Assembly: GCA_003247225.1 (NCBI GenBank)
Contig: QKAK01000146.1
Location: 1-43,563, forward strand
Reading direction: 5' to 3'
DNA: 43,563 nt
Origin: Spirochaetota bacterium
GTDB lineage: Bacteria > Spirochaetota > Spirochaetia > Treponematales > UBA12059
Position numbers and translations under genes: made by a program. Shown here piece after piece: positions 1-43,563 of this stretch (positions are counted from its first letter, which is position 1; every line of letters starts with the position of its first letter). A model generated the notes under the pieces. That model worked only from the letters and a program-made list of their open reading frames with translations. It was not told the origin of the DNA and did not search any database.

Positions 1-270
1 TTCGCCTTGCACCTCGTGTACCACAACTACCAGAAGCCGTATCGGGTCAACGCGAGCGCGTCGGCGACGCCGGAACCGATGAAAACCCACGCCGAGGTGG
101 CGGGCATCGATGCTGGGCGGATCGCTTCTGGACTCGGTTGGATCTATCTCCGTCGCCCGTTCATCTCGAAGCAGGCGCTAAGTAGTGACAACAGAAGGAT
201 ATGGCTGAAAAGCACGCCGACTCCTCTCAAGGATAGTGACGACTACCTGCCGAAGTACGCGGCTGGATAG
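1..270 (+). pseudogene. C-terminal fragment of an IS1-like transposase
   Basis: An open frame enters from the left edge at base 1 (FALHLVYHNYQKPYRV...) and stops at 268-270. The pattern F-A-L-H-x2-Y-x-N-Y, followed about 20 residues later by T-P-E-P-M and A-G-I, resembles the C-terminal end of IS1-family DDE transposases (typically F-A-L-x3-Y-N-x3-H, then TPAM-x-AG-[VI]). The 50 or so residues after that motif match nothing I recognise. The G+C content looks lower than in the rest of the window, which suggests foreign origin. No catalytic residues lie inside the window, so I cannot tell whether the element is intact to the left. The family call rests on a short motif by eye only. Confidence 0.4.
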
Positions 271-277
271 TCGTCAC
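236..277. repeat. Perfect 10-bp inverted repeat over the fragment's stop codon
   Basis: GTGACGACTA at 236-245 is repeated inverted as TAGTCGTCAC at 268-277, with a 22-nt loop. The right arm contains the TAG stop of the transposase-like frame. It could be a weak transcription terminator, since a T-rich stretch (tttttatt) follows at about 299-306, or a relic of the element's end. Confidence 0.5.
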
Positions 278-301
278 AAGGTTCGAGGAACTAGCTAATT
301 T

Positions 302-1237
302 TTATTCATATAGGGATCGGATTCTGCCGGCGGCGTCCTTGATCACGGCGCGCAGGCGCTCGGGCTCGAGCACCTCGACGAAGTGGCCGTAGGAGAGGAC
401 GTAGCCGTACATCCAGCCGTCCTCCGGCATGGCCGTCCTGACGACTATCGAGCCGTCGTCGCGGCGCTCCAGGTCCTCCTCGTTGTGGAACTCCTCGACG
501 AGCGGGGCCATCTCGGGGGAGAAACGCAGCCGCATCTCGACGAGCTTCCCGGACCTGGCGGGATCGTAGTCGCGCTCGAACTCCTCGAACGCCTTAGGCC
601 GCCTCGCGAAGCGCTCGGATAGCATCACGGGCCCGCGGATGCGCGACGCGCGGAACAGCCGGTAGTCGCCCCTGAGCCTGCAGTAGCCGAACAGGTACCA
701 GGCCCGCCACTTGAACACGACCGTCATCGGCTCGACCACGCGCCTCGTCGACTCCAGCCGGTTGCTCGTGTACTCGAACTCGAGGAGGCGCCCTTCCTCG
801 ACCGCCGCCTGCACGACGCGGAACGCGTCCCGCTGCGCCGGCCCGCCGCCGAGCGCGCTGAAGTCGACGTGCAGCCGTTCCTCGCGTCGCCTGAGCCCCT
901 CGTCGCCATGGCTCGGGAGGAGGCCGCGCACCGTCTCGAGCGCGCCCGCGATATGGCCGTCGTCGAGCGTGCCCGCGATTCCATTGAGCGCCGTGATGAT
1001 GTAGAACAGGTCCTCCGGCGAGACCAGCCGCCGGTCCAGCTTGAAGCCGTCCATTATGCCGTAGCCGCCCGACGGGCCCTGGACGCTCATCACCGGAATG
1101 CCGGCCAGGTTGATCGCCTCCATGTCGCGCTGGATGGTCCGCGTCGATACCCCGAAACGCTCCGCCAGCGCGGACGCGCTGGCGAGCTCTCGGTTGAGGA
1201 GATAGACGACTATCGATAGCAGGCGGTCGATCTTCAT
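302..1237 (-). CDS. YafY-type HTH/WYL-domain transcriptional regulator
   Basis: The 311-residue protein has a DeoR-like winged helix-turn-helix at residues 1-60 (LAERFGVSTRTIQRDMEAI) and a WYL domain at about 140-230 with the signature WYLFGYCR...YRLFRASRI, followed by a WCX-like C-terminal extension. This is the standard layout and length of the YafY/PafC group, which act as DNA-binding regulators, often of stress or DNA-damage genes; the WYL domain is thought to sense a ligand or nucleic acid. The ATG at 1237 is preceded by a GGAACGGA stretch, and a TATACT -10-like hexamer lies at 1260-1265 on the same strand. No adjacent target gene is obvious; it sits between an IS scrap and a lipoprotein gene. 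Family call is firm, target unknown. Confidence 0.9.
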   Translation of the reverse strand: MKIDRLLSIVVYLLNRELASASALAERFGVSTRTIQRDMEAINLAGIPVMSVQGPSGGYGIMDGFKLDRRLVSPEDLFYIITALNGIAGTLDDGHIAGALETVRGLLPSHGDEGLRRREERLHVDFSALGGGPAQRDAFRVVQAAVEEGRLLEFEYTSNRLESTRRVVEPMTVVFKWRAWYLFGYCRLRGDYRLFRASRIRGPVMLSERFARRPKAFEEFERDYDPARSGKLVEMRLRFSPEMAPLVEEFHNEEDLERRDDGSIVVRTAMPEDGWMYGYVLSYGHFVEVLEPERLRAVIKDAAGRIRSLYE

Positions 1238-1282
1238 ATGTCCGTTCCGGTACGCTAGGAGTATAACGCGCGGAGCGGTGAT

Positions 1283-1317
1283 CCGGCAGGCTCTGCGTAT
1301 CGGGCAGAGCCCGCCGG
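1283..1317 (-). terminator. Strong hairpin after the lipoprotein gene
   Basis: A 13-bp stem with one mismatch (1283-1295 with 1305-1317) and a 9-nt loop begins 4 bp beyond the lipoprotein stop codon at 1321. There is no clear T-tract on the minus strand, so it may be an mRNA 3'-end stabiliser or a weak terminator. Confidence 0.45.
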
Positions 1318-1320
1318 CGA

Positions 1321-2511
1321 TTACGGCACTACGCTGGCGACGAACCTGAACGGCGGGTCTCCGACGACGCTCATGACCCCGTCGGAGATCGAGATGTCCA
1401 GCGCGGAGAAGTCAATATCGACCTGGACGCCTCTGTCGACGCCGAGGCTGACGCTCTGGCTCATCGCGACGAACATGATCTTGGAATTGCACGACCACGG
1501 GCCGTCCGCCTCTATCTGCGACGAGAACATGATGCTCTTCGACGCGCTGAATTTAGCGAAGAAGGACTTGTAGTAATCGGCCGCCTGATTCCACCGGGCG
1601 CTCGCCGCGCGCTGAGCGGCGATGGTCGGGCTCGCGCTATCGAGGCCGGCGACGTCGTCGAGCATCGCGACGAGGCCCGGATCGTACGAGTAGTCCTCTT
1701 TCCAGTCCGCGGCCGACATGTCGCTGAACGGACCCGATACTACGTAATTGCCCTTGGGGCCCATGAACGTCGACGGCACGAACGCTATGTACTCGAAGCC
1801 CATGAAGTAGTCCGGGTCGCCGTTGACCAGCAGGTTGCCCTTGATCGACGCGTAGCTCTCGGTCTCGCCGTCCTTGGTATAGATGAAGTGCGGTTGCGTG
1901 ATGACGGTGCAGCCGTTCGCCTGATTCGTCGTATCCGGTTGCCACTCGTCGTTCCAGTCCAGGTACGAGTCGGTGGCCAGCCTGAACACTACCTCGTTGA
2001 CCCTCGAGAGCTCGGCCTGTATCGGATTGTAGATGAAGACCTGCCTGGATAGGTGGAGGGCGGTACGGGCCGAGGCGCCGACCCGGTTGATGAACGTCGA
2101 ATAGGGGACGGAGACCTTCGTACCGACGGCCAGGCCCGGTTCGTTGATGACCGAGGGGTCTGAGACGTCGAGGCTCTCGGACTCCGCGAAGGTCCCGAGC
2201 ACGGTGACGCCGTCCGGGGCCAGGGCTTGTACGTTGAAGGCCATCGACCTATCGGGCGAACCCGAGTGGCTCGCGGTGAGTATGCCCGACTGGGCTCCCT
2301 TGATGCCGAAAGCCAGCACGAGCGATCCGGTATCGGGGTCCGCGTCGGTGATGGCGCGGGATCCCGATACGCTCCCCGACGCCGAGGCCGCGGCCTCGCC
2401 GCCCCAGGACCATACCAGCGAATTCGTGCCGAGGCGCTCCAGCAGGACCGATCCGCACGACGAGGCGAGTAGCGACGCTAGCGCCGCGATCGATATCATG
2501 GTCTTTTTCAT
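1321..2511 (-). CDS. Predicted lipoprotein of unknown function
   Basis: From the ATG at 2511 (GGGAG ribosome site 8 nt upstream) the product is 396 residues. MKKTMISIAALASLLASSCGS is a typical lipoprotein signal peptide with the lipobox Cys near residue 19. The mature part begins with a Ser/Ala-rich stretch and then a beta-rich domain (VSVPYSTFINRVGASARTALHL) that I do not recognise. An upstream in-frame ATG at 2532 lies inside the preceding gene and is a poorer start. It follows the secreted beta-rich protein with a 4-nt gap, so the two are very likely co-transcribed and may act together at the cell envelope. No catalytic motif is visible. Confidence 0.75.
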   Translation of the reverse strand: MKKTMISIAALASLLASSCGSVLLERLGTNSLVWSWGGEAAASASGSVSGSRAITDADPDTGSLVLAFGIKGAQSGILTASHSGSPDRSMAFNVQALAPDGVTVLGTFAESESLDVSDPSVINEPGLAVGTKVSVPYSTFINRVGASARTALHLSRQVFIYNPIQAELSRVNEVVFRLATDSYLDWNDEWQPDTTNQANGCTVITQPHFIYTKDGETESYASIKGNLLVNGDPDYFMGFEYIAFVPSTFMGPKGNYVVSGPFSDMSAADWKEDYSYDPGLVAMLDDVAGLDSASPTIAAQRAASARWNQAADYYKSFFAKFSASKSIMFSSQIEADGPWSCNSKIMFVAMSQSVSLGVDRGVQVDIDFSALDISISDGVMSVVGDPPFRFVASVVP

Positions 2512-2515
2512 AGCG

Positions 2516-3151
2516 CTACTCCCGGAAATCATAGGCGAGACCCGCCGAGAGCCCCCAGGTCAGGGCCCTGATCATCTCGGCGTCGCTATAGGCGAAGTTG
2601 ACGTCAGCGCCGAGCGAGAGGCCGAGGCCGAACGGGAACGGGCTGATCAGGTTGCGTATTCCAACGCCGGCTATGAAGCCCTCCCCGTAGACGAGCCCGC
2701 GCGCGCGCGGGTTCACGGTCAGCCAGGGCGTCGGTCGGTACCGGCCCTCCAGCTCGACGACGAGCGGTACGGATACGGCGTCGCCGGCCATCGAGAACGC
2801 CGTCCCGAGGCCCGCGACGAACGGCGCCTGGTCGAATCCGCCGAGGTTCCAGCGGACCGAGGCGCCGGCCTCGAAGAACGATCCCGGGACCAGGTACGGC
2901 GTGCCGGCGTCGTACCAGGCGCGGACGCTGAGGTCCTTGACGATCCCTATCGTGACGAGCGGGCCGATCGGCAGTTCCCCATAGGCCTCGCTCGCGTAGG
3001 GCAGGTACGGCGAACCGCGGACTTCCAGCCCGACCTCGGCTGTCGTCGGTCGCGCGACCGCGAAAGTCGCGCCTGCGGTGGCAAGTAGCGCCGCGACGGC
3101 GATTCGCCTGAACCCGGCGGTATGGGACTTTGAAGCATTCTTTCGTGCCAT
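2516..3151 (-). CDS. Secreted beta-rich (outer-membrane-like) protein
   Basis: The product from ATG 3151 is 211 residues. A basic N-terminus and hydrophobic stretch (IAVAALLATAGATFAVA) form a signal peptide. The rest alternates hydrophobic and polar residues with many Gly and aromatic residues (GIVKDLSVRAWYDAG, ASVRWNLGGF, LGLSLGADVNFAYSD, GLSAGLAYDF) and ends near an aromatic residue, as small beta-barrel outer-membrane proteins do. ATG 3151 is preferred over ATG 3160 because AGAGG lies about 9 nt upstream of the former but abuts the latter. It is first in a two-gene unit with the lipoprotein. Function is unknown; the barrel call is inferred from pattern only. Confidence 0.7.
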   Translation of the reverse strand: MARKNASKSHTAGFRRIAVAALLATAGATFAVARPTTAEVGLEVRGSPYLPYASEAYGELPIGPLVTIGIVKDLSVRAWYDAGTPYLVPGSFFEAGASVRWNLGGFDQAPFVAGLGTAFSMAGDAVSVPLVVELEGRYRPTPWLTVNPRARGLVYGEGFIAGVGIRNLISPFPFGLGLSLGADVNFAYSDAEMIRALTWGLSAGLAYDFRE

Positions 3152-3175
3152 AGATGCCATCCTCTAATAATGAGC

Positions 3176-3203
3176 ATCTTATATCGGCTAATCATGCTGT
3201 CAA
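3176..3203 (-). promoter_or_regulatory. Sigma-70-like promoter of the secreted-protein/lipoprotein unit
   Basis: On the minus strand TTGACA (3198-3203) and TAAGAT (3176-3181) are separated by 16 bp. The expected start near 3169 gives a leader of about 18 nt that contains the AGAGG ribosome site of the gene starting at 3151. Confidence 0.6.
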
Positions 3204-3371
3204 GCGGATTGCATATCGCGCCTTCCCGCGTCGCGTTGCCGTAGTCGTGCATCGCCCGCAGCGAAACGGTATCGCGCTCGATGACGGAATCATAGTCCGG
3301 CAATAGCCGTGAGTGTGCTATCCTATCCTGAGTACGAGTAAAGCCGAATACGTGATCAGGGAGACACCGCC

Positions 3372-4007
3372 ATGACCATCCGACCCGAGACTAAAGCCGA
3401 TTACCGAGCCGTCGAGGAGCTGACGCGCGAGGCGTTCTATAACCTATACGTTCCGGGCTGCGACGAGCATTATCTCTGCCATATCCTGCGCGAGCACCCG
3501 GACTTCATGCCCGAGCTCGACTACGTGGCCGAGGCGGACGGACGGATCGTCGGCTCCATCATGTACAGTAGGTCCGTCCTGGTCGCCGACGACGGGGAGA
3601 CGGTCCCCATCGTCTCCTTCGGCCCCGTATGCGTCCATCCCGATCACCAGCGGAAGGGCATCGGCACCGCGCTGATCGGCGAGACCCGGGCCATGGTCGA
3701 GGCCATGGGCTTCCCGGCCATCGTCATCTACGGCGACCCCCATAACTACTGCAAGCACGGCTTCAGGAACGGCGTCGACTACCGCGTCAGCGACATGGCC
3801 GGCGAGCATCCCCTAGGCCTCCTCGTGCTGGAACTCCGGCCCGGTTTCTTCGGGAACGAGGACTGGAAGGCCAAGCAGAGCGACGTCTTCATGTTCGACC
3901 CGGCCGACGCCCTCGCGTTCGACGAAGGCTTTCCGCCCAAGGAGAAGAAGGCCCGATACAGCCAGGTCCTGTTCGGTATGCTGATACGATCTTTCGTGAG
4001 GCCGTAG
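3372..4007 (+). CDS. GNAT family N-acetyltransferase (YhbS-like)
   Basis: The 211-residue protein has a GNAT fold: an N-terminal start typical of the family (TIRPETKADYRAVEELTREAFY), a central beta strand (GSIMYSR) and the acetyl-CoA pyrophosphate-binding motif V-H-P-D-H-Q-R-K-G-I-G-T-A-L at about residues 91-105. It also has the IVIYGDPHNYCKHGF segment seen in the YhbS/COG3153 subgroup. It should transfer acetyl from acetyl-CoA to a small-molecule or protein amine; the substrate is not evident. A GGGAGA ribosome site lies just upstream. It leads a same-strand run of three GNAT genes and a YdeI-like gene. Confidence 0.9.
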   Translation: MTIRPETKADYRAVEELTREAFYNLYVPGCDEHYLCHILREHPDFMPELDYVAEADGRIVGSIMYSRSVLVADDGETVPIVSFGPVCVHPDHQRKGIGTALIGETRAMVEAMGFPAIVIYGDPHNYCKHGFRNGVDYRVSDMAGEHPLGLLVLELRPGFFGNEDWKAKQSDVFMFDPADALAFDEGFPPKEKKARYSQVLFGMLIRSFVRP

Positions 4008-4047
4008 CGCGGGCGCCGCGCGAAGCCTATCCGTGGGAGAGGACTGA

Positions 4048-4611
4048 ATGGATACCACCATCGTCGACATAGGCGAGTCGAACGCTTATAAGCTCGCCGC
4101 CGCCAGGGCGCTCATGGCGGCCTTCGCCGACAGGGAGCGTTCCGCTTGGCCCGACATCGAGCGGGCGGCGGAGGAAGTCGAGGAATGCGCCGAAGGCGCC
4201 AATCTATGCATCGGGGCCTATGACGGCCGCACGATGCTGGGATGGGCCGGACTGAGGCGCATGTACGAGACCACCTGGGAACTGCATCCCCTGGCGGTCG
4301 ACCCCCGCCGCCAGGGAAAAGGGATAGGCAGCCTGCTCCTACGCGAACTGGAGGCGCGGGCGGCCCGGCGCGGGATCATCGGCATCATGCTCGGTACCGA
4401 TGACGAGGAGTACGGCACGAGCCTATCGGCGGTCGACCTGGACGGGGGCAACGTATTCAGGGAAGCCGAGCGTATCCGGAACCTCAAGAGGCACCCGTAC
4501 GAGTTCTACCTGAAGAACGGCTACGCCATAGTCGGCGTGGTGCCGAACGCGAACGGCAGGAGGAAGCCGGACATCTGGATGTGGAAGGACCTGACGAATG
4601 TGGGGCGCTAA
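4048..4611 (+). CDS. GNAT acetyltransferase, AAC(6')-like subgroup
   Basis: The 187-residue protein carries the acetyl-CoA site R-R-Q-G-K-G-I-G-S-L-L at about residues 90-100. The C-terminal half (LGTDDEEYGTSLSAVDL, NLKRHPYEFYLKNGY, VGVVPNANGRRKPDIWMWK) closely resembles a group of proteins annotated as aminoglycoside 6'-N-acetyltransferases. That resemblance is recalled from family pattern, not searched. The natural substrate could be another amino-sugar or polyamine. A GGGAGAGGA ribosome site precedes ATG 4048. It lies 40 nt after the first GNAT gene and is probably co-transcribed with it. Confidence 0.85.
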   Translation: MDTTIVDIGESNAYKLAAARALMAAFADRERSAWPDIERAAEEVEECAEGANLCIGAYDGRTMLGWAGLRRMYETTWELHPLAVDPRRQGKGIGSLLLRELEARAARRGIIGIMLGTDDEEYGTSLSAVDLDGGNVFREAERIRNLKRHPYEFYLKNGYAIVGVVPNANGRRKPDIWMWKDLTNVGR

Positions 4612-4658
4612 GGCCGCGGAGCGGTACGCGCCTCGCGGCGACGATCGGACGTATAGCC

Positions 4659-5213
4659 ATGGCCCCCTCCGCTGATGCGCTCGCCTTCTCGTCGAGGGGC
4701 GAGTTCAGGGAATGGCTGACCATCAACGCCGGGAGCTCGGCCGGCGTCTGGTTGACCTTCATAAAAGGGAGCGGGTCCTTCACGGCCAACGACGCGCTGG
4801 AGGAGGCGATCTGCTTCGGGTGGATAGACGGCGTCATGCGGTCAGTCGATGAGAGCAGCTACCTGAAATACTTTTCCCGCAGGAAGGATCGCTCCAACTG
4901 GTCCGATAAGAACAGGGGTATCTACGACCGCATGACCACAGAAGGCTTGATGACCGAGGCAGGGGTAGCCGCGTTCGGAGCCGGGCCGAAAGCCGACAAG
5001 CCGCCAGTCGACGCCGACGCGGCGATACGGAGCCTGCACGACGCGCTCGGCGACGACGCCGAGGCCCTTTCACGGTTCGACGCCGGGCCGCCGTCCAGGA
5101 TGAAGCGACTCGGCCTATTCTACGGCGACGCCAAGACGGACGCGACGAAGGCCAAACGGCTCGCTAAGATCAAAGACGCGCTTAAGACCGGCTATACGGG
5201 CATGCTCTACTGA
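4659..5213 (+). CDS. YdeI/OmpD-associated family protein
   Basis: From ATG 4659 the product is 184 residues. It contains the family hallmark EEAICFGWIDGVMRSVDE, followed by KYFSRRKDRSNWSDKNR, in the N-terminal half, and a helical OmdA-type C-terminal part (ALGDDAEALSRFDAGPPSRMKR). This family has been linked to bacteriocin or peptide protection, but its biochemistry is unknown. An in-frame ATG at 4581 lies inside the previous gene and adds a low-complexity tail unlike the family, so I prefer 4659, although its ribosome site is weak. It lies between GNAT genes on the same strand. Confidence 0.85.
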   Translation: MAPSADALAFSSRGEFREWLTINAGSSAGVWLTFIKGSGSFTANDALEEAICFGWIDGVMRSVDESSYLKYFSRRKDRSNWSDKNRGIYDRMTTEGLMTEAGVAAFGAGPKADKPPVDADAAIRSLHDALGDDAEALSRFDAGPPSRMKRLGLFYGDAKTDATKAKRLAKIKDALKTGYTGMLY

Positions 5214-5313
5214 GGGCGAGGTAAAGGCCGGAGCGTGGCTTCGAGGCGAGGATAGCCGAACGTGCGACATCCCGCGGCCGCCGCGAGCGCATAATCATCA
5301 TAAGGAGCCAGAG

Positions 5314-5760
5314 ATGGAACTAGCGCCGATGACGATCGAAGACTACGACGAGGTCCGCGACCTATGGATGAACACCCCGGGCATGGGCTTGAATACCCTA
5401 GACGACTCGCGGGAAGGCATCGCGAAGTACCTCCGCAGGAATCCGACTACCTGCTTCGTGGCGAGGAACGGAAGCGAGCTGCTCGGAGCCATACTGAGCG
5501 GCCATGACGGCAGGCGCGGCTTCATCTACCATACTGCCGTAAGAGTCTCCGAGCGAAATAAAGGCATCGGGAGGCGGCTAGTCGATACGGCGATCGAGGC
5601 GCTACGGAACGAAGGCGTCAACAAGGTCGCCTTCGTCGTCTTCAAGGGAAACGAGACCGGCAACGCGTTCTGGGAAGCGCTCGGGTTCGACGAGAGGACC
5701 GACCTGGTCTACAGGAATAAGACAATAGCGATGCAGGAGATGAAGCGGATGGACGTATAG
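5314..5760 (+). CDS. GNAT family N-acetyltransferase (YpeA-like)
   Basis: The 148-residue protein is a compact single-domain GNAT: TIEDYDEVRDLWMNTPGMGL at the N-terminus, VARNGSELLGAILSGHDGRRG in the middle, the acetyl-CoA motif R-N-K-G-I-G-R-R-L-V at about residues 80-90, and NAFWEALGFDER near the C-terminus. Length and motifs match the YpeA-like subgroup. The substrate is unknown. AAGGAG sits about 8 nt upstream of ATG 5314. A 100-bp gap separates it from the YdeI-like gene, so it may have its own promoter, though none is clear. Confidence 0.9.
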   Translation: MELAPMTIEDYDEVRDLWMNTPGMGLNTLDDSREGIAKYLRRNPTTCFVARNGSELLGAILSGHDGRRGFIYHTAVRVSERNKGIGRRLVDTAIEALRNEGVNKVAFVVFKGNETGNAFWEALGFDERTDLVYRNKTIAMQEMKRMDV

Positions 5761-5877
5761 GCTCCGAACCGACGACTCCCCCGCCACGACCAAGCCTCCC
5801 AGAAACCGCGAACCTCCCCCTCCACCCCGCGCGCGCAGCGCCGCGGGTCTTCCCTATACGGCCCCCTACACGCAACA

Positions 5878-5909
5878 AAGCCCGCCGGCGCGCTAACGCC
5901 GACGGGCTT
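5878..5909. terminator. Bidirectional terminator between the GNAT gene and nifJ
   Basis: A 13-bp stem with one mismatch (5878-5890 with 5897-5909, starting AAGCCCG and ending CGGGCTT) and a 6-nt loop lies between convergent genes. T-tracts are poor on both strands. Confidence 0.5.
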
Positions 5910-5935
5910 CCTCATTACAGCTCAGTCCCAAGCTT

Positions 5936-6009
5936 AACCCGCGCGCGAAGCGCGTCGGGTTGAAGCGGGCGGGCGCGTTATCGCGGCTCCGCTAGGAGTC
6001 CGCGATAAC
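5936..6009. repeat. Two further GC-rich hairpins before the nifJ stop
   Basis: One stem-loop spans 5936-5961 (AACCCG... with ...CGGGTT) and another 5977-6009 (GTTATCGCGG with CCGCGATAAC). With the hairpin at 5878 they fill the convergent gap. They may block read-through or protect the 3' end of the nifJ transcript; no gene is seen here. Confidence 0.5.
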
Positions 6010-6025
6010 CTCGACCGGCCGTTCG

Positions 6026-9577
<3,552 letters not shown>

Positions 9578-9668
9578 ACGGGTTCCTTTGGGGTGTAGTA
9601 GCCCGGGCGAGGCGCGACCCGTGACGGGACTGAACGTGAGTATTTCGCGCGTTGCTATGGGCAGGTAT

Positions 9669-9697
9669 ATAGTAGGTTTTTTACGGGACTTGCGCAA
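9669..9697 (-). promoter_or_regulatory. Probable nifJ promoter
   Basis: On the minus strand TTGCGC (9692-9697) and TACTAT (9669-9674) are 17 bp apart, with an A-rich spacer. The predicted start near 9662 gives a leader of about 85 nt before ATG 9577. Confidence 0.55.
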
Positions 9698-9730
9698 GGG
9701 ATGGATACGCGATCCCGGCCGTTAATAGAT

Positions 9731-9766
9731 ATAAAAAGAGCAAAAGAGGGGCGCTCCGCGCCCCTC
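9731..9766 (-). terminator. Rho-independent terminator on the minus strand with no gene upstream
   Basis: A perfect 9-bp GC stem with a 3-nt loop (9746-9754 with 9758-9766) is followed on the minus strand by TTTTGCTCTTTTTATAT. It would end a transcript coming from the right, but the flanking gene there is on the plus strand. It may insulate nifJ or end a small RNA. Confidence 0.6.
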
Positions 9767-9786
9767 GACGATATGCCCCGGCGAAC

Positions 9787-9831
9787 GCGCGCCGTGCGGC
9801 GCGCCGGCTCGTCGCCTCGGGCGACGAGCCG
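9787..9831. repeat. Two adjacent perfect hairpins
   Basis: An 8-bp inverted repeat with a 2-nt centre spans 9787-9804. A perfect 12-bp stem with a 3-nt loop (9805-9816 with 9820-9831, core GGCTCGTCGCC) follows directly. Together with the terminator at 9731 they form three hairpins in 100 bp in the nifJ/histidine-kinase intergenic region; no other gene is visible there. Confidence 0.6.
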
Positions 9832-9854
9832 CTCGTCCTACCGTAACGTTCCGA

Positions 9855-9883
9855 TTGCCCGGCTCCCGGGCGTGGTCTATACT
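9855..9883 (+). promoter_or_regulatory. Promoter of the two-component operon
   Basis: TTGCCC (9855-9860) and TATACT (9878-9883) are separated by 17 bp. The predicted start near 9890 leaves a leader of about 37 nt to the GTG at 9927. Confidence 0.6.
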
Positions 9884-9926
9884 CGAACCCCGCGCGCGGT
9901 CCCCGTCGGCGCGGCAAGGAGCGATC

Positions 9927-11147
9927 GTGCGGGCCGGATCCTCGAAGGCGCTAGCTCCCATCCTCATCGTGGCGTCCTTCGCGTCGCTGTTCGCCGCCTC
10001 GCTCTTCGCCCTGGCGGGCATGGACCGCGAATACCGCGCGATGCAGCTGGGCATGGAGCGCTCGCTCCGCGCGGTACTGCGCGCGGCCCCGGCCGGCCGC
10101 TCCATACGGCCGGAGCTCGAGGGCCTGTTCTCGTCCGTCGAGCGGCTTGAGCGCGTAGCCGTCAGCGTCGACCTGGAGGGGCCGCGCGCGGCCCTGGCCC
10201 GGCTCGTCGAGCTGTACGACGCCGGCCCGACCGATACCGAGGCCTTCCTGGACCGCTTCTGCGAATCCTACGCGGTCCTGGAGACGGACCTGGCCAGGAA
10301 GCGGGCCGCGCTCGCCGATTCGTTCTACGCGCTCATGGCGGCCCTGGCCCTGGGCTTCATCGTGGCGGCGGCCATCGGCGCCGACCTGAGCGCCCGCCTG
10401 CGGCTGAGCCGCTACGAGGCCGGCTGGTCGCGCCGGAGCCTGCTCGCGTCCCTGTCCGCCGAGGAACGGCTGCGGAGGCGCATAGCCCGCGACCTGCACG
10501 ACGAGGTCGCCCAGGACATAGCCGCCGCCAGGATGCTGTGCGAACGGGCCGCCTCCGCGTCCGGCGAAGCGGCCGGCCGTCAGGGCCCGCTGCTCTCCGA
10601 GGCGGTCGGGCTCATGTCCGCCGCGGGAAAGCGCCTGCGCGGCCTGGCCCTGGACCTCAGGCCGCCCGAGCTCGAGCGCTCGGGCCTCTCCGCGGCCATC
10701 GAGGCGCTCTGCTCGAGGAGCCTCGGCGGGCAGGTTAGGCCCGCGGCGTTCAGGGCCGAGCCGGGAGCCGCCCGGGCCGCCGACTCGCTCGCCGACGAGG
10801 CGGCCATCCAGGCGTTCCGCATAGTCCAGGAGGCGCTCGCCAACGCCCGTAAGCACGCTCCCGGGCAGGACGCGGAGGTGTCGCTGCGCCTCGAAGGCGG
10901 CCGGGGCGACGGGACGCTCGTCGTCGAGGTGACAAACCGCCTCGTCGTCGCCGCGGGCGGCGCCGAAGGCGACGCGCCGTCCGAGCGGCTCGACGAGTCG
11001 GTATCGAGCGGCCTAGGGCAGGCGATAATGAGGGAACGGGCGGCCATCGCCGGCGGCGAGCTGAGCGCCGGCGCCGAGGCCGGATCGTTCCGGGTAACGA
11101 TGCGCGTACCCTCGCGCGAGCCGGTGACGGAGGATAGCGATGCGTAA
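9927..11147 (+). CDS. NarL-type membrane sensor histidine kinase
   Basis: From GTG 9927 (AAGGAG six nt upstream) the product is 406 residues. One membrane helix lies at about 10-32, a periplasmic segment of some 100 residues follows, then a second helix at about 135-157. The HisKA_3 dimerisation domain has the phospho-acceptor in RRRIARDLHDEVAQD (His near 191). The ATPase domain has IQAFRIVQEALANARKHA (N-box) and SSGLGQAIMRERA (G-box). The DLHDE motif marks the NarX/UhpB/DegS group that pairs with LuxR-type regulators. The gene overlaps its partner response regulator by 8 bp. The sensing domain is not recognisable. An in-frame ATG at 9855 is rejected because it lies within the promoter. Confidence 0.92.
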   Translation: MRAGSSKALAPILIVASFASLFAASLFALAGMDREYRAMQLGMERSLRAVLRAAPAGRSIRPELEGLFSSVERLERVAVSVDLEGPRAALARLVELYDAGPTDTEAFLDRFCESYAVLETDLARKRAALADSFYALMAALALGFIVAAAIGADLSARLRLSRYEAGWSRRSLLASLSAEERLRRRIARDLHDEVAQDIAAARMLCERAASASGEAAGRQGPLLSEAVGLMSAAGKRLRGLALDLRPPELERSGLSAAIEALCSRSLGGQVRPAAFRAEPGAARAADSLADEAAIQAFRIVQEALANARKHAPGQDAEVSLRLEGGRGDGTLVVEVTNRLVVAAGGAEGDAPSERLDESVSSGLGQAIMRERAAIAGGELSAGAEAGSFRVTMRVPSREPVTEDSDA

Positions 11148-11793
11148 GGCCCTGATAGTCGACGATCATCCCGTATTCAGGAACGGCCTCAAGACGGCCT
11201 TGGGCGGCTGGCGCGTCTTCGACGCGGTCGACGAGGCCGGCTCGGCGGCCGAGGCCCGCGACGCCGTGGACCGCGGCGGCTACGAGCTGGCGATGGTCGA
11301 CGTCGGCCTGCCGGACGGGAGCGGCATGGACCTGGTCGAGAGCCGGGCCGGCCTCGCCGGCGCTCCGGCCTTCTTCGTCCTGACCATGGAGGCCGACGCC
11401 TCGCTCGCGCGGCGGGCCGTCCGGGCGGGCGCCGCCGGCTTCGCGTCCAAGAACCTGGCGCTCGGCGTCCTGGAACTGGCGGTCAGGCTGGTCCTGGCCG
11501 GCGAGCCGTACATCGAGGGGGAGATACTGCGCGACCTCCTGACCGCCGACGCCGTGCTGTCGAGCTCCAGGCGGGAGGGGCGGCGGCTCGTCGGCGGGCT
11601 GACGCCCCGCGAGCGGGCCGCGCTCGACGCGCTGCTCGACGGGCTGAACGCCAAGGAGATGGCGCAGAGGCTCGGGGTCAGCCAGCGTACCGCGGAGAAC
11701 TACCAGAGCGCCGTCTACGCCAAGCTCGGCGCCAGGAGCCCGGTCGACCTCGTGCGCATCGCGCTCGGCGCCGGCCTGATAGCGTCACCGTAG
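11140..11793 (+). CDS. NarL/FixJ-family response regulator
   Basis: The 217-residue protein has a receiver domain (ALIVDDHPVFRNGL at the N-terminus, phospho-acceptor Asp54 in AMVDVGLPDGSG, conserved Thr/Lys positions in FVLTMEAD and AAGFASKN). Its LuxR-type DNA-binding domain spans about 148-210 (LTPRERAALDALLDGLNAKEMAQRLGVSQRTAENY). It should be phosphorylated by the histidine kinase just upstream and regulate transcription. ATG overlaps the kinase stop (ATGCGTAA), which implies translational coupling. Its 3' end overlaps the convergent membrane-protein gene by 9 bp. Targets cannot be inferred from the window. Confidence 0.95.
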   Translation: MRKALIVDDHPVFRNGLKTALGGWRVFDAVDEAGSAAEARDAVDRGGYELAMVDVGLPDGSGMDLVESRAGLAGAPAFFVLTMEADASLARRAVRAGAAGFASKNLALGVLELAVRLVLAGEPYIEGEILRDLLTADAVLSSSRREGRRLVGGLTPRERAALDALLDGLNAKEMAQRLGVSQRTAENYQSAVYAKLGARSPVDLVRIALGAGLIASP

Positions 11794-12432
11794 CGGCGCC
11801 GACGCGCCCGCTCCCCGCCGCGGCTCCGGGCCTGCCGCGCGAGCCTCCGCCTCCGCCTTGACGACGGCCAGGTACAGGGCCGGCGCCACGGCCAGCGTCT
11901 TGTCCACCAGGTTGACGGGCAGCCTGCCCAGGAAGGCCGCGGTCGCTACCGAGTCGGTGAACAGCGCGAAGCCGGCTACGATGTTGTCGATGTTCATCCT
12001 CGTGCCGCCCCCGTAGACGAGGGCCGCTATCAGGGCGCCGAGCAGCGCGTTGGCCAGGGTCACCGCGCCGACGCACAGCGAAACCGGCAGGGCGCCGCGG
12101 TACTTGCCCGAGGCCACGAAGGCCCTGACGACGAGCGCCGTGGCGATCCCGCAGACGGCGAACGGCAGGTGGACCCAGGGAAAGCCGTCGAGCGCCTCGT
12201 TCCAGCCGTTCGTCAAGATCGCCGTCGCTATGCCGTGCCATGGACCGAGTACCGCCGCCGCGATCGCCGTGAAGATCGAGTCGAGGAATAGGGGCAGCGA
12301 GTCCCTGGCCGCCAGGCTCAACAGGGCGTTGGCCAGCGGGAAGACGACGATGGCCAGGCACCACGCCAGGGCCGGCTTCCTCGAGACGGCGAGCGTCATG
12401 GCGCCCAATGAACTAGGTTGTAAAGCGCGCAT
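11785..12432 (-). CDS. Multi-pass membrane protein resembling an ECF-transporter S component
   Basis: The product from ATG 12432 is 215 residues with about five to six hydrophobic helices (ALAWCLAIVVFPLANALL, FTAIAAAVLGPWHGIATAILTN, FAVCGIATALVVRAFV, VTLANALLGALIAALVY, AGFALFTDSVATAAFLG). The segment LGPWHGIATAILTNGWNE resembles the GPWxG...GN motif of substrate-binding S components of energy-coupling factor transporters. No ATPase or T component is nearby, so it would need a shared module elsewhere. The start is uncertain: GGAG lies 11 nt away, and a TATACT hexamer lies only 5 nt upstream. ATG 12399 is an alternative. It converges with and overlaps the response-regulator gene by 9 bp. Confidence 0.65.
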   Translation of the reverse strand: MRALQPSSLGAMTLAVSRKPALAWCLAIVVFPLANALLSLAARDSLPLFLDSIFTAIAAAVLGPWHGIATAILTNGWNEALDGFPWVHLPFAVCGIATALVVRAFVASGKYRGALPVSLCVGAVTLANALLGALIAALVYGGGTRMNIDNIVAGFALFTDSVATAAFLGRLPVNLVDKTLAVAPALYLAVVKAEAEARAAGPEPRRGAGASAPLR

Positions 12433-12445
12433 GCCGTAGTATACT
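12418..12445 (+). promoter_or_regulatory. Candidate promoter with no protein gene downstream
   Basis: TTGTAA (12418-12423) and TATACT (12440-12445) are 16 bp apart on the plus strand. The octamer AGTATACT at 12438-12445 is palindromic, so a -10-like TATACT is present on both strands. No ORF follows before the terminator at 12614. Confidence 0.35.
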
Positions 12446-12451
12446 CCATGG

Positions 12452-12642
12452 CCGCGCGGTTCGCTCCGGCTTTTCAACGGCGATGGCCGCCGATCCGTGA
12501 GAATCCGCAAGCGAACGACGCATTTCGTCGCTTGAAGCCTCGGCCTCGTCGTTGTAGCATCCGAGCATCGGCATCCTGAGCCGCAAAATAATGTGTAAAG
12601 TACGCTTCGAGTCCGGGAGTCCCTAGGGGCTCCCGTTTTTTT
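12452..12642 (+). ncRNA. Candidate small RNA of about 190 nt, unidentified
   Basis: A sigma-70-like promoter ending at 12445 and a strong rho-independent terminator at 12614-12642 bracket about 190 nt with no credible ORF. Internal stem-loops are possible, for example CGACG/CGTCG around 12514-12533 and CCGA/TCGG around 12561-12571. Length is in the range of 6S RNA, but I cannot confirm the closing stem or central bubble of that family, and the SRP and tmRNA signatures are absent. It could also be an untranslated leader for the peptidase gene at 12764. The promoter is a guess, so the 5' end is uncertain. Confidence 0.3.
12614..12642 (+). terminator. Rho-independent terminator
   Basis: CGGGAG (12614-12619) pairs with CTCCCG (12630-12635), with an inner CCC/GGG extension, and is followed by a run of seven T. 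The nearest plus-strand gene upstream ends at 11793, behind an antisense gene, so this terminator appears to serve a separate transcript. Confidence 0.8.
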
Positions 12643-12763
12643 ATACGAGGCTCTTTATAGGGCTCCGCTCTAAGCTCGTAGTGAGTAGTCGCTCACGCAT
12701 CCTTGAAATCGTGCTATCATGGCTCGCCGGATCGGCGTATCGCGAGAATCACGGGAGGCGACT

Positions 12764-13963
12764 ATGCACGAGGAGAGAGCTAAGGCCGCGCACGCGTTCA
12801 TGAGCGGCATCATCGAGAGGCACGGCCCCCGCCTGCCCGGGAGCGAGGCTAGCCGGAAGGCGGCCGAGGAGCTGCGCGCGGCCGCGGCCGAGGCGGGCGA
12901 CGAGGCGGGCCTTCAGGAATTCAGGCTGAGCCCCGGGGCCTTCTTCGGCTACCTCAAGGCGATGATAGCGGCCTACGCCGTCGCGGCGCTGCTCCTGGCG
13001 CCGGCCCCGTGTCTGTCTTTCGTCCTCCTGGCCCTGGGAGCGGCGGCGCTCGTGCTGGAGTTCTTCCTCTACCGCGAGTTCCTCGACCCCGTATTCCCCA
13101 AGGCGCGCGGCGTCAACGTCTGGGCGTCGCTCGAGCCGAGCGGCCCGGTCGAACGGCAGCTCGTCGTCAGCGGCCACCACGACTCGGCGCCTATCTTCAA
13201 CTTCTTCGTCGACCGGCCGGAGCTGTACTCGAGGCGCGTCTACGGCGCGATGGGCGCCTACGCGGTCTTCCTGGTCGGATCGCTCGTCGTCGCGGTCGCC
13301 GTTCCGTCGATCATAGTCAGGGCCGTCGTAGCCGCCGCTTTCGCCCTCGGCTTCATGCTCGTAGCGCCGCTCTGGCGCTTCGTGGCCAAGCAGGGCACCC
13401 CGGGCGCCGGGGATAACCTCGCGGCGAGCGTCGCCGCCATCGAGATACTGCGCGAGTTCCGCTCCCGCCGGGACGCCGGGAAGGGGCTCGAGGGTACGCG
13501 CGTCGTGTTCGCCAGCTTCGACGCGGAGGAGGCCGGCCTGCGCGGCGCCCGCGCCTGGGCCGAGGCGAACCTGCCGGCCGAGGTGCCCACCTACGCCTAC
13601 AACATGGATTGCATCTATACGACCGACGAGGCGCGCTTCCTGTCCACCGACATCAACGGCAGCGTGACGATGTCGGCTCCGCTGGCCTCCGCCTGCTCGG
13701 CCATCGCGGCCGAGCTCGGCGCCGCCGTGCCGGTTAAGCCCATAGCCTTCCTGGCCGGCGGCACCGACGCGGCCGAGCTGGCCAAGCGCGGCGCCAAGGC
13801 TACTACCCTGATAGCCATGCCCTGGTCGAACGACGACCGCTCGCCGTCGTACCACACGCCGGACGACGTCCCCGCCGCCGTCGGCCTGCCTGCCCTCGAG
13901 CTGGCCATCGACGTCGGCGTGCGCCTGGCCGAGCGCCTCGACTCCGGCGAGCTGACCGTTTAA
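12764..13963 (+). CDS. Membrane-anchored M28-family zinc metallopeptidase
   Basis: The 399-residue protein has the complete M28 zinc site: SGHHD (His138, Asp140), GAGDN (Asp217), DAEEAG (Glu255 general base, Glu256 ligand), NMDC (Asp282) and SYHTPDD (His364). It should act as an aminopeptidase-like or carboxypeptidase-like hydrolase. Two hydrophobic segments lie at about 63-103 and two more at 161-203, splitting the first zinc motif from the second, so the enzyme appears membrane-embedded by an inserted helical region. This is an unusual layout for the family. ATG 12764 is chosen because GGGAGG lies 7 nt upstream; an in-frame ATG at 12719 lacks a ribosome site. Substrate unknown. Confidence 0.88.
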   Translation: MHEERAKAAHAFMSGIIERHGPRLPGSEASRKAAEELRAAAAEAGDEAGLQEFRLSPGAFFGYLKAMIAAYAVAALLLAPAPCLSFVLLALGAAALVLEFFLYREFLDPVFPKARGVNVWASLEPSGPVERQLVVSGHHDSAPIFNFFVDRPELYSRRVYGAMGAYAVFLVGSLVVAVAVPSIIVRAVVAAAFALGFMLVAPLWRFVAKQGTPGAGDNLAASVAAIEILREFRSRRDAGKGLEGTRVVFASFDAEEAGLRGARAWAEANLPAEVPTYAYNMDCIYTTDEARFLSTDINGSVTMSAPLASACSAIAAELGAAVPVKPIAFLAGGTDAAELAKRGAKATTLIAMPWSNDDRSPSYHTPDDVPAAVGLPALELAIDVGVRLAERLDSGELTV

Positions 13964-13970
13964 GGCCATA

Positions 13971-14055
13971 CGAATAATTTGATGAAGAGGATACGAGGAT
14001 ACGAGGGAAGAAAGAGAAATCGATAGGGGGTGGAGGGGCGCTTCCTCCCCCGCGC
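13971..14055 (+). repeat. Degenerate interspersed repeat, copy A
   Basis: The element starts CGAATAAT, runs through purine-rich GAGGATACGAGGATACGAGG and ends in a G-run/C-run hairpin (about 14026-14051, with the core GGAGG pairing CCTCC). The same order of parts appears inverted at 14938-15065. It fills the gap between the peptidase and phosphorylase genes, and on the minus strand the hairpin plus the T/C-rich tail could act as a terminator. Confidence 0.5.
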
Positions 14056-14844
14056 TCATCCCGCTCCGAGCGCCGTCAGCGCGGCGCGGTACAGCGTCTC
14101 GAGGCCGGCGTTCGTCGGCTTGGACAGGAAGTCGGGCTCCCATTCCGGTTCGGCGAGCGAGTCGCTGATCGTGAAGGCCGAGGCCAGGGCTACGCCGCGG
14201 TAGCGGGCCACCGTGAACAGCGCCGACGCCTCCATCTCCACGACCAGGGCCCCGTCGGCGGCGAACGCGTCGATCTCGGCCCTCGTCTCGCGGTACGGCG
14301 CGTCGGTCGTCCAGCTCCTGCCGCGGCGGAAGGCTACGCCGGCCGCGCCGATCGCGTCGGCCAGGGCCTCGGTCAGCGCCTCGTCCGGCAGGGCCGGCCC
14401 GCCTGCGGGCGCGTAATGGTACGACGTCCCCTCGTCGCGGAACGCCCCGTCGCACAGCACCAGGTCGCCCGGCCGGAGGCCCGGAACGAGCGCGCCGGCG
14501 GTGCCCATCGACACGAACGCGCGCGCGCCGAAGGCTATCAGCTCCTCGAACGAGGCGACCGCCGCCGGCGCCCCGAAGCCGAAGCCGCCCATGATGGCCA
14601 CCCTGCCGTCGGTCTCCTCGAGGTAGGCCAGCTTCTTCCTGAACAGGCCCGGGTGGAAACGCACCGGATGGTTCCGCGTGACGTAGGCGAACAGGGCCGG
14701 CTGGTACGACAGTATCACCGCCTCGGGCGGCGCGGCGGTCCCGCCGGCTCCCTTGAAGCCGGTCTCGTCCATGTAGTCCAGGAAGCGCCCCGGATCGACT
14801 AGCGACGGCTCGCGGTACTTGTCAGGATAGAGCGGTACGGGCAT
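14056..14844 (-). CDS. Purine/uridine-type nucleoside phosphorylase
   Basis: The 262-residue protein belongs to the PNP/UDP phosphorylase family: VSMGTAGALVPGLRPGDLVL (phosphate and ribose site region), WTTDAPYRET and VVEMEASALFTVARYRG (the E-M-E ribose-binding motif near residues 200-203), then TISDSL near the C-terminus. Length and motifs fit. It would split a nucleoside with phosphate into base and ribose-1-phosphate for salvage or catabolism. Uridine phosphorylase is the closest impression, but the base cannot be decided by eye. GGGAGG lies just upstream of ATG 14844, and a TATACT hexamer at 14869-14874 may be its -10. It is flanked by inverted copies of a degenerate repeat. Confidence 0.88.
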   Translation of the reverse strand: MPVPLYPDKYREPSLVDPGRFLDYMDETGFKGAGGTAAPPEAVILSYQPALFAYVTRNHPVRFHPGLFRKKLAYLEETDGRVAIMGGFGFGAPAAVASFEELIAFGARAFVSMGTAGALVPGLRPGDLVLCDGAFRDEGTSYHYAPAGGPALPDEALTEALADAIGAAGVAFRRGRSWTTDAPYRETRAEIDAFAADGALVVEMEASALFTVARYRGVALASAFTISDSLAEPEWEPDFLSKPTNAGLETLYRAALTALGAG

Positions 14845-14895
14845 GGCATCCTCCCTGACTAGCGCTCCAGTATACCCCAGAGGGCTTGTACGACA

Positions 14896-15065
14896 GAATA
14901 CGGAACAGGATGATCAGGATGAAGGCACGATGGACAAGATGGGGGAGGAAGTAGTGAACCGCCTCTCCCCCGGCCTTATCCTGAATATCATGCTCTTATC
15001 CGGATCATCCCGTCCAAATTTCCATTATTCGCTCTTTTATCTCTTTTGCTCTTATTCTCTTCGTT
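14896..15065 (-). repeat. Degenerate interspersed repeat, copy B, within a large imperfect palindrome
   Basis: Read on the minus strand it starts AAGAGCAAAAGAG (15041-15053), CGAATAAT (15024-15031), then GGATGATC and GGATAAGG blocks, and ends in a GGGGGAG/CTCCCCC hairpin (14941-14972), matching the order in copy A. The whole stretch from GAATA at 14896 to TATTC at 15030 is also an imperfect palindrome, with GGATGATC at 14908-14915 mirrored by GATCATCC at 15003-15010. No gene is credible in 14845-15088. Confidence 0.5.
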
Positions 15066-15088
15066 CGACTTAGTAAATGCGGCCGCTT

Positions 15089-17738
15089 CTACTCGTGCTG
15101 CCAGGCGAGGGTCGGGAAGGATCCGGCGTCGAAGTACCATAGAGCGCTTGTCTCGTTCCAGTCGCCGAAATCCGACCCGTCATCGAGCGTCGCGCCGTTC
15201 GGACCGCTGACGTCCGTCGGATTACCGAGCGCGCCGGCCGCGGGCGCGTGCCAGAAGCAGGTGGTCCCTCCGTTGTACGCCGCCGTCGCGGATCCGATGA
15301 ACGCGCCGGTGACCTGATCGCTAAGTTCTCCTGCGAAGTAGCAGCGCTCCACGCTAGGAGTACCGTAGCTGAGGTTCACCTGCCCGATGAAGCCGCCGTT
15401 GTTGGTCGTCGCGGCCGGTTGTACCGACTCGTTAACATAGCAGTCCTCTATGGTCGACGCCTGGTACACCGCCCCGGCGAAGCCGCCTATCGTATTGTCT
15501 CCTATGACGGTTCCCGTCGCGTAGCACTGCCGTACGCTGGCGCAGGTCCCGGTCGCGGTCGCCGCGCTACCGAGGCTCCCGACGAAGCCACCGATGATCT
15601 GAGTCCCGGCCGTAACATCGCTCGCGCTGTAGCAGGCCTCTATATCCGTGCCTTCCTTGGCGTAGCCTATGAACCCGCCGACGAACCGGCCTAGGGTCGC
15701 GCTCGTGGCGGTCACCGCGCCGCTCGAGCTCGACGATCGTATCTGGACTCGGCCGCTTCCGTTCGTATGGATCGAGCCCGATCCGGCGAAACCGCCTATG
15801 TACTCTCCGTCGGTAGCCGTTACGGCGCAGGTCGATGCGCATCCGTCGATCTCTATGCTGCCTGATCCCGAGTATAGCTGCCCGGCGAACCCGCCGACCT
15901 GGGTAACGTTGCTGCATTGAACGATTCCGGAAGCGTCGCAGCCATCGATCCTGAGGGTAACTCCGACGCTCGGCCATATATATCCGGCGAAGCCGCCTAG
16001 GTTCATGCCGTCTCCCGCGCCGCCGTAGAGGATGTTCCCTCGGGCTGAGCAGTTCGATATCACCGAGGCGTCGCGTATCCATCCGGCGAATCCGCCGACC
16101 TGCTGCGCGTTAGGAGACGTCGTCCCGTCGGCGGGGCCTATGTCTATAGTAGCCGCGCATGATTCGACGGTCCCGCCCAGCTCTCCCGCCAAGCCGCCCA
16201 GGTGCGTCGGAACGCTGGCGGTGGATTCGATCGTCCCCGAGACGCTTACCCTGGTCAGGGTGCCGTTCGTGCAGACGCCGGCCAGCCCTCCGATATACGT
16301 CGTCCCCGTCAGGGCTATCCCCGTTATCGTCACGTCCGATACGGTAGCGCCGCTTATGGTGCCGGCGAGCGCCCCTAGATGGGCCGCCGTGGACGAGCCG
16401 CTCACGGCGCCGATCGTAAGGTTCCTGACGGCGGCCCCCGTCGATACGAGCTTGAAGAAGCCCGCGTCCGTCACGGAGGCAGCGCCGAGCGCGACGTTCG
16501 AGACGCTTGCCGCCGCCGTCGTAGTCGCCGGTGAATGACGAGATGGGCGTCCACGCGCCGGTCGTCGCATCCGCGCCCAGGTCGATGTCGGCGGTCTGCC
16601 TGAAATGGGCGCCCGGCGCGTAGCGCACGTTATACAGGTCCAGGGGCGTGGCGACGAGGTATGGCGACGCCTCGGTCCCGAGGCCTCCCGAGAAGTAGCC
16701 GTCCGCGCGGATGGCCGCTATATCGTCGGCCGATAGGGCGCCCGCGTAGACGCGGAGATCGTCGACGGAGCCGTAGTAGTTGTATTCGGCCCCTTCGAAG
16801 AACGACGCGCCGAGCCTGATAGGCTGAGCCGTCGAGAAGGCGTCTAGGGCGCTAGAGACCCTCATGGAGCCGTTGAGATAGATGCTCGCCTGGCCGGTCG
16901 CCGAATCCACCACGGCGGCGACATGGTTCCAGTCGCCGTTAGCGACGACGTAGTCGGCCGTCTGCATATTGTCGCCCGAGTCGGTCTCGAGCCTTAGGGC
17001 GTTCGATCCGCTCAGGTAGAGCGTGAAGCCGTCCCCGTTGTATTCTTGACGGTTCGTGAGGATGACCCGGTCGGTGTCGCCTTCGGGGCGTATCCATACC
17101 GACAGCGTGAACGCGTCCGGCATCTCAGCGGGCTGGATGTCAAGGTATTCGGATTCGGCGATATAGATGTAGCCTCGGCCGTCGAGGCTGGGGATCGACG
17201 CGGAAGACGCGGTGGGGCCCCATGATCCTGCCGATTCCGGTTTGGCGCTCGTCATGCGCCCCTTCTCGTCGTTCAGGTCCGTATCGAAGCTGAAGCGCGA
17301 GACGAGCGCGCGTTCGGCCCAGGCCAGGGTAAGGGAGACGACGTTCTCGGCGTCGGGGGCGATAGTCACGGAACGGGTCGCTACGAAGGCCTCGCCGCCG
17401 TCGGCGTCGTAGCCGCTTATGGTGATGGTCCAGTCGCCGACGAGCAGTTCGAGGCTCACCCTGTTGTCGGCGGCGGATACGGTCGCCGCGTCAAACTCCC
17501 AGCTGCCCGAGCGGCCGGCCGGGCCGTCGCCTTCGAGCAGCCAGCGGCTTACGGTGCCCGCCAGGCCGGCCAGGCCGCCCGGGGCTCGAGACGCTTCGCG
17601 CGAGGCGGCCGGTAAGGCTATGGTCAGGGCGCCGGTAGCGTCCGGGGCGCCGAGCGTCGGGGAGCGGCACGAGGCCGTTACGCTTAGCATCAGTATGCTG
17701 GCTATGGTTAGGCCGAGACGGCCGGAGTGGCGCTTCAT
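15089..17738 (-). pseudogene. Frameshifted LamG/GLUG-repeat surface lipoprotein
   Basis: Two frames together encode one protein of about 880 residues. The first (from ATG 17738, GTAGGAG upstream) has a lipoprotein signal (ILMLSVTASCRSP), a beta-sandwich region and a concanavalin A/LamG-like domain (FTLSVWIRPEGDTDRVILTNRQEY, WNHVAAVVDSATGQASIYLNGS). It then reaches FTGDYDGGG, the usual entry into GLUG repeats. There the frame breaks, near 16505-16520, and the second frame continues VSNVALGAAS... and about twelve GG[LF]AG units (YIGGLAG, VGGFAGW, IGGFAGA) to the stop at 15089. Family spacing after DGGG fits loss of 2 nt better than gain of 1. GLUG proteins are typically cell-surface and adhesin-like. 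A sequencing error in the GGCGGCGGC tract is possible. Confidence 0.8.
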
Positions 17739-17862
17739 GGACGGGCTCCTACTAATAGATTTTCTATCGATTCGTTCGTAGAGACGCGTAGCAAGCTATC
17801 ACGCCGGCCCGTGGAAATCCAAGGCGGGCCGCGATCGGCGTCATGGTTATTTTATTGTAGTC

Positions 17863-17892
17863 TTGATATCGATACAAATTTAGATATATACT
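17863..17892 (+). promoter_or_regulatory. Promoter of nfnAB
   Basis: TTGATA (17863-17868) and TATACT (17887-17892) are 18 bp apart within an AT-rich stretch. The predicted start near 17899 gives a leader of about 100 nt before the GTG at 17999. Confidence 0.65.
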
Positions 17893-17924
17893 ATCCCCGG
17901 TTCGCCGACGAGTTTCTGGCGACG

Positions 17925-17979
17925 GACGGAAACGCTCGACGAGGATAGCGCGATGCTCTATTATGGTGGCGTTTCCGTC
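17925..17979 (+). promoter_or_regulatory. Long inverted repeat in the nfnAB leader
   Basis: GACGGAAACGC (17925-17935) is perfectly mirrored by GCGTTTCCGTC (17969-17979). The 33-nt loop contains a small AGC/GCT hairpin. The stem ends about 10 nt before the AGGAGG ribosome site, so the RNA could fold into a regulatory leader, or the DNA could be a protein-binding dyad. I know of no riboswitch class that it matches. Confidence 0.45.
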
Positions 17980-17998
17980 ATTAATAAGAGGAGGAAGG

Positions 17999-18895
17999 GT
18001 GAATAAGATAGTATCGAAGGCCCGCCTGTCCGACGAGGTATTCCGCATCGAGGTGGAGGCCCCGAACATAGCCCGCGAGCGCAAGGCCGGCCAGTTCGTG
18101 ATCGTCCAGACCGACACCGAGTGGGGCGAGCGCGTTCCGCTGACCATAGCCGACGCCGATCCCCATCGCGGCACCGTCACGCTGATCTTCCAGACGGTCG
18201 GCGTCAGTACGCACCGCCTGGCGGAGCTCGAGCCCGGCCAGTCCATCGAGGCGATGCTCGGTCCGCTCGGCAACCCGACGCATATCGAGCGCTTCGGCCA
18301 CGCGGTCTGCGTGGGCGGCGGTATCGGCGTGGCGCCGATGCACCCTATAGCCCAGGCCCTGAAGCAGGCGGGCAACAAGGTTACCATTATCATAGGCGCG
18401 CGCACCAAGGACCTCGTCATCCTGGAGGACGAGATGCGCGCTATAGCCGACGAGCTGATCGTGGTGACCGACGACGGCAGCTACGGTCGGAAGGCCCTCG
18501 TCACCGAGCCGCTCAAGGAGCTGTGCGGGGCCGAGACGCCTCCCGATATCGTCGTCGCGATAGGCCCGCCGGTGATGATGAAGTTCTGCGCCGAGGCTAC
18601 CAGGCCCTTCGGCGTCAGGACGCTCGCGTCGCTCAATACGATCATGATAGACGGCACCGGCATGTGCGGCGGCTGCCGCGTCTCTGTCGGCGGCCAGACC
18701 AAGTTCGTCTGCGTCGACGGGCCGGAGTTCGACGCCCACCAGGTCGACTGGGACGGCATGCTGCTCAGGCTGCGCGCCTACAAGTCGCAGGAAGACGCCG
18801 CGCACAAGGCCCTGCACGATGGCGGCCAGTGCCGGCTCGACGCGATGGCCGACGACGCCAGGAAGAAGGCCGAAGCCGAGGGAGGCTCGCGATGA
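17999..18895 (+). CDS. nfnA: NfnA-type ferredoxin-NADP reductase subunit (PyrK/GltA-associated FAD protein)
   Basis: The 298-residue protein starts at GTG 17999, with AGGAGG close upstream, giving the usual N-terminus NKIVSKARLSDEVFRIEVEAP. It has an FAD domain (KAGQFVIVQTDTEWGERVPLTIAD), an NAD(P)-binding domain (CVGGGIGVAPMHPIAQAL) and a C-terminal [2Fe-2S] motif (DGTGMCGGCRVSVGG...FVCVDGPEF). This is the small FAD/[2Fe-2S] subunit of NADH-dependent reduced ferredoxin:NADP+ oxidoreductase, which bifurcates electrons between ferredoxin, NADH and NADPH. It overlaps nfnB by ATGA, so the two are translated together. Without nfnB it could be confused with the PyrK subunit of dihydroorotate dehydrogenase, but no pyrD is present. 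Cytoplasmic. Confidence 0.93.
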   Translation: MNKIVSKARLSDEVFRIEVEAPNIARERKAGQFVIVQTDTEWGERVPLTIADADPHRGTVTLIFQTVGVSTHRLAELEPGQSIEAMLGPLGNPTHIERFGHAVCVGGGIGVAPMHPIAQALKQAGNKVTIIIGARTKDLVILEDEMRAIADELIVVTDDGSYGRKALVTEPLKELCGAETPPDIVVAIGPPVMMKFCAEATRPFGVRTLASLNTIMIDGTGMCGGCRVSVGGQTKFVCVDGPEFDAHQVDWDGMLLRLRAYKSQEDAAHKALHDGGQCRLDAMADDARKKAEAEGGSR

Positions 18896-20382
18896 ACATG
18901 CATAGCGCGGGAGACCTCGGCGCCAAGGCCAAGGAAGTCCTGGCCGGCCTCGACGGCCGCGAGCTCGGGAACAAGGACAGGATGGCCCTGCCGGTGCAGG
19001 ACATGCCCTGCCAGGACCCGCTGGACCGAGCCCGGAACATGGAAGAGGTGGCGCTCGGCTACGCCGAGGCCCAGGCCAGGATCGAGGCCGCGCGCTGCCT
19101 GCAGTGCAAGAACGCGCCCTGCGTGTCCGGCTGCCCGGTATCGATAGACATTCCCGGCTTCATAGCCCAGGTGGCCAAGGGCGACTACCACGCCGCCGCC
19201 GACGTCATACGCAAGACCAACCTGCTGCCGGCGATCTGCGGCCGCGTCTGCCCGCAGGAGAAGCAGTGCCAGGCGCCCTGCACCCTCGGCAAGGCGCTCA
19301 AGGGCGTCGACAAGGCCGTGCAGATAGGCCGCCTCGAGCGCTTCGTGGCCGACCGGGAGAGGGCCGCCGGCGGGGCGCCGATGCCCCGGGTGGCCGCCCC
19401 GACCGGCAAGCGGGTGGCGGTGATAGGCGCCGGCCCCGCGGGCCTGACCGTCGCCGCCGACGTCCGCCGCGAGGGCCACGAGGTGGTCATCTTCGAGGCC
19501 TTCCAGAAGCCCGGCGGCGTGATGGTCTACGGCATCCCCGAGTTCCGCCTGCCGAAGGCGATCGTCCGCGAGGAGGCCGAGAAGCTCGAGCGGATGGGCG
19601 TGAGCTTCGAGCTGAACTACCTGGTCGGCCGCACGCGGCCGCTTTCCGCCCTGCTCGAGGAAGATGGCTTCGACGCGGCCTTCGTCGGCGTCGGCGCCGG
19701 CCTGCCCAAGTTCATGGGCATACCCGGCGAGAACCTGGTCGGGGTGTTCAGCGCCAACGAGTACCTGACGCGCGCCAACCTGATGCGCGCCTGGGACCGC
19801 GATCGCGCCGCCACGCCCATCTACCCGTCCAAGCGCGTCGCGGTGCTCGGCGGCGGCAACGTGGCTATGGACTCGGCGCGCATGGCCCTGAGGCTCGGCG
19901 CCGACGAGGTGCACGTGCTGTACCGGCGCACCCGCGACGAGATGCCGGCCCGCGCCGAGGAGGTCGCCCACGCGATCGAGGAGGGCATAGTCTTCGACTT
20001 CCTGGCCAGCCCGACCGAGGTGCTCGGCGACGAGAAAGGCGCGGTCCGGGGGCTGCGGGTGATGTCGTACGAGCTCGGCGAGCCCGACGCTTCCGGCAGG
20101 CGAAGCCCGGTGGCGATCGACGGCTCCGAGCATGACGTACCCTACGACACGGTCATCGTCGCCGTGGGCAACGAGTCGAACCCGCTCCTTGCCAAGACGA
20201 CGCCGGGCCTGGCGGTCGACAAGAAGGGCCACGTGCTGGTCGACGAGAGCCAGAAGAGCTCGCTGGACGGCGTGTGGGCCGGCGGCGACATCGTGCTCGG
20301 CGCGGCCACGGTGATCCTCGCGATGGGGGAGGGCCGCAGGGCCGCCGCGGCCATCAACGAATACCTGAGGGCGAAGGACTAG
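18892..20382 (+). CDS. nfnB: NfnB subunit / small-chain glutamate synthase-like flavoprotein
   Basis: The 496-residue protein starts at ATG 18892, overlapping the nfnA stop. Two N-terminal [4Fe-4S] motifs are present: CLQCKNAPCVSGCP near residue 67 and CGRVCPQEKQCQAPC near 118. An FAD Rossmann site (VAVIGAGPAGLTVAADV) and an NADPH Rossmann site (VAVLGGGNVAMDSARMAL) follow, with the closing FAD motif VWAGGDIVLGAATVILAMGEGRRAA. This is the layout of GltA-like NfnB, which carries the bifurcating FAD and the NADPH site. Paired with NfnA it balances reduced ferredoxin, for example from NifJ, with NADH and NADPH. A strong terminator follows 42 bp downstream. Confidence 0.94.
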   Translation: MNMHSAGDLGAKAKEVLAGLDGRELGNKDRMALPVQDMPCQDPLDRARNMEEVALGYAEAQARIEAARCLQCKNAPCVSGCPVSIDIPGFIAQVAKGDYHAAADVIRKTNLLPAICGRVCPQEKQCQAPCTLGKALKGVDKAVQIGRLERFVADRERAAGGAPMPRVAAPTGKRVAVIGAGPAGLTVAADVRREGHEVVIFEAFQKPGGVMVYGIPEFRLPKAIVREEAEKLERMGVSFELNYLVGRTRPLSALLEEDGFDAAFVGVGAGLPKFMGIPGENLVGVFSANEYLTRANLMRAWDRDRAATPIYPSKRVAVLGGGNVAMDSARMALRLGADEVHVLYRRTRDEMPARAEEVAHAIEEGIVFDFLASPTEVLGDEKGAVRGLRVMSYELGEPDASGRRSPVAIDGSEHDVPYDTVIVAVGNESNPLLAKTTPGLAVDKKGHVLVDESQKSSLDGVWAGGDIVLGAATVILAMGEGRRAAAAINEYLRAKD

Positions 20383-20392
20383 CCGCGGGTCA

Positions 20393-20421
20393 TTGATCCG
20401 AAGCCCGGCTTCGGCCATAAT
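20393..20421 (+). promoter_or_regulatory. Possible promoter of the TPR gene inside the terminator region
   Basis: TTGATC (20393-20398) and CATAAT (20416-20421) are 17 bp apart. Transcription would begin near 20428, after the first bases of the terminator's left arm (20424), so the terminator stem would be incomplete in this transcript. Confidence 0.35.
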
Positions 20422-20423
20422 GG

Positions 20424-20468
20424 GGGTCGAGGGGCGCGTCGTTCGGGCGCGTCTCCCGACCCTTTTTT
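20424..20468 (+). terminator. Rho-independent terminator of nfnAB
   Basis: GGGTCG (20424-20429) pairs with CGACCC (20457-20462), with an inner GC-rich extension, and is followed by six T at 20463-20468. Confidence 0.75.
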
Positions 20469-20490
20469 CTGTCGTACGGAGAGTCTCGGA

Positions 20491-21258
20491 ATGCGATTCA
20501 GCGTCTTTTCCACCCTTGTCCTCAGCGTCATCGTCGCCTTCGGTTCCGTCGCCGCCGTTTCGGCGCAGGAAGCGGCGCCGGCCCAACCGGACTTGCCGGC
20601 CCCGGCGATAGCCGCTCCGGCTCCGGCTCCGGCGCCCGCCCAGGCGCAGCCCGTCCTGCCGGTCAAGGCCGACGCGCTGCTCCTGTACCGGCAGGGGCGC
20701 GACCTCGAGACGGCCGGCAAGGCGGCCGAGGCCGCGGCCAGGTACAAGGAGTCGGTCGCCGTCTGCGACAGGGAACTGGCGACCGATCCGACCAGGATGG
20801 ACGCGTACACGGTCAAGTGCTGGAGCCTGTTCAGGCTCGAGAGCTACCGCGAGGTGGTCGACATCGGCGCGGCCGCCCTCAAGGTGCGCTTCGACGCGCG
20901 CGTGGTCGAGGTGATGGGCGAGGCGTACTTCCACCTGGGCGACGACAAGAGCGCCCTCAAGTACCTGCAGCGTTACCTGGACAACGTCGGGGAGTACGGC
21001 GACCGCGTCTCCACCGCCTACTTCTACATGGCGGAGAGCTACTACCGGATGAAGCGCTTCGACCACGCGGATATCGCCTACAGCATGGCCGTCTACCGGG
21101 AGCCGGGGCTGGCGCGCTGGTGGTACCGCTACGCGTCCGCGGTCGAGTCGCTCGGCGAGTACGCGCGGGCCTTCGACCTGTACGGCAAGGCCCTCAAGCT
21201 GAACCCGAGCCTGGCCGAGGCGCAGAGCGGGCAGAGCCGCGTCAAGGCGAGGATGTAG
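20491..21258 (+). CDS. Exported TPR-repeat protein
   Basis: The 255-residue protein has a signal peptide (FSTLVLSVIVAFGSVAAVSAQ), a Pro/Ala-rich linker at about 27-55, and at least four tetratricopeptide-like helices pairs (ALLLYRQGRDLETAGKAAEAAARYKE, VVEVMGEAYFHLGDDKSALKYL, AYFYMAESYYRMKRFDHADIAY, WYRYASAVESLGEYARAFDLYGKALKLNP). It is probably a periplasmic scaffold for protein-protein contacts; no enzyme domain is present. It follows the nfnAB terminator and converges with priA, 11 bp away. The partner is unknown. Confidence 0.85.
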   Translation: MRFSVFSTLVLSVIVAFGSVAAVSAQEAAPAQPDLPAPAIAAPAPAPAPAQAQPVLPVKADALLLYRQGRDLETAGKAAEAAARYKESVAVCDRELATDPTRMDAYTVKCWSLFRLESYREVVDIGAAALKVRFDARVVEVMGEAYFHLGDDKSALKYLQRYLDNVGEYGDRVSTAYFYMAESYYRMKRFDHADIAYSMAVYREPGLARWWYRYASAVESLGEYARAFDLYGKALKLNPSLAEAQSGQSRVKARM

Positions 21259-21269
21259 GCCGGATCCGG

Positions 21270-23345
21270 CTAGAGCAGGCTGACCGGGTCCGGGTCTATC
21301 TCGACGTAGACGCCCGAAGGCGCCTTCCAGCCGGCTAGCGCGGCCGACAGCGCGGCCCTGCCCGGGCCCGCCGCGGCGGACCGCAGCAGCACCTGCCTGC
21401 GGGCGTTGCCGGCGACCACGGCGATCGGGCATTCGGCCGGCCCGAGCACCTCGACCTCGTCATGGCCGGCGCCAGCCGCTACCGCGCCCGCCGCTACCGC
21501 GGCGATGATCCTATCGGCCAGCTCCGCCGCCGTCCCGGCCGCGGCGGCGGCGTCCTTCGACCTGACCACCACCCGCAGCAGCCTCGAGTACGGCGGGAAG
21601 CCTAGCTCCCGCCGTATAGCCAGCTCGTCGGCGTAGAAGCCAGCGGCGTCGTGGGCCGCGGCGCGGGCGAGCACCGGGCTCGTCGGCCGGTAGGTCTGCA
21701 CGATCACGCGCCCGCCCTTGACGAAGCGGCCGGCGCGGCCGGCTACCTGCGTCACCAGGCCGAAGGCGCGTTCCGCCGCCCTGAAGTCGGGCAGGTTGAG
21801 CGTCGTGTCGGCGAGTATCACCCCGACGAGCCGCACGCCCGGGAAGTTGAGGCCCTTGGCGACCATCTGGGTGCCGAGCAGCACGTCGATCTTCCCGTCC
21901 CTGAAGTCGTCGAGGGTGCGCTCGAGCACGCCCTTGCGCGAGGTAGCGTCGGCGTCGAGCCTGGCCACGCTCATGTCCGGGAACAGCCTCGCGGCCTCCT
22001 CCTCGATGCGCTCGGTGCCGAAGCCGGCCCAGCCGGTATCGAGCGAGCCGCATTCGGGGCAGGCCGCCGGCGGCGGCGCCTGGTAGCCGCAGTAGTGGCA
22101 GACGAGGCGGCCGCGTTCCTTGTGGTAGGTCATGCCGACCGAGCAGTGGCGGCACTTCATCTCGGCGCCGCAGCTCCTGCAGCTCCAGAAGTACGAGAAG
22201 CCGCGCCGGTTCAGGAACAGGATAGACTGGCCGCCCTCCCGCTTGACCTGCCTGACCGCGTCGATCAGGCGCTTCGACAGGGCTCCGCCCTCGGCCCTCA
22301 TGTCGACGATATCGACGGAGGGCATGTCGCCGCCGGCGAGCCGGCGCGACAGGACGAGCCGCTCCATGCCGCCCTCTCCCGTCAGCCGCCACGACTCGAC
22401 GCTCGGGGTCGCCGAGCCCATGACGAGCCTGGCGCCTTCCGTCGCGGCGCGGCGCATGGCCACCTGGCGGGCGTGGTAGCGCGGCGACGAGCCGGCCTTG
22501 TACGAGCCCTCGTGCTCCTCGTCGAGCACGATCAGGCCGAGGCCCACGACCGGGGCGAAGACGGCGCTGCGCGCGCCGACGACGACCCTGGCCTCGCCGC
22601 GCAGGATGCGCCGCCATTCCGTCAGCTTCTTCGGGCCCGTCAGGCCCGAATGGATGACCGCGCAGGTATCGCCGAACCGGTCCTTGATCGCCTCGACCAC
22701 CTGGCGCGTCAGGGCTATCTCGGGCACGAGGTAGATGACGCCGCGGCCCTCCGCGAGCGTCGCCTCGGCGGCCTCGAGGAACACCTCGGTCTTTCCCGTG
22801 CCTGTCGGGCCGTAGAGGTACCAGCGGCCTTCGCGCCCGGACAGGATCCGTCCGAGCGCGGCGCTCTGCTCGGCCGACGGCACGAGAGGCGCGGGGGCGA
22901 CGCGCAGGTCGTCGAACGACGCGGCGGAGTCGTCGTCTCCTGCGGAGTCGTCGTCTCCTGCGGAGTCGTCGTCTCTAGCGGCGCCGGAGCCCTTACCCGA
23001 GGCGGGATTCTTCGCCTTGCGCCGACCCTCCCGCTCGGCCGACGGCGTCATCGCCGACAGCGCCTCGCCGAGCGAGCAGTAGTACATGCCGGCCAGCCAC
23101 TCGGCCAGGGCGAGCGTCTCCGGGCCGAACAGGGGCTCGGCGTCGACCAGCCTGAGGTACGGCTTGACGATGGCCGGGTCGCAGTCGACGGTATCGCTCC
23201 TGGCGACCACCCAGCCGACCGCGGCCCTGCGGCCGAGCGTCGCCTCTACCCGCGAGCCCACGGGAGCGGAGAGGCCGTCCGGCTCGCGATAGCTCCATTG
23301 CCTGTCGACGGGCACGTCGAAGGCGACCGAGACGTAGCCTGGCAC
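21270..23345 (-). CDS. priA: Primosomal replication restart helicase PriA
   Basis: From GTG 23345 the product is 691 residues, slightly shorter than E. coli PriA (732). The N-terminal DNA 3'-end-binding domain (YVSVAFDVPVDRQWSYREPDG) is followed by Walker A GPTGTGKTE, helicase box DEEH, and the zinc region CRSCGAEMKCRHC...CHYCGY...CPECGS with eight Cys. ATLNLPDFRAAERAFGLVTQVAGRAGR supplies motifs V-VI. PriA reloads the replisome at collapsed forks. Between the first domain and the helicase core lies an acidic DDDSAG triplicate encoded by an 18-bp tandem repeat, probably a flexible linker. It is the last gene of a five-gene operon, 5 nt after the uracil-DNA glycosylase gene. The longer open frame upstream overlaps that gene in another frame and is not used. 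Confidence 0.96.
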   Translation of the reverse strand: MPGYVSVAFDVPVDRQWSYREPDGLSAPVGSRVEATLGRRAAVGWVVARSDTVDCDPAIVKPYLRLVDAEPLFGPETLALAEWLAGMYYCSLGEALSAMTPSAEREGRRKAKNPASGKGSGAARDDDSAGDDDSAGDDDSAASFDDLRVAPAPLVPSAEQSAALGRILSGREGRWYLYGPTGTGKTEVFLEAAEATLAEGRGVIYLVPEIALTRQVVEAIKDRFGDTCAVIHSGLTGPKKLTEWRRILRGEARVVVGARSAVFAPVVGLGLIVLDEEHEGSYKAGSSPRYHARQVAMRRAATEGARLVMGSATPSVESWRLTGEGGMERLVLSRRLAGGDMPSVDIVDMRAEGGALSKRLIDAVRQVKREGGQSILFLNRRGFSYFWSCRSCGAEMKCRHCSVGMTYHKERGRLVCHYCGYQAPPPAACPECGSLDTGWAGFGTERIEEEAARLFPDMSVARLDADATSRKGVLERTLDDFRDGKIDVLLGTQMVAKGLNFPGVRLVGVILADTTLNLPDFRAAERAFGLVTQVAGRAGRFVKGGRVIVQTYRPTSPVLARAAAHDAAGFYADELAIRRELGFPPYSRLLRVVVRSKDAAAAAGTAAELADRIIAAVAAGAVAAGAGHDEVEVLGPAECPIAVVAGNARRQVLLRSAAAGPGRAALSAALAGWKAPSGVYVEIDPDPVSLL
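22922..22976. repeat. 18-bp tandem repeat, three copies, inside priA
   Basis: The unit TGCGGAGTCGTCGTCTCC is repeated three times, with changes only at the outer edges. Being a multiple of three it keeps frame and encodes the acidic run DDDSAGDDDSAGDDDSAA. It could vary in copy number by slippage. Confidence 0.85.
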
Positions 23346-23350
23346 GGGCG

Positions 23351-24073
23351 CTAGGCCCCGAGGCCGTCGAGCAGCGAGCGCAGCAGCTTGAGGTCTTCCC
23401 AGGCCGGGCGCTTGAGGCCCTCGTCGCGCAGGAGGGCGCTCGGGTGGTAGGTGGCGACCAGGGGCAGGCCGCCGAAGTCGTAGACCCTGCCGCGCAGCCT
23501 GCCTATGCCGTCCTTGACGCCGAGCAGCGACTGTGCCGGGATGCGGCCGACCGCGAGTATGGCCCTGGGCCGTAGCAGGGCCAGCTGGCGGTCCAGGAAG
23601 GGGCGGCAGGCGGCCTGCTCGTCGGGCGCCGGGTCTCGGTTCAAAGGCGGCCGGCACTTGACGATGTTGCCGATGAAGCAGCTCTCGTCGCGCGACAGCC
23701 CTATCGACGACAGCATCTTGTCGAGGAGCTGGCCCGCCGGGCCGACGAAGGGCAGTCCCGTCTTGTCCTCTTCCGAGCCGGGGCCCTCCCCTATGACCAT
23801 GACGAGGGGCCGGGCCGGTCCCTGGCCGGGCACCGAGCGCTTGCGGCCGGCGCCCAGGCGGCAGGCCATGCAGCGGGCCGCCTCGGCCGCGACGGCGGCC
23901 AGGCTATCGTCGAGGGGAACGCGAGCCGGGACCGGGGCGGCCTCGGGGGCCGGGGCCGGCTCGGCCTGGTCGGCGAATTCCGGGACCGGCGCCCGGCTCC
24001 TGTAGCCGTCGGCCAGCGCGTCCTCGATCAGCGATAGCGCCTCGTAGCAGTATATCCTGTCGTCGTTGCCCAT
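23351..24073 (-). CDS. Family 4 uracil-DNA glycosylase with [4Fe-4S] cluster
   Basis: The 240-residue protein matches the thermostable family 4 UDG fold: GEGPGSEEDKTGLPFVGPAGQLLDKML (uracil pocket, residues 95-121), NIVKCRPPLNRDP, and the C-terminal ATYHPSALLR. Cluster ligands are Cys68, Cys71, Cys140 and Cys156, with the x2 and x15 spacing expected of the family. An N-terminal extension of about 50 residues, Pro/Ala-rich at 35-52, precedes the domain. It removes uracil arising from cytosine deamination, which matters in a GC-rich genome. It lies 6 nt after the cNMP-binding gene and 5 nt before priA, so repair and restart genes are co-transcribed. Confidence 0.93.
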   Translation of the reverse strand: MGNDDRIYCYEALSLIEDALADGYRSRAPVPEFADQAEPAPAPEAAPVPARVPLDDSLAAVAAEAARCMACRLGAGRKRSVPGQGPARPLVMVIGEGPGSEEDKTGLPFVGPAGQLLDKMLSSIGLSRDESCFIGNIVKCRPPLNRDPAPDEQAACRPFLDRQLALLRPRAILAVGRIPAQSLLGVKDGIGRLRGRVYDFGGLPLVATYHPSALLRDEGLKRPAWEDLKLLRSLLDGLGA

Positions 24074-24079
24074 CGTCGC

Positions 24080-24553
24080 CTACGCCCTCTCGGCCATCAG
24101 GTTGCGCATCTCTATCGAGATGTCGCGCGCGTTCCTGGCCGCCGCCGCCCCGAGCAGCCGATAGACCGCCCTGCCGACCTTCGGGTCGGAGGCGCAGGCG
24201 GCCTTGAGCAGCGGCCCGTCGAAGCGCAGCACCAGCGAGCGCTCTCGCGCGGTCGTCCTCATGTCGCGCCGGGCGCCGTCGAGGAAGGACAGGGCGCCGA
24301 ACAGCGAGCCGGAGCGCAGCGTCAGCAGCTCCGAGTACCGCTCGTAGTTCGGCAGCTCGAGCCAGATGGCCACGATGCCCGAGACGACGAAATAGACGTC
24401 GTAGGAGTCCCCGTCCTCACGGTAGAACACGTCGCCCTCGGCGGCGCTCGCCAGGACGGCGGTCGACGCGACGGCCGATACGGCCTCGTCGTCGAGCTCG
24501 CCCAGGAACGGCATGCCGCGCAGTATTCCGACGATGTCCGATCCGCCGTTCAT
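24080..24553 (-). CDS. Stand-alone cyclic-nucleotide-binding domain protein
   Basis: The 157-residue protein is essentially one Crp/PKA-type cNMP-binding domain: FLGELDDEAVSAVAS, GDVFYREDGDSYDVYFVVSGIVAIWL, and a phosphate-binding cassette region GSLFGALSFLDGARRDMRTTARE in which an Arg follows the F-G-x-L core. There is no DNA-binding or kinase domain, only a short helical C-terminus, so it would act through protein contact. Its ATG overlaps the TGA of the adenylyl cyclase gene upstream (ATGA), which implies coupled synthesis, and it plausibly reads the cyclase's product. Binding of cAMP rather than cGMP or no ligand is not certain. Confidence 0.88.
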   Translation of the reverse strand: MNGGSDIVGILRGMPFLGELDDEAVSAVASTAVLASAAEGDVFYREDGDSYDVYFVVSGIVAIWLELPNYERYSELLTLRSGSLFGALSFLDGARRDMRTTARERSLVLRFDGPLLKAACASDPKVGRAVYRLLGAAAARNARDISIEMRNLMAERA

Positions 24554-27500
24554 GGCCTGTCCTCCCGTATGCCGTCGAGCGCGGCCTCTATCTCCCCGAA
24601 GCCGCGCGAGGCCAGGAAGTTGGCCACGAGCTCGGGGTCGCCGATCCTGGCCTTCTCTTCCTCCAGGAGGCGCCTGGCTATCCCGCGGCTGCGCGCCGAC
24701 GACCCGTCAGCCGCGATGGATCCGGCGTAATAGTAGTATATGATCGCGTCCTTGTTCGGCAAGAGGAAGCCGGTCGAGAAGAAGTACGACGCCTCGGCCA
24801 GGAAGAAGCCGGCCTCCTCGTCGTCGCCCCTGCCGGCGGCTATCTGCACGAGCAGCATCAGCGCGGTGAAGGTAGGATAGTAGCACGAGTGCCTCAGGCC
24901 CAGGATCAGCGCCTCCCTGGCGGCGGCCTCGGCCTTGCGCTCGTTGCCGGCCACGAAGTGGCACAGGGCGAGCGTCCTCGACGACTCGATGCGGTCGTAG
25001 TCGTTCCTCACCTTGTCGGCGTAGTACTCGGCCTGCATGAACGACTCGCGCGCGGCCTTGGCGTCGCCGTACAGGGTGGCCGAGGCCGCGAGCATCGCGT
25101 GGGCCTGCGAGACGATCGCGTCGCTCAGGCCGCCCGAGTCGAGCAGCGCCTTCGCGGCGGGCCCGAGGGCGCGGAAGTCGCAGAGCTGCCAGAGCACCTT
25201 GAGCCTGAGGTCGTTGCCGAAGAAGCGGGCCACCGCGCCGTAGCTCCCGTCGGACCGGTCGCCGACCGACTCCACGGCGGCGAGCGCGCCGCGGTAGTCG
25301 CCGGAATAGAGCCGTTCCTCGGCCACGGCGCTCGCGTACTCGAACTCGTCCCGGCCGGGGATCGCCGCGGTGCTCGCGACCATCTGCCGGGCCTCCTCGA
25401 AGTTACCCCGCTGGATCTCCGAGAGCGCGACGTGGCGCACGACGTTCTGCACGCTCCTGGCGGCCAGGCCGGCCTGGCGATAGTAGTGCAGGGCCTTCTG
25501 GCCGGTGAAGCGAGCCTTCTGGAACGACGAGGCCATGACGTTATGGGCGCAGATCATGTGGTAGGCGAAGCCCATGCATAGCCGGTTGCGCTCGTTGACC
25601 GCGATCCGCATCACGCGCTTCAGGTCCTCCTCGGCCTCGTCGATCTTGCCGGCGTTGAAGTTCAGCGCGCTCTTGGTGATCAGGAGCTGCACGGCCGCGT
25701 CGGGATGGGGCTTGGCCAGGCGCTTGTACAGCGGGTCGATGATGGCCAGGTACTCGTAGCCGTAGTTGCGCTCGGGGTCGGAGCGTATAGCGTCCGCCGC
25801 CTCGAGCCAGCGCTCGGCCTTCATCAGGTGGCGGATCAGCCTGAAGCGGTTCCTGGCCGGCTTGGACAGCATGATGTCGGCGACGACGCCGTGCAGGATG
25901 CGCTTGTTATGGTTGAGTATGGTCGAGTACAGGGCCTTCCTGAACACGTCGAGGGCGAATGCGTAGCGCTCGCCCGACAGGGTCAGGATGCCGTCGGAGC
26001 GCAGGGCCTCGAGCGACGCCGGCACCGTGGACGGGTCGCCCCCGGCCGCCTCGTAGACGCGCGCTGCCTCCTCGGCGTCGAAGTTGAGCAGGAACACCGA
26101 GCACGCGGTGGCCAGCTCCCGGGCGGCCGGCCCGAAGCGCTCGAGGCTCGCTATGAACATGTTCTGTATCGTGCCCGGCAGGCTGGACAGGTCGCGGTGC
26201 TTGCGGGCGAACAGCGCGTACTCGCGGACGAACAGCGGGTTGCCGCCGGCCTGGGCCAGCACGGCCTCGAGCAGTCGGTCGGGGATCTGGGGCCAGTAGG
26301 CCGACGCGAGCGCGGCCGCCTCGTCGCGGGCGAGCGGGTAGAGCCTCAGCGCCTTGAGGTCGGGGAACGCGTCGCGCATCGACTGGCCGTGCTCGCGGCC
26401 GGCCAGCAGCGCGAAGGGCCTGCACGGCGCCGACCTGAGGTAGTACGCGATGAACTCCATCGATTGGCGGTCCATCGCCTGGGCGTTGTCTATGAACATG
26501 AAGGCCGGATAGACGGCGCGCTCGTAGCGGCCCATCAGCGCCGAGAAGATCGAGAACAGCGCCAGCACGGTCTCGGAGTCCCTGGCCCTGGCGTCGCCGG
26601 CCGCCTCGGGCGACAGGAGCGACGCGAACAGCTCGGCGTGGGCCCGCTCGATCCCCGGCTGGGCGGCCAGCGCCGAGGCTATGGCCTCGGCGCTCGACTG
26701 GGAGTCCACGCCGAGGTAGTCGAGCACCAGGTCGACGACGACGGCGTAGCGGAGCGGCCTGAAGCGCTGCGCCCTCGCCGACAGCACCGGCGAGCCGAAC
26801 TCCGGGAAGCGGCGCACCCGTTCCATCAGCGCGTGGGCCAGCCGGCTCTTGCCTATGCCCGCCTCGCCGACCAGGTACATGCCGGCCGCCGTCTGCGGGT
26901 CGTGCCTGACGTAGAGCCTGAGCAGCTCCTCGAGCTCGTCGCGCCTGCCGACGAAGGGGCCCTGGTCGCGCGATCCCTCCTGGGCCGGGCCGACGAGGCG
27001 CCAGGCGACGAGCTCGTCGCTCGCGCCCTTGACCGTCAGCCCTATCGGGCCGTCGAATTCGAAGTCGGCGTCGCAGCGCTCCTTGACCGCGTCGGAGACG
27101 AGCACGCGGTCGGGATCGGCGGCGGCCTGGAGCCGCTGGGCTATCGCCATCGGGTGCCCGGTGACCACCTTGAACGAGCCGCGGTCGCCGGTCGCGATCA
27201 GGCCCGAATGGACGCCTATCCTGAACGACAGCGCCGCCCCGCGCGGCGCGAGCTCGCCCTCGAGCGCGCGGTTGCGCTCGAGGAAAGCCAGGGCCGACTC
27301 GAGCGCGCGCTGCGGGTCGTCCTCGTGCAGCTCGGGCACGCCGAAGACCGCGACGAGGGCGTCGCCTATGTACTTCTCGACGACGCCGCCTCGCGAGACG
27401 ATGATCTCCTCGAACGCGCCGAAGACCCTGGTCATCAGCGCGTCCATCTCCTCGGGGTCCATGCGCTCGGAGAGCGCGGTGAAGCCCTGGAGGTCGGCGA

Positions 27501-27555
27501 AGAGTATGGTAGCGTTCCTGCGCTCGCCAGACTTAATCGAGCTGATCTTGGCCAT
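24550..27555 (-). CDS. Class III adenylyl/guanylyl cyclase with AAA-type ATPase and TPR-like domains
   Basis: From ATG 27555 the product is 1001 residues. The cyclase domain (1-180) has metal-binding Asp21 (ILFADLQGF) and Asp65 (EKYIGDALVAVFG) and the segment IGVHSGLIATGDRGSFKVVTGHPMAIAQRL. Next comes a P-loop ATPase (YLVGEAGIGKS, about residues 225-236; Walker B-like AFMFIDNAQ) of the STAND/AAA kind. A long helical C-terminal half is rich in TPR-like repeats. This architecture is common in large bacterial regulators that integrate a signal with cyclic-nucleotide output. The ribosome site at 27555 is weak; the upstream open frame overlaps the oxidoreductase gene and is not used. It overlaps the cNMP-binding gene by ATGA. 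Confidence 0.93.
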   Translation of the reverse strand: MAKISSIKSGERRNATILFADLQGFTALSERMDPEEMDALMTRVFGAFEEIIVSRGGVVEKYIGDALVAVFGVPELHEDDPQRALESALAFLERNRALEGELAPRGAALSFRIGVHSGLIATGDRGSFKVVTGHPMAIAQRLQAAADPDRVLVSDAVKERCDADFEFDGPIGLTVKGASDELVAWRLVGPAQEGSRDQGPFVGRRDELEELLRLYVRHDPQTAAGMYLVGEAGIGKSRLAHALMERVRRFPEFGSPVLSARAQRFRPLRYAVVVDLVLDYLGVDSQSSAEAIASALAAQPGIERAHAELFASLLSPEAAGDARARDSETVLALFSIFSALMGRYERAVYPAFMFIDNAQAMDRQSMEFIAYYLRSAPCRPFALLAGREHGQSMRDAFPDLKALRLYPLARDEAAALASAYWPQIPDRLLEAVLAQAGGNPLFVREYALFARKHRDLSSLPGTIQNMFIASLERFGPAARELATACSVFLLNFDAEEAARVYEAAGGDPSTVPASLEALRSDGILTLSGERYAFALDVFRKALYSTILNHNKRILHGVVADIMLSKPARNRFRLIRHLMKAERWLEAADAIRSDPERNYGYEYLAIIDPLYKRLAKPHPDAAVQLLITKSALNFNAGKIDEAEEDLKRVMRIAVNERNRLCMGFAYHMICAHNVMASSFQKARFTGQKALHYYRQAGLAARSVQNVVRHVALSEIQRGNFEEARQMVASTAAIPGRDEFEYASAVAEERLYSGDYRGALAAVESVGDRSDGSYGAVARFFGNDLRLKVLWQLCDFRALGPAAKALLDSGGLSDAIVSQAHAMLAASATLYGDAKAARESFMQAEYYADKVRNDYDRIESSRTLALCHFVAGNERKAEAAAREALILGLRHSCYYPTFTALMLLVQIAAGRGDDEEAGFFLAEASYFFSTGFLLPNKDAIIYYYYAGSIAADGSSARSRGIARRLLEEEKARIGDPELVANFLASRGFGEIEAALDGIREDRP

Positions 27556-27566
27556 GGCCAGGTAGT

Positions 27567-29210
27567 CTAGCCTAAAAGCGAGGCGCTTGAAAGCGACAGC
27601 GCCTCGGCCACGCGAATGCCGTCGATGGCCGCCGACATGATGCCTCCGGCGTAGCCGGCTCCCTCGCCGCAGGGGAACAGGCCCCGTACCGCCGACTGCA
27701 GCCCGTCGTCCCTGGTCACGCGGACCGGCGACGAGGTGCGCGTCTCGACGCCGCAGAGCACGGCGTCGGTCCTGCCGAAGCCCGACAGCCTGCGGTCGAA
27801 GGCGGGCACGGCCTCCCGGATACCGGCCGCGACGAACGGCGGCAGGCAGGCGCCCAGCTCGGCGAGCGCGAAGGAGCCGCGTACCGACGGCGTGACGCCG
27901 CCCAGGCAGGCCGACGCCCGGCCTTCCATGAAGTCGCCGAGGGCCTGGACCGGCAAGGCCGACCGCCCGCGGGAGCCGGCCGAGGGCGAACCCGACGCCT
28001 CTCGCGCGGCCTCCCAGGCCAGGCGCTCCCAGCGCCGCTGGTACTCGACGCCGGCCAGGGGGCCGGAGCCGCCGAAGTCGTCGGGCCGTACCGACACGAC
28101 GACCGCGGCGTTGGCGTTCGGCGCGTCGCGGGCGTAGTCGCTCATGCCGTTGCAGGCCGTCAGCCCGGGCTCGGAGCTGGCGTCGACCACGTAGCCGCCG
28201 GGGCACATGCAGAACGAGTACACGCTCCGCCCGTCGGAGGCGCGATGGGTCAATTTGTAGTCGGCGGCGCCGAGGGCCGGATGGTTCCAGCTATCGCCGT
28301 ACTGCGACCGCGATATCATCTCCTGCGGGTGCTCGATCCGCAGTCCTATCGCGAAGGGCTTGCGCTCCATCGGCACGCCCTGCGCCGCGAGCGACGCGAA
28401 GGTGTCTCGCGACGAGTGGCCGATGGCCAGTACGACGGCCCCCGAGTCGATACGGGTCCCGTCGGCCAGGACGACGCCGCGCACGCGCCCGCCCTCGATG
28501 GCGAGGGCCTCGGCGCGGATCCTGAAGCGTATCTCGCCGCCGAGCGACTCTATCTTCCGGCGCAGGTTCCTGACCACCTCGACCAGCCTGTCTGTGCCGA
28601 TATGGGGCTTGCCGTCGAAGCGTATCGACTCCGGCGCGCCGGCGGCGACGAACTCGTCGAGCACGCGCCGGTCGCGGCCGGAGCCGTCCCCGCCCGAGGC
28701 GGTCAGCTTGCCGTCGGAATAGGTGCCGGCGCCGCCCTCGCCGAACTGCATGTTCGACTCGGGGTCGAGCTCCCCTCCGTTCCAGAACGACGATACGGCC
28801 AGGCTGCGCTCCTCGACCGCGTCGCCGCGCTCGATGACGACGGGCCTGAAGCCCGCCTCGGCGAGCGAGAGCGCGCAGAAGAGGCCCGCCGGGCCGGCGC
28901 CTATGACTACCGGCCTGTGGCCGTCCCGCCCCGAAGGCTCGGCGGACGGAGCCGGGAAGCGGTACGGCTCGGCCGGGGCCAGCTCGGTCGCCTTGGCCCC
29001 GAGGCTGCGCGACGGCGACTCGAGGCCGGCGGTGAGCGTGTAGACGAAGCGGACGGCGCGCTTGTCGCGCGCGTCGATCGAGCGGCGCTCGACGGCGAAG
29101 GACGCGAGGTGGCCCGGCCTGACGCCGAGCTCCTTGGCCGCGCGCTCGCGGAGGTAGCGCTCGTCGTGGTCGAGCGGGCAGTATACGTTATGGATACGGT
29201 AGAGGTTCAT
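27567..29210 (-). CDS. FAD-dependent oxidoreductase (COG2509-like)
   Basis: The 547-residue protein begins at ATG 29210 (MNLYRIHNVYCPLDHDERYL). An N-terminal segment with RAAKELGVRPGHLASFAVERRSIDARDK precedes the FAD Rossmann fold (PVVIGAGPAGLFCALSLAEAGFRPVVIERG). Further motifs are FGEGGAGTYSDGKLT, YSFCMCPGGYVVDAS and the C-terminal GLFPCGEGAGYAGGIMSAAIDGIRVAEAL. This layout marks the uncharacterised FAD-dependent dehydrogenases of COG2509; the substrate is unknown. It is the first gene of the operon, 11 nt before the cyclase. GGGGG lies just upstream and a TATACT hexamer only 6 nt before ATG, so the message may be leaderless or nearly so. An in-frame start at 29402 would overlap the divergent MerR gene. 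Confidence 0.9.
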   Translation of the reverse strand: MNLYRIHNVYCPLDHDERYLRERAAKELGVRPGHLASFAVERRSIDARDKRAVRFVYTLTAGLESPSRSLGAKATELAPAEPYRFPAPSAEPSGRDGHRPVVIGAGPAGLFCALSLAEAGFRPVVIERGDAVEERSLAVSSFWNGGELDPESNMQFGEGGAGTYSDGKLTASGGDGSGRDRRVLDEFVAAGAPESIRFDGKPHIGTDRLVEVVRNLRRKIESLGGEIRFRIRAEALAIEGGRVRGVVLADGTRIDSGAVVLAIGHSSRDTFASLAAQGVPMERKPFAIGLRIEHPQEMISRSQYGDSWNHPALGAADYKLTHRASDGRSVYSFCMCPGGYVVDASSEPGLTACNGMSDYARDAPNANAAVVVSVRPDDFGGSGPLAGVEYQRRWERLAWEAAREASGSPSAGSRGRSALPVQALGDFMEGRASACLGGVTPSVRGSFALAELGACLPPFVAAGIREAVPAFDRRLSGFGRTDAVLCGVETRTSSPVRVTRDDGLQSAVRGLFPCGEGAGYAGGIMSAAIDGIRVAEALSLSSASLLG

Positions 29211-29292
29211 GCCCCCAGTATACACGAACGCGATTCCCGATGCTCGTTGGGGCGCTTTAAATCTGATCATTTTTATCGTAGAATCGGCGTCC

Positions 29293-30114
29293 ATGAGAAA
29301 GCTGCGGATAGGCGAGCTATCCGGCCTCGTAGGTGCGAACGCGTCGGCGTTGCGCTTCTGGGAGGAACGGGGCATTACCGAGCCGGAGAAGGATTCGGAC
29401 AATAGCTATCGCCTCTATTCCGCCGAGGATTCGTGTCGTTTCCTGATGGCCAGGCGTTACCGCAGCTTCGGCTTCTCGGTGGACGCCGCCAAGGCGTTGA
29501 TAGGCGCCGCGGACCCCGAGGGCGGCGACGCGCTCCTGGCCAGGCGGCTGGCGGAGCTGGACGACGAAGCCAGGCGGGCGGTTGCCCTGCGCGACGAGCT
29601 GGCCCGTTACAGGCGCGCCTGCTCCAGCGCCCGCCGCGAGGTCGGCCGCTTCGAGCCCGACGTCCTGCCCGCGTCCAGCTATATCTTTACGATAGAGCGG
29701 GGCGCCTTCGTCGGCGACTCCGTCCGGCTGGAACTGTCGAGGCGATGGACCGAGCGGCTGCCGTTCGCCTCATTCGCGCTGTACGTGCCGCGCGAGGCTT
29801 TCTCGGGGGCTCGCGAGTGCCACGTCTCCTGGGGCTTCGGCCTGGGCGACGATCATCCCGATTCCCGGGCCGTGGTCGGCGCGGCCCGCGCCGCCGGCAT
29901 GGATATCCTGACCATGGAAGCACGGCGTTGCGTCCGTACCGCCTTCTACCGCGACGACCCGCGCGATATGAGGCCCGGCGAGCTGTCTCCCGTCATCGAC
30001 GCCTTCCACGAGGCCGGTTACGAGGCCTCGGGGCCGGCTATCGGCCACCTCCTCGAGGTGGCCGGCGCGGGCGACTCCACGCGTTACCTCTACGCGCTCT
30101 ATATTCCGGTGTGA
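29293..30114 (+). CDS. MerR-family regulator with C-terminal effector-like domain
   Basis: The 273-residue protein starts with a MerR winged helix (RIGELSGLVGANASALRFWEERGI...SYRLYSAEDSCRFLMARRYRSFGF) and a coiled-coil dimerisation helix at about 85-120. A roughly 150-residue C-terminal domain (SYIFTIERGAFVGDSVRLELSRRW...YLYALYIPV) resembles the GyrI/BmrR-type small-molecule-binding fold. It lacks the Cys cluster of SoxR and the metal-site Cys of MerR or CueR, so a drug-like ligand is more likely than metal or redox. The ATG at 29293 is 82 bp from the divergent oxidoreductase gene. A MerR-style promoter at 30153, just after this gene, points to control of the flavoprotein downstream. Confidence 0.9.
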   Translation: MRKLRIGELSGLVGANASALRFWEERGITEPEKDSDNSYRLYSAEDSCRFLMARRYRSFGFSVDAAKALIGAADPEGGDALLARRLAELDDEARRAVALRDELARYRRACSSARREVGRFEPDVLPASSYIFTIERGAFVGDSVRLELSRRWTERLPFASFALYVPREAFSGARECHVSWGFGLGDDHPDSRAVVGAARAAGMDILTMEARRCVRTAFYRDDPRDMRPGELSPVIDAFHEAGYEASGPAIGHLLEVAGAGDSTRYLYALYIPV

Positions 30115-30152
30115 AAACGCTATCGCGATATCGATACTTTTTACTTAATCTA

Positions 30153-30183
30153 TTGACCTTAAAGCGGCTTGAGGCTTTACGCT
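30153..30183 (+). promoter_or_regulatory. MerR-type promoter with SoxR-box-like dyad
   Basis: TTGACC (30153-30158) and TACGCT (30178-30183) are separated by 19 bp, the over-long spacer typical of MerR-activated promoters. Between them CCTTAAAGCGGCTTGAGG (30157-30174) is an 18-bp dyad whose arms CCT-[T/C]-AA and TT-G-AGG mirror each other. It strongly resembles the E. coli soxS operator (arms CCTCAA/TTGAGG), and its first CC overlaps the -35 in the same way. It lies 39 bp beyond the MerR gene and 40 bp before the flavoprotein ATG. Confidence 0.75.
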
Positions 30184-30222
30184 CCCGAACGCGGACGAAC
30201 GAGCCGCAAGGAGCGAAAGGAA

Positions 30223-32184
30223 ATGAAGAACAACGCGTTCAGGGGCCTCATCGCAGGCCTCGCGTGCGTAGGCATCGCGGCGGCCGCGCTGGTCGGCTGC
30301 GGTACCGTCGATTCGGCCGGAACGGCGGCGTATACGCCGGGCACCTATACGGCGGTCGGCCAGGGCAACTTCGGCGACGTCGAGGTCAGCGTCACCTTCA
30401 GCGCCACAAAGATCGTATCCATCACGGTCGGCGAAAACAGCGAGACTTCCGGCCTGTCCGATCCGGCCCTGGAGGGCATCCCCGCCGCCATAGTCAAGGG
30501 GCAGACCCTGGCCGTCGATACGGTTTCGGGAGCCACCCACTCGAGCGAGGCCGTACTGACGGCCGTCGCCGACTGCGTCAAGCAGGCCGGCGGCGACGTC
30601 GAGGCCCTCAAGGCCAAGAAGGGCGCGAAGACGGCCAAGGGAGCCAGGATAGAGAAGAGCGTTGACGTCGTCGTCGTCGGCGGCGGCGGCGCAGGCCTCG
30701 CGGCGGCCGTGTCCGCGGCCCAGTCCGGCGCGAAGGTCGTGCTCATCGAGAAGGCTTCGGCCCTCGGCGGCAACACGATCAGGGCCGGCGGCGCGTATAA
30801 CGCCGTCGATCCCGCCAGGCAGAAGGCGGTCAAGATGACCGCTCCCCTGCTCGGCGACCTCAAGTCATTCCTCGACATGGATGAGAAGTCGTTCGGCGAA
30901 TTCGGTCCGACCCTCGCGACGCTCAAGGGCCAGATCCGCGACTACCTCGCGTCGGGCTCTACCGCGCTGTTCGACTCCGTCGAGCTGCACGCGATCCAGA
31001 CCTACCTCGGCGGCAAGCGCGTCGACCTCGAGGGACATGAGATCCACGGGAACCTCGAGCTGGTGAAGACCCTCACCTCCGGCGCTCCCGAGGCCCTCGG
31101 ATGGCTCGAGTCGCTCGGGCTCACGTTCAGGGACGAGATCTCGACCGTGCTCGGCGCCCTGTGGCCGAGGACCCACGGCTCGACCTACCACGTCGGCACC
31201 GGCTTCATTTCCGTCCTGGCCGATAACGCGGCCAAACTCGGCGTGGAGATCATGCTCGATACCAAGGCCGACGAGGTCATCGTCCAGAAGGGCCGGGTCG
31301 TCGGCGTCAAGGCCACCAAGGCCGACGGCGCGTCGGTCGTCCTCAAGGCGTCCAAGGGCGTCGTTATGGCGACCGGCGGCTACGGCGCCAATCCCGAGAT
31401 GCGCGCCAAGTACAACACCTATTGGCCGTCCATGCCCCTGACCATGCCCACGACCAATACCGCCAACGCCACCGGCGACGGCATCGTGATGGGCGAGAAG
31501 GCCGGCGCCAAGCTGATCGGTATGGGATTCGTCCAGCTCATGCCCTCGTCCCACCCGGTATCAGGGGCCCTCTCCGGCGGGCTCTGGGGCAGCGCCGAGT
31601 CCCAGGTCTTCGTCAATAAGCAGGGTAAGCGCTTCGTCAACGAGTACGCCGAGCGCGACGTGCTCGCCTCCGCCGCCCTCAAGCAGACCGACGGCATCTT
31701 CTATATCATCTGCGACCAGGACTCGGCCGGAAACCCGCAGCCCGGTTCTAAGAACGGCTGGGGCGACGACGTCGATACCCTGATCAAGAACCACGACGTG
31801 TACAAGGCCGACACCCTGGCCGGCCTCGAGCAGCAGATCGGCATGCCCGCGGGCAGCCTCCAGGCGGAGATAGCCAAGTATAACGGCTATATCGCCTCCG
31901 GAGCCGATCCCGATTTCGGCAAGCGCAACTTCGGCGCCCCGCTCGTCAAGCCGCCGTTCTACGCGACCATCCGCTCGCCTTCAGTCCACCACACGATGGG
32001 CGGCCTGGCCATCGACGAGCTGGCCCGCGTGCTCGACGCGTCCGGTAAGGCGATCCCCGGCTTCTACGCCGCCGGAGAGGTCACCGGCGGCATCCACGCC
32101 GGCAACCGCCTCGGGGGCAACGCGATCGCCGACATCATGGTCTTCGGCAGGATAGCCGGCGCCAGCGCCGCGTCGTCCAGGTAA
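30223..32184 (+). CDS. Secreted FMN/FAD flavoprotein reductase (fumarate/urocanate reductase-like lipoprotein)
   Basis: The 653-residue protein from ATG 30223 (AAGGAG and AAAGGAA upstream) has a lipoprotein signal ending LVGCG. An FMN-binding domain at about 40-115 carries VDTVSGATHSSEAV, the S-G-A-T motif where ApbE attaches FMN covalently through phosphodiester to Thr. An FAD_binding_2 domain (VDVVVVGGGGAGLAAAVSAAQSGAKVVLIEKASALGGNT) runs to the end, with HHTMGGLAI and GEVTGGIHAGNRLGGNAI of the fumarate reductase group. This matches UrdA-like and FccA-like extracytosolic reductases, without haem. The substrate cannot be assigned. It is expressed from the MerR-type promoter and ends in a strong terminator. 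Confidence 0.92.
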   Translation: MKNNAFRGLIAGLACVGIAAAALVGCGTVDSAGTAAYTPGTYTAVGQGNFGDVEVSVTFSATKIVSITVGENSETSGLSDPALEGIPAAIVKGQTLAVDTVSGATHSSEAVLTAVADCVKQAGGDVEALKAKKGAKTAKGARIEKSVDVVVVGGGGAGLAAAVSAAQSGAKVVLIEKASALGGNTIRAGGAYNAVDPARQKAVKMTAPLLGDLKSFLDMDEKSFGEFGPTLATLKGQIRDYLASGSTALFDSVELHAIQTYLGGKRVDLEGHEIHGNLELVKTLTSGAPEALGWLESLGLTFRDEISTVLGALWPRTHGSTYHVGTGFISVLADNAAKLGVEIMLDTKADEVIVQKGRVVGVKATKADGASVVLKASKGVVMATGGYGANPEMRAKYNTYWPSMPLTMPTTNTANATGDGIVMGEKAGAKLIGMGFVQLMPSSHPVSGALSGGLWGSAESQVFVNKQGKRFVNEYAERDVLASAALKQTDGIFYIICDQDSAGNPQPGSKNGWGDDVDTLIKNHDVYKADTLAGLEQQIGMPAGSLQAEIAKYNGYIASGADPDFGKRNFGAPLVKPPFYATIRSPSVHHTMGGLAIDELARVLDASGKAIPGFYAAGEVTGGIHAGNRLGGNAIADIMVFGRIAGASAASSR

Positions 32185-32203
32185 CGGCTTCGCCGTTTAA
32201 CCG

Positions 32204-32234
32204 ACGCCGGCCGGGAATCCTTCCCGGCCGGCGT
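32204..32234. terminator. Terminator of the flavoprotein gene
   Basis: A perfect 14-bp stem (32204-32217 with 32221-32234, ACGCCGGCCGGGAA) with a 3-nt loop is followed by TCTTATT on the plus strand. It is probably shared with the convergent glycosidase-like gene. Confidence 0.8.
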
Positions 32235-32239
32235 TCTTA

Positions 32240-33190
32240 TTAGGCCCCTCGGGGCTTGCCGACGACTCGGCCTATCCGCTCCCTGCCGTCGCGTATCCTC
32301 CAGCCGTCGCGCGCGTTGAAGTACAGGTACCATAGGCCGTCGGCCTCGCGGAAGCGGCAGTCGCAGGCGTAGACGTGGGACGAGGCCCAGCCGGGCTTAG
32401 GCGCCAGGAGCGGCGCGTCCATGGCCGGCCTCCACGACCGGCCGTCTTCGGAGCGCAGCGCGAAGATCGCCGAGCGCGAGCGGCCTTCGGCGTCCGCGTA
32501 GAGGCGGTTCTGGAGGCCTATCCAGCCGTCGTCCATGCGCAGCGCCTTGATCGATCCGGCCGCGAGGTCCCCGGGAGCCGGCTCTATGACCGGCGACCCT
32601 TCCGGCTCGAACGGACCGGTCGGCGACGGACCGACGGCCAGGCCTATGCTCCTCGGCTCGCAGAAGCCGCAGTCGTCTATCCAGGCCAGCGACGCCGAGA
32701 AGTACAGGCGCCACTCGTCGCCGTCGCGGGCCACGCAGGGGTTCGACACCGACTCGCCGAGCCTATCGTCGCGCATCCAGCCGAGGGAAGGCTCGAGCAG
32801 GGTCCGCGGCGTCGACCACGAGGCGAGGTCCGCCGACGCGGATACCGCTACGGACGAGCTCCAGCGCCTCCTGCCCGGCAGGGCCGTCATCGGCAGCGCG
32901 AGCGGACGGTAACGCTCGAAGTACAGCAGGAACCCGCCGCCGACCGCTCGGATGAACGGTCGCATCGCGTTGGCCGCGACGACGCGGCGCCTTCGCCACG
33001 TTAGCCCGTCGGGCGACGAGAAACGGTGCACGCCCCAGGCCGAGTGGGCGAACAGCTCCCAGTCGCCGCTCGGGGTCTCCTCGGGGAACAGGAAGCTCGG
33101 GTCGGCGATTACCGGCGAGAAAGGCGGCGGCTCGATGAGCGGGCCTTCGGCCCCGGCCCAATCCAACATTAGGAAATCGTTAATGGTCAT
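32240..33190 (-). CDS. GH43/GH32-like five-bladed beta-propeller protein
   Basis: The 316-residue protein shows the repeated blades of glycosidases of the GH43/GH32/GH130 fold: PVIADPSFLFPEETPSGDWELFAHSAWGVHRFSSPDGLTW (catalytic-base-type D-P near residue 30), GGGFLLYFERYRPL, VSNPCVARDGDEWRLYFSASL and HVYACDCRFREADGLWYLYFNARDGWRI. It probably acts on a polysaccharide or oligosaccharide, but no signal peptide is visible, so a cytoplasmic substrate is likely. No Shine-Dalgarno sequence precedes ATG 33190, and ATG 33169 is an alternative start. Neighbouring genes give no sugar-specific clue. Confidence 0.75.
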   Translation of the reverse strand: MTINDFLMLDWAGAEGPLIEPPPFSPVIADPSFLFPEETPSGDWELFAHSAWGVHRFSSPDGLTWRRRRVVAANAMRPFIRAVGGGFLLYFERYRPLALPMTALPGRRRWSSSVAVSASADLASWSTPRTLLEPSLGWMRDDRLGESVSNPCVARDGDEWRLYFSASLAWIDDCGFCEPRSIGLAVGPSPTGPFEPEGSPVIEPAPGDLAAGSIKALRMDDGWIGLQNRLYADAEGRSRSAIFALRSEDGRSWRPAMDAPLLAPKPGWASSHVYACDCRFREADGLWYLYFNARDGWRIRDGRERIGRVVGKPRGA

Positions 33191-33280
33191 GTTAAAAGCT
33201 TAGCGCATCATCGTTCGAAGCGCAAATTCTATCGGGGTCGCGTGTAGCGGCGACGGGCCGAGGCGGGTATACTGCGTTCC

Positions 33281-33958
33281 ATGCGATCATCGAACCAGTC
33301 CGGCCGATCCGGCCCCGGGGCCGTGACCGACGGCGTCTACGCCCGCCTCCGCGAGGCCATCGTCAGCGCCGAGCTCCGGCCGAACGGCCGCCTCGTCGAG
33401 AGCGAGCTCGCCGTCAGGCTCGACGTGTCCCGGACGCCGGTGCGCGAGGCCCTGCTGCGGCTCGAGCAGGAAGGTTTCGTGCGGCGCGAGCGGGGCTGGG
33501 TGGTGCGCGAGAACGAGCCCGAGGAGGTGCGCTCCAGGCTCGAGTGCCGCGTGGCCATCGAGGGCTACGCCGCCCGGCTGGCCAGCCAGCGGCGTGACGA
33601 GGCGCGGCTCGCGTCGCTACGCGGGCTGGCAGAGGCGATGCTCGCGGGCGACCGCGAGCCCGGCCGGATGCACGCCCTGAACGACTCGTTCCACGGGCTG
33701 ATACTCGAGGCGTCGGGCAACGCCACGCTGGCGCTGCTGCACGCCCAGACCAAGATGAACTACTGGGACCTCAGCGTGCCGGTCGTCTTCACCCCGGACG
33801 ACGACAGGCTGGTCGACGAGCAGCACGCGGCCCTGCTCGCCGCCATAGCCGACCGCGACGCCGACGAGGCGGAGCGCGTCGCCAGGGCCCACGTGCAGCG
33901 TACCCTGGACATCGTGCTCGGCGAGCTCAAGGCCAGGTACCGGGGCTTCTCGGCCTAG
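33281..33958 (+). CDS. GntR-family regulator (FCD/FadR subgroup)
   Basis: The 225-residue protein has a GntR winged helix (VYARLREAIVSAELRPNGRLVESELAVRLDVSRTPVREALLRLEQEGFVRRE) and an all-helical FCD ligand domain (LECRVAIEGYAARLAS...LNDSFHGLILEASGN...DEQHAALLAAIADRDADEAERVARAHV) whose E-x-R, D-x3-H and H residues usually bind a metal and a carboxylate. A TATACT hexamer lies 7 nt before ATG 33281 with no ribosome site, so the message may be leaderless. Its stop overlaps the convergent rpiB stop. The divergent glycosidase-like gene is one possible target. Confidence 0.93.
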   Translation: MRSSNQSGRSGPGAVTDGVYARLREAIVSAELRPNGRLVESELAVRLDVSRTPVREALLRLEQEGFVRRERGWVVRENEPEEVRSRLECRVAIEGYAARLASQRRDEARLASLRGLAEAMLAGDREPGRMHALNDSFHGLILEASGNATLALLHAQTKMNYWDLSVPVVFTPDDDRLVDEQHAALLAAIADRDADEAERVARAHVQRTLDIVLGELKARYRGFSA

Positions 33959-34383
33959 CGGCGCAGCTTGTCGACGCGCCTCTGGTGGCGCCCGCCCTCG
34001 AACTCGGAGGCCATGTAGCGCTCTATCATGTCGACGACCGGCACGCCGTACTCGACCCGCCCGCCGAACGCGATGAAGTTCGCGTCGTTGTGGCGCTTGC
34101 ACATCTCGGCGGTGTACAGGTCGAAGACCTGGGCGCAGCGTATGCCGTCGACCTTGTTCGCCGCTATCGAGATGCCTATGCCCGAGCCGCAGCACAGGAT
34201 GCCGAAGTCGAAGCCGCCGGCCAGGTAGCGCTCGGCCGCGAGCTTGGCCATGTCCGGATAATCCACCGAGTCGCCCGAGTCGACGCCGAGGTTCTCCACG
34301 CGGTGGCCCTTGGCGACGAGGGCCTCTACGATGGCCGACTTGAGCTCGACCGCGCCGTGGTCGTTGGCTATCAGGATGTTCAT
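33955..34383 (-). CDS. rpiB: Ribose-5-phosphate isomerase B
   Basis: The 142-residue protein starts at ATG 34383 (GGAGGACC upstream). It contains ANDHGAVELK (ligand-binding D-H), the active-site loop GILCCGSGIGISIAANK with the catalytic Cys pair near residues 67-68, and RHNDANFIAFGGR. It interconverts ribose-5-phosphate and ribulose-5-phosphate in the pentose phosphate pathway. Length matches the RpiB/LacAB family. It follows the moaE-like gene by 25 bp on the same strand, so the two are probably one unit. An in-frame ATG at 34404 is a less likely start. Confidence 0.95.
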   Translation of the reverse strand: MNILIANDHGAVELKSAIVEALVAKGHRVENLGVDSGDSVDYPDMAKLAAERYLAGGFDFGILCCGSGIGISIAANKVDGIRCAQVFDLYTAEMCKRHNDANFIAFGGRVEYGVPVVDMIERYMASEFEGGRHQRRVDKLRR

Positions 34384-34408
34384 GGTCCGTCCTCCGTCCG
34401 CCATACTA

Positions 34409-34804
34409 TCACGGGCGCTCGATCAGGGCGATGCCCTCTTCCTTCTTTATCTCGTCGACTATCCACGAGCAGGCCTCGAACGATCGGTCCCTGGACACGG
34501 ACGAGACTATGGCGAGCAGCACGGTATCCTTCGCGCCTATCGTACCGAGCCGGTGGACGACCAGGGCGTTGGCGAGGCCGAAGCGCTCGACGGCCCGGGC
34601 CGCTATCGCCTCGAGGAAGCCGTCCGGATCGGGCGAGAGCGCCCGGAGCTCGACCGCCGAGAAGTCCGGTACTATCTTTCCCGGCCGCTTGACCCGGCCG
34701 TGGTGCAGCACGACGGTGCCGCTGCCGTCGCCCTCGCGCTCGATGAACGAGCCGTAGAGCCCCATATGGTCGATAGCCTCGGTCGTAGCGTACGCGGTGA
34801 TCAT
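34409..34804 (-). CDS. MoaE-like protein (molybdopterin synthase large subunit family)
   Basis: The 131-residue protein aligns by eye with MoaE: SGTVVLHHGRVKRPGK, VVHRLGTIGAKDTVLLAIVSSVSRDRSFEACSWIVDEIKKEEGIALIERP. MoaE with MoaD inserts sulfur into precursor Z to form molybdopterin. The first of the two C-terminal Lys positions (DEIKK) is kept, but the W-K-x-E end of typical MoaE is replaced by ALIERP, so the second active-site Lys appears to be missing. No other moa gene is in the window. GGAGG precedes ATG 34804. It may be a divergent or non-catalytic relative. Confidence 0.75.
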   Translation of the reverse strand: MITAYATTEAIDHMGLYGSFIEREGDGSGTVVLHHGRVKRPGKIVPDFSAVELRALSPDPDGFLEAIAARAVERFGLANALVVHRLGTIGAKDTVLLAIVSSVSRDRSFEACSWIVDEIKKEEGIALIERP

Positions 34805-34944
34805 GGCCGTGCCTCCGTTCGGGGCCTTTGTACGCCGAAGCCGCGCCCGGGGTCAAGCTCGCGGCTAAACGACGGCCCTCTACAGGCCGATACTGAAGCA
34901 GGGGCGTACCGCGACGGTCCGCCCGTCCCGAGAGGAGCCGACGC

Positions 34945-36876
34945 ATGCGCAATCGTTTCTTATGCATAACCGCCCTTGGCCTAGTCGCCCTCGGAGCCGC
35001 GTGGGCCCAGGACTCCGGCTCGAGCGGCGATGACGGCTCCCAGAGCGCGTACGATATCTTCGGCCTGAGCGCCGACGACTTCGACCCGAGCGGCGGGGCC
35101 GGCGAGGCGACTGCGGTCGACGATGCGCCGGAAACGATCGAGTCCCCGACCCCGGAGGCCGATAGCGTCGACGACGGGGTCTCCGAGTCGACCGCCGAGC
35201 CTATCGCCGAGTCTGTTACCGAGTCTGTTACCGAGCAGGCCGCCGAGTTTGTTACCGAGCAGGTCGCCGAGCCGGTCGCCGAGCCGAGTCCTGAACCGGT
35301 CGCGGAGGCTGGGTCCGAACCCGCGGCCGATGCGGTTCCCGAGGCGCAGGCGTCGATCCAGGCGACCGTTTCCGAGGCCGAGGAAACGCTGATGGCCGAG
35401 ATCATGCGCCTTCTCGCCGAGCGCGACTCCCTCTACGAGGAGATCCTCGGGCTGCGGGCCGAGAACCTGGAGCTGGCGCGGGCGGCCGACGAGGCCGAGT
35501 ACTATAGGCTGCGATCGACCGAGCTCGAGTCCGAGATAGAGAGGCTCGAGGGCGAGCTGGCGGCCAAGGAAGCCGCGCTCGCCGACGCGGACGCCCGCCT
35601 GGCCGATATCGAGGCCCAGCTGGCCGAGGAGGGCGCGAGGCTGGCCGACGCCGAGGCCCGCCTGGCCGTCGGCGAACTGGACGACGACGCGCTCGGCGCC
35701 GCGCTGATCGAGAAGGACGAGCTGTTGGCCGGGAAGGACGCGTCGCTGGCGGAGAAGGACGCGCTGCTATCCGAGAAGGACGCCGCGATAGCCGAGAAGG
35801 ACGCGTCGCTAGTCGAGAAGGACGCCGCGATAGCCGAGAAGGACGCGATGCTCGCCGAACGGGACGCGAGCGTCGCCGAGCTGGACGCGCGTATCGCGTC
35901 CCTCGACGCGGAACTGGCCGAGGCGAAGGCCTCGCTGGCCGAGGCCGAGTCGGCGCTCGCCGAGCGGGACGGGCCCGTCGAGGCTTCCGCGTCCGCCGAG
36001 GCAGTCGCGCCGCCGGCCGTCGCGACGCGCGACGACGGCGCGGCCGCGGCCGAGACGATAGCCGCCCTGGAAGGCAGGGTGGCCGAGCTGAGCGCCGAGC
36101 GCGACGCGGCCGTTGCGACCAGGGACGCGGCGGTCGCCACGCGCGACGCCTCCGACGCGATGCGGCTCGCGACCGAGCGTATCCTCGAGGAGACGAAGGC
36201 CGAGCTCGAGCGGGCCTTGGCGGACGCGAAGGCCGCGGGGGCCGTCGTCCCGTCGCCGGCCCGGGCCGCGGCCGGCGGCTACCTGTCCGGCTGGGCCATC
36301 GACGCGTCGCGCTTCGCCAGGCGGCTGCGCTCCGGCTTCGACGGCTCCTCGTCCCGCCTCGGCTCCTGGAGGATATCCGGGGAGACGGCGAGCCAGACCG
36401 ACCCGAGCCAGTACTTCTCGCGGCTGGAGATGCCGCTGGCCCAGGGCGAGGCCGCCACGCTGTACCGGTTCAAGGCGCGCTCGACCGGCGACGGCTGGGT
36501 CGGGATAGGGCTCCACCTCTACGTCGAGGACGTGAAGAAGCGCCGCGGCTACGGCGAGGGCAAGAGCCTGCTCGTCTGGTTCACGCGCGACCGGGCTGCC
36601 CGGGGCGACGACGCCACGTACCTGCAGCTGTACCGCTCGGACGACGACGTGGTGATGGAGCGCATGTTCGACGCGGAGCTGTCCGACGGCATCGAGCGCT
36701 GGCGCTCGGTCGAGGTGCTGTACGATCCGGCGGCCGAGTACATAGCCGTCTCGGTGGACGGCGTGCTGCGCGTCGTCTACAAGACCTTCTTCGGACGAGA
36801 CTCCGGGGCTACCGTGTCGCTACGGACGCTCGGCGCGGGCGGCTCGTTCTCCGACTTCTCCGCCTGGGCGGAGTAG
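34945..36876 (+). CDS. Exported coiled-coil protein with EKDA repeats and a C-terminal beta-sandwich
   Basis: The 643-residue protein has a signal peptide (CITALGLVALGAAWA), an acidic Thr/Glu/Pro-rich region at about 30-140 with short repeats (ESVTESVTEQ), and a coiled coil from about 145 to 430. Seven-residue units of the type AEKDA[SALI]L occur at about 254-300. The C-terminal 200 residues form a LamG-like or jelly-roll domain (LSGWAIDASRFARRLRSGF, YRFKARSTGDGWVGIGLHLY, VSVDGVLRVVYKTFFG). It is probably a periplasmic or surface structural protein. The GH18 gene follows after 7 nt, so the two are co-transcribed. Function is unknown. Confidence 0.8.
   Translation: MRNRFLCITALGLVALGAAWAQDSGSSGDDGSQSAYDIFGLSADDFDPSGGAGEATAVDDAPETIESPTPEADSVDDGVSESTAEPIAESVTESVTEQAAEFVTEQVAEPVAEPSPEPVAEAGSEPAADAVPEAQASIQATVSEAEETLMAEIMRLLAERDSLYEEILGLRAENLELARAADEAEYYRLRSTELESEIERLEGELAAKEAALADADARLADIEAQLAEEGARLADAEARLAVGELDDDALGAALIEKDELLAGKDASLAEKDALLSEKDAAIAEKDASLVEKDAAIAEKDAMLAERDASVAELDARIASLDAELAEAKASLAEAESALAERDGPVEASASAEAVAPPAVATRDDGAAAAETIAALEGRVAELSAERDAAVATRDAAVATRDASDAMRLATERILEETKAELERALADAKAAGAVVPSPARAAAGGYLSGWAIDASRFARRLRSGFDGSSSRLGSWRISGETASQTDPSQYFSRLEMPLAQGEAATLYRFKARSTGDGWVGIGLHLYVEDVKKRRGYGEGKSLLVWFTRDRAARGDDATYLQLYRSDDDVVMERMFDAELSDGIERWRSVEVLYDPAAEYIAVSVDGVLRVVYKTFFGRDSGATVSLRTLGAGGSFSDFSAWAE
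35709..35860. repeat. 21-bp coding repeats in the coiled-coil gene
   Basis: The core GAGAAGGACGC recurs every 21 bp about six times, and a 33-bp block (GAGAAGGACGCCGCGATAGC onward) is present in two identical copies 42 bp apart. The period of seven codons keeps the heptad register of the coiled coil. Confidence 0.75.
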
Positions 36877-36883
36877 GCCGGCC

Positions 36884-37867
36884 GTGAGGATCGCTAAGGC
36901 CGCGGGCTTCAGAGCTCTGGCGCTGTCGGCCTTGGGCCTGTCGGCGATCGCGACGAGCGCCCAGCCGATAGCCGACGGCTCGGCCGGCGTGGCCTTCGGC
37001 GAGGTCTGGGCCTACCTGATGCGCGGCGAGGAGCGCTTCCTCGGCGACGGGCTGCCGATCACCGACCTGTGCCTGTTCAGCGCCGAGATCAACGCCTACG
37101 GAGAGCTCGTCGGCGTTCCCCCGATAGACGCCGTATCCTCGTTCCCGGGCCGCAAGCACCTCGTGGTGGCCGAGGTCGGCAGCTACTCGCTGACCCACTT
37201 CTGCCTCGACCCTTCCTTCCCGATACGGGCGGCCCTCGTCGAGGCAATCGTCGCGGCCGCCGAGCCGTTCGACGGCGTGCAGATCGACTTCGAGGCGATC
37301 CCGATCAGGGACCGCGACAACTTCGTGACGTTCCTCGGCGAGCTCAAGGCCGGCCTCGGCTCCAGGGCGCTGAGCGTCGCGGCGCCGGCCAGGCTTTCGG
37401 CCGCCGGCGACGCGCTCGGCTACTCAAGGCTCGCCGCCGTCGCCGACCGCGTCGTCGTGATGGCCTATGACGAGCACTGGAGCACCAGCGAGCCCGGGCC
37501 GGTCGCCTCGATGGACTGGTGCCGAGGCGTCGCCGCGTACGCCCGCTCCGTCGTGCCGCCCGAGCGGCTCGTGATGGGGCTGCCGTTCTACGGCAGGGCC
37601 TGGGGCGACCGGAGGACGAACCGCGCCCTCAAGTACTCGGCGGTCGAGGAGCTGATAGCGGAGAAGGGCGTCGGCGTCTTCTTCCGCGAGAGCGGCGCGC
37701 CGCGCATCCGGTACCAGGAGACGGTCAACGTCGACGTGTACTACGACGACGCCGAGTCGCTGCTCGAGCGGATGCGGCTGTACCGCGACTCGGGCGTGCG
37801 CTCGGTGGCGTTCTGGCGCCTCGGCCAGGAGGACCCCGCGGTCTGGAAGGCCGTAAGCCGCGACTAG
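36884..37867 (+). CDS. Secreted GH18-family (chitinase/YaaH-like) protein
   Basis: The 327-residue protein from GTG 36884 has a signal peptide (RALALSALGLSAIATSAQ) and a GH18 TIM barrel. The catalytic motif is FDGVQIDFE, with acid Glu137 and Asp135 present, but position 133 is Gln where the DGxDxDxE consensus has Asp. VVMAYDEHWSTSEPGP (substrate-site M-x-Y-D) and LVMGLPFYGRAW follow, with FWRLGQEDP near the end. The best overall impression is the spore-cortex or peptidoglycan-type SleL/YaaH branch rather than true chitinase. It shares an operon with the coiled-coil protein and converges on the chemoreceptor gene, overlapping it by 4 bp. Confidence 0.87.
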   Translation: MRIAKAAGFRALALSALGLSAIATSAQPIADGSAGVAFGEVWAYLMRGEERFLGDGLPITDLCLFSAEINAYGELVGVPPIDAVSSFPGRKHLVVAEVGSYSLTHFCLDPSFPIRAALVEAIVAAAEPFDGVQIDFEAIPIRDRDNFVTFLGELKAGLGSRALSVAAPARLSAAGDALGYSRLAAVADRVVVMAYDEHWSTSEPGPVASMDWCRGVAAYARSVVPPERLVMGLPFYGRAWGDRRTNRALKYSAVEELIAEKGVGVFFRESGAPRIRYQETVNVDVYYDDAESLLERMRLYRDSGVRSVAFWRLGQEDPAVWKAVSRD

Positions 37868-40077
37868 GCCGGCTCGTCCCCCTCGCCCTTGAGCTTGAAT
37901 ATCGAGAGCCGCTCGTCCATGCGGTCGATGCTCGCCTTGTTATCGGTCGTCATCTCCTCGGCCTTGGTCACCGCCTGGCGGATGCTGGCCGTGCAGGTCC
38001 TGACGCCTGAGATGCTCTCCTGTATATCCGTCGAATAACGGGTCAGGGCCTCGGTCTCGAGCGATATCTGCCCCGCGATGTCCGAGACCGCTTGCGCCTC
38101 GCCGTCCATATCCCTGGACGCCCGTTTCATCGAGTCGAGGGACGATAGGATCCGATTGGAGCCGGCGCTCTGCTCCTCCATCGCCTGCCTGACCTCCTCC
38201 TCGAGCCGGGTTACCGTCCGGATCAGGTCGCGTATCTCGTCGAAGTTGACCCCCGCCTTGCGGGACGACTCGGCGATCTCGCCTATCGTGCCGGCCACCT
38301 CGGCGAGCATCCCCTTGATGCTCTTGGACTGCTCGCTCGTGCTGGCCGACAGCTTGCGTATCTCGTCGGCCACGACCGCGAAGCCCTTGCCGGACTCGCC
38401 GGCGTGGGCCGCCTCGATCGCGGCGTTCATCGCCAGCAGGTTCGTCTCGGCCGCGATGCCGGCGATGATGCTGTTCGTCTCCAGCAGGGTCTCGGACTGC
38501 CCGTAGACCAGCTTGATCTTCTGGATGACGTCCGCGAGCAGGGTGGCCCCGACGCCCGAGGTCTCGTTGAGCGCGCCGTAGTACTCGTTGGCCTTGACGA
38601 CGCTGGCGGTCACCTTCTCTATCCTGCCCAGCATCGCCTCGATAGCGGATACCGACTCCAAGATCAGCGCCGACTCGGCCTTGGAGCCGCGCTCGAGGCT
38701 ATGGATGCTCGAGATGATGCGCTGGACCGATGCGGTCGCCTCGCCGATGGCCCTCGCGATATCGTCGCCGCGCTCGGTGACGTTCCGGACGGCGGCCTCG
38801 GTGTCGTCGAAGGAGCCGCCCGTCCGGCGCATCTCCCGGACGAGCAGGTTCGCGCTGTCGGCGAGCCTGCCGACGTCGCCCTTGAGCGCCCCGAGCAGGT
38901 CGCTCAGGGTGGCTGTCAGCTTGTTGAAGCCGCCGGCCAGCTGCCCGGTCTCGTCCCGGTTGCGGATGTGCAGCTCCGGGCGCAGGTCGCCGGTGGCGAT
39001 TATATCGAAGGTGTTGCGCAGCTCCACCAGCGGGCGGCTGATCCTGCCCGAGATGCCGACGATCAGCGCGCCCTCTACTGCCAGCGCCGCGACCAGTACG
39101 ACGAGCAGGAACAGGCTTATCCGGGCCGGAGTCCTCAGTATGATGTCCTTCGAGATGGATACGATGTACAGCCAGGGGCTCAGGCCCTCGTCGATCGTTA
39201 CCGAGGCGAGCATCTGCAGAGTCTTACCGCCTCGCAGCTCCACCTCGACGAAGGGCACCGCCCCGTCGCCTCCCGAGAGCATCGCCGACGCCGCCGAGAC
39301 CGTGTCGGTCGACTGGGAGTCGGCCAGGTACTGGCCCGACGCGTCGAACAGGGTGTCGGCCAGGATCAGGCCCTCGTAGGTGGCCAGCGACGAGTAGCCG
39401 CCGCTGCGGATGTCTATCGACTCGAGGATGCCGCTCAGGTAGGATATCGGGAAGTCCATGCCGACGACGCCGATCCGATCCCCGTCCGGGCCGCGTACGG
39501 GCATGGCGAGCGTCATCATGCTGACGACCTCGCCGTCCTCCATCTCCTCGTCGTACGGCTCGGAATGCCACAGCCCGCCGGCGGCCATCGGGCCGGCGTA
39601 GTAGTCCTCCTCGTAGCTCTCCGCTCCCCAGGCGTCGATCGAGACCTTGGCCGTTCCCTCGGCGTCCCGGTAGGCCCATACGGCGTAGTTGCCGAGCTCG
39701 TCGTAGCCGCCGGTGTTCGCGAATTCGGCGTCGCGCCCGTCCCAGGCGTTCGGTTCGAATAGTACCCATAGGGCGACGATGGAATCGCGGAGCTTCATCG
39801 TCTCGAGGAAGACCGGCTGGAGCAGCTCCCGGTCCGTCCGTCCATCGGCCTTGAACACCTCGACGAGGCGGGCGGTCACCTTGAGCGTCTCGCCGGCCGG
39901 CTTGAAGCTCTCCTCGACGAGGGCCGCGCCCTCGCGGGCGTGCTGGGCGGCCGTATCGTAGGCGTAGTCGTTGAGTATGCCGACGATCCTGTACCCGAGG
40001 AGGGCGAGGGCCGCCGAGAAGACGATGAAGGCCGAGCTGATAAGGTATACGAGCATCTTGCTTTTAATCGTTCTCAT
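37864..40077 (-). CDS. Methyl-accepting chemotaxis protein with dCache sensor
   Basis: The 737-residue receptor has a first membrane helix at about 10-30, a periplasmic double-Cache domain at 35-310 (DSIVALWVLFEPNAWDG, YYAGPMAAGGLWHSEPYDE, VGVVGMDFPISYLSGIL), a second helix at about 315-340 and HAMP (GRISRPLVELRNTFDIIATGDL). The signalling domain has the highly conserved tip ETNLLAMNAAIEAAHAGESGKGFAVVADEIRKLS. The dCache pocket usually binds amino acids or other small ligands; the ligand here is unknown. It is monocistronic, and no cytoplasmic che genes are nearby. The final residues do not form an obvious CheR-tethering pentapeptide. Confidence 0.96.
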   Translation of the reverse strand: MRTIKSKMLVYLISSAFIVFSAALALLGYRIVGILNDYAYDTAAQHAREGAALVEESFKPAGETLKVTARLVEVFKADGRTDRELLQPVFLETMKLRDSIVALWVLFEPNAWDGRDAEFANTGGYDELGNYAVWAYRDAEGTAKVSIDAWGAESYEEDYYAGPMAAGGLWHSEPYDEEMEDGEVVSMMTLAMPVRGPDGDRIGVVGMDFPISYLSGILESIDIRSGGYSSLATYEGLILADTLFDASGQYLADSQSTDTVSAASAMLSGGDGAVPFVEVELRGGKTLQMLASVTIDEGLSPWLYIVSISKDIILRTPARISLFLLVVLVAALAVEGALIVGISGRISRPLVELRNTFDIIATGDLRPELHIRNRDETGQLAGGFNKLTATLSDLLGALKGDVGRLADSANLLVREMRRTGGSFDDTEAAVRNVTERGDDIARAIGEATASVQRIISSIHSLERGSKAESALILESVSAIEAMLGRIEKVTASVVKANEYYGALNETSGVGATLLADVIQKIKLVYGQSETLLETNSIIAGIAAETNLLAMNAAIEAAHAGESGKGFAVVADEIRKLSASTSEQSKSIKGMLAEVAGTIGEIAESSRKAGVNFDEIRDLIRTVTRLEEEVRQAMEEQSAGSNRILSSLDSMKRASRDMDGEAQAVSDIAGQISLETEALTRYSTDIQESISGVRTCTASIRQAVTKAEEMTTDNKASIDRMDERLSIFKLKGEGDEPA

Positions 40078-40197
40078 GGCCGCCCTTCGTTGAACGCGTA
40101 TGAAATAATCGATCGATCACTATGACTATCAGATAAATCGATCCCGGATGCAAGCGCGGGCGATCCTCCGGGCGTATACGGCTCATCGGAGGAACCT

Positions 40198-41226
40198 ATG
40201 GCTCGCATCAAGCGTCTCTCGGCCGTCGCGGCGGCGGCGTTCCTGGCCTCGTGCGTACCGGAACCGTCGCCGGAATGGTTCTCCGCCGACGACTTAAGGC
40301 CGCCGGCGGTGGCGTCCTGGGGGCCGACCGGCCCGTCCGAGCTGGTGATCGGCTTCGACGAGGACATAGCGTCGGCGGAGCCGGGCTTCGCCTCGTATCC
40401 GGGACCGGCGGTGGCGTCGGCGGTCCCGGGCGACGACGGCCGCTCCGTTCGGGTGACGCTCGACGGCGTCCTGGCGCCCGGGGCCGCCTACTCGGTGTCC
40501 GGCGTCGTCGCCGACGCGGCCGGCAACCTGTCCGGCTTCGCGCTGCCGTACTGGGGCTACAACCCGGACCCGCCGGGCATGCTGATCAACGAATTGATCA
40601 CCGAGGGCTCGGCTACCCACCCGGACGCGGTCGAATTCTACGTCGCCGAAGCCGGCGACTGCGCCGGCCTGGCGTTCTTCGTCGGTTCGCCGTCCGATTA
40701 CGCGTGCCGCTACGTGTTCCCGCCCCTCGCGGTAGCCGCCGGCGACTACGTCACGCTGCACCTGAAGCCCCAGGGCGCGGCCGACGAAGTCGACGAGTCG
40801 GCCGCCAAGGACGAGTCCGCGGGGCTCGACGCGAGCGCCGCCGCGTGGGACCTCTGGTACCGCGGCGGCGACGGCGCCCTGCCCGGCAAGAACGGCGCCG
40901 TCGCGCTCTGCTCGTCGCCCCGCGGCGCGATGCTCGACGCCGTAGCCTACAGCGAGCGCTTCGTCGACTCGGATACCGCCTACGGCGGCTTCGGGACGAC
41001 GGCCCTGCGCGACCGGGTCGCGGAGATCGCGGCCGCGGGCGCCTGGGCCGCGTCCGACCCGCCCCGGCCGGAGGATTGCGCCAGGTCGACCGGTACGACG
41101 AGCACCCGCAGCCTCTGCCGTTTTTCGGCGTCGGACGATACCGATTCCGGCGCTGACTGGCACGTCGTCCCGACCCGGGGCTCGACGATCGGGGCCCCGA
41201 ACTCCGACGAGGTCTACGTCCCGTAA
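40198..41226 (+). CDS. Lipoprotein with Ig-like and LTD-like domains
   Basis: The 342-residue protein has a lipoprotein signal (LSAVAAAAFLASCVPEP, Cys near 19). A bacterial Ig-like segment (SELVIGFDEDIASAEPGF...VRVTLDGVLAPGAAYSVSGVVADAAGNLSG) is followed by a domain starting MLINELITEGSATHPDAVEFYV and ending PTRGSTIGAPN, which resembles the lamin-tail (LTD) fold common in secreted bacterial proteins. It is probably displayed at the surface. GGAGGA lies upstream of ATG 40198. It is not obviously linked in function to the aro genes that follow. Confidence 0.75.
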   Translation: MARIKRLSAVAAAAFLASCVPEPSPEWFSADDLRPPAVASWGPTGPSELVIGFDEDIASAEPGFASYPGPAVASAVPGDDGRSVRVTLDGVLAPGAAYSVSGVVADAAGNLSGFALPYWGYNPDPPGMLINELITEGSATHPDAVEFYVAEAGDCAGLAFFVGSPSDYACRYVFPPLAVAAGDYVTLHLKPQGAADEVDESAAKDESAGLDASAAAWDLWYRGGDGALPGKNGAVALCSSPRGAMLDAVAYSERFVDSDTAYGGFGTTALRDRVAEIAAAGAWAASDPPRPEDCARSTGTTSTRSLCRFSASDDTDSGADWHVVPTRGSTIGAPNSDEVYVP

Positions 41227-41275
41227 CCGGAGGCCCGGCCTAGACCCGAAGGCTCCGGGACGGATAAGATGCGGC

Positions 41276-41794
41276 ATGGAGAAACGATCGTATCGGGAGC
41301 TCGGCGTCGCCCTCGTCGGCCTGCCCGCCTCCGGCAAGACTAGCGCCGGCGCCCTGCTGGCCGGCTTGCTAGGCATGCCCTTCGTCGACCTGGACGAACG
41401 GGTCGAGCGGGAAGCGGGGCGATCGATCCCGGCCCTGTTCGAGGACGAGGGCGAGGACGGCTTCAGGCGGCGCGAGCGCGCGGCCCTCGAGGGCGTCGCC
41501 GCGGGCGGGCCCGCGGTGCTGGCCACCGGAGGCGGCACCGTCGAGCTGCCCGAGAACCGCGCGATCCTTCGGGATCGCTTCGTCACCGTCTGGATCAAGG
41601 CGGACCCGGCTGCGGTAGCCGCGAGGAGCGCCGGCTCCGGGCGGCCGCTCCTGTCCGGCGACGTCGAGGCCGGCGTCCGACGCCTCTACGAGCGCAGGCG
41701 GGCCTGGTACGAGGAATGCGCCGCGATAGCCGTCCAGTCGGACGGCATGCGCCCGGCCATGCTGGCGGAGGCGATCCGTGACGCGCTCCGTTAG
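41276..41794 (+). CDS. aroK: Shikimate kinase
   Basis: The 172-residue protein has Walker A GLPASGKTS (residues 15-23), the shikimate-binding DLDERVE and FRRRERAAL, the GGGTV motif and the lid RPLL. It phosphorylates shikimate to shikimate-3-phosphate in chorismate synthesis. No Shine-Dalgarno sequence is seen before ATG 41276; a TAAGAT hexamer lies 5 nt upstream. It overlaps aroA by 17 bp, so the next pathway step but one is translated with it. Confidence 0.94.
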   Translation: MEKRSYRELGVALVGLPASGKTSAGALLAGLLGMPFVDLDERVEREAGRSIPALFEDEGEDGFRRRERAALEGVAAGGPAVLATGGGTVELPENRAILRDRFVTVWIKADPAAVAARSAGSGRPLLSGDVEAGVRRLYERRRAWYEECAAIAVQSDGMRPAMLAEAIRDALR

Positions 41795-43052
41795 CCCGTC
41801 CGCGGTGGCCGGGCGCGTCGTAGCGCCGCCGTCCAAGAGCGCGATGCAGCGCGCCGTGGCCTGCGCCGCGATGGCCCGCGGTGTCTCGGTCATACGCAAC
41901 CCGAGCCCGTGCGCCGACTCGATCGCCGCCTGCCGCGTAGCCGAGGCCCTCGGCGCCTCGGTCGAGCGCCGCGACGATAGGGTCATGGTGCGCGGCGGCC
42001 TCTCGGCGGCGGGAAGGGCGTCCCCGGTCGTCGCGTCGTGCGGCGAGTCGGGCCTGTGCCTGCGGATGTTCTCGGCGATAGCGGCCCTGCTGCCGGTCGA
42101 CGTCGAGCTGCGGGCCGAGGGTTCCCTGGCGTCCCGGTCGGTCGCGATGGTGGCCGACGCCCTCGAGGCCCTCGGCGCGCGCTGCTCGACGAGCGGCGGG
42201 CTGCCGCCGGTCAGGCTTCGCGGGCCGCTCAGGCCGGGCCGCGTAAGGGTCGACGGCTCGGTCAGCTCGCAGTTCGTCACCGGGCTCGTCATGGCCCTGC
42301 CGATGGCCGGGGGCGAGTCGACGGTATCGGTCGAGCGGCTCGCGAGCGGGGGCTACGTCGAGCTGACCATGGAGGTCATGCGCGCCTTCGGCGCCGAGGC
42401 CTGGCGCGACGGCGCCGACATACGGGTCGCCGGGACGCCGTACCGGGCGGCCGACTACGAGGTCGAGGGGGACTGGAGCGGCGCGGCCTTCATGCTGGTC
42501 GCCGGCGCCGTCGCCGGCCGAGGCGCCCTCGAGGTGGTCGGGCTGAACCCGGGTTCGAGCCAGCCGGACCGCGCCGTCGTCGCGGCGCTCGAGGCCGCCG
42601 GCGCCGTCGTCGAGGGCGTCCCGGGCGGCTACCGGGTCGGCGGCTCGGACCTGCGCGGCTTCGACTTCGACGCGACCGATTGCCCCGACCTGTTCCCGCC
42701 GCTCGTCGCGCTGGCTTCCCGCTGCCGCGGGACGACCAGGCTTGCCGGCGCGTCAAGGCTGCGCGGCAAGGAGAGCGACCGGGCCGCCGCGCTGTCGGAG
42801 GAATTCGGAGGGCTCGGGCTCGATATCCGGGTGGACGGCGACGAGATGACCGTGGTCGGCCCGGGGCCGACGGGCCCCGGCGGCGGCCGCCCGCTGGAGG
42901 GAGCGGTGTCGTCGCGGGGCGACCATCGCATAGCGATGGCCGCCGCGGTAGCCGCGCTCGCCGGCTCCGGCCCCGTGGCCATAGGCGGCGCCGAGTGCGT
43001 CTCGAAGAGCTGGCCGGGCTTCTTCGACGCGCTCGACTCGATCAGGGCCTAG
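41778..43052 (+). CDS. aroA: 3-phosphoshikimate 1-carboxyvinyltransferase (EPSP synthase)
   Basis: The 424-residue protein begins at GTG 41778 within the end of aroK. It has PPSKSAMQRAVACAAMA (shikimate-phosphate Lys/Ser site), CGESGLCLRMFSAIAALL in place of the usual L-G-N-A-G-T motif, SSQFVTGLVMALPMA, GDWSGAAFMLVAGA, RLRGKESDRA and DHRIAMAAAVAAL, ending VSKSWPGFFDAL. It transfers enolpyruvyl from PEP to shikimate-3-phosphate. The G-E-S-G-L variant of the PEP-site loop is notable; in other EPSP synthases changes in this loop alter glyphosate response, but no prediction is made here. The 3' end overlaps tyrA by 11 bp, convergently. Confidence 0.94.
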   Translation: MTRSVSPSAVAGRVVAPPSKSAMQRAVACAAMARGVSVIRNPSPCADSIAACRVAEALGASVERRDDRVMVRGGLSAAGRASPVVASCGESGLCLRMFSAIAALLPVDVELRAEGSLASRSVAMVADALEALGARCSTSGGLPPVRLRGPLRPGRVRVDGSVSSQFVTGLVMALPMAGGESTVSVERLASGGYVELTMEVMRAFGAEAWRDGADIRVAGTPYRAADYEVEGDWSGAAFMLVAGAVAGRGALEVVGLNPGSSQPDRAVVAALEAAGAVVEGVPGGYRVGGSDLRGFDFDATDCPDLFPPLVALASRCRGTTRLAGASRLRGKESDRAAALSEEFGGLGLDIRVDGDEMTVVGPGPTGPGGGRPLEGAVSSRGDHRIAMAAAVAALAGSGPVAIGGAECVSKSWPGFFDALDSIRA

Positions 43053-43563
43053 CCGGCGGTACCGGCTCGTCCCCGGCCGGCCGGTCGCCGCCGATAGCGT
43101 CGCCTATATTGCCGCGCAGCTTGTCCAGGAACTTGCTCATCTCCTCGTGGTCGCGGTCCTTGATGATATGGGTCAGGTAGGCCAGCTGCGAGTTGATCAG
43201 TTCGAGGCGGCGTATCGTATACGGATTGAACATGATCTCGGCGAGCAGGCGGTCGTCCTCGGCGAGTAGGCCGCGCGCGATGTCCAGGTGCTTGCGGAAG
43301 TTCGTGCCCGGCGCGTCGAGGCGCTTCATGCAGGCGGCGAAGACCATCGTCGACGCGAAGGGCGTGCCGAGCGAGTAGGCGACCGTCCGGTCGTGCCCGT
43401 CGAAGCTCTCCTCGAAGACCCGGATGCCGAAGGACTCGTACAGCGACCGCCAGAAGGCCTTGCCGTCGTCGCTCGACTCGGCGATGATCACCGCGCTCTG
43501 CTCGCTCAGGTTCGTGCCGTCGGCGTAGGTCGGGCCGAACATCGGATGGGACGACGAGAAGGG
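43042..43563 (-). CDS. tyrA: Prephenate dehydrogenase, C-terminal part, cut by the window edge
   Basis: The frame continues past the right edge (PFSSSHPMFGPTYADGTNLSEQSAVII). The HPMFGP motif holds the His involved in hydride transfer in TyrA enzymes. The rest (FGIRVFEESFDGHDRTVAYSLGTPFASTMVFAACMKRL) is the helical dimerisation domain seen in the family, with the H-D-R-x-x-A-Y motif. TyrA converts prephenate to 4-hydroxyphenylpyruvate on the route to tyrosine. About 174 codons are inside the window; the NAD(P)-binding domain lies outside. Its position beside aroK-aroA supports the call. Confidence 0.88.
   Translation of the reverse strand, partial: PFSSSHPMFGPTYADGTNLSEQSAVIIAESSDDGKAFWRSLYESFGIRVFEESFDGHDRTVAYSLGTPFASTMVFAACMKRLDAPGTNFRKHLDIARGLLAEDDRLLAEIMFNPYTIRRLELINSQLAYLTHIIKDRDHEEMSKFLDKLRGNIGDAIGGDRPAGDEPVPPARP

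Follow-up and report, generated by a model that had tools for sequence, protein, structure and literature searches.

A net two-nucleotide frame break in a LamG and GLUG-repeat gene of a Spirochaetota bacterium

The window, that is, the whole stretch of 43,563 nucleotides of DNA analysed here, carries on its minus strand a gene in which a LamG-containing, lipoprotein-like frame beginning at ATG 17738 gives way to a GLUG-repeat frame with its stop at 15089-15091. In the sequence as it stands, the frame break between the two parts is genuine. It seems likely, with a probability of roughly 0.6, that this is a recently inactivated accessory gene, an ordinary frameshifted gene bearing a real mutation. 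The features referred to below are as follows.

16110..17738, minus strand: upstream frame of 542 codons; about 411 are in phase, as far as 16506, and the run-on that follows, about 131 codons out of frame, ends with the stop at 16110
17667..17738, minus strand: signal-peptide-like start ending in TASC, a possible lipobox with Cys 24 (translation read by eye)
16716..17150, minus strand: LamG domain PF13385 (Laminin_G_3), residues 197-341 (Pfam, E 1.1e-24)
16506..16535, minus strand: FTGDYDGGGK, the final in-phase stretch ahead of the break and the end of the linker (translation, junction comparison)
16509..16517, minus strand: GGCGGCGGC, a run of 3-nt units next to the break (sequence scan)
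16496..16508, minus strand: most likely interval of the frame change, best position 16505, net loss of 2 nt (codon usage within 3 nats, HMM, junction spacing)
15089..16516, minus strand: downstream GLUG frame, 475 open codons and a stop (Pfam GLUG, open-frame test, model)
16031..16108, minus strand: GLUG motif match, 25 bits (Pfam profile search)
15422..15496, minus strand: GLUG motif match, 23.4 bits (Pfam profile search)
14056..14844, minus strand: flanking phosphorylase gene (PF01048, Pfam)
17963..18895, plus strand: flanking oxidoreductase subunit gene (DHODB_Fe-S_bind and NAD_binding_1, Pfam)

Two reading frames and the position of the break

Both halves of the gene are clearly recognizable. 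The LamG match scores 87.7 bits against a Pfam cut-off of 27.6, and the downstream frame matches GLUG (PF07581) with an E-value of 1.3e-17 and 63.4 bits against a cut-off of 20.5. Reading the N-terminus by eye places TASC at residues 21-24 of the upstream-frame protein, which is thus possibly lipoprotein-like. The run-on of about 131 residues to 16110 is Arg-rich. No peptidase domain, Peptidase M26 included, was found in either half with Pfam at E<=0.01. Our searches near the gene yielded no terminator-like sites and two promoter-like sites, both on the plus strand (shuffled sequence gave a mean of 1.0), and a repeat scan of 14700-18100 showed no recognizable mobile-element ends.

In order to locate the frame change we used codon usage. 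A change-point model with a single switch at 16505 scores +169, compared with −121 without a switch. A six-frame codon HMM run over the window returned 15 same-strand switches. An upstream-frame stop close to a frame switch is the pattern of normal gene ends, and 14 of the switches have such a stop within 90 nt; the one at 16505 is the sole exception. Coordinates, Pfam matches, codon usage and the HMM therefore confirm what an earlier note had described from the sequence, namely that the N-terminal frame runs into FTGDYDGGG and the GLUG repeats continue in another frame. The same note had placed the break at a GGC run at 16510-16518. Its vicinity to GGCGGCGGC holds, but the run itself occupies 16509-16517 and codon usage favours a position just 3' of it, with a break inside the last GGC, which scores 4 to 5 nats below the best position in the change-point model, as a less likely alternative.

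The downstream frame had been said to be free of stops for over 470 codons, and this proved correct: it is open for 475 codons, whereas none of 2000 base shuffles of the stretch was open throughout (mean 12.4 stops) and the other five frames contain 7 to 26 stops. The claim that the change is recent is compatible with this openness, although the limit that it sets is weak, since 475 stop-free codons tell us only that neutral divergence after the break has stayed below about 0.07 substitutions per site.

The junction in relatives and in a structural model

To compare the junction with its counterparts, we collected 43 loci and left out six: five from the contig of the window itself (L001, L008, L009, L010 and L012) and L011, which repeats part of L043. 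In 20 of the 37 loci that were left (two of these loci, L005 and L007, being on one contig) we counted 31 copies of the 5' half of the junction motif, half-motifs in frames of fewer than 100 codons having been left out of the count. In every one of the 31 junctions the frame continues straight through, for at least 97 codons. The downstream motif stands at its usual place and in the same frame in 23 of them; the other eight miss the strict pattern, yet an I, L or V is present at the expected position in all 31 (output read by eye). A chance match to the downstream motif in a shifted frame was seen at a single junction. In the window, by comparison, the matching V lies 2 nt too near and in another frame, which amounts to a net loss of 2 nt. 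The two-nucleotide loss proposed earlier thus agrees with the spacing at all 31 homologous junctions, and the comparison with homologues that had been asked for at the same time gives an unbroken frame throughout the 20 loci. A one-base gain in place of the two-base loss was considered and rejected; it would bring the hydrophobic residue closer, by one place, than it is at any of the 31 junctions.

In L026, L027, L029, L031 and L034, tblastn also placed linker and GLUG part in one frame, and the alignment agrees. These named relatives were found largely via the linker that precedes the GLUG part, and LamG was not found in any of the three scanned for domains (L024, L027 and L029). At the level of sequence, what the relatives demonstrate is linker-GLUG continuity only, not the entire LamG-plus-GLUG architecture. 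The linker just ahead of the GLUG solenoid (the HFRQTADI region) is 40-60% identical in the best segments of L022-L031 across distant phyla, in a search that selected for the linker; this likeness suggests that the module has been exchanged widely.

We modelled 400 residues of an intact relative, L029, using nine aligned sequences (mean pLDDT 84.3). In this model the strands flanking the junction (82-84 and 89-91) are part of a single series of solenoid strands (block pLDDT 93 and 95), so that the break site is predicted to fall inside one beta-solenoid, among its first turns. The window's own GLUG half is likewise modelled as a strand-rich beta-solenoid, confident to about residue 412. The best solved match to the L029 model is 3n6z, a putative IgA1 protease (E 8.4e-8, TM 0.45 by query), followed by the IgA1-protease structures 7uvk and 6xjb. 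The GLUG-motif (PF07581) beta-solenoid module also occurs beside M26 IgA1-protease N-terminal regions. The window gene resembles this module in its downstream frame with GLUG matches, as does the intact relative in its structural matches; it differs in that it has no Pfam peptidase domain, in that LamG precedes the module, and in that the module is out of frame. In the published work, the accessible text of PMC7695701 describes the pneumococcal IgA1 protease as having a beta-helix in its N-terminal domain, and that of PMC4330952 mentions a GLUG gene with a gap.

Gene context and distribution

Among the eight genomes of the genus, the flanking phosphorylase and oxidoreductase genes adjoin in three (G002, G003 and G007), at distances of about 142, 120 and 97 nt, respectively, as against 3118 nt in the window. 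In G004 the oxidoreductase gene lies immediately downstream of the pyruvate:ferredoxin oxidoreductase gene, and in G001 one 242-codon reading frame separates these two. The site could be read in these five relatives, and the LamG-GLUG gene is absent from it in all of them; it was unreadable in G006 (no oxidoreductase subunit match) and in G005 (a weak match and a contig-end fragment). Positions 9698-17962 of the window form a variable stretch, bordered by the pyruvate:ferredoxin oxidoreductase gene on one side and the oxidoreductase genes on the other, which contains a two-component pair (9855-11793), a frame at 12719-13963, the phosphorylase gene and the LamG-GLUG gene. Its counterpart measures only about 1.8 kb, the phosphorylase included, in G007, and about 0.3 kb in G004. 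Judged from the sequences compared, the LamG-GLUG gene is an insertion in this variable stretch. Elsewhere in the window, a plus-strand gene at 4048-4611 encodes an acetyltransferase near the AAC(6')-Ia aminoglycoside-acetyltransferase family (261.2 bits, just below the NCBIfam cut-off of 265).

The gene itself is sparsely distributed. Its N-terminal part has a match in one of 390 genomes of the order at E<=1e-8, which is the genome it comes from, and in six of 58 relatives at E<=0.001, made up of that same genome and five weak partial matches. The GLUG half has matches in two of the eight genomes of the genus (E<=0.001) and in three of the 390 of the order (E<=1e-8), its own genome being counted in both. 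We found no second GLUG gene in the genome (Pfam, E<=0.001), both matches lying inside the LamG-GLUG gene, and no close orthologue for a selection test among the 58 relatives and the 390 genomes of the order. We infer that the gene was acquired laterally. Since it lies inserted between two genes that are neighbours in G002, G003 and G007, and its N-terminal part finds a match at E<=1e-8 within the order in its own genome alone, loss of the gene should be tolerated.

Origin of the break and its meaning for the gene

To gauge how frequent breaks of this kind are in the assembly, a draft of 224 contigs, we applied the codon scan to the window and to 60 stretches of other contigs (643,996 bases), 687,559 bases in all. 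Out of 208 same-strand switches, 10 were raw candidates, six of them scan-start artefacts with a stop at the block end and one doubtful (L092, with an Arg-rich end). This left three convincing breaks, the window's included, or about 4 per million bases. One is a stop-less frame switch near 7411 on the minus strand of L102 (G000:C141), in an M20 amidohydrolase gene with Pfam M20 in the downstream part. Another lies near 503 on the plus strand of L093 (G000:C131), in an ABC-transporter permease gene with BPD_transp_1 in the downstream part, where perhaps more sequence is missing. From this low count it appears that the assembly is not riddled with breaks, and the density fits both sporadic real mutations and sporadic consensus errors.

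An error of assembly or consensus is the one competing account that we regard as a serious, if lesser, possibility. The gene would then be intact in the organism, and the 2 nt would have gone missing through low coverage, a strain mixture or a miscalled indel. The draft state of the assembly, a downstream frame without further decay and the presence of the two other breaks in genes of ordinary families all speak for it, and caution is also called for by the accessible text of PMC11017572, which traces many putative bacterial pseudogenes to assembly errors. Against it stand the low density of breaks, a site that is no homopolymer, and the absence of the gene from the site in the five readable relatives, which makes its loss plausible. 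On these grounds, together with the dispensability of the gene in the genus, we favour a real mutation, the weighting being a matter of judgement, and take the break to be present in the organism and not in the consensus alone. The window gene resembles an ordinary frameshifted bacterial gene in that its relatives are in one frame, a single small net indel accounts for the change and the gene is accessory. It differs from an ordinary pseudogene in showing no further decay, and the break is therefore either recent or an artefact.

Readings in which the break has a function fare far worse. That it is a switch or recoding point, by which one locus would supply a LamG-only lipoprotein as well as a LamG-solenoid form, appears very improbable. 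Reversible phase variation at a short repeat, as the earlier note had suggested, would turn the solenoid on and off through repeat length, and like phase-variable surface proteins the gene encodes a repeat protein with a frame break next to a short repeat. However, the GGC run adjoining the break has a 3-nt unit, so that gain or loss of units preserves the frame. Within 16480-16545 we found no runs of 1-nt (at least four copies), 2-nt (at least three) or 4-, 5- or 6-nt units (at least two), Tandem Repeats Finder reported no array at the break site, and all 31 junctions in relatives are in frame. The suggestion thus does not stand, and its chance of being right is close to nil. As a phase-variable contingency gene it was discarded, no repeat whose unit is not a multiple of three having been found at the site.

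Programmed ribosomal frameshifting could join the two frames, both of which are open around the site, but none of the 31 junctions in relatives needs a shift or conserves the frame change. No unusual RNA fold shows up at 16400-16540 (z −0.37, with 65 of 200 shuffles folding at least as well), and no slippery heptamer was seen by eye. On the strength of the relatives, in which there is no conserved site, and of the RNA fold we rejected programmed frameshifting, and we accord it a negligible probability. Two separate overlapping genes, with the second starting from about the downstream-frame ATG at 16570, are scarcely more credible: before about 16508 codon usage backs the upstream frame and not the downstream one, the two sides form one frame in relatives and one solenoid in the model of the intact relative, and no ribosome-binding site was seen by eye.

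The explanation that we prefer is thus the recent inactivation of an accessory gene. In this scenario a lineage-specific LamG and GLUG gene would have lost its frame via a net loss of 2 nt in the first turns of the solenoid. Translation of the sequence as written would yield the LamG portion with a tail of about 131 out-of-frame residues, and no in-phase solenoid. The break would be recent enough for the downstream frame to have stayed stop-free and to have kept its coding statistics.

For annotation, the two frames should be read as one frameshifted gene and not as two genes, and the trinucleotide run should not be mistaken for a frame switch. A lipoprotein-like protein combining LamG with a GLUG beta-solenoid would probably have a role in binding glycans or surfaces. 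If sequencing reads were to contain mixed lengths, the locus would become an example of a repeat protein that varies within a population.

Follow-up and report, generated by a model that had tools for sequence, protein, structure and literature searches.

A BmrR-like MerR regulator and a conserved long-spacer promoter paired with an extracytosolic flavin reductase in spirochaetes

MerR proteins activate promoters with spacers of 19–20 bp by kinking and untwisting the spacer DNA (PMC9909328; PMC1526738). The sites of CueR and CadR-PbrR are 21 bp long and odd-centred, with the centre 7 bp from the -35 element and a spacer of 19–20 bp (PMC5045206), and the CueR signal has been given as ACCTTCCC-5-TGGAAGGT (PMC1526738). 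The SoxR box is an even-centred 18-mer, CCTCAAGTTAACTTGAGG (PMC4411124). Here we analyze a promoter of this general kind in a contig of a Spirochaetota bacterium; the whole stretch analyzed, 43,563 nt, is called the window. Judged from the DNA, the promoter features needed for untwisting by a MerR protein are present and conserved, and it is probable that the long promoter is untwisted by a MerR activator responding to a small molecule, which would thereby control an extracytosolic electron-acceptor reductase.

The features of the locus are collected in Table 1. The regulator and reductase genes are co-directional in the window and lie 108 bp apart, with 38 bp from the end of the regulator gene to the -35 element and 39 bp from the -10 element to the reductase ATG. 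The hexamers, the 19-bp spacer and the 18-mer lie exactly where the initial annotation had placed them, and the promoter at 30153–30183 is real, because spirochaete genomes contain the trio of regulator, promoter and enzyme at 21 places.

Table 1. Coordinates of the regulator–reductase locus in the window
Feature	Position	Strand	Basis or remark
MerR-family regulator gene, 273 aa	29293..30114	+	Pfam MerR_1/MerR, AlphaFold model, orthologues
-35 element TTGACC	30153..30158	+	sequence; TTGAC[C/T] in the same place in 21/21 pairs
Promoter spacer, 19 bp, TTAAAGCGGCTTGAGGCTT	30159..30177	+	19 bp in 21/21 pairs
-10 element TACGCT	30178..30183	+	sequence; TANNNT in 21/21 pairs
Putative operator, odd-centred 17-bp dyad CTTAAAGC-G-GCTTGAGG	30158..30174	+	centre 30166 = spacer base 8
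Even 18-mer of the initial annotation, CCTTAAAGCGGCTTGAGG	30157-30174		replaced by the odd-centred 17-mer 30158-30174
Likely ribosome-binding site AAGGAG	30208..30213	+	sequence; inferred
Lipoprotein flavin reductase gene, 653 aa	30223..32184	+	Pfam, NCBIfam, PDB sequence matches, motifs

The window genome (a 3.38-Mb assembly) encodes three full-length regulators of the window type, each adjoining a reductase of the FMN_bind/FAD_binding_2 type. Orthologous regulator–reductase pairs also occur in other species of the genus, and regulator orthologues are 87% identical in genome G005 and 59% identical in G007. To keep ordinary MerR proteins out, the wider family was searched for with a profile built on the C-terminal domain of the regulator only; of 394 genomes in the order 12 contained it, as did two further genomes from a different family within the class. 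Every one of the 21 regulators that this profile retrieved from Spirochaetota stands beside a FMN_bind/FAD_binding_2 reductase, and every one of these reductases has TTGAC[C/T]-N19-TANNNT within 200 bp upstream; all other spacer lengths from 13 to 25 together gave a single match for the same 21 reductases, at 14. These pairs are not independent, since they come from only some ten lineages and each regulator is physically linked to its operator. Genome-wide, TTGACY-N19-TANNNT matches 10 times in 3.38 Mb and the reversed control pattern 8 times; three of the 10 matches precede the three reductases that adjoin a regulator of this family. In its context the promoter is far beyond chance. The initial annotation had proposed a MerR-type promoter belonging with the adjacent regulator, a reading that it would have given up had there been no conservation beside orthologues; with conservation in all 21 pairs, that reading survives.

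As a control, we inspected the flanks of the 27 MerR loci that the first search had given: three lay beside such a reductase, including the family members L005 and L010, and the remaining 24 had no such reductase in the flanking DNA examined. Locus L006 (G096), with the site TTGCGC-N19-TAGAAT, is a probable 22nd pair. A scan with the single protein found relatives in Spirochaetota bacterium USDV_maxbin.089 and HGW-Spirochaetae-3. Plasmids gave partial matches to the regulator, none of them over 80% of the query; the five matches listed cover only the HTH, and four of the five are annotated as cadR. A genome search with the 22-mer, allowing up to three mismatches, matched the window site only and so gave no sign of a wider regulon for this operator.

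Several related arrangements were also seen. At L104:2599-9336 and L105:1413-8144 (G663, G665) one regulator is clustered with three different FMN_bind/FAD reductase lipoproteins, and at L080:8141-10001 (G107) a type-C-like regulator–reductase pair is directly followed by a second reductase, which shares 57% identity with the own-genome type B reductase. A reductase gene related to that of the window, at L039:4949-5416 (G003:C92), stops after the FMN_bind part (132 aa); it has a degenerate 19-bp-spacer site upstream (TTGACC TTATAGCCTTTAGAGGCTT TAGGAT) and a type-C regulator as its neighbour, and the G003 genome yielded no regulator of type A. It looks like a decaying type-A unit. At L089:1501-2404 (G000:C29), TTGACT-N19-TACTAT closely precedes the gene of a secreted protein that has two FMN_bind-like repeats, and there is no MerR gene within the 3 kb examined; this site may be due to chance, because it is AT-rich.

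The regulator begins with an N-terminal winged HTH and continues, as is typical of the MerR family, into a dimerisation helix that forms a coiled coil; it scores over the Pfam cut-offs for MerR_1 (3.7e-12) and MerR (3.1e-8). No Pfam family detects the effector domain. The AlphaFold model (pLDDT 89.4) matches full-length BmrR with a Foldseek E of about 1e-11 and a VIA-align Z of 13.8 over 257–260 residues at 4.0 A, and also matches the N-termini of CueR, MtaN, SoxR and BmrR. The BmrR/GyrI-like C-terminal domain that the initial annotation had assigned is thus supported by the predicted structure, and small-molecule binding of the BmrR type is predicted from it. The regulator falls below the cut-offs of the metal regulators CueR (39.4/147.4 bits), CadR-PbrR (36.5/151.45 bits) and ZntR (43.2/167.95 bits).

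To locate the operator we scored symmetry over 19 sites. It peaks at spacer base 8, where 110 of 171 pairs are symmetric, compared with 46 +/- 6 in shuffles (maximum 68) and 59 at the second-best centre. The conserved dyad is an odd-centred 17-mer around 30166, inside the 19-bp spacer as in MerR-family promoters and with the geometry of CueR/CadR-class operators, and it takes the place of the 18-bp SoxR-like dyad first described. In the window itself 6 of 8 pairs are symmetric, a value that spacer shuffles equal in 0.5% of cases at a fixed centre and in 5.5% at any nearby centre; on its own this dyad is weak to modest evidence. In G007 it is weaker still (4/9 pairs), and the operators of group C are barely symmetric (2–5 of 9 pairs). 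Distant relatives show the conserved form more clearly: CTTCAAGC-N-GCTTGAAG, with arms CTTnAAG and CTTGAGG that are 3 bp apart. At L104, where the regulator relatives are 28% identical to that of the window, the type-A palindrome CTTCAAGC-G-GCTTGAAG is perfect, and this makes the site in the window a degenerate form of that palindrome. Other clear odd-centred examples are ACCTGTAAGC-T-GCTTACAGGT (G208) and ACCTCGTGG-CGA-CCACGAGGT (G178a).

A second possible dyad in the window, TAAAGC-N8-GCTTTA at 30160–30180, is centred at spacer position 11.5 and overlaps the -10 element. It is kept in all three type-A sites (6/9 pairs each). Its centre is not outstanding over the whole set, at 59/171 pairs compared with 110/171, and for that reason we gave this dyad no further weight. 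Perfect or near-perfect odd-centred dyads with a 19-bp spacer were also observed immediately before the start codons of two other MerR genes themselves, ACCCTGACG-TTG-CGTCAGGGT at L013:1840-1870 (minus strand) and ACCCTCACC-TTG-CGTGAGGGT at L017:1440-1470 (plus strand), a placement that suggests autoregulation.

Operator distances are correlated with distances between the regulator HTHs when reductase distance is controlled for (partial Mantel r 0.54, p 2e-4), but not with reductase distances when HTH distance is controlled for (r -0.05, p 0.67). Operator sequence therefore tracks the HTH and not the reductase, in a set where the pairs are non-independent and regulator and operator are physically linked. 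Genome G092 provides a natural regulator swap: its reductase is 75% identical to that of the window, yet both its regulator and its operator are of the B type, and over the scored positions the operator is 86% identical to that of G178a and 21% identical to that of the window. The B-type regulator of G092 would be expected to act on ACGTGGCGACCACGCGG rather than on the operator of the window. The swap also shows that a reductase type is not strictly tied to one regulator type, and this weakens the case for the enzyme's own substrate as the ligand.

The reductase carries a lipobox (LVGC, residues 23–26), a FMN_bind domain with the flavinylation motif DTVSGAT (residues 99–105) and a FAD_binding_2/flavocytochrome c domain (TIGR01813, 349 bits for a cut-off of 285). 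Its PDB sequence matches are urocanate reductase and fumarate reductase flavocytochrome c, and ApbE is encoded in the window genome. Domains, lipobox, flavinylation motif and catalytic motifs are those of a flavinylated extracytosolic FAD reductase and agree with the extracytosolic, respiratory-type reductase of the initial annotation. At one position of the substrate pocket a Met (QLM) aligns with His in fumarate reductase (QAH) and with Tyr in UrdA (QSY), so that neither fumarate nor urocanate can be assumed as the substrate. Known chemistry of the family suggests that the acceptor is probably another unsaturated carboxylate.

We propose that the regulator binds the odd-centred dyad inside the over-long spacer of the reductase promoter, and that a cytoplasmic small molecule, most likely the electron acceptor of the enzyme or a related compound, binds to the BmrR/GyrI-like domain. 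The ligand-bound dimer would then kink and untwist the spacer, RNA polymerase could engage both the -35 and the -10 element, and the reductase would be transcribed from about 30190. Positioned as a lipoprotein outside the cytoplasm, the enzyme would then reduce an organic electron acceptor, which is probably an alpha,beta-unsaturated carboxylate. The mechanism is the canonical MerR arrangement.

Binding between the -35 and -10 elements would suit repression as well, and MerR proteins are also repressors (PMC9909328). The regulator might thus act mainly as a repressor on the same operator, relieved by the ligand, but a pure repressor does not need a 19-bp spacer, and the invariance of this length in 21/21 pairs makes such a mode of action unlikely. 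One could also regard the site as incidental and the reductase as expressed by read-through from the promoter of the regulator gene, given that the two genes are co-directional here with 108 bp between them and that the window dyad is degenerate. However, the reductase keeps the 19-bp promoter upstream of it even in group C, where the two genes are divergent, and in G007 the promoter block is kept while the DNA upstream of the block has diverged; we consider read-through very improbable.

The SoxR label raises a different alternative: the operator might truly be of the SoxR type, and either a redox-sensing, SoxR-like protein would read it or it would be shared with a SoxR encoded at another place in the genome. 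The right half, CTTGAGG, is indeed a half-site of the SoxR box (PMC4411124), and a 19-bp spacer is compatible with SoxR promoters too. Even-centred 18-bp symmetry, however, reaches 6/9 pairs in the window and falls to 4/9 and 3/9 in its two orthologues, and over all 19 sites it amounts to 56/171 pairs compared with 110/171 for the odd centre. The regulator scores 18.4 bits with the SoxR family profile (cut-off 116.9), and its Cys residues (48, 110, 176 and 213 only) are not clustered, confirming that the SoxR [2Fe-2S] Cys cluster is absent, as had been noted from the start. No protein of the window genome, an assembly with about 5% missing, passes the SoxR cut-off. This alternative is already largely refuted, and we give it almost no credence. 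The SoxR label for the window site is wrong: the similarity of the arms to the soxS operator holds for the shared CTTGAGG half-site but not for the rest of the box geometry, and in place of a SoxR-like operator used by a non-redox MerR protein, we find a site with the odd CueR/CadR centre at spacer base 8.

Untwisting activation by a ligand-responsive MerR protein thus remains our preferred reading. The regulator subfamily appears to be undescribed, with an unusual target class, and in the open-access literature searched we found no description of FMN_bind/FAD reductases in association with MerR regulators. We see an even chance that this is a BmrR-type subfamily of dedicated acceptor sensors for the extracytosolic respiratory reductases of spirochaetes, each with its own operator code. 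If true, the MerR untwisting switch would extend from defence against drugs, metals and oxidants to the choice of respiratory electron acceptor. The substrates of many flavin reductases of anaerobes are not known; because the regulator is tightly linked and probably ligand-responsive and the promoter is well defined, a simple reporter assay could identify the inducer and hence the likely substrate. HTH–operator recognition by MerR proteins could also be studied directly on the 21 pairs, among which there is one natural regulator swap.

With BmrR of Bacillus subtilis, and with EcmrR and BrlR, the window regulator shares the full-length fold (MerR winged HTH, coiled coil, GyrI-like domain) and, as predicted here, long-spacer promoter activation. 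It is only about 14% identical to BmrR, however, its effector domain differs in not being recognised by Pfam, and it adjoins an extracytosolic reductase whereas BmrR controls a multidrug transporter. The operators of CueR and CadR-PbrR are alike in their 19-bp spacer, odd centre and 7 bp from the -35 element to the central base, but their half-site is ACCTTCC where the window family has a GCTTGAAG-like one, and their regulators have a short metal-binding C-terminus instead of a BmrR-like effector domain. SoxR and the soxS operator have in common with the window the MerR family, the 19-bp spacer and the CTTGAGG half-site; the arms of the SoxR box are 4 bp apart and those of the window family 3 bp, and the even-centred 18-bp box, the [2Fe-2S] Cys cluster and the oxidant response of SoxR were not found here. 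Unlike UrdA and flavocytochrome c3 fumarate reductase, the window reductase is a lipoprotein, carries a covalent-FMN-type domain and shows no heme domain in Pfam, while its FAD fold, the Arg of ..RD.. and the HHTMGG and NRLGGN motifs align with those of both enzymes.
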